Source of the DNA: an uncultured Sphingomonadaceae bacterium
GTDB taxonomy: Bacteria; Pseudomonadota; Alphaproteobacteria; Sphingomonadales; Sphingomonadaceae
NCBI GenBank assembly: GCA_947493955.1
Contig: CANLSQ010000002.1
Coordinates: 496,001-560,000 of the forward strand
Direction of reading: 5' to 3'
Length of the DNA stretch: 64,000 bases
Positions 1 to 64,000 of the stretch are shown here, one piece after another (position 1 is the stretch's first letter; every line of letters begins with the position of its first letter). Under the pieces are notes generated by a model that saw only the letters and a program-made list of their open reading frames with translations, did not search any database and had not been told where the DNA came from. The position numbers and the translations under genes are program-made.

Positions 1-1459
1 TCAGGCCATCGGCAAAGGGGAAGAAGGCGTCGGAGGCCACAGCTGATCCAATCGTCCGTGTTTCACTCCAACCGGCTTTTTCAGCTGCGTCCTTGGCTTT
101 CCATGCGGCAATCCGCGCGGACTCCAGCCGGTTCATCTGTCCTGCACCGACACCTGCTGTGGAGCCGTCCTTGGCATAGACAATCGCGTTGGATTTCACA
201 TGCTTGGCGACGGTCCAGGCAAACAGGCAGTCCGCTTTTTCCCGAGCGCTCGGCTGGCGCTTGGTGACGCATTTCAGGTCTTCTTCGGCAATCTGTCCAT
301 TGTCGCGCGATTGCAGCAGATAGCCGCCCGCTATCGACTTCAACCCCATGCCGCCGCGCGCCGGATCGGGCAGCTCACCCGTCAGCAAGAGCCGCAGATT
401 CTTCTTCTTCGCAAAAATCGCACGGGCATCGGCATCTGCATCGGGGGCGCAGACGACTTCAGTGAAAATGCCGGTCATCGCTTCGGCCGCCGCGCCGTCC
501 AGCGGCCGGTTGACCGCAATAATCCCGCCAAAGGCCGAAACACTGTCACAGGCGAGCGCGGCCTTATAGGCTTCCAATATGCAGTCGCCGCTTGCCACAC
601 CGCAGGGGTTGGCATGTTTGACAATCACTACGGTTGGCGGCCCGTCACGAAACTCGCTGACCAGTTCCAGAGCGGCATCGGCGTCATTATAATTATTATA
701 GCTCAGTGCCTTACCCTGCAATTGTTCTGCCTGGGCGATACCTTTGGCGGATGGCCCATCGGGCAAGTAAAGCGCGGCCATCTGGTGCGGGTTTTCGCCA
801 TAGCGCAGTTCCGTCGGCTGGCTCATGGTGAGTGGCAGGGTCGGCGGGAACATCTGCTGTTGATCGGCAAAGCCGAACCATTGTGCGATCATGCCGTCAT
901 AGCTTGCCGTCGCGGCAAAGGCCTTGGCCGCCATTTTCTTGCGGAAATCGAGGCTCGTCGCGCCACCGCTTTCTTTCAGCTCCGCGAGCAGAGTATCGTA
1001 ATCTGACGGGTCGGTAACAATCGTCACGAAATCATGGTTCTTCGCCGCGCTGCGCACCATGCTGGGGCCGCCAATGTCGATATTCTCGATAATCTCGTCC
1101 CGCTCCGCGCCTTTCGCCACGGTCTGGGCAAAGGGATAGAGATTGACGATCACCAGATCGATCCCCGCAATGTCATGCTCCTCCATCGACGCAACATGGC
1201 CCGGATCATCGCGCCGCGCGAGCAGGCCGCCATGGACCTTGGGATGCAGGGTTTTCACGCGGCCGTCCATCATCTCCGGGAAATGGGTGACATCAGAAAT
1301 GTCAGCAACCTCAAGCCCGGCATCGCGCAAGGCCTTTGCCGTACCGCCTGTGGAGATCAGGGCCACGCCCATCGCGGCCAGTTCCTTGCCCAGATCCGCC
1401 AAACCGCTTTTGTCGGACACCGAAAGCAGAGCCCGTTTGATCGTAATATTCTCTGTCAT
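1..1459 (-). CDS. purH: Bifunctional AICAR formyltransferase / IMP cyclohydrolase, 3' end cut by window
   Basis: Catalyses the last two steps of purine synthesis in the cytoplasm: formylation of AICAR and closure to IMP. The frame opens at ATG 1459 and stays open to base 1. The last residues visible ([11 protein letters not shown]) lie about 40 codons before the usual end of a ~530-residue PurH. The N-terminal MGS-like cyclohydrolase domain shows [19 protein letters not shown] and VNLYPF. The transformylase domain shows RYGENPHQ and KHANPCGVA. The start lies 8 bases after the heparinase-family stop, so it is probably co-transcribed with rsmB-rpe-heparinase. The long rightward frames over this gene are antisense shadows. 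Confidence 0.96.
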
Positions 1460-1467
1460 GATCGTCT

Positions 1468-3270
1468 TTATCCCATATGTTTGAGCAGCCAGCCAGTCGC
1501 GCCGCCGCCGCTGCCCACCGTGTCTGTTATCACCATCTGCATGACGCCATGAGGGATACCCATGCCATCGACCCAGACGCTGTCTTCAAGAATGATTGTC
1601 CCGCTTGTAGCGCGAAATTGCCATAGATTTCCGTCTTTCAGACGCAATAGCACGCCCTTGCCTTCGGATATCAGGTCACTTTCAATATCAGGGCCAAGGT
1701 GGAAACGCAGCGCATATTCCACGTCCTTTTTCTTGCGCCGGCGTTTGCGGCCATCGGGGATCAGCATATCCTCACCGCGCAGTTCTAGCCCATCAGAGCG
1801 CATCAGCAACAAGCGTTTGTGGAGCAGCCCGAAACGCCGTGCATAACCATCATGGCTCGCCTCCAGCCGGGTCGCATTTTCAACATCACGGCGGAACAGT
1901 TCCACCTCGTTCACCCCGCGGCCCAATTTGCCGTCAGGCAGGATCGAGGTGCTGTTGCTGTTGTCGATACACAGGGTGCTGTGTGCCGCCGTTGTCCGCA
2001 GTCCACGTGCCAGTGCCGCCGGAATGGTCGCGCCGACCAGCCCCGCGCCACCGCAATTGCCGATAATCCGGTTGTCGCCATTGGAAAATTCAAATGCAAG
2101 TGTCGACGCACAGCCCGCGACCGCCATCCTTGCGATCGGCGGCGGCGCTGCATCCATTATCAACACGGAACGTCCTGACGACACGCGTTGATAACCCCAA
2201 TCGCGCGCCTGCCGCAGGGGCCTTGCGCGAATACCACTGGCTTCAATGGCTTGATCGACCTGCTCCGTCGATGTCGCGCCGCCGCCCTGCCAATTGCCCA
2301 TACTGCCATCGAAATGGGTGAGGCCGGTCAACGGTGGCACAGCCAGTGCCAGCGCATTTTCGAGGAATTCGGGCGCATCTTCTTCACGGGCCAGATAGAC
2401 TTGCTTCAGCATTGAAAGCAGGATCACCGCGTCCATCTGATTAAGCGGGGAGCGTGAAACAGACCCGCCGTCAGGATAGAAAAATTCACCCATTGCCTTT
2501 TCCAGACCCGCTTCCCCGACAATACGGCGCACCCGTCCTTCGGGAATCAGCAGCGACGCGGCGACCACCCCGCTCCACGCAACGAGACGGCCGAGGCTGG
2601 AAGTCGCCTTGTCGGCCGTCCGGTCGAGGTGCCGGGCAGTACGAGCAATGTTGTTGAGGACTTTGGAGCGATAAATCAGGTCGTTCGACGAGAGGATCAG
2701 CGGTGCATGACTGGCCCAGATGAGCAGGCGCCAGCCGCAATTGTCGGGGCGCCAGGCTGGTTGCCGGATTTTCTTGCCGTTGGCATCGAGCCATTGTTCG
2801 ACCAACTTTTCAGCAACCGGCAAGGCTTGGTCGCGTGATGCGGCAGTATCAAGATCACGCAGCCAGACAAAACGATGGACATAGTCTTCAAAAGCAGGCG
2901 GCAATTTCAGGTCAGCAAAATCAATGCCGTCGAGTTTTTTCTGAAGACCGCGAAAAAGGAAATGGCCTGCACGAACTGCCATGCCCTGCACCCGGTCACC
3001 ATCGACCGGGTCAACTGGTACAGCAAGCAAGCGCAGCGGTAGTTTCCCCGATAGCCGCAACCGGTGCAGCGGCATGCGCCAGGTCATGCGATAATAGAGA
3101 AGCGCGGTTTGCTCCGCCAGCGATTGCCCGCGATCACCCCCCGCACGAAGGGTCAGACTACGCCCTTCCGGCGCCTCGCTTTCTTCGCCGCTGTAGCGCT
3201 CTAGTCCGCTGCCTGGATCACTAGCGGGATCATCGGCGGGACTTTCATTCTCGGGGCGGTCTGCGCTCAT
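1468..3270 (-). CDS. Heparinase II/III family protein
   Basis: 600-residue protein of the heparinase II/III-like family, which in sphingomonads and other alphaproteobacteria typically sits between rpe and purH. The N-terminal half (about residues 50-300) is helix-rich, with [20 protein letters not shown] near the start. The C-terminal half (about 310-590) has the beta-sandwich features of the family ([43 protein letters not shown]). It has an acidic, low-complexity N terminus and no signal peptide. ATG 3270 overlaps the rpe stop by 4 bases, after a GAGGGG ribosome site. The true substrate is unknown; a polysaccharide lyase or cell-wall glycan role is inference from the family only. Confidence 0.85.
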
Positions 3271-3929
3271 TCACCCCTCAGACCGCTTATGTTGGCGGCA
3301 TATTGGTCAGGGCCGCCGCGAAAGGTTGCAGTGCCCGCTACCAACGTGTCGGCACCCGCTGCAATCGCCTTGGGCGCTGTATTCAAATCAATACCGCCAT
3401 CCACTTCCAGCCGGATATCCTTGCCAGTTGCGTCAATGCGCTGACGGATCGCTTCAATCTTTCGCAGCTGTGTATCGATAAAGCTCTGTCCGCCGAAACC
3501 GGGATTGACGCTCATGACCAAAATAAGATCAAGATCGTCGATCAGATAATCGAGCACATCCAGCGACGTAGCAGGATTGAGGACCAGTCCGGCCTGCTTG
3601 CCCAGCGTGTGGATTGTTTGCACGGTGCGATGCGGGTGGGCACCGGCCTCGGGATGGAAAGAGATGATATCTGCACCGGCGTCGGCAAAAGCCTCAAGAT
3701 AATGATCCACCGGCGAAATCATCAAATGCACATCAAATGGCTTCTCGCTATGCGGACGCAGCGCTTTGACGACAGCCGGGCCGATGGTAATATTCGGAAC
3801 AAAATGACCGTCCATGACGTCAACATGCACCCAGTCACAACCCGCTTCGTCAATTGCGCGGACCTCTTCGCCCAGCCGCGCGAAATCTGCGGAAAGAATG
3901 GACGGGGCTATACGGACAGGGCTGGTCAT
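3267..3929 (-). CDS. rpe: Ribulose-phosphate 3-epimerase
   Basis: Interconverts ribulose 5-phosphate and xylulose 5-phosphate in the pentose phosphate pathway. The 220 residues match the family length. TIM-barrel metal and substrate motifs are all present: HVDVMDGHFVPN, DVHLMI, MSVNPGFGGQSF and LEVDGGI. ATG 3929 follows an AAAGGA site at good spacing. The stop overlaps the start of the heparinase-like gene (ATGA), implying translational coupling. It lies 118 bases after rsmB in the same direction. Confidence 0.97.
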   Translation of the reverse strand: MTSPVRIAPSILSADFARLGEEVRAIDEAGCDWVHVDVMDGHFVPNITIGPAVVKALRPHSEKPFDVHLMISPVDHYLEAFADAGADIISFHPEAGAHPHRTVQTIHTLGKQAGLVLNPATSLDVLDYLIDDLDLILVMSVNPGFGGQSFIDTQLRKIEAIRQRIDATGKDIRLEVDGGIDLNTAPKAIAAGADTLVAGTATFRGGPDQYAANISGLRGE

Positions 3930-3984
3930 GACGGTTCCTTTACCATCTTGCCTCTAGGATTTTTGCATTGCCCCCGCAAGGCGC

Positions 3985-3999
3985 GATTCGGCGCGAATC
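3985..3999. repeat. Short inverted repeat between rsmB and rpe
   Basis: GATTCG and CGAATC arms around a 3-base loop in the 118-base gap between the rsmB stop and rpe start. It could be a weak stem after rsmB, but no T-run follows in the leftward direction, so a terminator call is not supported. Confidence 0.3.
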
Positions 4000-4047
4000 C
4001 CAAAGGCCTGTGGACAATTTGGGGACAGGCTGAATTTTATCGTCCGG

Positions 4048-5328
4048 TCAGTCTTTTCGCTGCAACCGCGCGATGAAAAAGCCGTCGAGATACCCTTTTT
4101 CTGAGAGCATATTGGGCAATGTCCGAACGCACCCCCGATCATCGGGTTCGATGCCATTGGGAAGTTCATCACTTCGGGCGGCGACCAGCGCATAATCCGC
4201 ATGGTTTTCCAAAAATTGCTCTATCTGTTCCTCACCCTCTTCCGGCTCCAGCGAACAGACGGCATAGACCAGCATCCCGCCCGGTTTGACCCAATTTGCA
4301 ATCCGGTCGAGCAGTGCTTTTTGTACGTCTGCGCGCTGAGCAACCTGGCGCGATCCGATGCAATGCAGCACATCGGGATGGCGGCGAAAAATACCCGTCG
4401 CGCTGCATGGCGCGTCCAGCAGGATCGCGTCAGCGGGCTGTGATGGCTCCCAGTTCATCAGATCCGCGATCACAATTTCCGCGTCCAGTTTGGTGCGAGC
4501 GAGATTGTCCTTGAACCGCTCCATCCGTTTTGCGCTATTGTCGACAGATATGGTTTTCCAGCCCGCAGACGCGAGCTGCATGGTTTTGCCACCCGGCGCA
4601 GCACAAAGATCGAGCACGGTTTTGCCGCCACCTTCGCCGAGCAATCGGGCTGGCAAGGACGCTGCCAGATCCTGTACCCAAAAGGCACCATCGTCAAAGC
4701 CCGCCAGATCGGTGACGGACGACCCCGATGGCATACGCAGATGTTTGGGGGAGAGCCTCTCACCCTCCAAAGCGCCGATATCATCATCCTTGAAACTGAG
4801 ATCGAGCGGCGGCGCGCTGGCCCAGGCACGATCTGCACTGCTGGCCACATCTTCTCCCCAATGATGGGTCCAGCGATCGAGCGTTTCGCCAGGTATCTCG
4901 GGAGCCTCGGGCAAGGCCAGCTTACCGGATTCCACGCCGCGCATGACGGTGGAGAAAACCCCATGCACAAGTCGCCGCGGTCCGCCATGGACCAGCGGCA
5001 AAGCTGTAGCAATCGCAGCATGTTGCGGTGTTTCCAGTACCAGAACCTGCACCAAGGCAATGCGCAGCGCCATTCGCGCCTTGGCATCATCGGGCAAGCG
5101 TTTCTTTGTCGCACTGTCGATCATTGCATCGAGCGCGGTCATCCAACGCAGGGCGTTAGCTGCGATATTATGCGCCAGCGACCGGTCAGACGGATTGGAA
5201 AGTTTCGAGGTCGCCGCTGCCATGGCTTGATCCAACGTCTCTCCGCGCCTGCAGACGGCATCCAGCAGTCGCAGCGCCGCCGTGCGGGCCGGGAGACCGG
5301 GAATTCTGGAAGAGCCTGGGTTGTTCAT
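4048..5328 (-). CDS. rsmB: RsmB-type 16S rRNA cytosine-C5 methyltransferase
   Basis: SAM-dependent methyltransferase predicted to make m5C in 16S rRNA. The N-terminal ~140 residues form a NusB-like RNA-binding domain. The C-terminal Rossmann domain has SAM loop LDLCAAPGGKT, catalytic-region LLDAPCSATGIFRRHPDV and VYAVCSLEPEEGEEQ, giving the two cysteines of the NOL1/NOP2/Sun family. I chose ATG 5328; a GTG at 5346 would add six residues but lies inside an inverted repeat. About 426 residues, normal length. First gene of the leftward rsmB-rpe-heparinase-purH group, an arrangement common in Alphaproteobacteria. Confidence 0.92.
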   Translation of the reverse strand: MNNPGSSRIPGLPARTAALRLLDAVCRRGETLDQAMAAATSKLSNPSDRSLAHNIAANALRWMTALDAMIDSATKKRLPDDAKARMALRIALVQVLVLETPQHAAIATALPLVHGGPRRLVHGVFSTVMRGVESGKLALPEAPEIPGETLDRWTHHWGEDVASSADRAWASAPPLDLSFKDDDIGALEGERLSPKHLRMPSGSSVTDLAGFDDGAFWVQDLAASLPARLLGEGGGKTVLDLCAAPGGKTMQLASAGWKTISVDNSAKRMERFKDNLARTKLDAEIVIADLMNWEPSQPADAILLDAPCSATGIFRRHPDVLHCIGSRQVAQRADVQKALLDRIANWVKPGGMLVYAVCSLEPEEGEEQIEQFLENHADYALVAARSDELPNGIEPDDRGCVRTLPNMLSEKGYLDGFFIARLQRKD

Positions 5329-5337
5329 ATATTTTGC

Positions 5338-5358
5338 ATTCCGCACTTACTGCGGAAT
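5338..5358. repeat. Perfect 8-bp inverted repeat upstream of rsmB
   Basis: Arms ATTCCGCA (5338-5345) and TGCGGAAT (5351-5358) surround a 5-base loop in the gap between the htpX stop (5434) and the rsmB start (5328). It may be the htpX transcription end or a leader hairpin for rsmB. No U-tract follows, so the role is undetermined. Confidence 0.35.
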
Positions 5359-5433
5359 CCAGAGCGGATCACGCTCATCTCCCCATAAACACACTTCACT
5401 TTGGATCAAGTGCGGCGCGCTTGGCGCTTTGCA

Positions 5434-6333
5434 TCACCGTGTTGGATCGAGCGCGCTACGCTTGGTTCTGAGTCTGCCCATATCACCAATTTCATCGGCA
5501 TTGCCTGACCAGCCGTCTGATCCGCCACCACTGGCCATATCCTGCAACGCGGCGATGCGGTCTTCGGTTGCGGGGTGGGTCGAGAACATCTGCTTCACTC
5601 CGGATGGCACAATATAGAGTTGCGCAGCGGCAGGATTGCGCTGGGCCACCGGGTTGGCAATACGCTGCGCCTGTCCCGAAATCTTGTGCAAAGCGGACGC
5701 AAGCGCCAGCGGCTTGCCGCTAATCTCGGCTGCCGATCGGTCGGCGCCATATTCACGGGTGCGGCTGATCGCCATCTGGACAATCATCGCCGCAAAGGGC
5801 GCGATGAACACCGCCAACAACCCGGCAATACCGCGATTGTCGCGGAAGAACAGGCCGAAATTGGCAAGCATCGAAACGGCACCGGCAATCGTAGCAACCA
5901 TTGTCATGATCAGCGTATCGCGGTTTTTCACATGGCCGAGCTCATGCGCCATCACGCCTTCAATCTCGTCATAGCTCAGCATGTTGAGCAGACCGGTTGT
6001 TGCCGCCACCGCCGAATGTTCAGGATCCCGGCCGGTAGCAAAGGCATTGGGCTGCGCCTGATCAACAATATAGACTTTCGGCATCGGCAGCTGCGCGCGC
6101 TGCGCCAGCCGCTGCACCATTGTATAAAATTCCGGATGGCTGCTGGCATCGACCTCAACCGCCTTGTGCATTTTCAGGACAATTTTATCGGCGTTCCAGT
6201 AAGTGAAGAGGTTCATTCCGGCCGCCACCAGAAGCGCCAATATCGCGCCGCGCGGGCCGCCAAGTGAGAATCCCATAACCATGAACAAGGCCGTCAGTGC
6301 CGCCAGCAACATGGTTGTCTTTAGAAAATTCAT
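5434..6333 (-). CDS. htpX: Membrane zinc metalloprotease HtpX
   Basis: Inner-membrane M48 protease that degrades misfolded membrane proteins together with FtsH. The 299 residues are slightly longer than the E. coli protein. Two N-terminal membrane segments (about residues 5-45) are followed by the zinc site HELGHVKN; two further hydrophobic segments come next, and a distal glutamate lies in [17 protein letters not shown] 6333 faces the SdhAF4-like gene divergently. The rsmB-htpX-DUF1674 neighbourhood recurs in Alphaproteobacteria. Confidence 0.95.
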
Positions 6334-6417
6334 AGGTCAACTCGCTTGATTATAGTGCTTTCCCCTCCGATATAGGGGCTGAGGCGGGGTTTTTCAAACA
6401 TATGGAAAATAGAAAAT

Positions 6418-6615
6418 ATGGCCGAAAATGATAGAAAATCTGATACTCGCCAGCCGGGAGAACGTCCCGACAATGTCAAACCGCCTGCCCATCTGTCCAA
6501 AAATCCTCCGGTTCCGGAACCCGATCCGCTTGAGAAAGCTGACGAAATTTTAGAAAAGAACGGCCCTACTCGTTATGGAGATTGGGAACATAAGGGACTG
6601 GCGATAGACTTCTAG
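6418..6615 (+). CDS. DUF1674 / SdhAF4-like succinate dehydrogenase assembly factor
   Basis: 65-residue protein whose C terminus carries the family signature PTRYGDWEHKGLAIDF. DUF1674 is the bacterial counterpart of eukaryotic Sdh8/SDHAF4, which binds flavinylated SdhA and aids complex II assembly. The N-terminal 40 residues are charged and proline-rich and probably disordered. ATG 6418 is the only in-frame start. The gene is divergent from htpX. Function is inferred from the family; no sdh genes are in the window. Confidence 0.88.
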   Translation: MAENDRKSDTRQPGERPDNVKPPAHLSKNPPVPEPDPLEKADEILEKNGPTRYGDWEHKGLAIDF

Positions 6616-6673
6616 CGCGCACCATTGCCAGCAAGATCGCCGAAACGATTATCGCATTTTTGAAGGAACAATA

Positions 6674-7672
6674 GTGACGCGCTTTGCCGATCATTTCGAT
6701 CTGAAGATACCGCTGGCACTTGCGCCAATGGCGCTGGCCTCTGGCGGCGCGCTGGCATCAGCTTGTGCACGGGCCGGAACATTGGGGCTGGTTGGCGGCG
6801 GCTATGGTGATCTTGAATGGACCAGCCGGGAATATGACATGGCGGCGGATGCGCTCAAAGACGATCCTGCGGCCATGAAACGCCTTGGCTGCGGATTCAT
6901 CAGTTGGAAGCTCGCGGAAAATTCCGACGCGCTAAACTGGCTGATGGACAATCATCGTCCCGCTGCGATCATGCTGTCCTTTGGCGACCCCCGACCATTT
7001 TCCGAACGGATTATCCGATCAGGCACAATGCTAATATGTCAGGTCCATTCGCTGAAGGATTTGCCGGCGGCGATTGAGGCCGGCGCGAAAATAATTGTGG
7101 CGCAGGGTACCGAAGCCGGCGGACATGGCGCGACCCAAGATCGCGGCAGAGGGACATTCTCTTTTATTTCGGAAACGGCGGACTGGCTTGCCGCCCATGC
7201 ACCCGAGACCCATTTGCTGGGTGCTGGAGGCATTGCCGATGGCCGCGGCCTCGCGGCGGCGATGGTACTGGGCGCAGATGGCGCCATGATGGGATCCCGG
7301 TTTTGGGCCACCAGCGAATGTCTAGCCAACCCGAAAGCCAAGAAAGTTGCGAGCCAGACCGATGGTGATAATACAGCGCGCAGCTCGGTCTTTGATATAT
7401 TACGGCGGAAAAACTGGCCCGAGTCTTTTGACTTTAGGGCCATCCGGAATGACCTGTACCGGCAATGGGAAGATCGCATAGATGTGTTGAGAAATGATCC
7501 GGAGGAAGGCCAGGCCGCCTATGATGACGGCGTGCGTCAGGCAGATTTTGACAGAGCACATATCGGTATCGGCGAGTCTGCTGGCATGATATCTAACGTG
7601 CCAGATGCGGCGACGTTGATTGCTGACATTGAATCGGAAATGAAAAGCGCCCTGATGCGGCCTAATCCCTGA
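6674..7672 (+). CDS. Nitronate monooxygenase family flavoprotein
   Basis: 332-residue FMN-dependent TIM-barrel protein of the nitronate monooxygenase / 2-nitropropane dioxygenase family, which oxidises alkyl nitronates such as propionate 3-nitronate. The FMN and substrate motif AQGTEAGGHGA (about residues 140-150) and the phosphate-binding LGAGGIADGRGLAAAMVLGADGAMMGSRF are present. It starts at GTG 6674, seven bases after an AAGGA site; no in-frame ATG precedes the conserved start. Substrate in this organism is unknown. Confidence 0.9.
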   Translation: MTRFADHFDLKIPLALAPMALASGGALASACARAGTLGLVGGGYGDLEWTSREYDMAADALKDDPAAMKRLGCGFISWKLAENSDALNWLMDNHRPAAIMLSFGDPRPFSERIIRSGTMLICQVHSLKDLPAAIEAGAKIIVAQGTEAGGHGATQDRGRGTFSFISETADWLAAHAPETHLLGAGGIADGRGLAAAMVLGADGAMMGSRFWATSECLANPKAKKVASQTDGDNTARSSVFDILRRKNWPESFDFRAIRNDLYRQWEDRIDVLRNDPEEGQAAYDDGVRQADFDRAHIGIGESAGMISNVPDAATLIADIESEMKSALMRPNP

Positions 7673-7693
7673 TCGAAACTTGGAGGAACCGGA

Positions 7694-8023
7694 ATGACCG
7701 TTAGTGCAGAAATTGCCGTCCTTATCGGCGCCGTGGTCGGCGCGGTTGCTTCGCTCGCGACTGTGTTTCTCACCCATTGGCTGGCCAAGCGCCGCGAATA
7801 TCGGCTGGATGACAAGCGCAAAGAGCGGCTGACCCTTTTGCTGCGCGGCGAAAAATATAAGTGGCGCAGTATCGAGACATTATCGTCCGCTGTCGGTGCG
7901 GATATCATCAAGACCAAAGAGTTGCTGATCGAGATTGATGCGCGCCAAAGCCTGTCAAACAACAGTTCATGGGGCCTGATATCGCGCAATCCCTATCCGG
8001 AAGATATTCAACCGAAGGATTAA
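7694..8023 (+). CDS. Small single-span membrane protein, unknown function
   Basis: 109 residues with one N-terminal membrane helix (about residues 5-28, EIAVLIGAVVGAVASLATVFL) followed by a basic, charged stretch rich in Arg and Lys (AKRREYRLDDKRKERL) and a hydrophilic tail. A strong GGAGG site precedes ATG 7694. It begins 21 bases after the nitronate monooxygenase stop and is probably in the same transcript. I do not recognise the family; the arrangement suggests a cytoplasmic domain anchored at the inner membrane. Confidence 0.7.
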   Translation: MTVSAEIAVLIGAVVGAVASLATVFLTHWLAKRREYRLDDKRKERLTLLLRGEKYKWRSIETLSSAVGADIIKTKELLIEIDARQSLSNNSSWGLISRNPYPEDIQPKD

Positions 8024-8028
8024 AAGTG

Positions 8029-8376
8029 CTATCCTTTGGGCACCGCATAAAAGTCGCGATAGGATGTCAGCTGGCCATCCGCGACCTTGTATAGTCCAAC
8101 CCCCTCAATATCGCCTTCAGGTCTTTTCCAGAGCCAGCGCGACCAGGCAACATGTTCGTCGCCGGCTATCTCCAGCACTTCGAAATACATTTTCTTGTCC
8201 GCCAGTTCCTTGGTCAATCCGGCGAGCAGTTTTTCAATAGCCGGCTTGCCCTCAACCCGCCCGATGGCTGGATCTTCGAACACCGCATTGTCGGCAAACA
8301 AGGGGCTAAGCTTTGTATAATCATGCTCGTTCTGGATCTCCCAGAATTTCTCGATGACCTGTTTGGCGTTTGACAT
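8029..8376 (-). CDS. NTF2-like / SnoaL-like domain protein
   Basis: About 115 residues with the cone-shaped NTF2-like fold pattern: an N-terminal helix (AKQVIEKFWEIQNEHDY), then LFADNAVFEDPAIG and a C-terminal beta sheet ending RDFYAVPKG. I place the start at ATG 8376 because an AGGAGC site lies just upstream; the frame itself is open 20 codons further. Members bind small hydrophobic ligands or act as isomerases or hydrolases; no substrate can be assigned. It converges with the small membrane-protein gene, with 5 bases between the two stops. Confidence 0.8.
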   Translation of the reverse strand: MSNAKQVIEKFWEIQNEHDYTKLSPLFADNAVFEDPAIGRVEGKPAIEKLLAGLTKELADKKMYFEVLEIAGDEHVAWSRWLWKRPEGDIEGVGLYKVADGQLTSYRDFYAVPKG

Positions 8377-8453
8377 ATTCTGCTCCTGTGAACGGCTAGT
8401 CAGGAAGGAATAGGCTTGAAGCCAGCCCGGCGACAAGTGCCCTTTTGACTAGC

Positions 8454-9419
8454 CTAGGGCGCTGAATTAGCTGATTGTTTTTGCAGCGCATCCTTGAACC
8501 AACCTTCCACCCGGACAATAAACTTCCCAAAAGCCTGATCATCGACAAAGGCTAGCGGATCGCCAGCTCGTTGCCGTTCGCGCTTTTTCATCAATCCAAA
8601 AAAACCAGGATGGTTGGCAAGAAAGACATCCGGTGTCCAATCGCGCGTCTTGTCAAACGTACTGCGATAATCCTCGACAATGCCTTCATATTGCGGCGGA
8701 TTGGCCAGCCGGTTGGCGGCCACGGTGGCAGAGCAGAAGACCAGCACCTCGTAATATTTTCCGCCCTGTTCGATATCCATGGTCCAGGAGGTGCAACCGC
8801 GCGAGTGACCGGGGGTGATATGGGCTGTGAGCGCAACGCCGCCATGACTTACCTTCTCTCCGTCGGCGATGATGCGATCGACCTTCACCGGCGGCGCGAA
8901 CAGAAAGTCCTGATCTTCAGACCCAAGATAGAAACCACCTTCCAGCGCGGAGCGATCACCTTCGCTAGCAATCATCTCGGCACCGCTGATTGCTTTCAGG
9001 TCGGCCAGCCCGCCAGAATGATCGAGATGTGCATGGCTGTTGAGGAGGATTTTTATGTCCTTGGGATCATAGCCGAGCTGGGTGATGGCCTCTGCAACCA
9101 TCGGTCCCTGATCGGGCATGCCGCCATCAATAACGATATGGCCGTCTTGGGTCGGGATGAAAAACATACCCAACCCCTCAGTTCCGACATAATAGATGCC
9201 TGCACCATCCTCGCCAATCACCTGAAAAGGTTCTACAGCAGCATACCAGCTCGGGTTATCCTTGCGCCACTTGGCAAGATTTTCGGCCGAGACCCTATTT
9301 TCTGGCAAAGATTCTGTTTTGATTATGCCGGCATTTATCGGGCTTTCAGTAAGATCGGGCCCGGGCGTGCAAGCCGCCAGAGACAACAGCGGCAAGGCTA
9401 AGAAACGCATCTTCAGCAT
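8454..9419 (-). CDS. Subclass B3 metallo-beta-lactamase, predicted lipoprotein
   Basis: Zinc hydrolase of the B3 class, which opens beta-lactam rings in the periplasm. From ATG 9419 it has about 321 residues, starting with a lipoprotein signal (FLALPLLSLAAC lipobox). Zinc ligands are visible: HAHLDH (H129, H131, D133, H134), H205 in HITPGHSRGCTSW and H270 in LANHPGFF. This fits B3 enzymes such as L1 and the environmental sphingomonad and Erythrobacter enzymes better than generic MBL hydrolases. A GGAG site lies 8 bases before ATG 9419; the frame is open 26 codons further upstream but that would mask the signal. An XRE regulator gene lies immediately upstream in the same direction. Confidence 0.82.
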   Translation of the reverse strand: MLKMRFLALPLLSLAACTPGPDLTESPINAGIIKTESLPENRVSAENLAKWRKDNPSWYAAVEPFQVIGEDGAGIYYVGTEGLGMFFIPTQDGHIVIDGGMPDQGPMVAEAITQLGYDPKDIKILLNSHAHLDHSGGLADLKAISGAEMIASEGDRSALEGGFYLGSEDQDFLFAPPVKVDRIIADGEKVSHGGVALTAHITPGHSRGCTSWTMDIEQGGKYYEVLVFCSATVAANRLANPPQYEGIVEDYRSTFDKTRDWTPDVFLANHPGFFGLMKKRERQRAGDPLAFVDDQAFGKFIVRVEGWFKDALQKQSANSAP

Positions 9420-9468
9420 GTTAAAAACTCCACTCCCCGACAAACCCTCCGCTGCCAGATGCCCGTCG

Positions 9469-10230
9469 CTACCTTTCGAAAAACTGAATGGTTTCATCGT
9501 CCATTGGGAACATCAGTTCAATACGCGTTTCGCCTGCCTGTGTATCCTGCACGGAGCCAAATTGCGAGATAGTCGAAAAGAGCGACAAGCGATTTTCACC
9601 AACCCGCAAGATGGTGGGAATGACCGCCTGGTTGAGATTGATCGAAGCAAGATCGGCATTTTTTACCCGGTCCAGATCAGACACACGCTGCATCAAGGCA
9701 GATAGTTTCTCATCGCCGCCAAGCTCCAATATTTCAGTGCGTAAGCGGGTCAGCGATAGCATCGCTACTTCGTCCCAATTTTCAATGAGGTCCATCTCGG
9801 CACTTTTGATCAAAACCTCCATCAGATTCACCGTCTGGCCCGTGCTAGCCAGCGCCAACAGCATTTGTGAGCCCTTGTTAGACCGTACGACATTCCAGTG
9901 CCGGTCCACCGCAATGCCAGGATAGGGGTCATGATGGTCGAGCATGGTCGCAATGGCCTGATGAACGGGCGCGAGTTCCGGTGCATCATCTGGCAAACTG
10001 GGATAAATGGCTGCAAAACCGGCTGCATTTAAAGCCTGATTGGCAGTGCCGCGCGGGAGTTTCAGGGCCTCTGACAGCCGCAATACCATAGCCCGGCTGG
10101 GATTGGAGCGACCCGATTCGAGAAAGCTGAGATGGCGCGCCGACATGTCGGCCTCCAGCGACAGATCAAGCTGACTGAACCGGCGTAACTTGCGCCATTC
10201 CTTCAATATACTGCCAAATTCTGTCTGCAT
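9469..10230 (-). CDS. XRE-family regulator with MmyB-like ligand-binding domain
   Basis: Transcription factor of about 253 residues. The N-terminal helix-turn-helix (about residues 5-60: FSQLDLSLEADMSARHLSFLESGRS... pattern) is followed by an MmyB-like PAS-type domain (PVHQAIATMLDHHDPYPGIAVDRHWNVV). Start chosen at ATG 10230 because GGAGG lies 8 bases before it; TTG 10245 and ATG 10236 are also in frame. It is divergent from an unknown membrane protein gene, with a palindrome between them, and sits 49 bases before the beta-lactamase gene. Relatives control nearby oxidoreductase genes; the ligand is unknown. Confidence 0.87.
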   Translation of the reverse strand: MQTEFGSILKEWRKLRRFSQLDLSLEADMSARHLSFLESGRSNPSRAMVLRLSEALKLPRGTANQALNAAGFAAIYPSLPDDAPELAPVHQAIATMLDHHDPYPGIAVDRHWNVVRSNKGSQMLLALASTGQTVNLMEVLIKSAEMDLIENWDEVAMLSLTRLRTEILELGGDEKLSALMQRVSDLDRVKNADLASINLNQAVIPTILRVGENRLSLFSTISQFGSVQDTQAGETRIELMFPMDDETIQFFER

Positions 10231-10245
10231 CTCCATCTCCTCCAA

Positions 10246-10256
10246 TCAATATTATT
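10246..10256. promoter_or_regulatory. Small palindrome before the XRE regulator gene
   Basis: CAATA and TATTG arms around a single base, directly upstream of the XRE gene's ribosome site. It could be part of its promoter or an autoregulatory site; evidence is symmetry and position only. Confidence 0.25.
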
Positions 10257-10288
10257 GCACCATGCCAGCGCAGCACAAGGGGCGCACC

Positions 10289-10301
10289 TACCTGTCAGGT
10301 A
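10289..10301. promoter_or_regulatory. Candidate operator of the XRE/MmyB regulator
   Basis: Perfect inverted repeat with arms TACCTG and CAGGTA around one base, in the 128-base gap between the divergent XRE gene and the 4-TM membrane protein gene. The position is typical for a regulator that controls itself and its divergent neighbour. Binding by this XRE protein is inference. Confidence 0.5.
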
Positions 10302-10358
10302 ATTGTTTTCACTATCCGCATCGGGTTTCATTACCGGGAATCAAAAAGGAGATAGATC

Positions 10359-10799
10359 ATGTCACCCACAACAGCGGCCCATTCCATGCGGATCATAGGC
10401 GTTATTTCCATTATCACAGCGGTCATATTCGCGCTGGCCGGTGTGAATGATTTTACCGGCGCCAATGACATCTTTTTCAACCTAGCTTCCTCCGGCAGCG
10501 AAGGTGTTGCCGGTCTGACCACGCCCGAATCCAAGCTGGCCATGGCCATTGCCGGCGGTGTGTTCGGCGGCCTGGGCGCGATGTACCTGTTCATCTCTGC
10601 GCCGGGAATTGAACAGGGTAATGAACTGATCCGCAAGGGCAGTATCTATGTTTTTATGACCTGGTTTATCATCGACAGCGGCGCGTCGGTGGCATCAGGC
10701 AATGCACCCAACGTCATCCCCAATCTGGTCTTTCTTGTCGTTTATCTGGCACCCTTGCTGCTGGTTAAACAGACAAGTACGGCAGCCGGCAGCGCCTGA
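10359..10799 (+). CDS. Four-helix membrane protein, unknown function
   Basis: 146 residues with about four hydrophobic segments: MRIIGVISIITAVIFALAG (residues 10-28), a Gly-rich second helix (LAMAIAGGVFGGLGAMYLFI), VFMTWFIIDSGASVASG and LVFLVVYLAPLLLV. A strong AAGGAG site precedes ATG 10359. It resembles small DUF4345-type membrane proteins in size, but I cannot confirm the family. It is divergent from the XRE/MmyB regulator, with a palindromic operator candidate between them, so it is the likely regulated target. Confidence 0.75.
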   Translation: MSPTTAAHSMRIIGVISIITAVIFALAGVNDFTGANDIFFNLASSGSEGVAGLTTPESKLAMAIAGGVFGGLGAMYLFISAPGIEQGNELIRKGSIYVFMTWFIIDSGASVASGNAPNVIPNLVFLVVYLAPLLLVKQTSTAAGSA

Positions 10800-11786
10800 T
10801 CAGCCGCGTTCATGCACATCCTTGATCCAGGGGCCAAAGGGTGAATTGCCCAACATGGCCACCTGGGTCTTGGCACTGACCTCGTTGATCGCTGTCTGGG
10901 GTTTGCGCCCAGGATGAACAGGAACACGTAGCGGCCGCTTGCCCGGACCCATCGCGATCAGGCCGGCAATAGCGCGCGGCACATCCATTGGATCGGTAGA
11001 ACCGCCACCATCACGCAGCGCTCCCGCGACCAGTTCCGGATAGGCCGCCTTGCGTTCTTCGGTCGCCCGATCCAGCATCGGTCCGGTCAGCTTATTGCCA
11101 TTCTCCCAGATCTTGGTCGGGTAGCCGCCCGGCTGCACCACCGTCACATCCACCCCGTGCGGCACCAGCTCATAGGCCATTTGCTCGCTCATCGATTCCA
11201 GCGCAAATTTGGTGGATGAATAGAGCCCCATGCCTGGCACCATTACCCGGCCGAGCTGAGACGAAACATTGATGATCAGTCCCGCTTTTTCCGCGCGCAT
11301 CTTTGGTAAAGCTGCACGCGCCACCCGGTGCGGTCCAACAGTATTGGTTTCGAACAACAACTGTGTCGCCTCGATATCCTGCAGCTCGACCGGCGCGCCC
11401 GTGCCTATACCAGCATTGTTTACGATGACATCCAGAGCGCCGCCGTTGAGCCGTTCTGCTTCCGCCACCGCCTTGGCAACGGATTCATCCGACAGCACAT
11501 CAAGTTCCAATAATGTCAGGTCGGCGCCGTCTTTCACCGCCGCTTCCAGTTTACCTGCTTCCTCACGCGGCATGTTTCGCATGGTGGCAAAGACTTTCGC
11601 ACCCTGTTCAGCATAATGCAGCGCGCCCAGATAACCAAAGCCGGAAGAACAACCGGTGATCAGTACAGATTTTCCGGTCAGGTCGGTGTCTTCCTGCGCG
11701 GCGACCGACTGACAAGCAGTCAGCGCGATACCCGTTGCCGCGCCCGCAGCAAGCATCTGGCGGCGATTCAATTTGGTGTCGGTCAT
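10800..11786 (-). CDS. Short-chain dehydrogenase/reductase with Tat-type signal
   Basis: 328-residue SDR oxidoreductase. The NAD(P)-binding loop TGCSSGFGYLG, the NNAGIG motif, the catalytic serine in NVSSQLG and YSSTKFA (Tyr and Lys) are present. Unusually for an SDR it begins with a twin-arginine-like leader (NRRQMLAAGAATGIALTAC) that could also be a lipobox, so the enzyme may be exported. The stop is tail-to-tail with the 4-TM gene (10799/10800). Divergent from the TauD-type dioxygenase. Substrate unknown. Confidence 0.87.
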   Translation of the reverse strand: MTDTKLNRRQMLAAGAATGIALTACQSVAAQEDTDLTGKSVLITGCSSGFGYLGALHYAEQGAKVFATMRNMPREEAGKLEAAVKDGADLTLLELDVLSDESVAKAVAEAERLNGGALDVIVNNAGIGTGAPVELQDIEATQLLFETNTVGPHRVARAALPKMRAEKAGLIINVSSQLGRVMVPGMGLYSSTKFALESMSEQMAYELVPHGVDVTVVQPGGYPTKIWENGNKLTGPMLDRATEERKAAYPELVAGALRDGGGSTDPMDVPRAIAGLIAMGPGKRPLRVPVHPGRKPQTAINEVSAKTQVAMLGNSPFGPWIKDVHERG

Positions 11787-11831
11787 AGGCTGTGTTCCTT
11801 TATCGCAATTGCCCGTCCCAATATCACATAA

Positions 11832-11848
11832 ATAGGCTATATACCTAT
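11832..11848. promoter_or_regulatory. Inverted repeat between divergent SDR and dioxygenase genes
   Basis: ATAGG and CCTAT arms flank a 7-base AT-rich centre in the 90-base divergent promoter region. Symmetry and position suggest a regulator site, but no regulator gene is adjacent and the arms are short. Confidence 0.3.
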
Positions 11849-11876
11849 CCGATAATAAGATTCGGGAGAGAATTAG

Positions 11877-12713
11877 GTGCAGATAACCAAAGCAAGCGAA
11901 GCTGTGGGCGCAATTGTCGAAGGTGTCGATCTAACGTCTTTAACCGATGACGAGTTTGCGGAAATCAGGGAAGCTTTTTTTGATTCCGGTGCATTGTTTT
12001 TCCGAAACCAGCAGCTGACACCAGAAGACCATATCGCCTTTGCAGAGCGTTGGAACGATATCGACATCAACCGCTTTTTCACGCCCGTCGAGGGCTACCC
12101 CCAAATTGCCAAAGTCTTGAAAGAACCAGATCAGGAAGTGAATATTGGCGGCGGCTGGCATACCGATCACAGTTATGACGAGATCCCCGCTATGGGTTCT
12201 ATCCTCTACGCACTGGAAATCCCGCCGAGCGGCGGCGACACATTATTTGCCGGAATGCACGCTGCGTATGAAGCGCTGGATGACGAGATGAAAGTGCGTC
12301 TGGATGGCCTGCAGGCCCGGCACGGCAACGCCCATATTTTCGGTAAAGACAGCGCCTATCAAAAGAAATTTGGTGGCCGATTCGGCAATACTGAATCTGC
12401 TGTGCAAGAAGCAATCCATCCCGTGGTGCTCAGCCACCCCGAAACCGGAGCAAAGGGTCTCTATGTCAATCCGGGTTTCACATTGGAGATTGTCGATATG
12501 GACCCGGCGGAAAGCACAGCATTGCTGGATGAGCTTTATGCCCATATTCAGCAGCCGCAATTTCACTTTCGCCTGCAATGGCAAGAAGGCATGCTGGCTA
12601 TGTGGGACAATCGTTCCACCTGGCATTATGCACTGAATGATTATCAGGGGCATCGCCGCTATCTCAACCGTATCACGATCGCCGGTGTGCCTCTGGACCA
12701 GGCATTGTCTTAA
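11877..12713 (+). CDS. TauD/TfdA-family Fe(II)/2-oxoglutarate dioxygenase
   Basis: 278-residue oxygenase of the taurine / 2,4-D dioxygenase family. The iron-binding H-x-D is in WHTDHSY (about residues 92-98), the distal histidine is in WDNRSTWHYALNDY and the 2-oxoglutarate-binding arginine in YQGHRR. It starts at GTG 11877 after a GGGAGAG site. These enzymes release sulfite from taurine or alkyl sulfates, or cleave aryloxy acids. The substrate cannot be read from the sequence, and no sulfonate transporter is nearby. Confidence 0.88.
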   Translation: MQITKASEAVGAIVEGVDLTSLTDDEFAEIREAFFDSGALFFRNQQLTPEDHIAFAERWNDIDINRFFTPVEGYPQIAKVLKEPDQEVNIGGGWHTDHSYDEIPAMGSILYALEIPPSGGDTLFAGMHAAYEALDDEMKVRLDGLQARHGNAHIFGKDSAYQKKFGGRFGNTESAVQEAIHPVVLSHPETGAKGLYVNPGFTLEIVDMDPAESTALLDELYAHIQQPQFHFRLQWQEGMLAMWDNRSTWHYALNDYQGHRRYLNRITIAGVPLDQALS

Positions 12714-12863
12714 GCCGGGACAGTGGCCATATCATTGGTAAGTTTTTGTCACCTGCGCTTTTATTCAACAGCTGTTTAGGTTAGCACGGGCTTCAAGGCA
12801 CCGGGTTTTGCGATTCATTCTGGTTTCAAATCCGGTTGTCAAAACGGGGGTGCAACAAAGCAG

Positions 12864-13676
12864 ATGGTCGATAGCAAAGCGCATCATATAGTCTTTGCCA
12901 ATGAAAAGGGCGGGACTGGCAAGTCCACCACCGCCGTTCATGTCGCCGTTGCGCTCGCCTATCAGGGCCATAAAGTCGCGGTCATCGATCTCGATCCACG
13001 CCAGCGCACCCTTTATCGCTATCTGGAAAATCGCAAAGCCACGATGGACCGGCTGAACATCGATATTCCGCAACCCTATTTCGAGGTGTTCGAACAGGAT
13101 AATCTGGCGCGTTTGGAACAACTGGTTGAACGGATGGGCCACGGTGTCGATTATCTCTTGTTCGATACGCCGGGGCGCGATGACAAATTTGCTCGCTTTG
13201 TTGCCACCCGCGCCAATACACTTGTAACACCTATTAACGACAGCTTCGTTGATTTTGATCTGATCGGCCAAGTCGACCCGGAAACCTTCAAGGTTCGCAA
13301 GCTCAGCTTTTATGCCGAATTGATCTGGGAAGCGCGCAAGGCACGCGCCAAAGCGGATGGCACGACCATCGACTGGGTGGTGCTGCGCAACCGTACCCAG
13401 CATGTCGAGGCGCACAATATGCAGCGGGTCATTTCGGCTCTGACAGAATTATCACAACGGGTCGGCTTTCGGGTCATACCCGGCCTGAGTGAACGTGTGA
13501 TCTACCGTGAGCTTTTCCCCGCCGGCTTGACGATGCTGGACAAAGAGCATCTCGGCCGCCTCGCCACCAGCCACATTGCGGCCCGGCAGGAATTGCGCGA
13601 ACTGATCAAACATCTCGCCCTGCCGCAACCGGAAGGTGAGCGGCCCGTTTTTGGCAAACCCCAACTCGTTGCCTAA
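12864..13676 (+). CDS. mipZ: Division-plane positioning ATPase MipZ
   Basis: 270-residue ParA/MinD-type ATPase. It has the deviant Walker A ANEKGGTGKSTTA near the N terminus, Walker B VAVIDLDPRQ, and LLFDTPGRDDKFAR. The motif pattern is that of MipZ, which in Caulobacter binds ParB at the poles and blocks FtsZ assembly away from midcell. No parB or ftsZ lies in the window, but parA and parS sites are about 50 kb to the right, consistent with the origin-proximal setting. The J-domain gene follows after 3 bases. Confidence 0.92.
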   Translation: MVDSKAHHIVFANEKGGTGKSTTAVHVAVALAYQGHKVAVIDLDPRQRTLYRYLENRKATMDRLNIDIPQPYFEVFEQDNLARLEQLVERMGHGVDYLLFDTPGRDDKFARFVATRANTLVTPINDSFVDFDLIGQVDPETFKVRKLSFYAELIWEARKARAKADGTTIDWVVLRNRTQHVEAHNMQRVISALTELSQRVGFRVIPGLSERVIYRELFPAGLTMLDKEHLGRLATSHIAARQELRELIKHLALPQPEGERPVFGKPQLVA

Positions 13677-13679
13677 GCC

Positions 13680-14114
13680 ATGACGTTCATGCTCATATTG
13701 AGCGGGTCCGTCATCGCCGCGCTCATATTGTCGGGCCGGGCCAAGACCATGGGCCCAAATGACTGGTTAGCGGTTGCTGTAGCTTTGGTTGGCGTTAATT
13801 TATGCCGCGGCGGTAACTGGATATTTGGTGGTGGATTGATAGTGGCGGCGTTGGCGTGGAGCGGCTCCAAGATTTTCGGTGCACGCAAAGCCGAGACGGA
13901 AGAAAATCGCAAGCCGCGTAATTTTGAACTGGACCGGGCGCGATCCTTATTAGGCATTGCCGAAGGAGCAGACCAAGCCACGATCAATGCAGCGTGGCGA
14001 TCACGCCTGACCGAGCATCATCCTGACCGCGGCGGAGATGAAGAGCTGGCTCGTCAGATAAACCGGGCCCGAGACATTTTGCTGAAGGAATTGGAAGCGG
14101 CCAATCACCGGTAA
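13680..14114 (+). CDS. Membrane-anchored J-domain protein
   Basis: 144 residues with two N-terminal hydrophobic segments (about residues 1-22 and 29-62) and a C-terminal J domain (about 80-140) containing the HPD motif in EHHPDRGGDEE. J domains stimulate DnaK-type ATPases; the topology resembles Tim14/DjlA-type membrane co-chaperones. ATG 13680 lies 3 bases after the mipZ stop, so the two are almost certainly co-transcribed. The client or partner is unknown. Confidence 0.87.
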   Translation: MTFMLILSGSVIAALILSGRAKTMGPNDWLAVAVALVGVNLCRGGNWIFGGGLIVAALAWSGSKIFGARKAETEENRKPRNFELDRARSLLGIAEGADQATINAAWRSRLTEHHPDRGGDEELARQINRARDILLKELEAANHR

Positions 14115-14235
14115 GCTGCCGGTCTGGTGCGATATGACGGCGATCCGGGGACTAGCTTTTGGACCACAGGCTTTCTATTACATCGCTACAAATACACCAC
14201 GCGCCATGTTCGGCTCCCCCAAAGGAAAATAATTG

Positions 14236-15645
14236 ATGACCGCACGTACATCTCATGAATTTCATCCAACCAGCCTGCGCGAATACGACATTCGCGGGAT
14301 CATCGGCGAAACGCTGGATGAAGATGATGCCTATGCCATTGGTCGGGGCTTCGGTACGCTGATCGCACGGGCAGGGGGAACGGCGGTTGCGACCGGCTAT
14401 GATGGGCGGACCAGTTCCCCGATGCTGGAAGATGCGCTGATTAAAGGTCTGAACGATGCTGGTGTGGACGCCGTTTCCATCGGCATGGGACCAACCCCGA
14501 TGCTCTATTATGCCGAATGTGTCTTAGAACAGGTGCAGGGCGGCATCGAGATAACCGGCAGCCATAATCCCGCCAATTATAATGGCTTCAAAATGGTATT
14601 TCAGGGACGACCTTTTTTCGGAGCGGACATCCAGAAGCTCGGCACGATGGCGGCAAGCGGTGACTGGGAGGCGGCAGTCGATGACGCGGTTGGTAGCATC
14701 GAACACATTGATATCATGGATGAATATGTTGCCCGATTGACCAAGAATTTTACGGGTGCCGCGTTGAAGATCGGCTGGGACGCGGGCAATGGCGCGGCTG
14801 GCCCTGTTATTGAGAAGCTCACTGCCAACCTGCCCGGTGAGCATCATCTCCTTTTTACCGATGTCGATGGCAATTTTCCCAATCATCATCCCGATCCAAC
14901 CGAAGAAAAGAATCTCGCCGATCTGAAGGCGCTTGTCGCCAACAAGAAGCTCGATTTCGGAGTAGCTTTTGATGGTGATGGCGACCGAATAGGTGCAATT
15001 GACGGAGAAGGGCGGGTGATCTGGGGTGATCAGCTACTGCAAATCTTCGCAGAGGATGTCCTGAAATCCGAGCCTGGAACGACGATTATCGCAGACGTAA
15101 AGGCATCACAGGCGCTCTATGACCGGATCGCGGCACTCGGCGGCAAACCGCTGATGTGGAAAACTGGGCACAGCCTGATCAAGTCCAAAATGAAGGAAGT
15201 TTCTTCGCCGCTTGCCGGTGAAATGAGCGGACATGTGTTCTTCAAGCATGATTATTACGGCTTTGACGATGCGCCTTATGCCGCCGTGCGGCTGATTCAG
15301 GCCGCAACCAATATCGGCAAAAGCGTGACCCAGCTGCGCAACGATATGGTTGAGATGATCAACACGCCGGAAATGCGGTTTCAGGTCGATGAAAGTCGCA
15401 AATTCCCTGTGATCGAGGAAATACTTGAACGCCTTTCAGCAAGCAGTGCGGACGTCAACAATACTGATGGCGCACGGGTGAATACGGAAGACGGCTGGTG
15501 GCTGCTGCGGGCATCAAATACGCAGGATGTTTTGGTAGCCCGTGCCGAGGCCAAATCCAAGGAAGGACTGGAGCGGCTAATGGCGCAAATCGACGAGCAA
15601 CTGGCTTTGTCCGGTCTGGAGCGCGGGGAAACGGTGGGGCACTAG
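14236..15645 (+). CDS. Phosphomannomutase / phosphoglucomutase
   Basis: 469-residue alpha-D-phosphohexomutase (ManB/AlgC/PgmG type), interconverting hexose 1- and 6-phosphates for nucleotide-sugar and exopolysaccharide synthesis. The active serine is in ITGSHNPANYNGFK, the metal loop is FDGDGDRIG, the sugar loop is GEMSGH and the phosphate loop is LLRASNTQD. I chose ATG 14236 with AAGGA 9 bases upstream; TTG 14233 adds one residue. It follows mipZ and the J-domain gene after a 121-base gap. Confidence 0.93.
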   Translation: MTARTSHEFHPTSLREYDIRGIIGETLDEDDAYAIGRGFGTLIARAGGTAVATGYDGRTSSPMLEDALIKGLNDAGVDAVSIGMGPTPMLYYAECVLEQVQGGIEITGSHNPANYNGFKMVFQGRPFFGADIQKLGTMAASGDWEAAVDDAVGSIEHIDIMDEYVARLTKNFTGAALKIGWDAGNGAAGPVIEKLTANLPGEHHLLFTDVDGNFPNHHPDPTEEKNLADLKALVANKKLDFGVAFDGDGDRIGAIDGEGRVIWGDQLLQIFAEDVLKSEPGTTIIADVKASQALYDRIAALGGKPLMWKTGHSLIKSKMKEVSSPLAGEMSGHVFFKHDYYGFDDAPYAAVRLIQAATNIGKSVTQLRNDMVEMINTPEMRFQVDESRKFPVIEEILERLSASSADVNNTDGARVNTEDGWWLLRASNTQDVLVARAEAKSKEGLERLMAQIDEQLALSGLERGETVGH

Positions 15646-15969
15646 GCGCTTGGCAGCTGCCTGAATCACAAAGCGGACATTTCTTGATTGGATAGCGCAA
15701 TGCCAATGGCAATATCAGGAGTTTCTGCTTCCCCAGACCAGTAACCGTACCAGCCAATAGCAGCAGCTGGATATGTCAGATCCTCGACGCTCCAGGGAGG
15801 ACTTTTTTTGAGGCTTATCAGCTGTAGGGGGCTGCTCTCCTTGTGATGCTGTCATTTTCATTTTATCGTCGGCGTCCTTGTTCAGGAAGGAAGATAAGGT
15901 GAGGCCGGACGAGCGATCAGGGGATAATTGCCGTCGCCCGGCCTCCGGAGGAGCGCTTCTTGAGAGGGA
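15646..15969. other. Intergenic region without a convincing gene
   Basis: 324 bases between convergent genes. It contains one weak terminator-like stem (15781-15809) and a 7-bp inverted repeat, AGGCCGG (15902-15908) with CCGGCCT (15938-15944), that could end the leftward porin transcript. I see no credible ORF, tRNA or structured RNA. Confidence 0.6.
15781..15809 (+). terminator. Weak Rho-independent terminator candidate after the phosphohexomutase gene
   Basis: TCCTC (15781-15785) can pair with GAGGA (15797-15801), and a run of seven T follows at 15803-15809. The stem is short with a long loop and lies about 135 bases after the stop, so this is a modest call. Confidence 0.35.
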
Positions 15970-16593
15970 TCAGAAGCGCAGGGTCAAACCACCAAGAACC
16001 TGATTGGAGCCGAGGGAAGCCTCATTGTCATTGCGGCGATATTCGACACGGAATGATGCGTTTCTGTTTATCGCATATTCAAGGCCGCCGCCGTAAATCA
16101 GGCCATCACCCGTTACCTTGTCCGTAGCAACTGCAGTGTCGTTTCCTGCCGCAAATCCGCGAACTGTGTAGCGGTTAAGGCCGTAACCGAACCGACCATA
16201 GGCCAGAAGATTGGGGGTGAGCGCGACACCGGCTCTGGCCGACGCGCTGGCATTCCATTTGGAATCCAGCTCAATCGAACCACCTCCGGGCAGGGTAGAA
16301 CGCAGTGTTTTGCCATTGGGGCTAAAATCGGCCTCCACGCCCAGAACAAAACTGCCAAACTGCGCATCATATCCTGCAAAACCGCCATAGGAGATTCCGC
16401 TGGCTTTGTCGTTTAGTCGCGCACTATTAGGCGCAGGTAGCAAGGTTTCATCTATCTTGCGGCGCTCCCATCCAGCTTGCACACCAACTTTTACACCTTC
16501 AAAATTTTCATCGTCGTTCTGCGCATGAGCAGCCGAGGCTCCGGTCAGAACGCCGAAAGCAGCGATGGTGGAAATCATTAGGGTCTTCTTCAT
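15970..16593 (-). CDS. Outer-membrane beta-barrel protein (8-strand type)
   Basis: 207-residue exported protein of the Opa/Omp25-like beta-barrel type. ATG 16593 follows an AAAGGA site, and the frame extends 21 codons upstream without support. A signal peptide (KKTLMISTIAAFGVLTGASAAHA) precedes mature QNDDENFEG. Alternating strands follow, and the C terminus ends GGLTLRF with the terminal phenylalanine typical of outer-membrane proteins. It includes YGRFGYGLNRYT and FRVEYRRND strands. Likely structural or adhesion role; no specific function assigned. Confidence 0.85.
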   Translation of the reverse strand: MKKTLMISTIAAFGVLTGASAAHAQNDDENFEGVKVGVQAGWERRKIDETLLPAPNSARLNDKASGISYGGFAGYDAQFGSFVLGVEADFSPNGKTLRSTLPGGGSIELDSKWNASASARAGVALTPNLLAYGRFGYGLNRYTVRGFAAGNDTAVATDKVTGDGLIYGGGLEYAINRNASFRVEYRRNDNEASLGSNQVLGGLTLRF

Positions 16594-16738
16594 TTTATGT
16601 CCTTTCTCGACATTTTGGGGAAAATTTGGGCGCAAGAGTCCTTCTTCGGAAAACATGCCCCGATGGTTGTTTTGTTGATTTTGTGAAATTTGCGGTCGTG
16701 ACCGACTGGATCAGATTGCTAAGAAATCTCGTATTTTA

Positions 16739-17122
16739 TCAGCCGACAACGGCGTGACCGCGACCACTCATGCAGCGAATAACAATGTCTTTTCGATCCG
16801 TTCGGGTATCAGCGGCGCCGCTCGCACCGCCGATCAGGCCGCCCAAAAGCGCACCGACTATCGCACCCTCTACTGAGTCATCTTCTATGGCCCCTACCGC
16901 GCCGCCGACAACGGCACCTGCCAAGGCCGAAGTCTTGGTATCCCCATTGTCATAGCGCTTCGTTTTCGCAAGTGCCTGACAATCGGCAAGATCTGCATGA
17001 TAGGCTTCATCCTCATAGCCATCGACTATCGGTCGATATCCGGATGCGGTATTTGCACACCCTCCCAGGACAAGGCTGCCACAGGCGATTGTCATAATAG
17101 CGTTGCTTCTCTGAATTCTCAT
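16739..17122 (-). CDS. Glycine-zipper lipoprotein
   Basis: 127-residue predicted outer-membrane lipoprotein. ATG 17122 follows an AAGGA site; the lipobox is LVLGGC. A glycine-zipper segment (ALAGAVVGGAVGAIEDD, GAIVGALLGGLIGGASGAA, about residues 70-105) matches Rick_17kDa/SlyB-like proteins. Such proteins insert in the envelope and affect its stability. Divergent from the DUF2975-HTH pair across a 126-base AT-rich gap. Confidence 0.85.
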   Translation of the reverse strand: MRIQRSNAIMTIACGSLVLGGCANTASGYRPIVDGYEDEAYHADLADCQALAKTKRYDNGDTKTSALAGAVVGGAVGAIEDDSVEGAIVGALLGGLIGGASGAADTRTDRKDIVIRCMSGRGHAVVG

Positions 17123-17201
17123 TTCTGCGTTTCCTTCAATGTATATTTCGATTGCATATCGCCAGCTACACTCTAAAATCTTTCTGAAACATGAATATTT
17201 T

Positions 17202-17218
17202 TTATTGTTTTGCAATAA
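17202..17218. promoter_or_regulatory. Inverted repeat upstream of the DUF2975-HTH operon
   Basis: TTATTG and CAATAA arms around a 5-base loop, 31 bases before the DUF2975 start in an AT-rich promoter region. It is a reasonable operator for the HTH protein encoded in the same operon, but the evidence is symmetry alone. Confidence 0.35.
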
Positions 17219-17248
17219 TTTTTATCTGTCACTCAAAAGGTAGTTTCT

Positions 17249-17797
17249 ATGAAACAAAAATCTTACATTCAGAATCGATGGCTTTATCGCCTCTTGCGCG
17301 TTGTTGCAGGGGTCATGACTTCGCTGGTCGGATTGTTCATTATTCTTACGGCCCTGACTGCGCTGGCCGGGGATATGGAGCTATTGACCGATATGATCGA
17401 AATCGAGTCAGACGATCCGAATCTGGGTCTGGCCGCACAGATTGCTCTGGTGGTTACAAGCGGACTTGCAGTCCTGACTTTCCTGCTGCTTTTCCGGTCC
17501 ATCAATCGGTTTCTGGCTCACGCAGAAAAAGGCGAGCTATTTTTGGACAGTGCGGCCAATGCGTTGTCCAGAATGGGTATCTCCATGATATTGCTATATG
17601 TTGTTTTCCTTGGTTTTGACGTCCTCTTGCCGATGCTCATCGAGCCGGATTCGATCCTTGAAAATAGCGTTGATTTCCTTGTCTATCTGATCGATCTCAA
17701 TGCTCTGGGCTTGCTCATCGGCATTGTTCTGTTGGCGCTGGCGGGAGCCCTACGCGAAGGACGCGAGCTTCAAGACGAACTGAGGCAGATCGTCTGA
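17249..17797 (+). CDS. DUF2975 membrane protein
   Basis: 182-residue protein with four predicted membrane helices (about residues 15-45, 65-88, 108-130 and 145-168), a layout typical of DUF2975. These proteins are usually encoded just before a small Cro/CI-type HTH protein, as here, and their role is unknown. ATG 17249 has AAAAGG upstream. The stop shares bases with the next start (ATGA overlap), implying coupled translation. Confidence 0.85.
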   Translation: MKQKSYIQNRWLYRLLRVVAGVMTSLVGLFIILTALTALAGDMELLTDMIEIESDDPNLGLAAQIALVVTSGLAVLTFLLLFRSINRFLAHAEKGELFLDSAANALSRMGISMILLYVVFLGFDVLLPMLIEPDSILENSVDFLVYLIDLNALGLLIGIVLLALAGALREGRELQDELRQIV

Positions 17798-18021
17798 TGA
17801 CCATAGAAGTAACGCTTGATGTCATGCTGGCCGTCCGGAAAGTTAAGTCCAAAGATCTTGCCGCCCATGTGGGCATTACGGACGCCAATCTCTCCCTGCT
17901 AAAATCGGGAAAGGTCAAAGGCATTCGTTTTGAAACGCTTTCCAAAATTTGCGAGTATCTGGATTGTTCGCCCGGAGATTTGCTCCGCTATGTGCCGGGG
18001 AATTCGGCTGATGAAAAATAG
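17797..18021 (+). CDS. Small Cro/CI-type HTH regulator (YozG-like)
   Basis: 74-residue single-domain XRE protein: LAAHVGITDANLSLLKSGK forms the helix-turn-helix, and FETLSKICEYLDCSPGDLLRYVP is the typical C-terminal end of DUF2975-linked regulators. Overlaps the DUF2975 stop by 4 bases and is followed 8 bases later by a DUF1801 gene. Probably controls its own operon. Confidence 0.9.
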   Translation: MTIEVTLDVMLAVRKVKSKDLAAHVGITDANLSLLKSGKVKGIRFETLSKICEYLDCSPGDLLRYVPGNSADEK

Positions 18022-18029
18022 GTGACATC

Positions 18030-18437
18030 ATGAACACCAAGCTACCATTGCAAACCCAGGCAGTTTTCGACGGCCTTCCCCCAGCCATGGCTGATCGGCT
18101 GGTGACGCTGCGGGCGCTGATATTTGAGACCGCTGCCGACAATCCGGCAATCGGGCCGCTGGAGGAAACGCTCAAATGGGGTCAGCCAGCATATCTGACA
18201 CCTGCTACCAAATGCGGTACGACCATCCGCATTGATCGCCACAAAAAAACCGGCAGCGCTTATGCTGTCTATGTGCATTGCCAGTCCAATCTGATCGAAC
18301 GCTGCAGGCAATTATATGGCGATATACTGACATTTGAAGGCAACCGCGCGATTGTATTTGACGTCGAGAGTGAACTACCGACCGAAGCAGTAAAACACTG
18401 CCTTTCTATGGCTTTGACTTATCATCTGCGATCCTGA
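18030..18437 (+). CDS. DUF1801 domain protein
   Basis: 135 residues with the DUF1801 / YdhG-like fold pattern: PPAMADRLVTLRALIFETAAD, then EETLKWGQPAYLTP near residue 50 and GTTIRIDRHKK. Function of the family is unclear. It begins 8 bases after the HTH gene, so may share its transcript. Its last 32 bases overlap the 3' end of the opposite-strand AI-2E permease gene. Confidence 0.85.
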   Translation: MNTKLPLQTQAVFDGLPPAMADRLVTLRALIFETAADNPAIGPLEETLKWGQPAYLTPATKCGTTIRIDRHKKTGSAYAVYVHCQSNLIERCRQLYGDILTFEGNRAIVFDVESELPTEAVKHCLSMALTYHLRS

Positions 18438-19521
18438 CTTTCGCCATTCGCTCTCTCTCGCTCTTGTTCATTTCGGCAAAAATCCGCCAGACCGCGATAA
18501 ACAAGGCGGCCAGTAGCGGCCCGATGACAATACCATTAAAGCCGAACAGCTGCAGCCCACCCAATGTCGAGATCAACACAACATAGTCCGGCATGCGCGT
18601 GTCCCGGCCGACCAATATTGGCCGGACGATATTATCGACCAAGCTGATGACGAATATACCGGCGAGGATCAGGACGACCCCCTGCCATATTGATCCTGTG
18701 ACCAGCAAATAGATCGCAACTGGCACCCAGACAAAACCGGTTCCAATCGCAGGAATGAGCGACAATATTGCCATCGAAACAGCCCAAAGCAAAGCGCCGC
18801 GAATATCCAGCGCCCAGAATATCAGTCCGCCGATCGTTCCCTGCAGCAATGCAACAACAAAGCTGCCCTTTATCGTGGCGATGATGACGACAAAAAACTT
18901 GTCGATCAGGATGGCACTCTTGCTCTCAGACAGCGGGACGATATTTTCAATCTGGGCAGCCAGGGCGCGCCCGTCACGCAGCAGGAAGAATGTTAGATAG
19001 AGCATGACGCCCAGAGCGAGCAGGAATCGAAACGCCCCCTGACCGAAGCTAAGCGCCTGCGCGATCAGAAATTCAAGACTGCTGCCAATCGCGTCTTCAA
19101 TTTGTGGCCGAACGGTTGCCAGATCACCATAGCCCATAGCCGCAATTTGATTTTGCGCCCATGATGGCAGGCTATTTTGAAAGGCTATGAAGGCGCCGCC
19201 AAAATCGATCTCCCCCGCCTGGATGCTGGCATAGGCGCTGGTTGCCTCTCGCACCAGGGCCATGCCCAGCAAAATAGCAGGAACGATAACCAGAAGAATA
19301 ACAAGGATCAGCGTCACAAAAGCAGCAAGATTGACCCGCGGCGACAGCCAGCCGGATATTTTTTGATAGACGGGCTGGAACAGAACCGCAACGACAACGC
19401 CCCAGACTATCGCACCAAAAAACGGCTCGATCAGCATCGCAAAAGCCAGTGAGATAATCACCAACAGCGCCAGCACGAAAAGCCGTTCTATTCCAAATTG
19501 GGGGCGCTCTGATTCATTCAT
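18406..19521 (-). CDS. AI-2E family transporter (PerM/TqsA type)
   Basis: 371-residue inner-membrane protein of the AI-2E exporter / UPF0118 family, with about seven to eight membrane helices. Family features include paired N-terminal helices, the long loop (about residues 95-150) and SLIPAIGTGFVWVPVAIYLL. Roles in the family range from autoinducer-2 export to Na+/H+ antiport. I use ATG 19521; the frame is open to TTG 19548. Overlaps the DUF1801 gene tail-to-tail by 32 bases. Confidence 0.87.
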   Translation of the reverse strand: MNESERPQFGIERLFVLALLVIISLAFAMLIEPFFGAIVWGVVVAVLFQPVYQKISGWLSPRVNLAAFVTLILVILLVIVPAILLGMALVREATSAYASIQAGEIDFGGAFIAFQNSLPSWAQNQIAAMGYGDLATVRPQIEDAIGSSLEFLIAQALSFGQGAFRFLLALGVMLYLTFFLLRDGRALAAQIENIVPLSESKSAILIDKFFVVIIATIKGSFVVALLQGTIGGLIFWALDIRGALLWAVSMAILSLIPAIGTGFVWVPVAIYLLVTGSIWQGVVLILAGIFVISLVDNIVRPILVGRDTRMPDYVVLISTLGGLQLFGFNGIVIGPLLAALFIAVWRIFAEMNKSERERMAKVRIADDKSKP

Positions 19522-19662
19522 ATATTTTCGGCCACTTTGGTATAACAATTTGAGTTTTTACACAATAAATCCCGAAACCACACCCTGTTTCGGTCCTCTG
19601 TCCAAATCGTTCGAAAGCTGCCAGAACAGGCAAAACGAAAAAACAATGACGCGAGAGGTAAC

Positions 19663-20610
19663 ATGGGCAATATTCCCTTCCAGAAAGGCCTGTACGAAAC
19701 CGGCAATGGCATCTTCGCCTATTTGCAGCCTGATGGCGGCTGGGGCTGGTCCAATGCCGGCCTGATTACTGATGGTGGGCAATCCTTGCTCGTCGATACA
19801 TTGTTCGATGCCAGCCTCACCCGCGATATGCTGGCGACTATGGCTGATGCTGCGGGTGTTGGCGCCGATGACATTGGCACTATCGTCAACACGCATGCGA
19901 ACGGAGATCATACCCATGGCAATGGCTGCTGCCAGCACGCGGAAGTAATTGCATCAAAGGCCAGCGCCAAAGAAATGGACGAGCTGCCCGCACCTGCCCT
20001 GGCAGCGATAATGGCTCAGGCAAAAGACTTGGGCCCGACCGGACAGTATCTTGTCGATATTTTCGGCAGCTTTGACTTTACCGATGTCGCGGAAAAACAC
20101 CCAACCAAGACATTCAGCGGGGAATATAGCGTAACAGTCGGTGATAAAAAGGTTGACCTGATCGAGGTCGGTCCCGCCCATACTGCTGGCGACGTTCTGG
20201 TCCATGTGCCGGATGACAAGACGGTTTTCACCGGCGATATCCTGTTTATCGAAGGCACGCCGATTATGTGGGCCGGGCCGGTATCTAACTGGATCGCAGC
20301 CTGTGATCATATCATCAATCTCGAAGCGGAGACGATCGTGCCCGGCCATGGTCCGATCACCGATGAAGCGGGCGTAAGGCGAGTGCAAGACTATCTGCAC
20401 TATATCGATGGAGAAGCGCGGAAACGCTACGATGCAGGCCTATCGGTACGGGATGCCGCCCATGATATCCGGCTGGGCGACTTTTCCAGTTGGGGCGATA
20501 GCGAACGGATCGCGGTCAATGTTTCAACGCTGTACCGGGAATATGCAGGCGACACTACGCCCCCTGATGTCACCCAATTATTCGGGCTAATGGCCGAATT
20601 GAAACGCTAG
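19663..20610 (+). CDS. MBL-fold metallo-hydrolase
   Basis: 315-residue metallo-beta-lactamase-fold hydrolase. The metal motif reads THANGDHTHGNG: the second histidine of the usual HxHxDH is Asn, a variant typical of one subfamily of MBL hydrolases. Further ligands are H in GPAHTAGD, D in FTGDILF and H in VPGHGPITDEAG. No signal peptide. Substrate unknown. ATG 19663 follows a GAGAGG site. Confidence 0.87.
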   Translation: MGNIPFQKGLYETGNGIFAYLQPDGGWGWSNAGLITDGGQSLLVDTLFDASLTRDMLATMADAAGVGADDIGTIVNTHANGDHTHGNGCCQHAEVIASKASAKEMDELPAPALAAIMAQAKDLGPTGQYLVDIFGSFDFTDVAEKHPTKTFSGEYSVTVGDKKVDLIEVGPAHTAGDVLVHVPDDKTVFTGDILFIEGTPIMWAGPVSNWIAACDHIINLEAETIVPGHGPITDEAGVRRVQDYLHYIDGEARKRYDAGLSVRDAAHDIRLGDFSSWGDSERIAVNVSTLYREYAGDTTPPDVTQLFGLMAELKR

Positions 20611-20651
20611 ACCTCTTTTTCACTGCCACAAATAGCAATTGCTTTATGGTC

Positions 20652-20675
20652 AAATTTAATTGATTGATTAAATTT
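20652..20675. promoter_or_regulatory. 24-base AT-rich palindrome upstream of the crotonase gene
   Basis: Perfect 9-bp arms AAATTTAAT (20652-20660) and ATTAAATTT (20667-20675) around a 6-base loop, 16 bases before the crotonase start. Its size and symmetry suggest an operator; followed by T residues it could alternatively act as a weak stem after the MBL gene. No regulator gene is adjacent. Confidence 0.5.
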
Positions 20676-20691
20676 TAGTCTGGAGGCCGAA

Positions 20692-21363
20692 ATGAGTATT
20701 ACAGTCACGATAGACGGGGACATTGCCCATCTGGCGATGGATGATGGCAAAGCCAATGCGATCAACCCTGATTGGATGACCGATTTTGTCGCAAAGTTTG
20801 AAGAAGCGGAAAGCGGTGCCAAGGCCGTCATCCTGTCTGGCCGCGAAGGTGTCTTCAGCGGCGGATTTGATCTCAAATGGCTGGCCGCTGAAGGCGCGGC
20901 GCGCTCTGGCGAGCTGCTGGATCAGGCAAGCCAGATGCTGATCAAAGTCTATGGCAGCCGGGTTCCGGTTGTTGCCGCATGTAACGGCCATGCCATTGCC
21001 ATGGGCGCGTTTCTGTTGCTGACCTGCGATACCCGCATCGGCGCCAAAGGGGCGTTTCGATATGGAGCGAACGAGACGATTAACAACATGAATCTGCCGG
21101 TCTTTGCGGTTGAGCTTCCCAAAGCGCGCTTAGACGGCCGCAAGCTTACCCAAGCGCTGATTCAGTCGCAGCTCTACGAGCCAGCCGAAGCTATGGACGT
21201 GGGATATATCGACATATTGGTCGACGCCGAACAGGTTATGGAAACAGCAAAAGCACAGGCCGAACTGCTCAGCAAACTTCCCGGGCGTGCATATGGCGCC
21301 AATAAACTGGCCGTGCGCAAACCCACGCTCGATCTCATTGAAGCGGCGATAGGGACCTACTAG
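20692..21363 (+). CDS. Crotonase / enoyl-CoA hydratase family protein
   Basis: 223-residue member of the crotonase fold. The oxyanion-hole segments are seen at GREGVFSGGFDLKWL (about residues 45-60) and HAIAMGAFLLLTCDTRIG (about 102-120). It is shorter than most enoyl-CoA hydratases (~260) and lacks part of the C-terminal helical region. Acyl-CoA substrate unknown. A GGAGG site lies 7 bases before ATG 20692, and a 24-base palindrome lies upstream. Confidence 0.88.
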   Translation: MSITVTIDGDIAHLAMDDGKANAINPDWMTDFVAKFEEAESGAKAVILSGREGVFSGGFDLKWLAAEGAARSGELLDQASQMLIKVYGSRVPVVAACNGHAIAMGAFLLLTCDTRIGAKGAFRYGANETINNMNLPVFAVELPKARLDGRKLTQALIQSQLYEPAEAMDVGYIDILVDAEQVMETAKAQAELLSKLPGRAYGANKLAVRKPTLDLIEAAIGTY

Positions 21364-21394
21364 ATATCTCAGCTGCGCTGCTTATGGTGAAGTG

Positions 21395-23830
21395 ATGAGC
21401 GGCAACGCACTTCCTAAACCTCTTTCCGACTGGTTCGCCTCGCGCAAATGGACGGTGCGTCGGCATCAGCTGGAAATGCTCGAAGCTGCGAGGGCGGCGA
21501 GGCATGCCTTGCTTACCGCACCCACAGGCGCAGGCAAGACACTGGCCGGGTTTCTGCCAACGCTGGTGGACCTGATTGAACAGCCCAATTTTGACGGCCT
21601 CCACACGCTCTATATTTCACCGCTGAAAGCGCTGGCCGTTGATGTGCAGCGCAACCTTCTGACGCCGATTGACGAAATGGGTCTGCCAATCAAGGTCGAG
21701 ACCCGCAGCGGGGATACGCCCGCCAATCGCAAGGCGCGCCAGCGCGTCAAGCCGCCGCAAATATTACTGACCACACCAGAATCGCTCAACCTGCTACTCA
21801 GCCAGGAAGACAGTTTCACGCTCTTTGCGAAACTAAAGCATGTGATCATCGATGAAGTGCACGCTTTTGCATCCGGCAAACGCGGTGACCTGCTTTCCTT
21901 ATCACTTGCCCGGCTACAGCGGATTGCGCCGGATATGCGCCGCGCCGCCTTGTCGGCAACCGTGGCCGACCCTGATGATTTCCGCGCATGGCTGGCACCC
22001 TATGGTGATATTGACGCTGTCACCCACGTGCTGGGCGAAGAGGGTGCACCCGCTGACATCGCGATCATGATCCCCGAAACGCCGGAAGGCGACAAGATCC
22101 GCGTGCCATGGGCGGGGCATGCCGGTGTCTATGCCGTCCCGCAGGTGATGGAGCAGATCAAAGTCAATCGGATGACACTGGTTTTCACCAACACCCGTTT
22201 TCTGGCCGAGTTTATCTTCCAGAAACTATGGGAGATAAATGACGACACCCTGCCGATCGGGGTGCATCACGGCAGCCTCTCCAAAGAAGCCCGGCGAAAA
22301 GTCGAGAATGCCATGGCCTCTGGCAAGATGCGCGCGCTGGTCTGTACGGCTTCCCTGGATCTCGGCGTCGATTGGGGCGATATAGATTGTGTGATCCAGA
22401 TGGGCGCGCCCAAGGGCAGTTCGCGCCTGCTCCAGCGCATTGGCCGGGCCAATCACCGGCTTGATGTCTCGTCCAAGGCTTTGCTGGTCCCCGGTAACCG
22501 TTTTGAATATCTCGAAGCCCAGGCGGCACTGGATGCCGTCAATGAAGGCAGGCGAGATGGGGAGCCTTTTCGCCTCGGCGGGCTCGATGTCCTCGCACAA
22601 CATGTCATGACCTGCGCTTGCGCCGCGCCATTTCAGGAAGATGATTTGCTCGACGAGCTGCAATCCTCACTGCCCTACAGCGCGCTCGACAGGGAGACGT
22701 TTGACCGCGTGCTCGGCTTCACGCGGGACGGCGGATACGCGCTAAAAGCCTATGACAAGTTCAAACGCCTGCGGCGCGATGACAAGGGCGTGTGGCATCT
22801 CGTCCATCCGCGCTTTGCGACCCAGCACCGAATGAATGCCGGGATCATCGTCGATGCCGCGATGATGAATGTGCGGTTCAAAAATGGCCGGAATCTCGGC
22901 AAGGTGGAGGAGAGCTTCGCCGCCATCTTAAGCCCCGGCGATACATTCTTTTTCGCGGGCATGAGCCTGGAACTGATCAAGCTCGACACGTCCGATGTCA
23001 TTGTGCGGGCGACCAAGAAAGCGGCGATGATCCCCAGCTATATGGGCCTGCGCCTGCCGCTGACCACGCACCTGTCAGACCGCGTGCGCGGTTTTTTGAC
23101 AGATCGGGCAGGGTGGGCGCGTTTCCCCGATGATGTGCGCGAATGGTTGGAAATGCAGGACCATCGATCACGCCTGCCGGAACCCGGCGAGCTGCTAGTT
23201 GAAACCTTCCCGCACGAGGGCATGCACTATATGACGGCCTATAGCTTTGAAGGCTGGAACGCCCATCAATCGCTCGGTATGCTGCTGACGCGGCGGATGG
23301 AAACCCGGGGACTGAAACCCATCGGCTTTGTCGCCAATGATTATGCGCTCGCCTGCTGGAGTGTTGAGCCGGTAACTGATCCTGCACCACTGTTCAGTGC
23401 CGACATATTGGAAGACGAGTTTTTCGACTGGATCGAAGGTTCCTATCTGCTCAAACGTGCGTTTCGGGAAGTGGCTGTGATTAGCGGACTGGTCGACCGG
23501 CAACATCCTGGCAAGCGCAAGACCGGCAAGCAGGTGACTTTTTCCACCGACCTGATTTTCGACGTCTTGCGCAAATATGAGCCCGATCATCTGTTGATGC
23601 AGGCTGCCTGGGCCGACGCAAGTGCACGAATGACCGATGTCGCCCGACTCGGCGACCTGCTAGACCGGGCAGCGGGTTCCATGGTCCATGTCGAACTCGA
23701 CCGGGTCAGTCCCCTTGCCGTACCTGTTTTGGTGATGATCGGCCGCGAACATGTGGCGCAAGGAGCTACGGATGACGCGCTGCTGATCGAAGCGGAAAGC
23801 CTGATTGAAGAGGCGATGCGCGGTGATTAG
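21395..23830 (+). CDS. Ligase-associated Lhr-like DEXH-box helicase
   Basis: 811-residue SF2 helicase of the Lhr type associated with bacterial DNA-damage ligase clusters. Motif I is TAPTGAGKT, motif II is IIDEVHAFASGKRGD (DEVH), motif III is LSATVADPDD and motif VI is QRIGRANHR. The C-terminal half has the Lhr winged-helix and DUF4145-like regions. The usual partners are a PdeM nuclease, an MBL exonuclease and an ATP-dependent ligase. Here only PdeM is in the window, 4 kb away. ATG 21395 or the preceding GTG 21392 could start it. Confidence 0.92.
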   Translation: MSGNALPKPLSDWFASRKWTVRRHQLEMLEAARAARHALLTAPTGAGKTLAGFLPTLVDLIEQPNFDGLHTLYISPLKALAVDVQRNLLTPIDEMGLPIKVETRSGDTPANRKARQRVKPPQILLTTPESLNLLLSQEDSFTLFAKLKHVIIDEVHAFASGKRGDLLSLSLARLQRIAPDMRRAALSATVADPDDFRAWLAPYGDIDAVTHVLGEEGAPADIAIMIPETPEGDKIRVPWAGHAGVYAVPQVMEQIKVNRMTLVFTNTRFLAEFIFQKLWEINDDTLPIGVHHGSLSKEARRKVENAMASGKMRALVCTASLDLGVDWGDIDCVIQMGAPKGSSRLLQRIGRANHRLDVSSKALLVPGNRFEYLEAQAALDAVNEGRRDGEPFRLGGLDVLAQHVMTCACAAPFQEDDLLDELQSSLPYSALDRETFDRVLGFTRDGGYALKAYDKFKRLRRDDKGVWHLVHPRFATQHRMNAGIIVDAAMMNVRFKNGRNLGKVEESFAAILSPGDTFFFAGMSLELIKLDTSDVIVRATKKAAMIPSYMGLRLPLTTHLSDRVRGFLTDRAGWARFPDDVREWLEMQDHRSRLPEPGELLVETFPHEGMHYMTAYSFEGWNAHQSLGMLLTRRMETRGLKPIGFVANDYALACWSVEPVTDPAPLFSADILEDEFFDWIEGSYLLKRAFREVAVISGLVDRQHPGKRKTGKQVTFSTDLIFDVLRKYEPDHLLMQAAWADASARMTDVARLGDLLDRAAGSMVHVELDRVSPLAVPVLVMIGREHVAQGATDDALLIEAESLIEEAMRGD

Positions 23831-23890
23831 ACAGGCTTGGTATTTCGTACATATTTGTCGCCCGCCAAAATTTCGGGTAACTAGCTATTG

Positions 23891-24874
23891 ATGAGCATGT
23901 TTTTTCCCCTGACCGCAGTGTTACCGCTGCTATTTTCAGCCCAAATTGCTGAGCCGGCGGCGCCTTTGCCGGAAACGGCAGCCGCCATACCGGAAATTGT
24001 CGAACCCGAAGCGATATTGGCTGATCGCCTGCCCGATCAGTTCATCAAGCCGGATGCCGAACAAATAGAGATTACCGAAGACCGCAGGGCACGCATGACA
24101 GTTCCGGTCAGTATCGAAGGAAGTGGCCCTTTCAAGTTCATTATCGATACGGCAGCACAACGCACAATATTGTCCAAAGAAATTGCGGGTAGCCTGACGC
24201 TGGAACTGGAAGAAGAGGTCAATATCATTGCGTTGGCTGGCAACACGACAGTGCAAACCGTCTATGTTCCTGAATTGACTCTGGGCCGTCGCAGCTACGG
24301 GGGCATTATCGCGCCGACCTTTCGGTCAACCAATATTGGTGCCGATGGCGTATTGGGTCTCGATAGTCTGCAGGGACAGCGCATATTATTTGATTTTATC
24401 ACCAGCGCTATTTCGGTCGAAGATACAGCGAAAAAACGGAAGGCCCGCTCTCGCCGGGAAATCGTTGTCACCGCCAGACGCCGTTCCGGCCAGTTGATTT
24501 TTACCAATGCCGAAATTTCAGGTATCAAGGTCAGTGTAATCATCGATACTGGTGGAGAGCTTTCAATCGGAAACAAGGCGCTGCAACGCCGCTTGCGGAT
24601 GAAGCGCTCGGCACTGCAACAGATTAGTCTGGTCGACGTGACCGGCCGTTCCATTGCGGCGGACTATGGTGTTGCCAGTGAGCTGCACATCGGTCGTGCA
24701 CGCTTTGGAGTGATTCCCATCGCCTTTGCCGATATCGCGCCTTTTGCCGCCCTGAACCTGCAAAAAAAGCCGGCCATGTTCCTGGGCATGGATGCGCTTC
24801 GGAAGTTTGACCGGATGGCGATCGATTTCGCCAACCGCAAAATCTATTTTCTTTTGCCGAAGGGCGCGACCTGA
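23891..24874 (+). CDS. Exported retropepsin-like aspartic protease, copy 1
   Basis: 327 residues: signal peptide (about 1-20), an acidic spacer, then two retropepsin-like halves. Half 1 (about 65-180) has IIDTAAQRTILS around D86 and IGADGVLGLD. Half 2 (about 200-327) has IIDTGGELSIGN around D219 and LGMDALRKFDRMAIDF. The first catalytic triplet is DTA rather than DTG. Between halves lies EIVVTARRR, which resembles a TonB box. Its closest relative is the next gene. I use ATG 23891; TTG 23888 is also in frame. It is probably periplasmic. Confidence 0.82.
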   Translation: MSMFFPLTAVLPLLFSAQIAEPAAPLPETAAAIPEIVEPEAILADRLPDQFIKPDAEQIEITEDRRARMTVPVSIEGSGPFKFIIDTAAQRTILSKEIAGSLTLELEEEVNIIALAGNTTVQTVYVPELTLGRRSYGGIIAPTFRSTNIGADGVLGLDSLQGQRILFDFITSAISVEDTAKKRKARSRREIVVTARRRSGQLIFTNAEISGIKVSVIIDTGGELSIGNKALQRRLRMKRSALQQISLVDVTGRSIAADYGVASELHIGRARFGVIPIAFADIAPFAALNLQKKPAMFLGMDALRKFDRMAIDFANRKIYFLLPKGAT

Positions 24875-24936
24875 TCGGGTTTTTGCTGCAAGCCCGATTA
24901 AAAGCAGGAAAGAATAACATTTAGCAGGAGAGTATG

Positions 24937-25911
24937 ATGCCGCTTTTTTCCACCAACCTTTTCCCCGCCCTTGCCGCCTCCGCACTCGCCTTTGCCTATC
25001 CGGTACCAATGGGCCAATCGGTGGAACCCGGTAGCCTGACCAAACCGGAAAATGAAATTATTGCCATCGACAAAGACCGTGCACAGCGAATGACTGTTCC
25101 GGTCAGTATTGAAGGCCGCGGACCATTTTCCTTTGTCATTGATACCGGTGCAGAGCGTACCGTTCTCTCTCGCAAAATTGCAAAAAACCTGGCGCTGGAT
25201 GCCGAAGAACCAGCGCAGTTAATAAGCATCGCCGGCAGCAGCATGGTCGATATGGTTTATGTCCCCGAATTGACCCTCGGCAAGAAAAGCTATGACAGTT
25301 TGATCGCCCCGGTCCTGCTTGCCCGCCATATCGGCGCGGATGGAATATTGGGTCTTGATGGTCTGCAGGATCAACGGATATTATTCGACTTTATCAACAA
25401 CCAGATTTCCATCGAAGACACGGCCGCTCCGCAGCGGATGGCTTCAAACCGTGAGATTATTGTGACCGCGCGGCGCAAGTCCGGTCAACTTATCTTCACC
25501 GAAGCAACGATTTCCGGGCTCAAGGTCAATGTGATCGTTGATACCGGTGCGGAGGTTTCGATTGCCAACCTGGTTTTGAAAAGGCGGCTAATAAAACGCG
25601 CGAAAGAACTGGGTGAAGAAAACAGCCTGATCGCGGTCACAGGCCAGACACTGGGTGTGGAATTCGGCAAAGCCCGGGATTTTCGCATTGGCCGCGCCAA
25701 ATTCGCCAACTTGCCGGTTGCATTCGCTGATGCCCCGCCTTTTGAGAAGTTGGGGATGCACAAGAAACCGGCTTTGTTGCTCGGCATGGACGTGTTGCGT
25801 AAATTTGATCAGGTTGCAATCGACTTCAAGAAACGGAAAATCCATTTCCTGTTACCAAAAGAGACAAGGCGCTATTTCGAGCAACCAAAAAACAGCCGCA
25901 TTAATTCTTAA
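24937..25911 (+). CDS. Exported retropepsin-like aspartic protease, copy 2
   Basis: Paralog of the preceding gene, about 324 residues. The signal peptide (ALAASALAFA) is followed by half 1 with VIDTGAERTVLS and IGADGILGLD, the linker EIIVTARRK, and half 2 with IVDTGAEVSIAN and LGMDVLRKFDQVAIDF. Both catalytic DTGA motifs are intact. AGGAG lies 6 bases before ATG 24937. The 62-base gap from copy 1 suggests a tandem duplication and shared transcription. Substrate unknown; the family includes periplasmic proteases of Alphaproteobacteria. Confidence 0.84.
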   Translation: MPLFSTNLFPALAASALAFAYPVPMGQSVEPGSLTKPENEIIAIDKDRAQRMTVPVSIEGRGPFSFVIDTGAERTVLSRKIAKNLALDAEEPAQLISIAGSSMVDMVYVPELTLGKKSYDSLIAPVLLARHIGADGILGLDGLQDQRILFDFINNQISIEDTAAPQRMASNREIIVTARRKSGQLIFTEATISGLKVNVIVDTGAEVSIANLVLKRRLIKRAKELGEENSLIAVTGQTLGVEFGKARDFRIGRAKFANLPVAFADAPPFEKLGMHKKPALLLGMDVLRKFDQVAIDFKKRKIHFLLPKETRRYFEQPKNSRINS

Positions 25912-25913
25912 GG

Positions 25914-26171
25914 CTATTCGACCCCAGTCTCTTCATTATCCTCTGCGCTGTTTTCAGTATCCGCGCTATCTTCCAGCGCCTGTTGCTCAGCTTGCAGTTC
26001 CTCAAGCGCGGCATCGGCCTCTTCTTCGGTCAGTGACTCGTTGATTTCGGGCTGTGGCGGCATTTCTGCATCCACCGGCACCTCGTCATCCAGCACGGGC
26101 GCCTCCGCTTCCTCACTGCATGCGGATAACAGGCACAAAACGGGGGCGGTAATGATCAGGGCGATTTTCAT
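25914..26171 (-). CDS. Small acidic lipoprotein, unknown function
   Basis: 85 residues: a lipoprotein signal (KIALIITAPVLCLLSAC, lipobox LSAC) followed by a highly acidic tail rich in Glu, Asp and Ala with a helical stretch (EEEADAALEELQAEQQALED) that could form a coiled coil. I place the start at ATG 26171. It ends 2 bases from the retropepsin copy 2 stop, tail-to-tail. No recognised domain. Confidence 0.7.
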   Translation of the reverse strand: MKIALIITAPVLCLLSACSEEAEAPVLDDEVPVDAEMPPQPEINESLTEEEADAALEELQAEQQALEDSADTENSAEDNEETGVE

Positions 26172-26226
26172 TGCGGCATCCTTTGGCTGGTTTGGCTTTA
26201 CTGAACAGCAATAGGGAGGCAAAAGT

Positions 26227-26883
26227 TTATCCCGGAAATGCGGGCTCGGTATCGCCTGTTTGCCACTGCGGATATTTTTTCATCGTACTGGCAAACAAGT
26301 CGGAGCCCAAATGCGCTGCTAGCCACTTTTGTAGTGCTGGCAGCGGCTCAGCGTCAAACCAGTTGCGATCATTATTGGCAAATTGGCGGACGAACGGAAA
26401 AATCGCAAAATCCGCCAGCCGAGGCTCGTTTCCCAGCAACTGCCCCTTTACGGCCAGCATTGCCTCCAGCTTCTTCAGAAATGCGAGGCCAGCGGAACGA
26501 TGCGCTATCGGGTCAACATCATCATAGCGCGTCGGATATTTATAGCGGTCGAGATTGTCTTTAAAGTCGCTGTCAGCTTCGGCGATCAAATCCGCGCCTG
26601 CCTCTCTATCATCCAGCCAGTCTGCCGGATCATTCTGCTCTAATGCCCAGTGCATGATTGTCAGGCTTTCATCAATGACCGTACCATCATCCTTTACCAG
26701 AACCGGGACTGTCGCCTTGGGCGAAGCGGCAATCATTTCCTCCGGCTTGTCGCGCAATACCACTTCTCGCAGGCGCACCTGTGTCTCACTGATCAGCAGC
26801 GCCATGCGCGCGCGCATTGCATAGGGACAACGCCGAAAACTATAGAGGATCGGCAAGTTATTTCCGGTCTCTGCGGGGCTCAT
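26227..26883 (-). CDS. Glutathione S-transferase family protein
   Basis: 218 residues with an N-terminal thioredoxin-like domain containing YSFRRCPYAMRAR (a cysteine active site as in omega-class-like GSTs), KATVPVLV with the cis-proline, and DESLTIMHWAL, then a helical C-terminal domain. The ATG overlaps the trhO stop by 4 bases, so it is translationally coupled to the tRNA hydroxylase gene. Role probably thiol transfer or reduction rather than classical detoxification; substrate unknown. Confidence 0.88.
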   Translation of the reverse strand: MSPAETGNNLPILYSFRRCPYAMRARMALLISETQVRLREVVLRDKPEEMIAASPKATVPVLVKDDGTVIDESLTIMHWALEQNDPADWLDDREAGADLIAEADSDFKDNLDRYKYPTRYDDVDPIAHRSAGLAFLKKLEAMLAVKGQLLGNEPRLADFAIFPFVRQFANNDRNWFDAEPLPALQKWLAAHLGSDLFASTMKKYPQWQTGDTEPAFPG

Positions 26884-27818
26884 GTTGTTCCCAGATGCTG
26901 ACGGCCTTCCCGTGCCGCCCTTTCCACCTGACGCTGTCGTTCGCGATAGCGTTCGCGCTGTTCGTCCGTGCGACTGTCATAGCAATGGGGACAGGCCTCT
27001 CCCGGAACATATTTATCGGATGCGCGCTCTTCGGCATTCAGCGGCATCCGGCACGCATGGCATTGATCATAGTCGCTCTCTTTCAGCCCGTGACCAACCG
27101 CCACGCGCTGATCGAACAGGAAACAATCACCATTCCAGCTGCTATTTTCTTCCGGCACATTTTCGAGATATTTAAGGATACCGCCCTTCAGATGATGGAC
27201 ATCATCAAAACCTTGGGCCTTCACATATGCCGTCGCTTTTTCGCAGCGTATGCCGCCGGTGCAGAACATCGCAATTTTCGGCTGCTTTTCGGATTTTTCC
27301 TGCAACTGCCTTGAAAAATCATCAAACCAAGCCGGAAAGTCGCGAAATGTCTCTGTGTCCGGGTTGATCGCTCCTTCAAAACTACCGATCGCCACCTCAT
27401 AGGCATTACGTGTATCAATCACGACCGTTTCAGGGTCCGCAATCATGGCATTCCAGTCCAGCGGGTCGACATATTCACCCTTGGCCCGTGCGGCATCAAT
27501 GCCATCGACACCCATGGTGACTATCTCTTTTTTCAGCCGCACTTTCATGCGCAGAAATGGCATATCCTCCGCATCAGAATATTTGACTTCCAGCCCGGTA
27601 AATTGTGGCTGGTTCCGCAGGAAAGCGATCAGCGCATCTATGCCGTCTGCTTCGCCCGCAATAGTCCCGTTAATCCCCTCTGGCGCAAGCAGGATTGTGC
27701 CTTTCAGCCCATTGGCTTCACAGGCCGCGAGGATCTCTGGCTTCAATGCAGCCGGATCCTCGACCACGGCAAAATGATAGAGCGCCGCCACCTTGTATGA
27801 AAAATTTGATTCCGTCAT
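26880..27818 (-). CDS. trhO: tRNA uridine-34 hydroxylase, rhodanese family
   Basis: Oxygen-dependent hydroxylase that makes 5-hydroxyuridine at tRNA position 34 (YceA/TrhO). The 312-residue protein has an N-terminal acylphosphatase-like domain (ILLAPEGINGTIAG), a rhodanese domain with the active loop CTGGIRCEKA, and a C-terminal cysteine-rich segment (CHACRMPL, CPHCYD). I use ATG 27818 to match family length; the open frame extends a further 106 codons upstream across the divergent pdeM gene and is not coding. The GST gene is coupled downstream. Confidence 0.92.
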   Translation of the reverse strand: MTESNFSYKVAALYHFAVVEDPAALKPEILAACEANGLKGTILLAPEGINGTIAGEADGIDALIAFLRNQPQFTGLEVKYSDAEDMPFLRMKVRLKKEIVTMGVDGIDAARAKGEYVDPLDWNAMIADPETVVIDTRNAYEVAIGSFEGAINPDTETFRDFPAWFDDFSRQLQEKSEKQPKIAMFCTGGIRCEKATAYVKAQGFDDVHHLKGGILKYLENVPEENSSWNGDCFLFDQRVAVGHGLKESDYDQCHACRMPLNAEERASDKYVPGEACPHCYDSRTDEQRERYRERQRQVERAAREGRQHLGTT

Positions 27819-27899
27819 GGCGCGCATATAGTCGGACCCGCCGTGAAATTCCAACCCTTCCCGCTTGCGCGCGCGCTCTGATCGTCGCATAGCAGACAA

Positions 27900-28640
27900 A
27901 TGGTTCCCCTTTCGTTCGCCAATCATCTGTTCCATGTGGCTGGCCCCGCGGCCTTGTACTGGCCGGTGCACAAGGCATTGCTGGTGGCCGACCTGCATCT
28001 TGAAAAAGCCAGCTTCTATGCACGCCAGGGACAGATGCTGCCGCCTTATGACAGCCGTGCGACGCTGGATGAGCTGGCTAGCCTGATCACCAAAACGGCT
28101 GCAGAGACGGTCTTTTGTCTTGGCGATAATTATCACGATGATGACGGCGAGGCACGCTTGGAGGGCGAAGCGGCACGCTTGCTGGAAACGCTAACCCGAA
28201 ACACGCGCTGGGTGTGGATCAGCGGCAATCATGACCGCGATGTAAGCGGCCTATGGGGCGGCGAAGTTATAACCGAATGGATTGGCGATGGTCTCGCTCT
28301 GCGTCACGAAGCGACGCCGGACACTGATCTGCCTGAAATTTCCGGTCATTTTCATCCTAAATTGCGCGTGCCCGTGCGCGGACGGCATGTGTCCCGGCGC
28401 TGTTTTGTCAAAGGCGAAAAGCATTTGATCATGCCAGCTTTTGGTGCGTTGACCGGCGGACTGGCAGCCAACCATAGCGCGATTGAAGAAGCTGTTGCAG
28501 GACCGGCGGAGGCGGTCATCGCACTTAAAGAAAAGCTTGTGTGCTTCGATCTCGGATTCGCGTCTGCATCATCCCGGTCGCAGCAGGAAATCACTCCAAA
28601 AACCCAACTCACATTACCACTGGCCATAGCCAATAGCTGA
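27900..28640 (+). CDS. pdeM: Ligase-associated DNA damage response endonuclease PdeM
   Basis: 246-residue calcineurin-like metallophosphoesterase. Metal-binding motifs: LLVADLHLEK, LGDNYHDD, SGNHDRD and GHFHP. PdeM-type enzymes are usually encoded beside a DNA ligase and the Lhr-like helicase and act in DNA end repair. Here the helicase lies 4 kb upstream and no ligase is seen. Divergent from trhO and 17 bases before bioF, so it probably heads the pdeM-bioF-bioD-bioA transcript. Confidence 0.9.
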   Translation: MVPLSFANHLFHVAGPAALYWPVHKALLVADLHLEKASFYARQGQMLPPYDSRATLDELASLITKTAAETVFCLGDNYHDDDGEARLEGEAARLLETLTRNTRWVWISGNHDRDVSGLWGGEVITEWIGDGLALRHEATPDTDLPEISGHFHPKLRVPVRGRHVSRRCFVKGEKHLIMPAFGALTGGLAANHSAIEEAVAGPAEAVIALKEKLVCFDLGFASASSRSQQEITPKTQLTLPLAIANS

Positions 28641-28657
28641 CTGCTAACAGCGCGGCG

Positions 28658-29800
28658 ATGCCCCGATTCGATCCGTTTCACCGACAACTGGATGCCCTCG
28701 ATAATGCAGGTCGCAAACGCGCACTGGTCACCCCTGTGGGCAAGGATTTTTCGTCCAATGATTATCTGGGTTTAGCGCGTAGTAGCTATCTGAAAGAATT
28801 GGCTCATAAGGCACTGGATAGTGGCATAGCGCATGGCTCTGGCGGGTCGCGATTGTTGGGCGGCAACCATCCGGAACATGAAGCACTAGAGGCATTTGCG
28901 GCAGGGCATTATGGCGCAGAATCCGCTCTGTTCTTCAGCACCGGCTATGCCGCTAATCTTGCTCTATTCTCAACATTGCCGCAAACCGGCGATCTCGTTC
29001 TACATGATGAACTGGTCCATGCCAGCAGCCATGATGGTATGAAGCTGGGCCGTGCAGAAACACAAAGCTTTCGCCATGGTGATCTGACAGACCTGACAGA
29101 CAGGATAGCCGCCTATCGCCGCGCCGGGGGCACCGGCACAATCTGGATAGCGGTGGAAAGCCTCTACAGCATGGACGGGGACCGGGCGCCACTGGCTGGA
29201 CTTGCCGAAATTGCCACCACCAATGACGCCGTCCTGATCATTGATGAAGCTCATGCAGTCGGCGTTTTCGGCAAAGGCGGGGTTGGTTTATCTGGCGCCC
29301 TGGAAAATCAAGACAATGTTATCGTTTTGCGTACCTGCGGCAAGGCCTTGGGAGTCGAAGGCGGCCTGATCACCATGCCGGTGGTGCTGCGCAGTTTTTT
29401 TATCAACCGCGCCCGGGCCTTTATCTTCTCAACCGCGCCCAGTCCGCTCACCGCGCATCTCGTGCACAAGGCGATAGAATATGTCGCCGAAAACCCGTCG
29501 TTGCAGACACAGCTGCAGGATCATATTGCGGTCGCTGAAAACCGGCTGGGTACGCTTTGCCCGTCCTCTCGTGCAGGCAGCCAGATTTTCCCCGTCATCA
29601 TTGGCGAAGACTGTGTTGCTGTCCAGATAGCGGCCTCTTTGCAGCAGAAGGGCTTTGATGTTCGTGCAATCCGGCCGCCGACGGTACCAGCGGGAACTGC
29701 GCGTCTGCGGCTGTCCCTGACGTTAAACGTCTCTCGGGAGGATATCACGGCGCTGGCTGACGCTTTGACCGAAGCGCAAGAAATGGAGAATGCGGCTTGA
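28658..29800 (+). CDS. bioF: 8-amino-7-oxononanoate synthase
   Basis: PLP enzyme joining pimeloyl-thioester and alanine in biotin synthesis. 380 residues, normal length. SSNDYLGLA, SGGSRLLGGNH, the DEAHAVGVFG motif and the PLP lysine in TCGKALGVEGG are present. Its stop lies within the bioD start codon region (TTGA overlap). Part of a compact bioF-bioD-bioA set; no bioB or bioC is in the window. Confidence 0.93.
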   Translation: MPRFDPFHRQLDALDNAGRKRALVTPVGKDFSSNDYLGLARSSYLKELAHKALDSGIAHGSGGSRLLGGNHPEHEALEAFAAGHYGAESALFFSTGYAANLALFSTLPQTGDLVLHDELVHASSHDGMKLGRAETQSFRHGDLTDLTDRIAAYRRAGGTGTIWIAVESLYSMDGDRAPLAGLAEIATTNDAVLIIDEAHAVGVFGKGGVGLSGALENQDNVIVLRTCGKALGVEGGLITMPVVLRSFFINRARAFIFSTAPSPLTAHLVHKAIEYVAENPSLQTQLQDHIAVAENRLGTLCPSSRAGSQIFPVIIGEDCVAVQIAASLQQKGFDVRAIRPPTVPAGTARLRLSLTLNVSREDITALADALTEAQEMENAA

Positions 29801-30423
29801 GCCAGAATTTCATTGTCACCGGCACCGATACGGATATCGGAAAAACCGTCTTTGCCGCCGCGCTGACCGCGGCGCTCGACGCCCATTACTGGAAACCGGT
29901 GCAGGCGGGTCTGGATGGTGAAACGGATAGCGAAGCCGTCGCACGATTGGGCGGCATTGCTCCCGGCAATATCCTGCCCGAGACGTTTCGCCTGAAAACG
30001 CCGGCTTCTCCGCATTTTGCAGCGGCAGAAGAGGGTGTCATGATATCCGCTGATGATCTACCAATCCCGCAAATCAATGGCCCCCTAGTGATTGAAGGAG
30101 CCGGTGGAGCGCTGGTGCCGATCAATGAAAATCTGCTCTATGCTGATCTGTTTGCGCAGTGGAAACAGCCCGCCATCATCGTTGCGTCAACAAAGCTGGG
30201 TACGATCAATCATAGCCTGATGACCATCGAAGCACTGCGGAACCGTCATGTACCCATATTGGGCATCGCTTTTGTCGGTGCTGAAATTGCCGACAGTCAG
30301 GATACCATATGTCGCATCGGTAAAATAAAGCAGCTGGGCCGCCTGCCGATTATCGATAATCTGTCAGCCCAATCCCTATCGGCTGCTTTTCATGCCCATT
30401 TCAATGTGTCGGACTTTATCTGA
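29797..30423 (+). CDS. bioD: ATP-dependent dethiobiotin synthetase
   Basis: Closes the ureido ring of dethiobiotin. 208 residues with P-loop VTGTDTDIGKT, KPVQAG, and EGAGGALVPI. It begins with TTG at 29797, which overlaps the bioF stop (TTGA) and follows a GGAGAA site; no ATG is available nearby, so the rare start is well supported. Overlaps bioA by 1 base (TGATG). Confidence 0.93.
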   Translation: MSQNFIVTGTDTDIGKTVFAAALTAALDAHYWKPVQAGLDGETDSEAVARLGGIAPGNILPETFRLKTPASPHFAAAEEGVMISADDLPIPQINGPLVIEGAGGALVPINENLLYADLFAQWKQPAIIVASTKLGTINHSLMTIEALRNRHVPILGIAFVGAEIADSQDTICRIGKIKQLGRLPIIDNLSAQSLSAAFHAHFNVSDFI

Positions 30424-31682
30424 TGACCTCAAAAATCTGGCATCCTTTTACACAGCATGGTCTTGGACAGGACATACCCGAGGTCGTAAGGGCAGAGGGT
30501 GCAACGCTTTACACAGACGACGGCCGCGCGATTATCGATGCGATTTCGAGCTGGTGGGTACAGACGCATGGCCATTGTCATCCCAAAATTGTCGGCGCGA
30601 TACAGCAGCAAAGCGCCCAGCTGGACCAGATTATTTTCGCGGGCTGGACGCATGAACCTGCCGAGCAACTGGCGAAGAATCTGTCCGGTTTTCTGCCCGA
30701 CACACTCAACCATATCTTCTTTTCCGATAGCGGATCGACGGCGGTAGAGGTTGCCCTGAAAATGGCGCTCGGTTTCTGGCATAATCAGGGTCAGCAACGG
30801 CACCGCATATTGGTCATGGATCATAGCTATCATGGCGACACGATCGGCGCGATGTCAATTGGCGCGCGCGGTGTGTTCAATGATGCCTATGCGCCGCTCC
30901 TCTTTGACGTGAGTTCAATTCCTTTTCCCGAACCGGAGGCCGAACAAGCCACATTGAATGCGCTAGCCGCTTTTTGCGCAGATCAGGACGACCCGCCAGC
31001 CGCGCTGATTGTGGAACCGCTGATTCTCGGCGCGGGTGGTATGAAAATCTATACGCCGGAAACACTGCGCGAGATGCAGCGCATCTGCAAAAGCCATGAT
31101 GTTCTGTTTATCGCGGATGAAGTCATGACAGGTTGGGGCCGCACGGGAACTGTTTTTGCTTGCGAGCAAGCTGGTATCACGCCTGATATCCTGTGCATGG
31201 CGAAAGGCCTGACCGGGGGTGTGATCCCGCTTGCGATCACCGCGGCGAGCGCGCCGGTATATGACGCGCATTTTTCCAAAGACCGCACCAAAACATTTTT
31301 TCATTCCAGCAGCTTCACCGCCAACCCGATCGCATGTGCTGCCGCCAACGCCAATTTGCAGATCTGGCGGGACGAACCGGTGCAGCAGCGAATTGATCAT
31401 ATCACCGAGAACCATGGGAATTTTGCCAAACAACTGGCCAAATATCAGAATGTCTCCGGCATACGTCAATGCGGTACGATACTGGCTTTTGAAATCAACG
31501 ATGCCAGCGGCAATTACATGTCCGCCATCGGCCCGGATCTGCTTAAGTTTTTCGCCGAGCGAAAGATTCTGCTGCGCCCGCTTGGCAACACGGTATATAT
31601 AATGCCGCCTTATTGTATTTCCGATGCGCAACTCGCGGCGGTCTACCGCGCTATAGAAGACGCAATCGTTCATTTTGCATAA
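30423..31682 (+). CDS. bioA: Adenosylmethionine-8-amino-7-oxononanoate aminotransferase
   Basis: PLP transaminase that uses SAM as amino donor to form 7,8-diaminopelargonate. 419 residues. Features: ISSWWVQTHGHCHP, FSDSGSTAVEVALKMA, ADEVMTGWGRTG and the PLP lysine in CMAKGLTGG, with HSSSFTANPIACAAA downstream. ATG 30423 overlaps the bioD stop. The antiporter gene follows 27 bases later. Confidence 0.95.
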   Translation: MTSKIWHPFTQHGLGQDIPEVVRAEGATLYTDDGRAIIDAISSWWVQTHGHCHPKIVGAIQQQSAQLDQIIFAGWTHEPAEQLAKNLSGFLPDTLNHIFFSDSGSTAVEVALKMALGFWHNQGQQRHRILVMDHSYHGDTIGAMSIGARGVFNDAYAPLLFDVSSIPFPEPEAEQATLNALAAFCADQDDPPAALIVEPLILGAGGMKIYTPETLREMQRICKSHDVLFIADEVMTGWGRTGTVFACEQAGITPDILCMAKGLTGGVIPLAITAASAPVYDAHFSKDRTKTFFHSSSFTANPIACAAANANLQIWRDEPVQQRIDHITENHGNFAKQLAKYQNVSGIRQCGTILAFEINDASGNYMSAIGPDLLKFFAERKILLRPLGNTVYIMPPYCISDAQLAAVYRAIEDAIVHFA

Positions 31683-31709
31683 CAGTCAAAAAAACGGCAT
31701 AGATTACAA

Positions 31710-33566
31710 ATGATTATTGTTGATTCGCTGATGGTGAAAATTGCGTTGATCGGCCTTTTGGGCATTGGCGCACAATGGGTCGCCTGGCGCACCGGCCGAC
31801 CAGCCATTGCCCTGATGCTGATTGTCGGCATTATTGCTGGCCCGATATTGGGTATTATCGACCCTGAACGGGACTTTGGCGCGCTACAGGAACCGATTAT
31901 CAAGCTGGCGGTTGCGGTGATCCTGTTTGAAGGCGGCTTGAGCCTCAATTTCCGCGAACTTCGCCAGGCAGGCGGCGCGGTGTTCATGATGATTTTCATT
32001 GCCGGTCCGATTGCCTGGATACTCGGCACAGGAGCAGCCCATTATGGAGCCGGATTATCCTGGGAGATTTCTGCACTGCTCGGCGGAATAATGATCGTTA
32101 CCGGGCCGACAGTGATCGGCCCGATGCTGCGGACCTTGCGCGTACCGTCGCGGGTGCGCAACGTGCTGAAATGGGAAGGTATCGTCAACGACCCGATTGG
32201 CGCGCTGCTCGCGGTCGGGATCTACGCCTATATTACCTATGAAGGTCCCAATGCGAATATTGCCTCGATCAGTATGGACGTGCTGGCGGCGAGTTTCCTG
32301 GCGGGCCTGATCGGCGCGGCTTTGGGTTATGCGATTACATGGCTATTCCCGCGCGGCCATGTGCCGGAATATCTGAAGGCGCCGTTTTTGCTCATCACCG
32401 TGATTGGCGGGTTTGTGCTCGCTGATTTGATCATGCATGAAACCGGCCTGATCACTGTCACGGTCATGGGTGTGGTTATGGCCAACAGACAGATTTATTC
32501 CAGCCAGGCGCTGCACCGGTTTAAGGAAGATCTGGCGGTTTTGCTGATTTCGGGGGTTTTCATCATCCTGTCAGCCACCCTGGACTGGGAGACCGTCCAA
32601 CAGTTCCAGCCGCAATTTATCGTTTTCCTTATCCTGCTGTTGTTCGTCGTCCGCCCCTTGTCTGTGCTGATCGCACTTCTCTTCAGTTCGCTACCCTGGC
32701 GAGAGCGGCTGTTCATCGCATGGATCGCGCCGCGCGGTATTGTTGCGGTTGCCATTACCGGTCTGTTTGCCATCCGTCTGGTCGACTATGGCCTGCCCGG
32801 TGCAGAGGCCTTGGTTCCGCTCAGTTTTGCAGTGGTTATCGCCACCATCTTTGCTCATGGTTTTTCCGCTGGCTGGGTCGCTGACCGTCTTGGCATTAAC
32901 GAAGGCAAGGGCGAAGGTGTCTTGATTGTCGGTGCCACCAGATGGTCCGTCGCCTTGGGTAAAATCTTGAAATCCCTGGATATCGACGTTCTGATCGCAG
33001 ACACTAGCCAGTTTGCCCTGCGCCGGGCCAGACATGAGGACCTGAAGACCCATCAGGGTGACATACTTGATGAGGCTCATAACGACCATGTCGAACTAGG
33101 CGAGTTCCAGCATATGATCGTTGCCACCGATAATGACAGCCAGAACCAGCTGATCACTGCCGACCTCGGCCCCGAAATGGGCTTTGACCAGATTAGCCGC
33201 CTGTCCAATGATAGCCGCGCCAAAGCCAATAGCAAAGTTGGTCATGGGCGGATTTTGTTTGAATCAGGTGCGGACTTTAACAGTCTGCTCGACCGTGAGC
33301 GCGATGGCTGGCGGTTCAGCAAAACAAATATTACCGAGGTCTTCTCGGCCGAAGAATATCGCAAGAATCTTGAATCGGGTGAAGAGCCCCTTGCCGTGCT
33401 GAAGGAAGATCGCCGCTTGCTATTCTTCGCCACCGAAGCCCGACCAGTTATCGAAGAGGGCGATATTGTAATCAGCTTTGTCGCGCCAGACACCCCGGAA
33501 GAACGCAAAGCCGGTCGCGCAGCCAAAGGGGCCGAGAAAAATGGAGCTTCGAAAGGCGAGAACTAG
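31710..33566 (+). CDS. CPA1-type cation:proton antiporter with RCK domain
   Basis: 618-residue inner-membrane antiporter. Residues 1-390 form about 12 membrane helices of the NhaP/KefB-type fold, including IVTGPTVIGPML and EGIVNDPIGALLAV (the ND pair of electroneutral exchangers). Residues about 405-520 form a TrkA-N/RCK nucleotide-binding domain starting VLIVGATRWSVALG, followed by a TrkA-C-like tail. Exchanges Na+ or K+ for H+; which ion is unknown. Its stop overlaps the yggS stop on the other strand by 4 bases (CTAG). Confidence 0.9.
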   Translation: MIIVDSLMVKIALIGLLGIGAQWVAWRTGRPAIALMLIVGIIAGPILGIIDPERDFGALQEPIIKLAVAVILFEGGLSLNFRELRQAGGAVFMMIFIAGPIAWILGTGAAHYGAGLSWEISALLGGIMIVTGPTVIGPMLRTLRVPSRVRNVLKWEGIVNDPIGALLAVGIYAYITYEGPNANIASISMDVLAASFLAGLIGAALGYAITWLFPRGHVPEYLKAPFLLITVIGGFVLADLIMHETGLITVTVMGVVMANRQIYSSQALHRFKEDLAVLLISGVFIILSATLDWETVQQFQPQFIVFLILLLFVVRPLSVLIALLFSSLPWRERLFIAWIAPRGIVAVAITGLFAIRLVDYGLPGAEALVPLSFAVVIATIFAHGFSAGWVADRLGINEGKGEGVLIVGATRWSVALGKILKSLDIDVLIADTSQFALRRARHEDLKTHQGDILDEAHNDHVELGEFQHMIVATDNDSQNQLITADLGPEMGFDQISRLSNDSRAKANSKVGHGRILFESGADFNSLLDRERDGWRFSKTNITEVFSAEEYRKNLESGEEPLAVLKEDRRLLFFATEARPVIEEGDIVISFVAPDTPEERKAGRAAKGAEKNGASKGEN

Positions 33567-34240
33567 GTTCGCGGGCCGAAAAGTGCGGTGCCGACACGCA
33601 CATGGGTCGCACCAAGCTTGATCGCGCTTTCGAAATCACCGGACATACCCATGCTGAGACCGGAAAGGTCATTTTCCTTGGCCAGTTTGGCGAGCAGTGC
33701 AAAATAGGGCGTAGGGTGCACCCCGGATGGCGGCACACACATAAGGCCAGGGACTTCAATGCCGGCCGAACGCGCTGACCGGAGCAAATCCGGCAAATCG
33801 CTGATCTCGCAGCCACCCTTTTGCGGTTCTTCACCGATATTCACCTGAACGAAACAGGGGATGCGGCGGTCCAGCTTGTCCATCGCCTTCGCCAGCGCCT
33901 TGATCAATGACGGCCGGTCAAGCGAATGGATCGCGTCAAACAGCTCGACGGCGTCTTCCGCTTTGTTGGATTGCAACTGTCCCACCAGATGCACTTTGAC
34001 ACCGTCAAACGCGTCACGCAGTGCTGGCCATTTCCCGGCCGCTTCCTGCACCCGGTTCTCACCGAAAAGCCTGTGTCCGGCTGCCAGTAGCGGCCGTATC
34101 TCATCAGCGGAGCGGGTTTTGGAAATGGCAATCAAGCGTACATCTTCAACCTTGCGCTGGGCGATTTTCGCCGCCTTGCTCATTTGCCCTTGCACCATAG
34201 CCAAATTCTCGGTGGCAAGCTTTTCGTCAGATTCCGTCAT
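33563..34240 (-). CDS. YggS-family PLP homeostasis protein
   Basis: About 225-residue PLP-binding TIM-barrel protein of the YggS/PROSC family, which buffers pyridoxal phosphate and affects amino-acid balance. LIAISKTRSADEIRPLLAAGHRLFGENRVQEA contains the PLP lysine near residue 40. GQLQSNK, FVQVNIGEEPQKGG, GLSMGMSGDFESAI and VRVGTALFG follow. ATG 34240 is used; eight more codons are open upstream. Convergent overlap with the antiporter gene and divergent from the thiE-like gene. Confidence 0.93.
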   Translation of the reverse strand: MTESDEKLATENLAMVQGQMSKAAKIAQRKVEDVRLIAISKTRSADEIRPLLAAGHRLFGENRVQEAAGKWPALRDAFDGVKVHLVGQLQSNKAEDAVELFDAIHSLDRPSLIKALAKAMDKLDRRIPCFVQVNIGEEPQKGGCEISDLPDLLRSARSAGIEVPGLMCVPPSGVHPTPYFALLAKLAKENDLSGLSMGMSGDFESAIKLGATHVRVGTALFGPRT

Positions 34241-34307
34241 TGTATAATGTTCCGCTTTTATCACATTCCCGATTGGCTATTCGCTGCCTATATGGCAGGC
34301 AAGATGC

Positions 34308-34865
34308 ATGCACCAGTCCTGGTTTTCCGATCTTTATCCGCAAATCTGGCTGATGACAGATGCACGCAATGACGAAAGTCTGGAAAAGTCCATAAAGGCC
34401 TTGCCGCGAGGCAGCGGGATTATCTTCCGTCACTATCATTTGGACAACGATCAGCGGCAGGAAAGATTCCAGGCAATCAGGGCTTGCGCAAGGCGCCATG
34501 ACCACATCCTGTTGCTGGCCGGATCGCCATCGCTAGCACGGCAGTGGGGCGCAGATGGCGTACATGGGCGGCAGTGGAAACGGCATCAGACCAACGGCCT
34601 GCTGCACAGCGCACCGGTTCATAGTCCCGGAGAAATAGCCATTGCGCAGCATCATGGCGCAGACCTCATGTTTCTATCGCCCGCTTTTGCAACGCGGTCG
34701 CACCCCGGACAAAAACCGTTAAACCGTTTGCAATTGCGGCGACTGATCAGCTTGTGCAGAAAGCCGGTGATGTTACTTGGCGGGATGAATGCGGTGCGGT
34801 TTCAACAGCTTGAAACATTGGGCGCCCATGGCTGGGCCGCCATTGATGGTTTAAGCAGATTGTAG
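34308..34865 (+). CDS. Thiamine phosphate synthase family protein (ThiE/TenI-like)
   Basis: 185-residue TIM-barrel protein of the ThiE/TenI superfamily: LMTDARND at the N terminus, SGIIFRHYHLD, GADGVHGRQW, a phosphate-binding segment LLGGMNAVRF and GAHGWAAIDGL. It is shorter than true ThiE (~210) and the pyrophosphate and pyrimidine contacts are not all recognisable. It may be a paralog with another role. Divergent from yggS and tail-to-tail (5 bases) with the outer-membrane protein gene. Confidence 0.75.
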   Translation: MHQSWFSDLYPQIWLMTDARNDESLEKSIKALPRGSGIIFRHYHLDNDQRQERFQAIRACARRHDHILLLAGSPSLARQWGADGVHGRQWKRHQTNGLLHSAPVHSPGEIAIAQHHGADLMFLSPAFATRSHPGQKPLNRLQLRRLISLCRKPVMLLGGMNAVRFQQLETLGAHGWAAIDGLSRL

Positions 34866-34870
34866 AAATA

Positions 34871-35614
34871 TCAGAAGCGGAACTGCGTTCCGACATAGAC
34901 AGCCTGGCTATCCTGGCGAGAATCGGTCAACGGAGCCATGCGGTCCCGCTCGTTCTTCAAACGAACGCCAGCGGTAACATCAAGATTGCGCGTCACTGAA
35001 TAGCTTCCACCCAGATCAAGCGAATAATCTTTTTCACTCGCTGTCAAAGCACCTGGAGCTGCACCAAGGGGCGTTTTTGCATCAATCGACAGACGCGGAT
35101 TAAAGCGGCTTTTCTTGCCTTTTTCTTTATCGCCTGAATCGATACCCGCACCAATTTCCGAAAGATCCGGCAGGTTATCAGCCAGCTTCTTAACTGGGAT
35201 AGCAAAGCTCTTCAGACCTTTGGCCGTACCAAGGCTGAATGATGTCGGTGTAATCTTGGCTGGCGTCAGCACACCTGCACCCGGCGCCGCGGACGCAACA
35301 TTCTGCCGAATGGAAATGGCATTGCTCGACGCGTCTTGCCGCACAACAACAGTTACGGCACGATCACCGCTTGTCGTTCCGCCAGCAGGCGTAAATTTAA
35401 ACTGGGTTTTGCTACCAAGCACATTGCGTTTGAAACTCGCAGCCAATTCAGGGTCAGCACCGGCAGTTGTGAAAGAACCGATGGAGCTCAGCGAACGCAG
35501 CGAAACCGCATTGCCTTGATCGGACAATACGCGGGCCAAAGCAGGAGTCATGGCAAGACCGGACGCAGCGAGTCCCGCTGCTAACCAACCCAAAAGATTG
35601 CCATTTTTCCTCAT
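34871..35614 (-). CDS. Putative outer-membrane protein, unclassified
   Basis: 247 residues: a signal peptide (LLGWLAAGLAASGLAMTPALA), a central region rich in Ser, Thr, Ala and Lys (FTPAGGTTSGDRAVTVVV, PAKITPTSFSLG, GDKEKGKKSRFNP), then amphipathic strands (YSLDLGGSYSV, LDVTAGVRLKNE) and a C-terminal VYVGTQFRF typical of outer-membrane beta barrels. I do not recognise the family. Mature protein may pair a periplasmic or surface domain with a small barrel. Preceded by 395 bases without a gene. Confidence 0.72.
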   Translation of the reverse strand: MRKNGNLLGWLAAGLAASGLAMTPALARVLSDQGNAVSLRSLSSIGSFTTAGADPELAASFKRNVLGSKTQFKFTPAGGTTSGDRAVTVVVRQDASSNAISIRQNVASAAPGAGVLTPAKITPTSFSLGTAKGLKSFAIPVKKLADNLPDLSEIGAGIDSGDKEKGKKSRFNPRLSIDAKTPLGAAPGALTASEKDYSLDLGGSYSVTRNLDVTAGVRLKNERDRMAPLTDSRQDSQAVYVGTQFRF

Positions 35615-36009
35615 GACGACGGTATTTCCCCTTGTTCGAGTCTTTCTATATCAAATTTTTCGCCGAGAGACGAGTCAACTTGCTGATTTTGTCCGATTTT
35701 CTTGATCTGAACATTTTCTGTTGCAGTTGGGTTACGGTTTTTCATTTCTTAAGCATATTATTTAATTACCTTAAGCTGAACAAAGGATTATCGATTCGCT
35801 CGCCTCGTCTCCGGCAATACCCGGCGCGCTGCAAAATATTCGGTATCCGCCCCATTCAACTGCCATTCACGCGGGACTTCGCAAGAGCGAAATGTTGCGC
35901 TTTGGCTTGCCCCTTGCGGCAAAGCAATTATAGAGAGCGTTGAAATCAGATTTACAGGCAGATGGTGCGATCCAAATATGCCGCCAGACTGCCAATGAGG
36001 AGCTTGTTC
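35615..36009. other. AT-richer divergent intergenic region
   Basis: 395 bases between the leftward outer-membrane protein gene and the rightward DUF3576 gene. It must hold both promoters. It contains T-rich tracts near 35630-35770 and a GCTTTG/CAAAGC inverted repeat (35899-35925). The small frames here look random; I see no RNA gene. Confidence 0.55.
35907..35934 (+). promoter_or_regulatory. Possible sigma-70-type promoter of the DUF3576 gene
   Basis: TTGCCC (35907-35912) and TATAGA (35929-35934) are 16 bases apart, about 75 bases before the DUF3576 start. They match the -35/-10 pattern only partly, and the spacer overlaps a small inverted repeat. Confidence 0.3.
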
Positions 36010-36471
36010 ATGTCCCGCCTTTCTTTATCCACCGCAAAAATGCGTCCTTTGGTAATGGGTCTTTCGGCCGTGGCTCTCATATCCGGCCTTTCCGCCTGTG
36101 CCAGCAACGATCGGCCAACAGCTGATCTTGCCGCATCACAGATCACAACCATCGGTGTGAACAGCTATTTGTGGCGTGCGACACTGGACAGCCTTTCCTT
36201 CATGCCGCTGACCCAGACCGACAGCAATGGCGGCGTCATCCTCACTGACTGGTACGTGAACCCGCAAAACCCGTCGGAGCGGATGAAATTGAACATCTCC
36301 ATCCTCGATCAGGATTTGCGCGCCGATGCCTTGCGCGTCGGGGCATCACGGCAGGTTCGCAATGGCGGCACCTGGGTAGATGCGCCGGTAAAAGCTGCGA
36401 CGACGCAGAAGCTGGAACAGATCATCCTCACCAAAGCGCGCGACTTGCGGCGCGGAGCCCTTACCAATTGA
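36010..36471 (+). CDS. DUF3576 lipoprotein
   Basis: 153-residue predicted lipoprotein with lipobox ISGLSAC after a hydrophobic segment, then the DUF3576 domain (IGVNSYLWRATLDSLSFMPLTQTD, VILTDWYVN, VKAATTQKLEQIILTKARDLR). The family is found almost only in Alphaproteobacteria and typically precedes leuS, as here. I use ATG 36010 because AGGAG lies 7 bases before it; upstream in-frame starts lack this. Function unknown. Confidence 0.85.
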   Translation: MSRLSLSTAKMRPLVMGLSAVALISGLSACASNDRPTADLAASQITTIGVNSYLWRATLDSLSFMPLTQTDSNGGVILTDWYVNPQNPSERMKLNISILDQDLRADALRVGASRQVRNGGTWVDAPVKAATTQKLEQIILTKARDLRRGALTN

Positions 36472-36535
36472 GCGGGACAACCAACTAATCCAACGACGGG
36501 CCTGCTGAAACGGGCCACATTCTTATAGGACCAGC

Positions 36536-39091
36536 ATGACCGATCAGCGTTTTAACCCTTTATCGGCGGACAAGCGCTGGCAAGCCCGCTGGTCGGAATC
36601 CGGCGTTTTTGAAGCGGATGACAACTCGCCAAAACCGCGCAGTTTTGTGCTGGAAATGTTTCCCTATCCTTCTGGCCGCATTCATATGGGCCATGTCCGC
36701 AACTATACGATGGGCGATGTGCTCGCCCGTTTCCGGCGGATGCAGGGCTTCGAGGTGCTTCATCCAATGGGTTGGGATGCCTTTGGCATGCCGGCCGAAA
36801 ATGCCGCTATGGAAAAGAAAGTCCATCCCGGCGAATGGACCCGCGCCAATATCGTGGCGATGCGGGACCAGATAAAACGGCTGGGTTTTGCCCTCGACTG
36901 GAGCCGCGAGCTGGCGACCTGCGAACCTGATTATTACGGACAGGAACAGGCGCTTTTTATCGACATGTTCGAAGGCGGGCTGGTCTATCGTAAAGAGTCC
37001 GCCGTCAACTGGGATCCGGTCGATATGACCGTACTCGCCAATGAGCAGGTGATCGACGGGAAAGGCTGGCGCTCCGGTGCGCCGGTGGAGAAACGCAAGC
37101 TCAGCCAGTGGTTTTTGAAAATCACCGATTTCGCGGAAGAACTGCTCGCCGGTCTCGATGATCTGAAAGGCTGGCCGGAAAAAGTCCGTACAATGCAGGA
37201 AAACTGGATTGGAAAGTCTCAGGGCCTGCAATTTCATTTTGCGCTGGCGGAGAAACAGCAGGATATTGGAACTGTTGAAGTTTTCTCGACGCGCCCGGAT
37301 ACGATTTTCGGGGCGAGCTTTATCGCTCTGTCTGCCGACCATCCATTGGCGCAGCAACTGGCGCAAGATGATGAAATGCTCGCGGCCTTTTGTGAGGACT
37401 GCAAAAAAACCGGGACGACTGCCGCTGAACTTGAAACGATGGAGAAGAAGGGCTTTGATACGGGCCTGAAAGTTACCCATCCGCTGGACCCGTCATGGGA
37501 GTTACCCGTTTTCGTCGCGAATTTCGTGTTGATGGACTATGGCACCGGCGCTGTTTTCGGCGTGCCCGCCCATGACCAGCGCGATCTGGATTTTGCGCGC
37601 AAATATGCGCTGCCGGTCACCCGCGTCGTGGCAGCGGAAGGCGACGAAGATGCGCCCATCCATGATGAATCCTATACCGGTCCCGGCATGCTGGTGAACA
37701 GCCGCATGCTCGACGGCATGGATATTGAAACCGCGCAACAAACGGTCATCGACAGGGCCGAGTCCGAAGGATGGGGTAAAGCCCAGACGACCTGGCGGCT
37801 GCGCGACTGGGGCGTTTCTCGTCAACGTTACTGGGGAACGCCAATTCCGATCATCCACTGTGATGATTGCGGTGCGGTTCCTGTTCCGAAGGATCAGTTG
37901 CCAGTTACATTACCCGATGATGTCAGCTTTGATATTCCCGGCAATCCGCTGGAGCGCCACGAAACATGGAAACATGTCGATTGTCCAAAATGCGGCAAGG
38001 CGGCGCGGCGCGAAACCGATACGCTTGATACTTTTACCAACTCCAGCTGGTACTTCCTGCGTTTTGCCAGCCAGCCGGATGATCAGCCATTTGATGCCGA
38101 TACCGTCAGGCAATGGATGCCGGTGTCACAATATATTGGTGGCATTGAACATGCGATCCTGCACCTGCTCTACGCCCGTTTCTGGACGCGCGCGCTGGCG
38201 TCAATTGGCAAGCTCGATTTTGCCGAGCCGTTTGAAAGCCTGTTCACCCAAGGCATGGTGACACACGAAACTTATTTCGAAACGGTTCAGAACGAAGATA
38301 CCGGGGCCGATCAGATCGTCTATTACAGCCCCGATGAAATCGAACACCGTGAAGGTGGCGTGTTCAAGTCATCCGGCGGTGCTCCGATCCAGATAGGCCG
38401 CATTGAAAAAATGTCGAAGTCGAAGAAGAACGTCGTCGACCCTGATCCGATTATCGACCAATATGGGGCGGACGCGGTTCGCTTCTTCATGCTGTCCGAC
38501 AGTCCGCCGGAACGTGACCTGCCATGGTCCGAGGCCGGGATCGAGGGTAGCTGGCGCTTTATCCAGCGGCTTTGGCGCCTGTTTGTGTCGATTGCGGATC
38601 AGCCTGCGCCAACTGGCGAAGACAAGAAGCTCAAACGCAAGTTGCATCAGACCATAGCCGGTGTTGCCGAAGATATTGAAGCCCTGTCGTTTAACAAGGC
38701 AGTCGCAAAAGTGTTTGAGCTGGTCAACATGATCGAGAAAGCCGCGCCATCGGCAGATCGTCATGACGCCATAAAATCACTGGCCCGGATTGTTGCGCCC
38801 ATGGTTCCCCATATCGCCGAAGAAGCCTGGGCGCTGCTCGGCGAAAGCGAACTGATCGCCAACGCTTCCTGGCCGGAAGTGGACGAAAGCCTGCTGGTCG
38901 AGGATGAAGTGACCATTGCTGTCCAGGTGCGCGGGAAGCTGCGCGATACGCTGACCGCCGCCAAGGGTAGCGATAAATCGGTGCTGGAGGAGCTTGCACT
39001 CGCCTCAGAGAAGGTGCAGCGTACAATTGATGGAGCGGACATAAAGAAGGTGATCGTAGTGCCCGACAGACTGGTGAATATCGTTATATGA
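36536..39091 (+). CDS. leuS: Leucyl-tRNA synthetase
   Basis: Class I synthetase charging tRNA-Leu. 851 residues, normal. The HIGH-type motif is [14 protein letters not shown]. The CP1 editing domain (about residues 220-400) contains the T-rich [13 protein letters not shown] and [15 protein letters not shown] segments. KMSKS is present as MSKSKKNV near residue 630, and the C-terminal anticodon-binding domain follows. AGGA lies upstream of ATG 36536. Overlaps lptE by 4 bases. Confidence 0.98.
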
Positions 39092-39603
39092 AGCGGCTGC
39101 GTATAATCTCTCTGCTCGCCGGAGCCAGCGCCCTGCTCGCTTCCTGCGGTCTGCAACCCCTATATTCCGGCGGTTCCAATAGTGTCGTCGCCTCTCAGCT
39201 TGGTGCCGTTCAGGTTGAACCGATCCAGGGCAAGGCGGGATGGCTGATGCGCAACGCGCTGAATGATCAGCTGTCCACCTTGGAAGGCAGCGACGTCAAA
39301 TATCGCCTGATCGTCGAACTGGACGATAAAATTGCCGGCTTTGGCGTGCGCAGCAATGATCGTATCACCCGGGAACGCCGGACCTTGCGCGCGCGTTATC
39401 AGCTCGTCCGCCTGTCCGACAGCAAAGTTGTGCTGGATGCGACCGCCGGCTCCGATGCTGGTATTGACGTGGTGTCCTCGGAATTTGCCACCGTGGCGGC
39501 CGAAGAAACAGCGCTGGAGAACCTGTCCACAAGGGTTGCCGATCAGATTGTCAAACGGCTATCCCTTTTTGCACGCAAACAGGCTGGCGACAGCAGCAAC
39601 TAG
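39088..39603 (+). CDS. lptE: LPS assembly lipoprotein LptE
   Basis: 171-residue outer-membrane lipoprotein that plugs LptD for LPS delivery. The lipobox [14 protein letters not shown] is characteristic; later [11 protein letters not shown]-like and [14 protein letters not shown] strands follow. ATG 39088 overlaps the leuS stop (ATGA), and holA starts 24 bases after. The leuS-lptE-holA order is conserved across many Gram-negatives. Confidence 0.92.
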
Positions 39604-39627
39604 TGGAAGCGGCACGAGGATGAAGCC

Positions 39628-40656
39628 GTGAAAGTCAAAGATAATGAAATTGTGCGCCGTTTTCATGCGGCCCCTGAAGCCATAAGGCTTGCGGTTTTAT
39701 GCGGCCCCAATGCGACGCGCTGTCAGGCTTTGGCCAATGAATTGGCGGCCCCGCTGGCTCAATCCGCGGAACGAATTGATCTCACCATCGCCGATCTCAC
39801 TGAAAGTGCAGCGCGGCTGAATGACGAGGCGACATCAGCGTCCCTATTTGGCGACAAGCGCTTCATCATGGTTCGTCTGAACAGTGGAGAAGCGGTAAGG
39901 GCGGCAGCGGCCATAGAGAATCTGCTGGAAAGCGAGACCAAGGGTGATCCGGTGTTTATCGTCGCTGCGGGGATGGCGGACAAAACTGCCTTGGCCAAAA
40001 AAATTGCCGCAGCCCCCGATGCCCTGATCGCCACCTGCTATGAAACTTCGCAAAGCGATGCAGTTTCAGCCATTTCCGGCATGGCGCGCGATGAAGGCGT
40101 GCGCATGTCGCGCGACACCGCAGCTGCAATAGCCGCCCTGACCAGCAATGATCTCGTTCTCGCGAGACTCGAGGTAGAAAAAATTGCGCTGTATCTTGAT
40201 GCCGCGCCGGATAACCCGAAAGAGGCTGAGGCGGAACTTCTCAATCTGCTTGGCGCAGAAAATGACGAAGAAGATCTGGGGCTTTTGATCAACGCCGCGG
40301 TGAGCGGTGACACCAGAAAACTGACCAGTGAACTCGCGGCCGTCAGCACCACGGGCTTTAGCGAGGTCGGGTTGATCCGGTTGATGCTGCGCCATCTGAA
40401 CAAGCTGGCCGAACTGCGCGCCAAAGTTGATCAGGGGTCGAATATCGGCAAGCTGGTCAATCACCCCAGCGTGTTCTGGAAAGACCGGGACAATTATGCA
40501 CGGCAGCTGAATATCTGGTCATCCGCTCATATAGGGCGGCTGATCGAACGGATATTGGTACTGGAGATTGCCCTCAAAAGCAGCGGCCAGCCGGAACATG
40601 TGCTGGTCGAACAGGAATTGCTGACTATTGCCAGAAAAGCCGCGCATTTGCGCTAG
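39628..40656 (+). CDS. holA: DNA polymerase III subunit delta
   Basis: 342-residue delta subunit of the clamp loader. The sequence aligns in pattern with HolA: a degraded P-loop region (AVLCGPNATRCQALANELA), SLFGDKRFIMVRL, and C-terminal domain III (LIRLMLRHLNKLAELRAKV, HPSVFWKDRDNYARQL). It begins at GTG 39628. Tail-to-tail with the DUF4402 gene, 5 bases apart. Confidence 0.93.
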   Translation: MKVKDNEIVRRFHAAPEAIRLAVLCGPNATRCQALANELAAPLAQSAERIDLTIADLTESAARLNDEATSASLFGDKRFIMVRLNSGEAVRAAAAIENLLESETKGDPVFIVAAGMADKTALAKKIAAAPDALIATCYETSQSDAVSAISGMARDEGVRMSRDTAAAIAALTSNDLVLARLEVEKIALYLDAAPDNPKEAEAELLNLLGAENDEEDLGLLINAAVSGDTRKLTSELAAVSTTGFSEVGLIRLMLRHLNKLAELRAKVDQGSNIGKLVNHPSVFWKDRDNYARQLNIWSSAHIGRLIERILVLEIALKSSGQPEHVLVEQELLTIARKAAHLR

Positions 40657-40661
40657 TATCG

Positions 40662-41210
40662 CTATTCATAGTCGGCGGTAATCGCGATCCGGCCTCGAAA
40701 CTGGCCGCTGGCATTGCCGGTTACGCGCAGCCGGCCACCAAAAGAGAAGTTCAGCCTTCCATCACGATCGAGTCGCGCCTGCGCCGGTAGATCGGTGTCG
40801 AGCTTAACCAGATCGGCAGTCGAGCCATTTGGGGCGCTTAATGTGATCCTCTCCGGTAGGTGCACGCGCACCACACGCCCCGGCTCCCCGGTCAAACGCC
40901 CTTCGCCATTGAGGGATAAGCCGCCCAGATCCGTCAATCCTCCGCTAATCCGGCGCTGTCCAGATTGTGGATCGATCTCAACCTCACCGCCCGCCCGATT
41001 AAGCAGAGCCAGTCTGGAAAAATCCAGATTGGCGGTGATTTCGATATTGAGAGGTGTCTCTGTCTTGTCAGATGATCGCGCAGATGACGCGCCGTCCGGT
41101 GGAGCCGCACATAGCCGGCACTGCGCCGCAGCACTGTCCGGCGCAACAAGCATCCAGCCGCACAGCAGCATCAAAGCCGGAAAAACCAGCCGAAATGTCG
41201 CATTAATCAT
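40662..41210 (-). CDS. Exported DUF4402 domain protein
   Basis: About 182 residues: a signal peptide (LVFPALMLLCGWMLVAPDSAAA), a short Cys-containing linker (QCRLCAAPP), then a DUF4402 beta-rich domain (about 60-182) with LGGLSLNGEGRLTG, VHLPERITLSAPNG and RLNFSFGGRLRVTGNASGQF. DUF4402 proteins are exported and are thought to be fimbria- or surface-like; function unknown. ATG 41210 is used over two preceding GTG codons. Confidence 0.82.
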   Translation of the reverse strand: MINATFRLVFPALMLLCGWMLVAPDSAAAQCRLCAAPPDGASSARSSDKTETPLNIEITANLDFSRLALLNRAGGEVEIDPQSGQRRISGGLTDLGGLSLNGEGRLTGEPGRVVRVHLPERITLSAPNGSTADLVKLDTDLPAQARLDRDGRLNFSFGGRLRVTGNASGQFRGRIAITADYE

Positions 41211-41548
41211 CACCACATTCCGGTTTTATCGAAAAGCACTGAAAAAATGGTTAATTATTTATGATCACGGTCCCCTGCAAGATGGATATCCGGCTTTCCT
41301 ACACCAAGATATTTGTGATATTTTCCGCCCGCTCTTGCTGGTTCTTTAAGCTACATATGACGCGTTTTGGCCGGAAATGTCAAAATATGGCCCGGATTGA
41401 CTGTGACTTGTGTGAACTTTGACAGAAGACATTCACTCCGTACCATTGTCGCGGGACCATCAAAGAATAGCCAAAAGGACATTGCAAACATTGTAAACTT
41501 CGCCCGCCGCCGCTTGACGCCAGCAGCTTTTCTCCCCACCTTGGCGTC
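41211..41548. other. Divergent intergenic region before msrB
   Basis: 338 bases between the DUF4402 gene (left) and msrB (right). AT-rich near 41230-41350. No ORF of merit and no recognised RNA. The last 33 bases form an inverted repeat ending at the msrB start codon (separate entry). Confidence 0.5.
41516..41548 (+). repeat. Inverted repeat abutting the msrB start codon
   Basis: GACGCCA (41516-41522) and TGGCGTC (41542-41548) can pair across a 19-base loop, ending at the base before ATG 41549. No Shine-Dalgarno sequence is visible in the region. It may be a leader hairpin controlling translation or a regulator site overlapping the start. Confidence 0.4.
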
Positions 41549-41947
41549 ATGGAAAAAATCGTCTTGAGCGCCGATGAATGGCGCGAAAAATTGACCCCTG
41601 AACAATATCATGTGCTCCGCGAAGCGGGGACAGAGCGCGCCTTTACCGGAAAACTCAACGCGGAAAAACGCGACGGTGAGTTTTTCTGCGCCGGATGCGG
41701 GACAAAGCTGTTCGATGCTGCAAAAAAATTCGACAGTGGCTGTGGGTGGCCAAGTTTTACCGAACCCGCCGAGTCCGAAGCCGTTACCGAAATAGAAGAT
41801 CTCAGCCACGGCATGCGCCGTATCGAGGTGCGTTGCACCAGCTGTGACGGGCATTTGGGTCATGTTTTCCCTGATGGTCCGGCGGAAAATGGCCTGCGCT
41901 ATTGCATGAACAGCGCCGCACTGGATTTTGAACCCAAAGACAGTTGA
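41549..41947 (+). CDS. msrB: Peptide-methionine (R)-S-oxide reductase
   Basis: 132-residue zinc enzyme that repairs methionine-R-sulfoxide. CxxC zinc pairs are FFCAGCGTK and VRCTSCDGHLGHVFPDG; the catalytic cysteine is in GLRYCMNSAAL (usually RYCINS). No signal peptide, so cytoplasmic. The ATG start lacks a clear ribosome site and directly follows an inverted repeat, so regulation at the leader is possible. Confidence 0.95.
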   Translation: MEKIVLSADEWREKLTPEQYHVLREAGTERAFTGKLNAEKRDGEFFCAGCGTKLFDAAKKFDSGCGWPSFTEPAESEAVTEIEDLSHGMRRIEVRCTSCDGHLGHVFPDGPAENGLRYCMNSAALDFEPKDS

Positions 41948-42035
41948 AAATTTCGCTGTCCTGCAACGTTCAGCCTGCAGTAAGACGGTAACACGCTAAA
42001 CAGATGCATAGTAAGCGTATGGTGAATGGGACAAT

Positions 42036-44135
42036 ATGGCGCGGGGCAAAAAACGCAGCAAACAATCGGGAGCAGTCCGGACATGGCTTTCCCGGATAAT
42101 GAAAACCGGGCTGGTTGTCGGCCTGCTCGGCTTCATTGCGCTTGTCGTCGCGGTGATGGTCATCCGGTCATCGCTACCGGGCTATGAAGACCTGAAATCC
42201 TCGCCCAACGGGCAAATGATCCGCGTATTGGACGTGAACGGAAAAGAACTGTTTTCCATGGGTCCCAGCTATGGCCAATGGCTGGACTATGAGGATATTC
42301 CCCAGGTCATGAAAGACGCCATGATCGCTGTGGAAGACCGCCGCTATGAAAGTCACCTCGGCGTTGATCCCATCGGAATTGCGCGTTCGTTCAAAGTACG
42401 TCTGGAGCGGGGACACTGGGCCCAGGGTGGCTCGACCATCACCCAGCAGCTGGCACGGAATATCTTCCTGAACAGCAGCCGGACATTCGGCCGCAAAGGT
42501 AGGGAAATGCTGATTGCCCTGGCGATGGAACGCAAGTTTTCGAAAGAGCAGATACTCGAACTTTATCTCAACAAGGTCTATTATGGCGGCGGGGCCTATG
42601 GCATTGATGCCGCCTCTCGCCGGTTCTTTGCCCATGGCGCCGGTGAGCTGAGCCTTGCCGAAGCGGCGATTATTGCAGGACTGGTCAAAGCTCCATCGCG
42701 CTATTCACCCACTGCCGATGCGCAAGCCGCCATCGACCGTGCAACGGTTGTATTGCGGGTCATGCAGGATGCCGGAGCCATAAGCGCAGCACAGGCAGCA
42801 GAAACCAAACCAACAGCGGTCAAACTTGCGCCTGAACCGCGCCAGAATAGTGTGCGCTACTTTACAGACTGGGCACTGCCGCAACTTGACCTTCTGATCG
42901 ATGAAGCGGTTGAACCGATTGAGGTTTGGACAACCCTGGATCTTGATATGCAGCGGGCAGCCACCAATGCTATCCAGACCGGCGCCCCTGCCGGCACACA
43001 AGGTGCATTGGTTGCCATTGATCGCGATGGTGCCGTTAGAGCGATGGTTGGCGGAACCGATTATGTATCATCCAACTACAACCGCGCGACACAAGCCGTG
43101 CGTCAACCGGGATCGGCATGGAAAATCTTCGTCTACATGGCTGCGCTGGAGGCCGGCTATACGCCCAATGATATTGTTACAGATGAGCCGATCAAGATAG
43201 GTAACTGGACGCCGCGGAACAGCGGTGGACGCTATGCCGGTGATATCACTCTGCGCTCCGCTTTCGCTTATTCGAAAAATACCGTTGCGGCGGCTATTGG
43301 CAATGATATCGGAACCACAACCATCGCCAACATGGCTCGCCGGTTCGGGGTTACCACGCCCATTGATACCAATCCGTCAATGGTATTGGGGACATCGGAC
43401 GTCCGGCTTCTGGACATGACAAGGGCCTTTGCCTCGGTCAATGCCAAGGGTGTTGCGATCACGCCCTATGCAATCACCAAGGTCAGCACGATGAACGGGG
43501 ACGTTCTATACCAAAGCAAATTTGATGGCAGCCGGGTGCTTGTCGATCCATGGGTCGCGGCCGGCATCACCGATCTGATGCAAACCGCGGTGAACGCCGG
43601 TACCGGTCGGGCGGCCCAGATTGGGCGACCAGTGGCCGGTAAGACGGGTACCACCAGCAGCAATAAAGATGGCTGGTTTCTGGGCTTTTCAAGCGGACTG
43701 ACCACGGGTGTATGGATGGGCCGGGACGATGCCAAAGCGGTTCGCGGGCTGCAAGGAGGCCGCGCACCTGCGGCGGCTTTCGCGTCCTTCATGAAAGTTG
43801 CCGTGGCCAAACGGAAAGCGGAAAAATTTGATACCGAGCTGATCTTGCCCGACTGGCAACTGGAACCGGATGAAGAAGAATTTTATGGTGCGCCGGAAGA
43901 CGGTATTTATGTCGACGAAAACGGCATGCCCATCGAGACGGGGCAAGGCCTGGAATATGATTTGGAGGGCGGACAAGCGGAAGATGGACCGCCGCAGCTG
44001 GATCAGGACTGGATTGACTCGGTTTTGGGCCGGGGAGAAGGCGAGGACAGCACGCCTGAAGAGGAACCGGATGATCTACCGACTGACCGACCCAATGGGC
44101 CAGTTTCGATCTTGCCCAAACCAGCCGAAGAATAG
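42036..44135 (+). CDS. Class A penicillin-binding protein (PBP1A family)
   Basis: 699-residue bifunctional peptidoglycan synthase. A basic N terminus and one membrane helix (about 22-44) are followed by a GT51 glycosyltransferase domain (VEDRRYESHLGVDPIG, QGGSTITQQLARNIFL, ELYLNKVYYGGGAYGID). The transpeptidase has SxxK as PGSAWKIF, SKN in YSKNTV and KTG in VAGKTGTTSSNKDG. The acidic C-terminal tail ends about residue 699. The Thr-to-Ala change within the STxK-type loop is tolerated in PBPs, so activity is expected. Confidence 0.93.
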   Translation: MARGKKRSKQSGAVRTWLSRIMKTGLVVGLLGFIALVVAVMVIRSSLPGYEDLKSSPNGQMIRVLDVNGKELFSMGPSYGQWLDYEDIPQVMKDAMIAVEDRRYESHLGVDPIGIARSFKVRLERGHWAQGGSTITQQLARNIFLNSSRTFGRKGREMLIALAMERKFSKEQILELYLNKVYYGGGAYGIDAASRRFFAHGAGELSLAEAAIIAGLVKAPSRYSPTADAQAAIDRATVVLRVMQDAGAISAAQAAETKPTAVKLAPEPRQNSVRYFTDWALPQLDLLIDEAVEPIEVWTTLDLDMQRAATNAIQTGAPAGTQGALVAIDRDGAVRAMVGGTDYVSSNYNRATQAVRQPGSAWKIFVYMAALEAGYTPNDIVTDEPIKIGNWTPRNSGGRYAGDITLRSAFAYSKNTVAAAIGNDIGTTTIANMARRFGVTTPIDTNPSMVLGTSDVRLLDMTRAFASVNAKGVAITPYAITKVSTMNGDVLYQSKFDGSRVLVDPWVAAGITDLMQTAVNAGTGRAAQIGRPVAGKTGTTSSNKDGWFLGFSSGLTTGVWMGRDDAKAVRGLQGGRAPAAAFASFMKVAVAKRKAEKFDTELILPDWQLEPDEEEFYGAPEDGIYVDENGMPIETGQGLEYDLEGGQAEDGPPQLDQDWIDSVLGRGEGEDSTPEEEPDDLPTDRPNGPVSILPKPAEE

Positions 44136-44141
44136 AGCCAG

Positions 44142-44903
44142 CTATCTGATTGGCGCCCCAATCAGGTGCAGCGCAGCACCATGTTGTTTCAGCCAAAGAT
44201 CGGCCTCATTGCGTTTGCCTTCAAAAATTTGGTCCAGCAGTGCATAGAAGGCAGGGCTGTGATTCATATGCCGCAAATGGGCCACTTCATGGGCAACCAC
44301 AGAGCGCCTGACCATCGGCGGAGCCATGATAAGCCGCCAGCTGAGCCTTATGGATTTGCGCCCTGAACAGCTGCCCCAACGTCTGCGTGCATCGCCCACC
44401 GATAGCGCGGGCAAATCGACCTCTGCTCGATCGCAATAAAATGCCAGATCCTCCGCATACATGTCCCGCGATTGATCTTTCATCCAGCTGATTACACGCG
44501 CTTCAATCCGATTTTCCGGGCCGCCAACGCGGATTTCGCCTTCGATTTTCAAAGGTTTGCGGGAATATTCAGCAGACCATCTTATGGTATGACTTTCCCC
44601 CGCAAAGGCAATTTCGGCGCCATTGATAATCGGTACCGCTGGCAAGGCATCGGCAAAGCGCTCCGCTAACCAGTCCGATTTGGACTGGGCAAAACGCAGC
44701 GCCTGGACGGTACTGGCATAGCGCGGCATGGTCAGCTTTACCTCCCCCTTCACTGTGTCAGCTGAAACGGCAATGGAGCGCGCCTGCGCCAGTTTGCGGA
44801 CTTGCAGCGGGTAAAAGCGACCTTCGAGTTCAATCTCGAATTCATCCCTTTCGGTTGGGACTGGTCGTGCCTTAGAGCGGTCTGTCCAGAATATGCTGTT
44901 CAA
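44142..44903 (-). CDS. YgjP-like M48-type metallopeptidase
   Basis: 253-residue DUF45/YgjP family protein. The zinc site is VVAHEVAHLRHMNHSPAFY in the C-terminal half (about residue 205), preceded by the RRRWGSCSGRKSIRLSWRL motif typical of the family. No signal peptide. The frame starts at TTG 44903, which overlaps the YcgN gene by 32 bases; no other start codon lies nearby. Substrate unknown; possibly a housekeeping protease in the ycgN operon. Confidence 0.85.
   Translation of the reverse strand: MNSIFWTDRSKARPVPTERDEFEIELEGRFYPLQVRKLAQARSIAVSADTVKGEVKLTMPRYASTVQALRFAQSKSDWLAERFADALPAVPIINGAEIAFAGESHTIRWSAEYSRKPLKIEGEIRVGGPENRIEARVISWMKDQSRDMYAEDLAFYCDRAEVDLPALSVGDARRRWGSCSGRKSIRLSWRLIMAPPMVRRSVVAHEVAHLRHMNHSPAFYALLDQIFEGKRNEADLWLKQHGAALHLIGAPIR
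44146..44165. terminator. Hairpin at the convergent PBP1A / M48 gene ends
   Basis: Perfect 8-bp stem CTGATTGG (44146-44153) and CCAATCAG (44158-44165) with a 4-base loop, 10 bases after the PBP stop and inside the last codons of the opposite gene. Position at a convergent junction suggests a bidirectional terminator or RNA 3' end, though no T-run follows on either side. Confidence 0.4.
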
Positions 44904-45318
44904 TCGGCCCAGCTTCCACCTCCGTTATCACCTTGCCCCGGATTGAATTCCCGGTTTCGTGTATCGTTTCGCGATCACCGGAGACCAGATAGTGCCATTC
45001 CGGCAACGGTAAATTACGCGCCCGCATCTTATAAGCGCAACTGTCCGGAAGCCAGGTAAATTGGTCAAGCTTACCGCGTGTCAACCGTATGCAATCGGGG
45101 ACATAGTAGCGGCGCCGCCGATAGTCGCTGCACCGCGCGCTCTGTGTGTCCAAAAGCTTGCAGGCAATGTTGGTCATATAGACCTTACCATCATCCTCAT
45201 CTTCGGCCTTCAACAAGCAGCACTTGCCACAACCATCGCACAAGGCTTCCCACTGCGCACGGTCTAGCGTGTCCAGTGGTTGTTCCCAGAACGGATGCTC
45301 GGTGTTTACCGCGTCCAC
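44872..45318 (-). CDS. YcgN-family cysteine cluster protein
   Basis: 148-residue UPF0260/YcgN protein. CDGCGKCC (about residue 29-36), then the C in NIACKLLDTQSARCSDY and PDCIRL form the metal-cluster cysteine set; SCAYKM follows. Function unknown. It begins at GTG 45318 and overlaps the SCO gene by 13 bases, and its end overlaps the M48 gene by 32 bases: three leftward genes are packed with overlaps. Confidence 0.88.
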   Translation of the reverse strand: MDAVNTEHPFWEQPLDTLDRAQWEALCDGCGKCCLLKAEDEDDGKVYMTNIACKLLDTQSARCSDYRRRRYYVPDCIRLTRGKLDQFTWLPDSCAYKMRARNLPLPEWHYLVSGDRETIHETGNSIRGKVITEVEAGPIEQHILDRPL

Positions 45319-45923
45319 CGCTTAATCTCATCCGCAACTTGCTGGGGGGTACCGTCAAACGGGAGCAGCGCAATTGGTTCGCCCTCTGGTCCGAACAGAT
45401 AGCCTTGCCGGCTATGGTCAACCAGATATTCGCTAAAACCCGGACTTTCGCGCTTATTGTAGATGATCAGATATTTCTTTGCGACAGCGGCAATCTCATC
45501 GACACTGCCCGTCAGGCCTATCAACCGGGGGTGAAAATTCCCAACATATTGTTTCAGTTGTTCCGGGCGATCACGCTCCGGATCGATCGAAATAAAGATC
45601 GGCTGGATTTTCTCCGCAAGAGAAGGGTCTTCCTTTTCGGCCAACGTCAAGCCGTTCATCAGATTCGCAAGATCTATCGGGCAAACATCGGGGCAATAGG
45701 TAAAGCCAAAATAGATGATCCGGTATTTTCCGGTAAAATCCGTATCGGAACTTGTTCCGCCATCTTGATTGGTTAGCGTAAAACTGCCACCAATATCTGC
45801 TCCCGCGAGAGGAGCTTCGGTTTCTGCGCTGCCGGGAGAGGCCGGGTTGCAAGCGGCGAGAAGCAACATTAAAAGGGTGGCAGAAAAAGCAGATAGTAAA
45901 TTATTCATCATGCGGCCAGACAT
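45306..45923 (-). CDS. SCO1/SenC-family copper chaperone, lipoprotein
   Basis: 205-residue periplasm-facing lipoprotein (lipobox LLLAAC). The thioredoxin-like SCO domain has copper-binding CxxxC in FTYCPDVCPIDLANL and the histidine in VDHSRQGYLFGPEG. SCO proteins load copper into the CuA site of cytochrome c oxidase. ATG 45923 is used; ATG 45911 and 45908 are also in frame. First gene of the SCO-YcgN-M48 leftward group. Confidence 0.9.
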   Translation of the reverse strand: MSGRMMNNLLSAFSATLLMLLLAACNPASPGSAETEAPLAGADIGGSFTLTNQDGGTSSDTDFTGKYRIIYFGFTYCPDVCPIDLANLMNGLTLAEKEDPSLAEKIQPIFISIDPERDRPEQLKQYVGNFHPRLIGLTGSVDEIAAVAKKYLIIYNKRESPGFSEYLVDHSRQGYLFGPEGEPIALLPFDGTPQQVADEIKRWTR

Positions 45924-46076
45924 GGTCTGCTATGGATGATTATTCAACTGATAATTGACGGATTCTATTGTCAGGCGGCAACTGGTTTTCAAGTTTACGC
46001 GCGTTAAATTTATATAGGGCAGCTTATTATGCTTCGGGGCAGAGACAGATTTTCAAACATCCGCAAGGGAAACGAG

Positions 46077-46685
46077 ATGGTTCGGTTCTACGCGCTGATA
46101 TTGGCAGCTTTTTCGCTGGTAGCTCCAGGTGTTGCAAATGCCCAATTTTCAACGAGTTACAATTTTCTGAAAGCAGTGAAAGACCGGGATGGCACCGAAG
46201 CCACAAAGTTCCTGAATGAGCCAGGCACAGTTATTGTTAACACAAAGGACCTTTCGACAGGCGAGACGGCGTTGCATATTGTTGTAGCGCGGCGAGACGC
46301 CACCTGGACCGGATTTCTTTTGCAAAAAGGTGCCAATCCGAATGTCCGGGATAAAAGCGGCACAACCCCGCTCATGCTCGCCACCCGCTTGCGGTTTATC
46401 GAAGGAGCGAGAGTACTCCTGCAAAAAAAGGCCGATGTGAATCAGACCAATAACCGCGGCGAAACAGCCTTGATACGTGCTGTCCAGCTACGCGATTCTG
46501 AAATGACACGGCTATTGTTGAAAAACGGTGCAGATCCAGATCGCACCGATACCCTGGCCGGCCTGTCAGCGCGCGATTATGCAACCCGCGATCGCCGCGC
46601 TTCAGCGATATTGGCCGAAATTGAAAAAGCGGATAAAGAGAAAAAACCGGAAACCACTGGACGATTTTTTGGTCCTGAAGGCTAA
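46077..46685 (+). CDS. Exported ankyrin-repeat protein
   Basis: About 202 residues: a signal peptide (YALILAAFSLVAPGVANA), then ankyrin repeats (about residues 28-170): STGETALHIVVARRD, SGTTPLMLATRLRF, RGETALIRAVQLRD and TLAGLSARDYATRDR. C-terminal tail is charged. ATG 46077 follows AAGGGA; a start 16 codons upstream lacks support. Exported ankyrin proteins in Gram-negatives often guard against oxidative stress or bind envelope proteins; partner unknown. Confidence 0.85.
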   Translation: MVRFYALILAAFSLVAPGVANAQFSTSYNFLKAVKDRDGTEATKFLNEPGTVIVNTKDLSTGETALHIVVARRDATWTGFLLQKGANPNVRDKSGTTPLMLATRLRFIEGARVLLQKKADVNQTNNRGETALIRAVQLRDSEMTRLLLKNGADPDRTDTLAGLSARDYATRDRRASAILAEIEKADKEKKPETTGRFFGPEG

Positions 46686-46701
46686 GTCTTTCACCCAAAT
46701 T

Positions 46702-47244
46702 TTAGTAGAATTCCCGTGCCTGTGGGTCGATCCAACCATGGACTACCGATAATCGCTGCATGGAGCGACGTGCCAGACGCATTGTCTCTGTTTTCCGCCG
46801 TGCAGGGGCAAGTGCATGAGTTGCTGCAGAACGGACCATTTCCGCATCATAAGCATCGGCGATGATCAACCCGGCGCGATCTGGCATAAAATCCGGTCTA
46901 TCCAAGGGAGATGCATCAAAATCGCTTGGCAATGCCCAGTAGAAGCGGTCACAATAGTCGAGATATTCTGTCCACTTATTGTCGCCCAGCAAATCACCGC
47001 GCGCGACCTTGATCTCCACAATCACGATCTGCCCCTTGGCATCAACACCCATCAGATCCGCTCGCCTCTTATTGGGCAGGCTGACTTCAGACAGAACCAT
47101 TATATCGTGGCGGGAAAAGAGGCGCGCCACACCGCGGGCAACTGCAGCAGCCCCCGTTAATGGCACCGTATTTTCCTCGATCTGATCGGGATTCAGTGTC
47201 AGAGCGGCGACTGATAGGGGCGAATCACTTGGTTCTATCATCAT
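46702..47244 (-). CDS. mmcB: MmcB-family DNA repair protein (DUF1052)
   Basis: 180-residue protein of the MmcB family, which in Caulobacter is a LexA-regulated gene for resistance to mitomycin C damage. A PD-(D/E)XK-type nuclease pattern is seen: RRADLMGVDAKGQIVIVEIKVARGD (Asp and ExK). The AAAVARGVARLFSRHDIMVLSE and LDYCDRFYWALP segments are conserved. A GTTC-N7-GTTC SOS box lies 13 bases upstream of ATG 47244, supporting LexA control. Confidence 0.9.
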   Translation of the reverse strand: MMIEPSDSPLSVAALTLNPDQIEENTVPLTGAAAVARGVARLFSRHDIMVLSEVSLPNKRRADLMGVDAKGQIVIVEIKVARGDLLGDNKWTEYLDYCDRFYWALPSDFDASPLDRPDFMPDRAGLIIADAYDAEMVRSAATHALAPARRKTETMRLARRSMQRLSVVHGWIDPQAREFY

Positions 47245-47256
47245 GAAAAGAGGTTA

Positions 47257-47271
47257 GAACATAAATAGAAC
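47257..47271 (-). promoter_or_regulatory. SOS (LexA) box of mmcB
   Basis: On the minus strand, GTTC, seven bases TATTTAT, GTTC. This is the alphaproteobacterial LexA direct-repeat operator (GTTC-N7-GTTC), 13 bases before mmcB. Caulobacter mmcB is a known SOS gene, so box and gene support each other. Confidence 0.8.
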
Positions 47272-47272
47272 A

Positions 47273-47300
47273 AAATAAAGGCCCCCGATTGGGAGCCCTT
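47273..47300 (-). terminator. Rho-independent terminator of the cell wall hydrolase gene
   Basis: Read leftward: an imperfect GC-rich stem AAGGGCTCCC / GGGGGCCTT with a 4-base loop, then TTTATTTT, starting 24 bases after the hydrolase stop (47325). The T-rich tail runs into the mmcB SOS box. Confidence 0.7.
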
Positions 47301-47324
47301 ATGAAATCAGTTTGTCAATCGGTA

Positions 47325-48026
47325 TCACCGATAGAAGATATGATTGTCAATCGTTGCCATCCGCTTTAACCGCCAGCCGGGCGATACATAACGGGCATGG
47401 AAGAACAGTGCGCCTTCGACAGGACTTTTCCAACCATCGTTCATAGCGATTTTTGAAATCGCAACTGCATTGCGCCAATGACGGTGTCCTTTATCAATCC
47501 GCGGCATTTTGCCGTTCCGAATGAAGGAGAATTGCTTCCGCTGATACACAACACCGCACATTGTGTCAGGAAAGCGCGAAGATTTGGTCCGCGCCATTAC
47601 AACCCGTGCGACGGCTAGCTGACCAGCCAGTGTTTCACCTTTGGATTCAAAGTAGACGGTTCCAGCGAGGCACTGCATCTCTTTGCTGAGCACCCCGTCC
47701 ACCGATTGCTGCCGGACCAGTTCCCGTAATGATCCAGCGCCATTATTGGTAAAATCAACTGTTTCAACGGCAGCACGCTGTTCGTTAGCAAGCCGATCCG
47801 CTTCGATAACGTCTTGGGGAATAGCAGCCGCTACTTCCTTCAGCTCCCCAAAAATTACCGGGGTCGTATCATCGGCTGATTCCAGCATATCAGGATCAAT
47901 AATGATCTCGGATTCTGGAGTCGTGTCATTGGCTTCTAACGCGAATGACACATCGGTCACTGCGAGTGCGGCGACCGTAGAAAATGCAAGCGACAACACG
48001 CTTGCAGCTTTAAAAATTTTGCTCAT
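47325..48026 (-). CDS. Cell wall hydrolase of the SleB/CwlJ (Hydrolase_2) family
   Basis: 233 residues with a signal-like hydrophobic N terminus (ASVLSLAFSTVAALAVTDVSFA) and a Hydrolase_2 domain (about 105-233): CLAGTVYFESKGETLAGQLAVARVVMARTKS with the catalytic glutamate in YFES, then MCGVVYQRKQFSFI and ALFFHARYVSPGWR. Predicted lytic transglycosylase or amidase acting on peptidoglycan. A good terminator follows. The upstream 194 bases hold its promoter and a DnaA-box-like sequence. Confidence 0.9.
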   Translation of the reverse strand: MSKIFKAASVLSLAFSTVAALAVTDVSFALEANDTTPESEIIIDPDMLESADDTTPVIFGELKEVAAAIPQDVIEADRLANEQRAAVETVDFTNNGAGSLRELVRQQSVDGVLSKEMQCLAGTVYFESKGETLAGQLAVARVVMARTKSSRFPDTMCGVVYQRKQFSFIRNGKMPRIDKGHRHWRNAVAISKIAMNDGWKSPVEGALFFHARYVSPGWRLKRMATIDNHIFYR

Positions 48027-48144
48027 AAACCTGTTATTTTATGCGGCGAGTCCAGTGCGAGCCAAAAGCCCGCGTAAATAAGCCTAAAAAACCAACCAAC
48101 GGCTTATCCCTGTTCCCTCCGTCTGCATGTTTATTCCGCGTCCT

Positions 48145-48153
48145 TGTGGACAA
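48145..48153 (-). promoter_or_regulatory. DnaA-box-like sequence upstream of the cell wall hydrolase gene
   Basis: TGTGGACAA, that is TTGTCCACA on the minus strand, one base from TTATCCACA, in the gap before the leftward hydrolase gene. Single near-matches are expected by chance at some rate. Confidence 0.3.
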
Positions 48154-48220
48154 TCCCTCGGAACAACCTTCGCTTCAAAGTTGGTCGCGAAATAGGGTGC
48201 AGTGCAGCAAAGTCAAGAAA

Positions 48221-48556
48221 TCAGGTCATTTCAGCGATGAGCCGTTCCGCATCCGCGACGTCCAGTTCAATTAACCATAAGTCCGGATCAAATCTGCTCC
48301 GGCGTTCCAGATATCCGTCTAAATTTTGTTTATTATCAGTGCTTTGCGGCCATATCACCTGCCAAGTCGAAGGACCATCAAGACTTGGCATTTTCTCCAA
48401 AAGCCGCGGATCTTTACCTTTTTCGACGCATATTATGAGGATCGCGCCAGAGATTCGATCGCCTTTTCTAAGTACCGCTGCAAAGCCACCCTCCTGATTT
48501 ACTTTGCGCAACAAGGACTGCACAATCATCTCCGCAGACAACCGCGGTTCTATCAT
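48221..48556 (-). CDS. DUF1491 family protein
   Basis: 111-residue protein of DUF1491, an alphaproteobacterial family of unknown function. Family segments: EPRLSAEMIVQSLLRKVNQEGGFAAVLRKGD, LLEKMPS and FDPDLWLIELDVADAERLI. It overlaps the upstream thioesterase stop by 4 bases, so it is translated from the same transcript as ptsN and the thioesterase. Confidence 0.87.
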   Translation of the reverse strand: MIEPRLSAEMIVQSLLRKVNQEGGFAAVLRKGDRISGAILIICVEKGKDPRLLEKMPSLDGPSTWQVIWPQSTDNKQNLDGYLERRSRFDPDLWLIELDVADAERLIAEMT

Positions 48557-49032
48557 AGATCCTGCTTATATCCGGGGAGAGACGCTAGCGGGATATGCGA
48601 CCGCATGAACGTACCGGTTCCGCGGGCAATTTCCTCACCTTCCTCATCAATAAGCCGGGAGTCAGCAACAAAAACCCGCCTTTTTCCGCTGACCCAACGG
48701 CCTTCAGCAGTCACGGTGCTGGACTTCAATGGCCGGGTAAACAGCAGGTTGAACGCTGTGGTAAGCAAAAAACGGTCGGAGACCAGGCTGTTAGCAGCAT
48801 AAAAGGCAGCATCATCTAGCATCTTGAAATAGCTGGTCCCATGAACCGCGCCGGCTGCATGATAGTGACGCTCATCTACTACAAATGTAATGCGCGCAAA
48901 ACCGCGTTCGGAAATTTCAAGATCGGATTCGAACAGTTGATTGATCGGCGCTGCCTTATAGAGCCGCTCTAAAGCCCGGAAATGTTGGCGTGACCCGTTA
49001 TTTTCCTGATCTGAATCATTGCGGACAGACAT
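48553..49032 (-). CDS. PaaI-family hotdog thioesterase
   Basis: 159-residue hotdog-fold acyl-CoA thioesterase. ERHYHAAGAVHGTSYFKMLDDAAFYAANS holds the HGG-like pattern and catalytic acidic residue (here VHGT..DDA); LNLLFTRPLKS-type and VSGKRRVFVADSRLIDEEGEEIARG segments follow. ATG 49032 lies 2 bases after the ptsN stop; TTG 49038 is also in frame. Substrate unknown. Confidence 0.83.
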   Translation of the reverse strand: MSVRNDSDQENNGSRQHFRALERLYKAAPINQLFESDLEISERGFARITFVVDERHYHAAGAVHGTSYFKMLDDAAFYAANSLVSDRFLLTTAFNLLFTRPLKSSTVTAEGRWVSGKRRVFVADSRLIDEEGEEIARGTGTFMRSHIPLASLPGYKQDL

Positions 49033-49034
49033 GA

Positions 49035-49502
49035 TCAAGCCGCTTGCTGACCCTGTTGTCCCGTAAGCAGCGCATATAGGGCATCCTCAGACGCTGCGCC
49101 CCGCAATTTGGTGACGACAGATTCGTCACGCAGAAACCGTGATACTTCTGCCAGTGCTTTCAAATGATTGGCGCTACCTTGTTCCGGAGACAATAAACCA
49201 AAGATCAAATCAACGTCCTGACCGTCATGGGCATCAAAGCCTATGGGTTCCGCAAGGCGAATAAAAAGCCCGACACATTTGTCGAGCTGTTTGATCCTTG
49301 CATGGGGAATCGCAACCGACCCGCCAAAACCAGTAGAGCCTATAGTTTCACGGTCATGAAGCCGTTCCAGCACCAAATCTGCGTCCAAACCATATGATTG
49401 AGCCGCGTTTTCCGCCAATGCGGTAAAAATCTGTTGCTTTGATAGAACCGTGGCGCTCGCCATAACGGCGGCAGGGTCAATGTAGACTGACAAATATTCC
49501 AT
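49035..49502 (-). CDS. ptsN: Nitrogen-PTS EIIA protein
   Basis: 155-residue EIIA-Ntr regulatory protein, with the phosphorylated histidine in GSVAIPHARI (about residue 66), and LFIRLAEPIGFDAHDGQDVDLIFGLL. It signals nitrogen and potassium status by phosphotransfer. AGAGG precedes ATG 49502. Located downstream of hpf, as in many alphaproteobacteria; rpoN is not in this window. Confidence 0.93.
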   Translation of the reverse strand: MEYLSVYIDPAAVMASATVLSKQQIFTALAENAAQSYGLDADLVLERLHDRETIGSTGFGGSVAIPHARIKQLDKCVGLFIRLAEPIGFDAHDGQDVDLIFGLLSPEQGSANHLKALAEVSRFLRDESVVTKLRGAASEDALYALLTGQQGQQAA

Positions 49503-49646
49503 TTTTTCCTCTCAGACCCACTGGTCTGAATTTTCACTACGCAAAACATCATAAGAGGCGAATCGCCATCGCAGGATGCAGCTGATCACAAACATCTGTT
49601 CGCCAAGTTTCTCTGGCGAACCGGGGGAATCAAAATCGAAAAGACG

Positions 49647-50219
49647 CTATTTCTGTGGTTCGACCCAGCCGATAGTGCCATCCGAGCGGCGGTAAACCAT
49701 ATTATGTGATCCAGTTCCAGCATTTTTAAACAATAGCGCACTGGTATTGCGCAAATCCATCATCATCACAGCATCGGATACGCTTGCTTCGGGGATATCG
49801 GTACTGGTTTCAGCAATAATGGGCGGGTCTTCGGAAACAGTTTCGACTTCCACCTCATCGTCACCGGCGTCAAATACGCGGTAAGCTGCCTCCTCCTGCT
49901 TTGCCGCATATTGCGCCTGAACATGGTGATCATTCAAACGGCGCATATATCGACGAAGCTGCTTTTCAATCTTGTCCGCCGCTTGGTCAAAGGCTTGATG
50001 TGCATCGCCAGCCTTGGCCTCTGATTTCAACATCAAACCAGTCATGATGTGGGACACAATATCGCATTGAAAGTGGTTATGGGGGGCTTTGCCAAATGTT
50101 GCATGGCTGGAAATCGCCTTGGGAAAATATTTGTCGGCTATCGCATTCATTCGATCGTCAACATGGCCTTGTAGCGCATCGCCGGTGTCCACCTGATGTC
50201 CTGAAACACGAATTTCCAT
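49647..50219 (-). CDS. hpf: Ribosome hibernation promoting factor, long form
   Basis: 190-residue S30AE-family protein. The N-terminal ribosome-binding domain (about 1-105) includes MEIRVSGHQVDTGDALQGHVDDRMNAIADKYF; the C-terminal dimerisation domain (about 130-190) includes ALLFKNAGTGSHNMVYRRSDGTIGWVEP. The long form pairs ribosomes into 100S dimers in resting cells. GGAG lies 7 bases before ATG 50219. The acidic linker is poorly conserved. Confidence 0.94.
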   Translation of the reverse strand: MEIRVSGHQVDTGDALQGHVDDRMNAIADKYFPKAISSHATFGKAPHNHFQCDIVSHIMTGLMLKSEAKAGDAHQAFDQAADKIEKQLRRYMRRLNDHHVQAQYAAKQEEAAYRVFDAGDDEVEVETVSEDPPIIAETSTDIPEASVSDAVMMMDLRNTSALLFKNAGTGSHNMVYRRSDGTIGWVEPQK

Positions 50220-50284
50220 ATTTTTTCTCCATTATGGTTACGCACTATTTTATAGATATTCAGCCGGAAAAGATATCTCGCTGG

Positions 50285-50983
50285 TCAGGTTTCAGCCCAC
50301 AGCGGATTCTTAATACCTTCCATGAAAGCGGCATGACGCTCCAGTTCTTCTGTGCTGGGGCTATGCGGTCGCGGTGCAATAAACTGCCTGCGTAGCGCCG
50401 ATTCCTTTTGTGAAGGCTGGCGCTCTTTAGTTTCCGCAGCGGGCTTGTCATCCGCCAGACCAAGACCGATTTGCCGGCCGCCAGTAAGCTCAATATAAAG
50501 CTGTGTGAGTAGCTCGGCATCCAGCAGCGCGCCATGCTTTACCCGATGACTACGGTCAATGCCGTATCGACTACAGAGCGCGTCGAGAGACAGCTTTGCC
50601 CCCGGATGCTTTACCTTCGCAATAGCCAGCGTATCGACCATGCGAAATTGCGAAATTGCGGTTTTTCCACACAAGACCAGCTCGGCATTGAGGAAATTGA
50701 AATCAAATTGCGCATTATGGGCGACCAGATTGGCATCGCCGAGAAATTCAAGCAATTCTTCTGCACCATCGGCAAAGAGTTTCTTGTCCGACAGGAAGAC
50801 ATCGGAAAGCCCGTGTATTTCTTCCGCTGATTTGGGCATCGGGCGCTGGGGATTATAATAACAGTGAAAACTGTTACCTGTTTCAACCCGGTCGATCATT
50901 TCAATACAGCCTATCTCAACCATCCGGTCGCCGCTTTGCGGGTCGAATCCGGTGGTTTCGGTGTCGAAAATTATCTCGCGCAT
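50285..50983 (-). CDS. dnaQ: DNA polymerase III epsilon subunit
   Basis: 232-residue 3'-5' proofreading exonuclease. ExoI MREIIFDTETTGFDP, ExoII LVAHNAQFDFNFLNAEL and ExoIII HGALLDAELLTQLYIEL carry the DEDDh residues. C-terminal ~55 residues are the flexible tail that binds the polymerase. It is the last gene of the ppsR-maf-aroE-coaE-dnaQ leftward cluster beside the origin. Confidence 0.96.
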   Translation of the reverse strand: MREIIFDTETTGFDPQSGDRMVEIGCIEMIDRVETGNSFHCYYNPQRPMPKSAEEIHGLSDVFLSDKKLFADGAEELLEFLGDANLVAHNAQFDFNFLNAELVLCGKTAISQFRMVDTLAIAKVKHPGAKLSLDALCSRYGIDRSHRVKHGALLDAELLTQLYIELTGGRQIGLGLADDKPAAETKERQPSQKESALRRQFIAPRPHSPSTEELERHAAFMEGIKNPLWAET

Positions 50984-51010
50984 AACACCAATATCGGACT
51001 CAATTTCCGG

Positions 51011-51610
51011 TTACGCAAGGGAAGCTTTCAATTTTTCTATGGTATTTTGCACTTGCTGCCGTGTTTCTTCGAGAGGCCTTGATGTATCAATGACAAAATC
51101 GGCGCGTTTGCGTTTTTCTTCATCCGGCATTTGCAAGGACTTAATCTTCTCAAACTTGTCGGCAGTCATACCGGGGCGGCGCAAAACCCGCTCACGCTGA
51201 TCATCCTCTGTAGCGGACACCACGATCACATGATCGATACCGGCCGCCCCGCTTTTTTCGAACAAGAGCGGAATATCGAAAAGGATCATGGGTGCAGCCT
51301 TATTATCTTCTAAAAAATCCATCCGCATCGCACCAACAGCCGGGTGAATGAGCGCTTCGAGCTGTTTTAGGGCATCCGGATTGCCAAGCACCGCAGGACC
51401 AAGTTTTTGACGATCCACTCCTTTCTCATCAGTTGTGCCGGGAAACAGGGCTTCAATCTGCGCTACAAGAGCGCCGCCGGGGCCCTGCAAGACATGTACG
51501 GCGGCATCAGCATCAAATATCGGTACCCCTTCATCGGCAAACATTTGTGCAACTGTCGACTTTCCCATGCCAATAGAACCGGTAAGTCCGATGATCATCG
51601 GACCATTCAT
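51011..51610 (-). CDS. coaE: Dephospho-CoA kinase
   Basis: Last step of coenzyme A synthesis. 199 residues with P-loop GLTGSIGMGKST, FDADAAVH, and LFDIPLLFEKSGAAGIDHVIVVSA. ATG 51610 overlaps the aroE stop by 4 bases (ATGA). dnaQ follows 27 bases later. Confidence 0.96.
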   Translation of the reverse strand: MNGPMIIGLTGSIGMGKSTVAQMFADEGVPIFDADAAVHVLQGPGGALVAQIEALFPGTTDEKGVDRQKLGPAVLGNPDALKQLEALIHPAVGAMRMDFLEDNKAAPMILFDIPLLFEKSGAAGIDHVIVVSATEDDQRERVLRRPGMTADKFEKIKSLQMPDEEKRKRADFVIDTSRPLEETRQQVQNTIEKLKASLA

Positions 51611-52425
51611 GTGACAAGCAGCTTTCTCAGCTCAGCATCATGTTCGAGCGGCGGAGCTTGTCCAAAGAAAATTTCAAAAGCGACAGCAGCTTGCCCGATT
51701 AACATCGTCAATCCATCAATCGTATCAAGACCACGAGACTCCGCAGCCCTGAGCAATTTGGTTTTCAATGGAACATAGACGAGATCGTAAATAATTGCGT
51801 CGTCCGGTTGACCATCAAGGTCAATAGTCAACTCGTCCTGCCCCTTCATGCCAAGTGCGCTGGCATTTACCAGGAGCCGGGCGGGCGGAAGCGTCGAGCC
51901 ATGTTCCAACGCCTGCCCCTTCAAGCCAAAGCGCGCCAAAAGGGCCGATGCCTTCAACACGTTGCGGTTGATGATCGTGACGGATCCAACCTCGATACGG
52001 GATAGGGCAAACAATACTGCCTGTGCAGCACCGCCAGCACCGACAACAATCACATCCTGACCGCTTAGCGGCACATCGGCGATCGGGGCAAAAAAACCAC
52101 CTGCATCCGTATTGGTGCCAAAAAGACCCCCACTGTCATTACGTGCGATGGTGTTCATGGCACCGATAGACGCCCGCACATCTCCCGGGTCGGATACATG
52201 ATCCATCACCGCCAATTTATGTGGAATCGTGACGTTGCAACCCTGCCAGTTTGGATCATCCCGACGATCAGAAATGTAATCCGCCAGTTCATCCGGTTTA
52301 ACCCGGAAAGTCTGATAATTGGCTTTTATACCCAGTTTCTTGAGCCAGAAATTATGAATGACCGGTGATTTGCTATGGGCAATCGGATCACCAATCACTT
52401 CGGCATATGGGAGCGTTTCGGTCAT
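51607..52425 (-). CDS. aroE: Shikimate dehydrogenase
   Basis: NADP-dependent enzyme of aromatic amino-acid synthesis. 272 residues. Substrate motif SKSPVIHNFWLKKLGI, NVTIPHK, NTDAGG, NADP loop VVVGAGGAAQAVLFAL and GLTMLIGQA. ATG 52425 overlaps the maf stop (ATGA). Confidence 0.96.
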   Translation of the reverse strand: MTETLPYAEVIGDPIAHSKSPVIHNFWLKKLGIKANYQTFRVKPDELADYISDRRDDPNWQGCNVTIPHKLAVMDHVSDPGDVRASIGAMNTIARNDSGGLFGTNTDAGGFFAPIADVPLSGQDVIVVGAGGAAQAVLFALSRIEVGSVTIINRNVLKASALLARFGLKGQALEHGSTLPPARLLVNASALGMKGQDELTIDLDGQPDDAIIYDLVYVPLKTKLLRAAESRGLDTIDGLTMLIGQAAVAFEIFFGQAPPLEHDAELRKLLVT

Positions 52426-53039
52426 GACGTCATCACGCCCCTGACTCGCAAATAATCGAGCAAATGAAGCAGTGGCAGACCCATGATTGTAAATTGATTC
52501 CCCTTGATGTCTGAAAAAAGCTGCACGCCGCGGGCTTCAATCTCATAACATCCAACACAATGGCGGATATTATCCCATTCTGCTTCAACATAGCTTTCAA
52601 TAAACGTCTCGCTTAATGGGCGCATGGTCAAAGTTGCGATATCAACATGCCGCCAGACTGGAGATCCCTGATCTGCGATCACCGCTGCACTGAATAGTTT
52701 ATGCTTCTTACCGGATAGCAATTGTAAATGTGCCTTGGCGTCATCGCGGTCCAATGGCTTATCAAGCATGGAGCCGTCTTCCAGCGCAAGAACCTGATCC
52801 CCGCCAAGCACCAGCGCCGGACCGATCCGCCGCGACAAGCGTACGGCTTTTGCTTCGGCCAGCGCGTCAGCCAGATTCCGCGCCGTGACACCATCAGCTT
52901 GCAAACCGTCTTTCAGAGCCTCCTCGTCAACATTCGGCGCAAGAGACTCAATGACTACACCTGCCGCTTCGAGCATGGCACGCCGTGCTTTGCTCTTTGA
53001 GGCCAGAACAAGCATGGGTTCCGTCACCGGATCATCCAT
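52422..53039 (-). CDS. Maf-family nucleotide pyrophosphatase
   Basis: 205-residue Maf/YceF-type house-cleaning pyrophosphatase: LASKSKARRAMLEAAGV at the N terminus, PALVLGGDQVL with the metal-binding Asp, and CVGCYEIEARGVQLFSDIKGNQFTIMGLPL. Which nucleotides it clears (7-methyl-GTP or dTTP/UTP type) cannot be told. ATG 53039 overlaps the ppsR end by 8 bases; ATG 53048 is also in frame. Confidence 0.92.
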   Translation of the reverse strand: MDDPVTEPMLVLASKSKARRAMLEAAGVVIESLAPNVDEEALKDGLQADGVTARNLADALAEAKAVRLSRRIGPALVLGGDQVLALEDGSMLDKPLDRDDAKAHLQLLSGKKHKLFSAAVIADQGSPVWRHVDIATLTMRPLSETFIESYVEAEWDNIRHCVGCYEIEARGVQLFSDIKGNQFTIMGLPLLHLLDYLRVRGVMTS

Positions 53040-53877
53040 TGCCCTCATCCTTCACGCTTTTCGTCGAGCTAATGTGGCGCTCATTATAGAAATTTATGAT
53101 TGCTGCTGCGGATTCCTCAATCGAACGCCGCGTCACATCAATCGTCGGCCACCCGTTGTCCGCAAACATGCGCCGTGCATATTGGATTTCCGCCTTCACC
53201 TTTTCCTCATCTACATAGTCCGTTTCCGGTGCCTGATTGAGAGACAATAGCCGGTTACGCCTTACCTGTACCAATCGGCCGGCGCCTGCCACCAATCCGA
53301 CTACCAGAGGATTTTTCAAATGATACAGCGCATCCGGTGGCGGTGATTCCGGGACAATCGGGATATTGGCGGTCTTATAGCCCCGATTTGCGAGATAGAT
53401 TGATGTCGGCGTTTTCGATGTGCGCGAAACACCTGCCAGAACAATGTCTGCCTCTTCCCAATTTTCCCAACCAATCCCGTCATCATGGGCGATGGTGAAC
53501 TGAATCGCTTCGACCCGCTCAAAATAGGCGGCATCCAGTATATGTTGGCGACCTGGACGCGCTTTCGCTTCCTGACCCAGCATGTTGGACAGGGCATCGG
53601 TCACGGTATCCAGTGCTGGCACTACCGGTAGGCCCAAATGGCGGCATTCCCGTTCCAGCCGCGCCCTTATATCACTGTTTACCAACGTAAAAATAACCAG
53701 TCCCGGATTATCTGCAACTTCGACCAATATCCGGTTCAGATGGGTTTCGGAGCGCACCATCGGCCAGAAATGCTTGATAATTTCGACACCATCAAATTGC
53801 GCCAAAGCCGCTTTTGCGATATTTTCCAGCGTCTCTCCGGTCGAGTCAGACAGCATGTGAAGGTGAAGCCTATTCAT
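53032..53877 (-). CDS. Pyruvate, phosphate dikinase regulatory protein PpsR
   Basis: 281-residue DUF299 kinase/phosphotransferase that regulates PPDK or PEP synthase. N-terminal LHMLSDSTGETLENIAKAAL and the P-loop GVSRTSKTPTSIYLANRG (about residue 150) are typical. ATG 53877 borders the proposed origin; transcription runs away from it. First gene of the ppsR-maf-aroE-coaE-dnaQ cluster. Confidence 0.93.
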   Translation of the reverse strand: MNRLHLHMLSDSTGETLENIAKAALAQFDGVEIIKHFWPMVRSETHLNRILVEVADNPGLVIFTLVNSDIRARLERECRHLGLPVVPALDTVTDALSNMLGQEAKARPGRQHILDAAYFERVEAIQFTIAHDDGIGWENWEEADIVLAGVSRTSKTPTSIYLANRGYKTANIPIVPESPPPDALYHLKNPLVVGLVAGAGRLVQVRRNRLLSLNQAPETDYVDEEKVKAEIQYARRMFADNGWPTIDVTRRSIEESAAAIINFYNERHISSTKSVKDEGNG

Positions 53878-53899
53878 ACCCGCAACCCTGTGATTTCAT

Positions 53900-53908
53900 T
53901 GTGGATAA
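53900..53908 (-). promoter_or_regulatory. DnaA box 1, perfect
   Basis: TGTGGATAA on the plus strand, that is TTATCCACA on the minus strand. Confidence 0.75.
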
Positions 53909-53913
53909 AGCAA

Positions 53914-53953
53914 GGGATGAATGCGGGATTTTTGGAGCCTTCATTTTCATCCC
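53914..53953. repeat. Inverted repeat inside the origin region
   Basis: GGGATGAA (53914-53921) and TTCATCCC (53946-53953), perfect 8-bp arms 24 bases apart. Role unknown; may be a binding site for an origin-associated regulator. Confidence 0.4.
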
Positions 53954-53967
53954 CGTCATCCCAAATT

Positions 53968-53976
53968 CTATCCACA
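53968..53976 (+). promoter_or_regulatory. DnaA box 2, one mismatch
   Basis: CTATCCACA, one base from TTATCCACA. Confidence 0.55.
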
Positions 53977-53997
53977 GTCCGTCAAGTTTTGGAAATT

Positions 53998-54018
53998 TCA
54001 TCCACAGATTGTGGATAA
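53998..54018. promoter_or_regulatory. DnaA box pair 3 and 4, face to face
   Basis: TCATCCACA (53998-54006) on the plus strand and TGTGGATAA (54010-54018, perfect box on the minus strand) are separated by three bases. The arms ATCCACA / TGTGGAT are perfectly symmetric (54000-54016). Such a dyad can bind two DnaA molecules. Confidence 0.7.
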
Positions 54019-54133
54019 TGGGGACCAAATTCGGGAATCGGTAAAATTTTCGTTAACAGCCATCTGTCAATCTGTTTGTAATCTCGGTAGAGCAGCGTTA
54101 CCGCCTCTTTCCACGCTCTATCATCATCAACAA

Positions 54134-54161
54134 GATTCTATAAATATACTATATTATTATA
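54134..54161. other. AT-rich unwinding-type tract
   Basis: 26 of 28 bases are A or T, just before hemE and 115 bases from the DnaA dyad. It may be the DNA-unwinding element of the origin and also contains promoter-like TATA runs for hemE. Confidence 0.5.
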
Positions 54162-54179
54162 TGGGATGATCCTTATCTT

Positions 54180-55214
54180 ATGTCTGACGGTACCGACTCT
54201 CCAAAAATTTTGCTCAACACCCTGCACGGCAAGAAACAAGACCAAACGCCCGTCTGGCTTATGCGTCAGGCCGGACGCTACTTGCCGGAATATCGAGAGC
54301 TGCGCGCACAAAAAGGCGGTTTTTTGGAACTTTGCTACGATGCGCAGGCAGCTGCAGAGGTAACCATACAACCGATAAAGCGATTTGGCTTTGACGGAGC
54401 GATCCTGTTTTCCGACATTTTGATCGTGCCCCATGCCATGGGTCAGAAACTCTGGTTTGAGACGGGAGAAGGACCCCGGCTGGCACCAAGGCTCGTCGAT
54501 GCTGCTTTATCTTCTCTCGAGGCTGCTCCGGAGCATTTTGAGGCTATTTATGCCACGGTGCGCAGTGTCGCTTCGCAGCTGGATGATAAAACCACCTTCA
54601 TGGGCTTTGCCGGCAGTCCCTGGACCGTCGCAACATATATGGTGCATGGGCAGGGCAGCAAGGATCTGGGTGTCGCGCGGCGCTATGCTTATAGCGATGA
54701 AGCGGCTTTTTCAGAGCTGATCAGCGCGATCATCGATAATACCGTTACCTATCTGCTTGGTCAGATTGATGCAGGCGTCGATGCGGTGCAGCTTTTCGAC
54801 AGCTGGGCAGGATCGCTTTCTCCTGCGCAATTTGAAAAATGGGTAATCGCCCCCAATGCAGAAATCATATCACGGCTGAAAGCTGCCCATCCCGATCTGC
54901 CGATTATCGGTTTTCCCAAGGGAGCAGGGGCCAAGCTGGCTGCTTATGCCAATGAAACAGGCGCCAATGCCATCGGCCTGGATGAAACGGTAGATCCGGT
55001 CTGGGCCCATAAAACCCTGCCAGCCGACCTGCCGCTGCAAGGCAATCTCGACCCTCTTGCCCTGATTGCAGGTGGACAAGCGTTGGAAAAATCGGTCAAA
55101 AATATCTTGCAAGTCTTTGAAGATCGCCCGCACATTTTCAATCTGGGTCACGGGATTTTACCTGACACGCCCATTGAACATGTGGAAAAGCTGCTTACAC
55201 TTGTCCGGCAATGA
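54180..55214 (+). CDS. hemE: Uroporphyrinogen decarboxylase
   Basis: Heme-pathway enzyme converting uroporphyrinogen III to coproporphyrinogen III. 344 residues. RQAGRYLPEYRELRAQ, FDGAILFSDILIVPHAMG, FAGSPWTVATYMV and FNLGHGILPDTP are characteristic. ATG 54180 borders the origin. Its stop overlaps the hemJ start (ATGA). Confidence 0.97.
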   Translation: MSDGTDSPKILLNTLHGKKQDQTPVWLMRQAGRYLPEYRELRAQKGGFLELCYDAQAAAEVTIQPIKRFGFDGAILFSDILIVPHAMGQKLWFETGEGPRLAPRLVDAALSSLEAAPEHFEAIYATVRSVASQLDDKTTFMGFAGSPWTVATYMVHGQGSKDLGVARRYAYSDEAAFSELISAIIDNTVTYLLGQIDAGVDAVQLFDSWAGSLSPAQFEKWVIAPNAEIISRLKAAHPDLPIIGFPKGAGAKLAAYANETGANAIGLDETVDPVWAHKTLPADLPLQGNLDPLALIAGGQALEKSVKNILQVFEDRPHIFNLGHGILPDTPIEHVEKLLTLVRQ

Positions 55215-55654
55215 ATGAATATCTTTCCATGCTCTATCTTTGGCTAAAATCCGCTCATCTTATCTTTGTCATCTTTTGGATGGCCGGTCTGTTCATGATG
55301 CCGCGCTTTTTCGTCTATCATCAGGAATCAGCTGTCGGATCAGAAGAAGATTCCAAATGGATTGAGCGAGAGAACAGACTTCGCAAGATCATCCTCAATC
55401 CCTCGCTGATCATCACTTGGGTTCTGGGATTGCTGCTGGCTTATCATATCGATGCGTTCAGCCAGGGCTGGTTTCACGGGAAATTACTTATTGTCCTGCT
55501 GCTCTCCGGCTATCATGGCTGGATGATGGGCTATGTTAAAAAACTCGCGCGCGGCGAACGGACGATGACGGATAAAAAGCTACGGTTGGTCAATGAAGTA
55601 CCCGGAATTGCAGCGGCTATCACCGTGATTTTGGTGATTGTGAAACCGTTCTGA
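55211..55654 (+). CDS. hemJ: Protoporphyrinogen oxidase HemJ
   Basis: 147-residue four-helix membrane protein that oxidises protoporphyrinogen IX in bacteria lacking HemG and HemY. The heme-ligand histidine is in LKSAHLIFVIFWMAGLFMMPR, and RLVNEVPG near the C terminus is a family motif. ATG 55211 overlaps the hemE stop. The hemE-hemJ-rho order is common in Alphaproteobacteria. Confidence 0.92.
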   Translation: MNEYLSMLYLWLKSAHLIFVIFWMAGLFMMPRFFVYHQESAVGSEEDSKWIERENRLRKIILNPSLIITWVLGLLLAYHIDAFSQGWFHGKLLIVLLLSGYHGWMMGYVKKLARGERTMTDKKLRLVNEVPGIAAAITVILVIVKPF

Positions 55655-55822
55655 TCGGGTCTGTCCGTTTTGGTTTCAGCTTTTGTTGACAGCCAAAGGG
55701 CAAAGGCGTAATTGACCGCCAAAGCCCGTCCGGGCGATCTTTCATGTGAAAATTTGACGGCGCACACGCTGCACACATGCAAAAACAATATATAACTTCC
55801 TGATATTTTTGGATAAAACTCC

Positions 55823-57079
<1,257 letters not shown>

Positions 57080-57097
57080 GCTTGCGGGGGCACCGCG

Positions 57098-57394
57098 ATG
57101 ATAGTTGAGCAGGCCTTGTTGCAGGTCAAAGCGGGTCAGTCCGAACAATTTTTCGCAGCCATGCATAAGGCAAAGCCGCTTATTGCAGCTCAGCCTGGCT
57201 TTCAGTCCATAGAAGTTCGTCCCTCTGTCGATCGGCCGGATCAGTTTCTCTTGCTGGTGAGATGGGAAAGTGTCGAGGCGCATCGTGACGGATTCCGCAA
57301 ATCACCGGAATATGCCCAATGGCGCGCCTTGCTTCATGACTTTTATGACCCTATGCCCAGTGTAACATATTTCGGGGAAACGATTTTTTCATGA
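57098..57394 (+). CDS. Antibiotic-biosynthesis monooxygenase (ABM)-fold protein
   Basis: 98-residue ferredoxin-like ABM-domain protein: IVEQALLQVKAGQSEQFFAAMHKAKPLIA, a central QPGFQSIEVRPSV and LLLVRWESVEAHRDGFRKSPEY. Members bind heme or small aromatics, or degrade heme (IsdG-like); no catalytic residues can be assigned. It begins 18 bases after rho and overlaps the TerC gene by 4 bases. Confidence 0.83.
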   Translation: MIVEQALLQVKAGQSEQFFAAMHKAKPLIAAQPGFQSIEVRPSVDRPDQFLLLVRWESVEAHRDGFRKSPEYAQWRALLHDFYDPMPSVTYFGETIFS

Positions 57395-58119
57395 TTGATC
57401 TGCTGACGATTCTGGCTGCTGCGGTGCCTAGTGGTCTGGGTTCACCTGCGGAAATCTGGGCTGCGATTGTCCATGATTTTTCCAACATGGGGTCGCCGGA
57501 AGCTTTGGCTGCCTTTGGCCAGGTCATTCTTATCGATCTTGTTTTTGCTGCCGACAATGCGATTGTTGTCGGTGCACTGGCAGGCGGATTGCCTGCCGAT
57601 CAGCGGCGCAAAGTCATCATGCTTGGAATCGGTGCAGCGTTGGTTTTGCGTATAATTTTTGCGCTGATCGTCGTGCAGTTGTTGCAGATTGTCGGACTGG
57701 TCTTTGCCGGCGGATTGCTTCTTCTCTGGGTCGCTTGGAATTTTTATCGCGAGATTTTCCATGAAGGAGAATCGCTAGGTTCGCCAGAGATCGCCGGCGA
57801 TGAACATAGCGGCGTGAAAGCGCAAAAAAGCTTCTGGGCCGCGGCCTGGGCGGTAATGGCTGCCGATGTATCGATGAGCCTCGATAATGTACTCGGCGTC
57901 GCCGGTGCCGCGCGCGAACATCCCGGCATTTTGGTTGTTGGCTTGTTGCTGTCGGTCGCGCTGATGGGGCTCGCGGCGAACTTCATCGCCAAATATATCG
58001 AGCGCTATAAGTGGATAGCTTATCTCGGTCTGGCGGTGATCGTCTATGTCGCTGGAAAAATGATCTATTCCGGTCTGGTTGGCGATGAACAAACGATCGG
58101 AATCTTGACTCTTTTCTGA
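57391..58119 (+). CDS. TerC-family (YjbE-type) membrane protein
   Basis: 242 residues with about seven membrane helices. ILIDLVFAADNAIVVGALAGGLP and MAADVSMSLDNVLGVAGAA carry the paired aspartate motifs of TerC proteins, which export manganese or deliver metals to secreted enzymes. ATG 57391 overlaps the ABM gene stop (ATGA). Metal specificity unknown. Confidence 0.88.
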   Translation: MIDLLTILAAAVPSGLGSPAEIWAAIVHDFSNMGSPEALAAFGQVILIDLVFAADNAIVVGALAGGLPADQRRKVIMLGIGAALVLRIIFALIVVQLLQIVGLVFAGGLLLLWVAWNFYREIFHEGESLGSPEIAGDEHSGVKAQKSFWAAAWAVMAADVSMSLDNVLGVAGAAREHPGILVVGLLLSVALMGLAANFIAKYIERYKWIAYLGLAVIVYVAGKMIYSGLVGDEQTIGILTLF

Positions 58120-58137
58120 TTCGAAAGATTTTGGGTG

Positions 58138-58545
58138 TCAGGCTGATTTCTTCATTTTTTCCAGCATCTTACCCATTTCATCCCAGACCTTGTTGATCGC
58201 CTGTAGCGGGCGGACCATGACCTTGAAATCCTGGATCTTACCGTCATCATTCCAGCTGATGATATCGACGCCATTGACTTGAATATCATCCAGTTGGAGC
58301 TGAAATTCCAGCATCGCCATATTGGCATCATCATCGACAATCTCGCGGACATAACGGAAACTGTCATTGCCGAGTACGCTGTCGGCCGCGGTCAGATAAG
58401 CCATGACAATGGGCTTCCCGGCCTGCGGTGTGTGCACGACAGGGGAGTGGAATACCGCATCATCCGCGAGTTGTGCGCTTAGCGCTGCTTCGCTTTTATC
58501 GGCCATGCGCTCATGCCAGGCTTTCAGATTTTCGCGTGCGCTCAT
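58138..58545 (-). CDS. NTF2-like / SnoaL-like domain protein
   Basis: 135-residue protein with the NTF2-like fold pattern: ARENLKAWHERMADKSEAALSAQLADDAVFHSP, then MLEFQLQLDDIQVNGVDIISWNDDGKIQDFKVMVRPLQAI. AAGGAG precedes ATG 58545, which overlaps the dienelactone hydrolase stop by 4 bases. Possible ligand-binding partner of that hydrolase; function unknown. Confidence 0.82.
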   Translation of the reverse strand: MSARENLKAWHERMADKSEAALSAQLADDAVFHSPVVHTPQAGKPIVMAYLTAADSVLGNDSFRYVREIVDDDANMAMLEFQLQLDDIQVNGVDIISWNDDGKIQDFKVMVRPLQAINKVWDEMGKMLEKMKKSA

Positions 58546-59240
58546 GCCAGTTGCTCCTTGAAAAATTCTGCTGTGCGGCTGTCAGCCAGCGTCGCTGCTG
58601 TCTCGTCACGGCGTGCGCCAAATTCGGCGGCAAAACCGTGATCCAGTCCTTCGTAGTCATATAAGGTGACCTTGGGATGAGCATCCAGCCCTTCATGCAT
58701 GGCGGCCTGTGCATCTGCAGGAACAAAACCGTCGGCTGTCGGGATATGGAGCATGACATCATGCGCAATCGCGTTCTTTTCGCCAAGCAGGCCATCAATA
58801 CCCACGCCATAATAGCCAACGGAAGCGTTAATATCGGTTCGCGCTGCCGTCATGAAAGCCAATCTGCCGCCGAGGCAATAACCAACACAGCCCACTTTTC
58901 GACCATTTACAGCGTCGCGTGCGAAGTGAATCGCTGCTTCAATATCTCTGATGCCCTGATCCTGATCAAATTTGCCCATCAGGTCGAGCGCAACCTGAAA
59001 TTCCTCCTCAACATCGGCATCTAGATCCGTACCTTCGTTGACCCGCCAGAACAGGTCTGGCGCAATGGCCATATAACCGGCCTTGGCCCAGCTATCGCAT
59101 TTGGCCTTGATTCCCTTATTCACGCCGAAAATTTCCTGAATCACGATGATCGCAGCGGTCGCGGTTCCTTCCGGAGCAGCAACATAACAAGGAAATTCTC
59201 CATCTCCGCTCAATGTCTTAATCGGCTTCATATCACCCAT
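58542..59240 (-). CDS. Dienelactone hydrolase family protein
   Basis: 232-residue alpha/beta hydrolase. The nucleophile is a cysteine in VGCVGYCLGGRLAF, the acid is near DGFVPADAQ and the histidine is in YEGLDHGFAAE. Dienelactone hydrolases open muconolactone-type rings in aromatic degradation, but the family is broad. AAAGGAG lies 8 bases before ATG 59240. Translationally coupled to the NTF2-like gene. Confidence 0.88.
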   Translation of the reverse strand: MGDMKPIKTLSGDGEFPCYVAAPEGTATAAIIVIQEIFGVNKGIKAKCDSWAKAGYMAIAPDLFWRVNEGTDLDADVEEEFQVALDLMGKFDQDQGIRDIEAAIHFARDAVNGRKVGCVGYCLGGRLAFMTAARTDINASVGYYGVGIDGLLGEKNAIAHDVMLHIPTADGFVPADAQAAMHEGLDAHPKVTLYDYEGLDHGFAAEFGARRDETAATLADSRTAEFFKEQLA

Positions 59241-59377
59241 TTTTTTGCGCTCCTTTGCATCATGACTTGATTAATGGTGCACAATATCCCCATATCCTGT
59301 TGTGGCAAGGTGGAAGATCATCTGTTGCGGTGAGGGGGGAACTTCGCTTCAACGACAAGGACAAGAGGAAGCATATA

Positions 59378-59641
59378 ATGAAAGTAACCGTAGAACTGGA
59401 TTGCACCCCGGAAGAAGCGCGCCGGATGATGGGTCTGCCTGATGTCGCAAAGCTCAACGAGACTTACGTCAAGGAAATGTCGAAATTTCTGCAGGGCGCG
59501 AGTTCGGTTGAGCAGCTGCAAAATTTCACGAAGATCATCGCTCCGATGGGTGAAGCCGGCATCAAGATGTTCTCTTCCTTCTTGGGCGGAGCGATGAGTG
59601 GCGGTAACGGAAAATCTTCTTCATCAAAGAAAAAAGACTAG
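59378..59641 (+). CDS. DUF6489 family protein
   Basis: 87-residue small protein. KVTVELDCTPEEARRMMGLPDV is the family signature; FTKIIAPMGEAGIKMFSSFLGGAMSGG follows, with a Ser/Lys-rich tail. AGAGGAAGC precedes ATG 59378; the frame is open 41 codons upstream with no support. Function unknown; typical neighbour of mnmE in sphingomonads. Confidence 0.8.
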   Translation: MKVTVELDCTPEEARRMMGLPDVAKLNETYVKEMSKFLQGASSVEQLQNFTKIIAPMGEAGIKMFSSFLGGAMSGGNGKSSSSKKKD

Positions 59642-59659
59642 ATATCAAATAGATAAAAC

Positions 59660-60955
59660 ATGTCTGCTGGTGATACAATCTTTGCGCTGTCGAGCGGACA
59701 GCCACCAGCAGCCATTGGTATCATCCGGATTAGCGGCCCAAAAGCATCAGCTGCTCTGCAGGCTTTGAGCGGATCATTGCCGGAGGCGCGGTGCGCCCGT
59801 CTAGCGAAGTTAACAGACCCGATAAGTAAGCAGTTGCTGGATACAGCACTGATTTTATGGTTTCCCGGGCCCAATAGCGCCAGCGGTGAAGATCTGGCTG
59901 AAATCCATTGCCATGGCGGTCGGGCTGTTGTGCGCGCTATCGAAACATCACTTGAGAATATGGATGGTCTGCGTCAGGCGGAGCCCGGAGAATTTACCCG
60001 CCGGGCCTTCACTCATGGGCGAATGGATCTGGCTGAAGCAGAGGGTTTGTCTGATCTGTTATTTGCAGAAACGGAGTTGCAACGTCGTTCCGCCATTCAG
60101 GCGGCTGGTGGCGCCCTGTCTCGAAAAGTGGAAGATTGGCAAAGCGCCATTTTGCGACTGTCTGCGATGGTGGAGGCGGAGCTCGATTTTTCGGACGAAG
60201 ATGATGTCACTCCTGCACAGTTAGAGATGGTGCAATCATCGGCCGCTGATCTCGCGGAGGATATGAACACTATCCTCGACCGACCGCGTGCGGAAAAGTT
60301 GCGCGAAGGGGTGAGAGTGGTTTTGGGCGGTCCGCCCAATAGCGGCAAGTCGACTTTGCTTAATGCCTTGGTGGAAAGAGAGGCGGCGATTGTTTCAGCC
60401 ATTGCCGGAACGACGCGGGATGTCATTGAGGTGCCCATTGCGATAAAGGGCATACCATTTCTGTTCATTGATACAGCCGGCATAAGAGATGAAGGGGCGG
60501 AAGAAATTGAACGGATAGGCATTGATCGCGCCCGCGCGCAATTTGATATGGCTGATATCATCCTGTGGCTTGGTCCAGAGGGAGAGGGCCCTGATAGCCT
60601 AAAACTGGTCGAAATTGCATCGCGTCAGGATCATCCCGAATATCAACCCAAGTCTCCAACCGTGCTTTCTGTATCTCCGTTGGCGGGGCCAGGGATGGAC
60701 GAGCTTGTGGCGCTGCTTGTTGAACGCGCCAAAGAAATTGTACCGCGCGGTGACGAGATTAGCGTCAACAAACGCCAGGCCGATCATCTTGCTGAAGCAC
60801 AGGTCAGCCTAGATCAGATACCAGAGGTGCAGGATTATCTGATCATTGCTGAACAATTGCGCTTGGCCCGGGCTGCACTTGATGCGCTGACGGGCAGGGC
60901 GAGCACCGAAGATATGCTCGACGGCCTGTTTGGGAAATTCTGCATCGGAAAATAA
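59660..60955 (+). CDS. mnmE: tRNA modification GTPase MnmE
   Basis: With MnmG it forms 5-carboxymethylaminomethyl-uridine at the tRNA wobble position. 431 residues: N-terminal formyl-THF-binding domain ([21 protein letters not shown]), G domain with [14 protein letters not shown] and DTAGIRDEG, and the C-terminal CIGK. ATG 59660. mnmG follows, with a parS site between. Confidence 0.96.
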
Positions 60956-60958
60956 GAC

Positions 60959-60974
60959 TGTTCCACGTGGAACA
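60959..60974. promoter_or_regulatory. parS site 1 (ParB-binding)
   Basis: Perfect 16-base palindrome TGTTCCACGTGGAACA, matching the near-universal parS consensus, right after the mnmE stop (60955). Symmetry extends one base on each side (CTG...CAG). Confidence 0.92.
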
Positions 60975-61044
60975 GGACCACCACTATTCCTCACCAGGGC
61001 GAGATCATTTTGACCTGAAACCCCCATTCCGCTATGGGCGCAGC

Positions 61045-62910
61045 ATGAATCGCGATTTTGATCTTATTGTCGTTGGCGGCGGACATGCCGGCTGTGAAGC
61101 CGCGGCTGTGGCTGCGCGCATGGGTGTGCGCACGGCTTTGGTCAGTTTTACCAAAGACAGTATTGGTGCCATGTCCTGCAACCCGGCAATTGGTGGATTA
61201 GGCAAGGGCCATCTTGTACGAGAAGTGGACGCGTTTGACGGGTTGATCGGGCGCGCCGCAGATGCTGCCGCAATCCACTATCGCATGCTTAATTTGTCCA
61301 AGGGTGCGGCGGTTCAGGGGCCACGAGTTCAGGCGGATCGCAAGCTCTACAAAGCGGCAATTCATCGGATGCTGGATGCGCAGGACAATCTGTCTATCGT
61401 TGAAGGCGAAGTTGCTTCATTGATCTTTGATGGCCAAACGGTCAGCGGGATTACTCTTGCAGATGAAAGCCAAATTACGGCCGCGGTTGTCATATTAGCG
61501 ACAGGAACGTTCCTGAACGGCAAGCTGTTCCAGGGCGAAGAAACAGTGGCTGGCGGCCGGACCGGTGAAGCCAGTGCCATCTCTCTCGGTCAGCAGATTC
61601 GTGACGCTGGCCTTCCGATTGCACGTTTAAAAACCGGAACACCGCCGCGCATCGACGGCCGCACCATTGATTGGGCTACGTTGCCGGAGCAGCCATCGGA
61701 TGATGATGACTGGACAATGTCACCCATGTCATCACGTCGGGATGTACCGCAGATATTCTGTGCGGTCAGCCGAACCAGTGCTGCTACCCATGATATTATT
61801 CGTGATAATCTCGATCGATCACCTCTGTTCAGCGGAGCTATCGATGCACAGGGCCCGCGTTATTGTCCATCGATAGAAGACAAGATTCACCGATTCGCCG
61901 ACCGGGATTCCCATCAGGTATTTCTGGAACCGGAAGGGCTCGACACCAACCTCGTCTATCCCAACGGCATCAGCACATCTCTACCCGCTGACGTTCAGGA
62001 AGCGTTTGTTCGGACAATGGACGGTCTGTCAAAGGCCGAAATAATCGTGCCGGGCTATGCGGTGGAATATGACCATATCGATCCGCGCGCTTTGGATCGG
62101 TCGTTGAAGGTTCGGGACCTAGATGGCCTTTATTGTGCCGGCCAGATCAACGGCACGACGGGATATGAAGAGGCAGCGGCGCAAGGACTGATCGCCGGTA
62201 TCGGTGCCGCTTGCGCGATACAGCGGAAGGATGCTCCGCAACTGGATCGCGGCACCAGTTATATGGCCGTGATGATTGATGACCTAGTGCTCCAGGGCGT
62301 GACCGAACCCTATCGGATGCTCACGGCCCGAGCGGAATATCGTCTGCGGTTGCGGGCAGATAATGCGACAACGCGGCTTAGCCCGGTCGCGGCATCTATC
62401 GGCTGTCTGGGCGATGAGAGAAGGCGCTGGTTCGATGACCGGCAATCACGGCGCGCTAGGGTTCTGGAAGAACTGGAGACAGTATATAGCTGCGAGGCTA
62501 TCGCCGATCAGGGGATGGAGGTCAGGCGTGATGGTACCAAACAATCGCTTTTTGACTGGTTGCGTTTCCCCAATATCTCGATAGCGGCGCTTAAGGACTT
62601 GGGTCTATCTGTTGATGATCTGGATACCGGCTTGCTGGCTGAGGTTGAAGAAGACGCGCGCTATGCGCCCTATCTGCAGCGGCAGGAATCGGAACTGAAG
62701 GACTTGCGTGCCAATGAGCAGATCCGTTTGGGCGATGATCTGGACTATGCGGCAATAGCCGGCTTGTCGAATGAAATGGTTGAGCGACTGAACGGCGCGA
62801 GGCCTGAAACACTCGCGGCTGCTTCGCGCGTTCGAGGTATTACCCCCGCGGCGCTGGCCGCCATCCTGGTTCATGCGCGTCGTCGCGAAGCCAAAAATCT
62901 CGCGGCATGA
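61045..62910 (+). CDS. mnmG: tRNA uridine-5-carboxymethylaminomethyl modification enzyme MnmG
   Basis: 621-residue FAD protein, partner of MnmE. FAD motif [43 protein letters not shown] and C-terminal [18 protein letters not shown] use ATG 61045; the frame is open back to a GTG inside parS site 1 (60967), but that extension is not conserved. Located between mnmE and rsmG. Confidence 0.97.
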
Positions 62911-62917
62911 TCACGGT

Positions 62918-63535
62918 ATGACCGAACAAGAGGCGCAGGACTGGTTGCGCAAAACATTCGATGTTCCACGTGAAACATGGGATCGGTTGGAGCATTTCCT
63001 GGCAATATTGGCAGAAGAAATGCAGCGCCAAAACCTTATCTCCAAATCGAGCGCGGACCATGTCTGGGAGCGCCATGTTGTCGATAGCGCACAACTTCTA
63101 CTCCACGCCCCCAAGGGCGAAGGCGACAAAATTTGGATGGACCTTGGGACCGGCGCTGGCTTTCCCGGGATCATCATTGCCATATTGGGTGACTATAAGG
63201 TGCAGATGGTTGAATCACGCACCCGGCGGATAGCCTTTCTGGAATCTGTCGTGGCAAAACTGGGGCTGGCCGAAAAAGCCTTGGTTTTTGGGGATCGATT
63301 GGAGAATGTTGAAAGCCATTCCGTCGATGTCATTAGCGCCAGAGCTTTTGCCCCGTTGCAAAAATTGCTTTCACTTTCGCACCGGTTTTCCACAGAAAAT
63401 ACGGTTTGGCTCTTACCAAAAGGCAAAAATGCGGTAAGGGAGTTAAAAGGTCTATCCCCAAAACGGCAAAAAATGTTCCACGTGGAACAAAGTTTGACCG
63501 ACCCAGAAGCGGGAATATTGGTGGGATTGGGCTGA
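62918..63535 (+). CDS. rsmG: 16S rRNA guanine-527 N7 methyltransferase
   Basis: 205-residue SAM-dependent GidB/RsmG methyltransferase. SAM motif WMDLGTGAGFPGIIIAIL, RIAFLESVVAKLG and VISARAFAPLQKLLSL. ATG 62918 lies 7 bases after the mnmG stop; an in-frame start upstream overlaps mnmG. Two parS sites (62962 and 63474) are inside the coding region, fixing its codons there. Confidence 0.95.
   Translation: MTEQEAQDWLRKTFDVPRETWDRLEHFLAILAEEMQRQNLISKSSADHVWERHVVDSAQLLLHAPKGEGDKIWMDLGTGAGFPGIIIAILGDYKVQMVESRTRRIAFLESVVAKLGLAEKALVFGDRLENVESHSVDVISARAFAPLQKLLSLSHRFSTENTVWLLPKGKNAVRELKGLSPKRQKMFHVEQSLTDPEAGILVGLG
62962..62977. promoter_or_regulatory. parS site 2 (ParB-binding), inside rsmG
   Basis: TGTTCCACGTGAAACA, a one-base asymmetric match to the parS palindrome, overlapping codons for VPRET near the rsmG N terminus. 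Confidence 0.9.
63474..63489. promoter_or_regulatory. parS site 3 (ParB-binding), inside rsmG
   Basis: Perfect palindrome TGTTCCACGTGGAACA in the 3' part of rsmG, coding FHVEQ, 89 bases before parA. Confidence 0.93.
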
Positions 63536-63577
63536 AAACGTTATTTTATATCAGCTTAGCGAAGGGTTCTGCGTAAA

Positions 63578-64000
63578 ATGGTCCGGATAGCGATAGCAAA
63601 TCAAAAAGGCGGTGTTGGTAAAACAACAACAGCCATAAATATGGCTACAGCTCTTGCCGCTAGTGGATGGAAAGTTCTGTTGATTGACCTCGATCCGCAG
63701 GGCAACGCGTCCACAGGACTGGGTTTGAATCAAGCGGAACGCACGCATAGCAGCTATGATCTGCTGATTTCTGATACACCATTGGTGGATTGCGTCATCA
63801 ACACTCCTGTACCAGGCCTAGATATTGTGCCAGCCGTTGTTGATCTTTCAGGAGCTGAAGTGGAGTTGGTCGAGTTTGAAGAACGCACCCACCGGCTGAA
63901 AAAAGCGCTTGATGCCGGCGATGATGGTCAGTGGGACATCTGCCTGATCGATTGCCCACCATCTCTTGGATTGCTGACGCTCAATGCCATGGTTGCGGTC
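63578..64000 (+). CDS. parA: Chromosome partitioning ATPase ParA, 3' end cut by window
   Basis: The first 141 codons are visible. Deviant Walker [19 protein letters not shown], Walker A' [17 protein letters not shown] and Walker B-region [16 protein letters not shown] identify the ParA/Soj ATPase that, with ParB and parS, separates origins. ATG 63578. parB is expected to follow beyond the right edge. Confidence 0.95.

Follow-up and report, generated by a model that had tools for sequence, protein, structure and literature searches.

The 302-bp gap at 53878–54179 of the 64,000-bp stretch of DNA analysed here (the window) is predicted, with near certainty, to be the main-chromosome oriC of a Parasphingorhabdus-like sphingomonad. 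This assignment follows from the sequence anatomy of the gap, with its cluster of DnaA boxes, and from conservation, the GC-skew minimum and the gene context, all of which support the placement of the origin between ppsR and hemE in the initial annotation, as well as from the parS-like sites and the parA-like gene nearby. From the sequence we infer that DnaA would bind, the DNA would melt and replication would begin within the gap. The origin is of the ordinary hemE-type alphaproteobacterial kind and not of the CtrA/IHF-controlled Caulobacter subtype; its less ordinary parts are a short element typical of the family and a methylation site at a fixed distance from DnaA box 4 (Table 1). An oriC at this place would fix origin-relative coordinates for the whole chromosome. 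The window corresponds to C2:496001–560000 of an assembly of 3.4 Mb in 8 contigs, for which skew was computed on stretches, and its genus is most likely Parasphingorhabdus, since the closest HemE proteins among named relatives are those of Sphingorhabdus sp. EL138, uncultured Sphingomonadaceae isolates, Parasphingorhabdus flavimaris and P. marina.

Table 1. Features of the predicted origin and its surroundings (window positions)
Feature	Position	Strand	Basis or remark
PF03618 kinase/pyrophosphorylase gene (ppsR of the initial annotation)	53032–53877	-	profile match
Predicted oriC, intergenic, 302 bp, 40% GC	53878–54179		divergent flanks, box cluster, skew minimum
DnaA box 1, TTATCCACA	53900–53908	-	box scan; exact
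Conserved block GGATAAAGCAAGGGATGAA, overlapping box 1	53903–53921		identity of 90% or more at each column, 29 genus sequences
DnaA box 2, CTATCCACA	53968–53976	+	box scan; one mismatch to TTATNCACA
DnaA box 3, TCATCCACA	53998–54006	+	box scan; one mismatch to TTATNCACA
DnaA box 4, TTATCCACA, most constant box	54010–54018	-	box scan; exact
GANTC (CcrM-type target), 16 nt after box 4	54035–54039		conserved spacing
CtrA-like pair of half-sites, TAAA-N7-TTAA (TTAA-N7-TTAA with one mismatch)	54042–54056		motif scan
Sphingomonadaceae origin element, here GTCAATCTGTTTGTAA	54066–54081	+	family-wide motif count
Weak DnaA-box-like CTTTCCACG beside AT-rich tract; family consensus TATCCACG	54107–54115	+	family alignment; putative function
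AT-rich tract, proposed DNA unwinding element	54123–54162		base composition
Second GANTC in origin	54134–54138		motif scan
hemE	54180–55214	+	profile match
Cumulative GC-skew minimum of window	54251		72 bp into hemE
parS-like palindrome TGTTCCACGTGGAACA	60959–60974		motif scan
parS-like site TGTTCCACGTGAAACA	62962–62977		motif scan
parS-like palindrome TGTTCCACGTGGAACA	63474–63489		motif scan
parA-like ATPase gene, cut by window end	63578–64000	+	141-aa fragment, below every NCBIfam cut-off

Gene context and conservation of the gap

The gap is flanked by genes that diverge from it, which agrees with the switch of gene direction described at the outset, and the two flanks are those of a hemE-type oriC: hemE on one side and, on the other, a member of PF03618, which we take to be the same as COG1806. 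The claimed likeness to the neighbourhood of the Caulobacter origin extends to both flanking genes. The name ppsR holds in its general sense, as the protein passes the cut-off of the NCBIfam model for PPDK/PEP-synthase regulators at large, but it fails the specific PpsR model (148.2 bits against a cut-off of 350). Passages of the literature, including PMC4741004, likewise place sphingomonad and Caulobacter origins beside hemE.

The divergent PF03618–hemE arrangement was present in 56 of the 58 genomes, our own included, in which hemE was matched (out of 60 searched), in 79 of the 80 loci kept out of 251 in a scan of named genomes (locus L154 was dropped), and in 34 of the 40 loci examined at class level. 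The last sample comprised the best 40 of 92 matched genomes other than our own (93 genomes with a match), and six loci were dropped because no PF03618 homologue turned up in the 1.8-kb piece. None was present in pieces L039, L096 and L100 either; L100 and L035 come from opposite ends of a single genome, and L101 duplicates L017. For counts by taxon we used a genus set of 29 sequences and a set of 63 origins from other Sphingomonadaceae genera (L123–L182 minus L154, plus L030–L033), assigned by HemE similarity together with record titles or a kinship label. The genus set, which collapses to 9 sequences at 85% identity, excludes three genomes called the same genus, G020 and G022 (no hemE match) and G015 (HemE 47–51% identical), and the family counts leave out L103–L122, mostly from the same genomes as the genus set; L149 and L157 within the family set are two contigs of one MAG. 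Across the genus the gap measures 300–303 bp in 28 of 29 sequences, our own included, and 315 bp in one, a spread that shows how constant the hemE origin is.

Some individual assemblies call for comment. G020 (99% complete, 2 contigs) contains dnaA and gave no match to hemE or origin DNA, perhaps because of an assembly gap at the origin. G015, called the same genus, carries its divergent HemE in two adjoining pieces (G015:C22:4131–5136) and is likely a mixed or misplaced assembly; its sole match to the origin region (L102, G015:C22:4168–4402) is hemE coding sequence (71% identity), not gap. In G006, a single contig (C1), hemE is split into fragments at both ends, consistent with a circular chromosome opened inside hemE.

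DnaA boxes and the AT-rich tract

All four DnaA boxes attributed to the gap were recovered, two of them exact and two with one mismatch to TTATNCACA. The window contains no excess of boxes at up to one mismatch (37 versus 33.6 expected), and for that reason we rejected them as stand-alone evidence; it is their clustering, not their frequency, that makes the boxes in the gap a signal. The window has 25 TCCACA cores, of which only the four in the gap lie within 150 bp of another, and the 26 exact copies of TTATCCACA in the 3.4-Mb assembly include a single close pair, at C2:549900 and C2:550010, with the next closest about 10 kb apart (by eye). A cluster beyond chance of this kind is a mark of hemE-type oriC.

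Comparison of origins confirmed that the boxes are conserved in sphingomonad genomes. The core of box 4, TGTGGAT, is present in 29 of 29 congeners, and box 1 shifts within the genus: its offset is 23, 36 or 47, and some sequences lack a TCCACA core at that place. The conserved block that overlaps box 1 may consist of weak DnaA-box-like repeats. To the left of box 1 our sequence reads TGTGATTTCA where the family consensus (84-sequence alignment) has TGTGGATAAG, from which it appears that one box there has decayed while its neighbour became strong.

The AT-rich tract, too, is as first described: 40 bases from 54123 contain 6 G/C, the lowest count of the window, tied with 40-mers starting at 17185–17188. 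On base composition this would supply the AT-rich unwinding element of a hemE-type oriC. By eye we found no consistent run of DnaA-trio repeats beside the tract, and the window held no Rfam match at the gathering score. A single exact DnaA box, set within an AT-rich stretch, also lies upstream of dnaA (L001, G000:C2, about 326–1105), where it may serve autoregulation.

GC skew, parS-like sites and the position of dnaA

The base at which the cumulative skew of the window is lowest is also the minimum of the larger region C2:480001–600000. In the one-contig congener G031, the skew minimum over 360 kb (2.06–2.42 Mb) falls at 2263816, inside hemE (2262878–2263909). On coarser sampling, the G031 skew turns from negative to positive in the interval 2.1–2.2 Mb and becomes negative again in the interval 0.1–0.3 Mb; single 20-kb stretches are noisy, with values such as +0.018 (2.22 Mb) and -0.041 (2.24 Mb). 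The GC-skew minimum that marks hemE-type oriC is, on regional minima, found at hemE in both the window and G031. Our own dnaA is located at the start of the same contig (C2:1105), 549 kb from the gap, with skew visible on one side only. At the G031 dnaA (2848412) there is no skew flip, as all six surrounding stretches over 2.78–2.90 Mb are positive, and we rejected an origin at dnaA on this ground.

Within the whole assembly, parS-like sites with two mismatches or fewer number three, and all lie 6.8–9.3 kb to the right of the gap: the first is beside mnmG, the second in rsmG and the third before the parA-like gene. Together with the start of that gene, they would represent parA and parS of the parAB/parS region that lies near a hemE-type oriC.

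An alternative that we consider very improbable is that the gap merely serves hemE and the PF03618 gene as a divergent promoter region, its DnaA boxes acting in transcriptional control, and that replication starts elsewhere, for example near dnaA. DnaA does double as a transcription factor, as PMC8739904 describes, and the gap contains two sigma-70-like matches directed at hemE where shuffles expect 0.6 (sd 0.8). An exact DnaA box is also found upstream of dnaA (C2:326), but there is only that one near dnaA and no pair. Moreover, skew is at its minimum at hemE in two genomes, the dnaA of G031 lacks a flip, and the parS-like sites are near hemE, all of which speaks against this alternative.

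A putative methylation site at fixed spacing from box 4

The GANTC that follows box 4 by 16 nt is shared by all 29 genus sequences (28 GAATC, 1 GACTC), and at 16–17 nt it occurs in 30 of 32 scorable origins from other Sphingomonadaceae (16 GACTC, 14 GAATC), under a scoring rule that was set after inspection of a first listing and that left 31 of the 63 other-genus origins without a scorable box 4. Selection on a methylase motif would give such a pattern, as the middle base changes while the outer bases stay fixed. The 63 other-genus origins contain 257 GANTC sites, about threefold the 82.1 (sd 8.7) of dinucleotide shuffles, at a density of 12.4 per kb versus 2.3 in the flanks; after sequences more than 85% alike were dropped, 51 origins had 228 versus 68.0. 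Neither GTNAC (34 vs 41.4) nor GATC (79 vs 100.0) is enriched in the 63 origins. CANTG (36 vs 98.6) and CTNAG (12 vs 48.3) fall far below the shuffles, which are thus an imperfect null. Within our own genus the excess is weaker (65 vs 39.0 expected; 18 vs 10.9 in the 9 de-duplicated sequences) and GTNAC is raised too (33 vs 18.0; 8 vs 6.1 de-duplicated). Outside the family the excess is modest in 34 class-level origins (105 vs 71.2), and in 22 origins from other families of the order 26 of the 47 sites (29.6 expected) come from two close genomes. These two (L050 and L051, from G051:C23 and G039:C1, one genus) each have 13 GANTC in a 439-bp gap, against 0–3 in the other 20. Over the window as a whole (1–64000), GANTC is depleted to about half of the shuffled expectation (138 vs 279).

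The genome encodes a GcrA-type gene and a CcrM-type gene whose product scores 616.9 bits against NF050803, below the 830 cut-off of this Caulobacter CcrM model, and is matched over residues 45–391 of 398. According to passages of PMC3973325, Caulobacter CcrM is not required for initiation control, though its overproduction gives extra chromosomes, and passages of PMC11514494 state that excess CcrM in Agrobacterium changed ori2 but not ori1 numbers significantly. Among the matches listed in the literature search, titles and abstract openings contained no report of the GANTC–box spacing or of the family element in sphingomonad origins.

A family element and a CtrA-like site

Further towards hemE is the element, whose 14-bp core GTCAANMTGTTNGY occurs in 77 of 92 Sphingomonadaceae origins (29 of 29 in the genus, 48 of 63 in other genera). 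It is present in 0 of 22 origins from other families of the order and in 1 of 34 class-level origins, where the single case (L194, G069) itself belongs to the Sphingomonadaceae. In each set the shuffles yield 0.00 cores on average. A looser form is found in 29 genus and 51 other-genus origins, always on the hemE strand and 92–119 bp before hemE. The 16-bp form GTCAANMTGTTNGYAA, ending YAA, occurs in 19 of 29 genus and 35 of 63 other-genus origins and has one exact match in our own genome, at the origin. Allowing one mismatch adds four more and makes it no commoner than a reversed control (5 vs 6), so origin-specificity is limited to the exact 16-bp form. Two candidate explanations were rejected: IHF as ligand, as the core TCAA-N4-TT resembles an IHF site but the element in our own origin is more than one mismatch from the full consensus, and a promoter reading leftwards that would use TTGAC on the complementary strand of the element, for which no -10 match was seen by eye and none came out of the promoter scan. 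The element may bind an architectural protein or an unassigned regulator, or it may be part of the hemE promoter.

Between the fixed GANTC and the element is the CtrA-like site, which 24 of 29 genus sequences have at the same place with at most one mismatch. Anywhere in the gap, TTAA-N7-TTAA with at most one mismatch occurs in 25 of 29 genus sequences versus 6.66 expected from shuffles, and a perfect copy in 8 versus 0.28. The other 29 origins of the first set include 5 with such a site anywhere versus 10.6 expected, and in the 63 other-genus origins it turns up somewhere in 10, with a single perfect copy, in L172. Perfect sites are not enriched in the genome (16 versus 63 for the reversed pattern), so the case for CtrA rests on position, not frequency. 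The genome encodes ctrA (NF045991, 422 bits, cut-off 350). As the 29 genus sequences are closely related, the site at the origin is suggestive only. In passages of PMC8116508, an influence of CtrA on replication is shown for Sphingomonas melonis, yet loss of ctrA carried no growth cost; passages of PMC4468827 state that CtrA sites are not seen in origins other than those of Caulobacter and possibly Rickettsia, and our search found no literature on CtrA binding sites in a Sphingomonas oriC.

Readings other than initiation control were weighed for these additional parts. We think it somewhat improbable, though far from negligible, that the hemE promoter, under GcrA/CcrM-type transcription control, includes both the fixed GANTC and the element. 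The distance of the element from hemE, 92–119 bp in the origins having it, and the presence of a GcrA gene would suit such a promoter, as would, by eye, TTAACA, 18 nt and TGTAAT over the element stretch of our own sequence, a combination that is outside the scan rule (A at position 2, second hexamer). The family consensus, however, has no clear promoter hexamers at the element (by eye), the two promoter-like matches of the scan lie away from it, and 59 of 61 scorable origins keep GANTC at the fixed spacing from box 4. As for the CtrA-like site, the chances seem to us evenly divided between function and an AT-rich coincidence retained through recent common descent. The stretch is AT-rich, and the genus set shrinks to 9 at 85% identity; at least two mismatches are present at that place in 5 of 29 sequences (our own has one), and 0 of 32 other-genus origins with a scorable box 4 have the site there, none coming closer than four mismatches. 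Recurrence at one place in 24 of 29, with 8 perfect copies, speaks against coincidence when set beside the 6.66 and 0.28 that shuffles give anywhere in the gap, and so does a perfect TTAA-N7-TTAA 97–111 bp upstream of the start codon of ctrA itself.

A model for initiation at the hemE gap

If the gap is oriC, as we favour, DnaA would bind the four boxes, among which box 4 is the most constant, together with weaker sites around them, and would open the AT-rich tract beside hemE, from where forks would leave both ways, co-directional with both flanking genes. The fixed GANTC beside box 4 would be methylated by CcrM and the origin left hemimethylated when copied, a state that could feed back on initiation or on transcription at the origin, in a genome that has a GcrA gene; the family element would bind an architectural or regulatory protein, and binding of CtrA beside box 4 is possible within this genus. 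CcrM methylation and its feedback, a protein ligand of the element and CtrA binding are put forward with much less certainty than the origin call. A bolder version, which we regard as unlikely, unites them in a control module particular to Sphingomonadaceae origins, placed after the last strong box and before the unwinding element and comprising a CcrM site 16–17 nt from the box and then an element read by a protein so far unlinked to origins, with gating by hemimethylation in the manner of Dam/SeqA and a CtrA input added in Parasphingorhabdus independently of Caulobacter. Two testable questions are thereby raised: is initiation coupled to CcrM methylation in alphaproteobacteria outside Caulobacter, and which protein reads the family element?

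Comparison with known origins

The Escherichia coli oriC, with its Dam GATC sites and SeqA, is similar in working only, in that targets of a solitary adenine methylase are clustered in an origin. It differs in methylase and motif, and Caulobacter CcrM is reported to be dispensable for initiation control. We know of no SeqA-like reader for GANTC.

Our comparisons of origins, CtrA and CcrM draw on passages of PMC4741004, PMC1914354, PMC4468827, PMC8116508, PMC2877005, PMC11514494, PMC3973325 and PMC6090056. The origins of repABC chromids and megaplasmids are reported to be GANTC-rich (PMC6090056, in part) and differ in being RepC-driven and plasmid-type, not DnaA/hemE origins. Much closer in kind, the oriC of Sphingopyxis granuli TFA and those of other Sphingomonadaceae in DoriC likewise lie beside hemE in a conserved gene order and have a DUE along with putative DnaA boxes, according to passages of PMC4741004; the same passages mention neither GANTC nor the family element, which may already be visible in the supplementary alignment of that paper.

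Caulobacter crescentus Cori (hemE/COG1806) resembles the window's origin in flanking genes, DnaA boxes and AT-rich tract, and GANTC sites are reported in Cori as well. As described in parts of the literature that include PMC4468827, Cori relies on G-boxes that are moderate and W-boxes that are very weak, and it carries an IHF site besides five CtrA sites. In place of five high-affinity CtrA sites the gap has one at most, with one mismatch in the window, and the exact IHF consensus WATCARNNNNTTR is found in 0 of 29 genus and 1 of 64 other Sphingomonadaceae origins, our own having one IHF site with one mismatch, away from the family element. Unlike Cori, the window's origin has two exact consensus boxes and an element that, among the origins examined, is seen only in Sphingomonadaceae.
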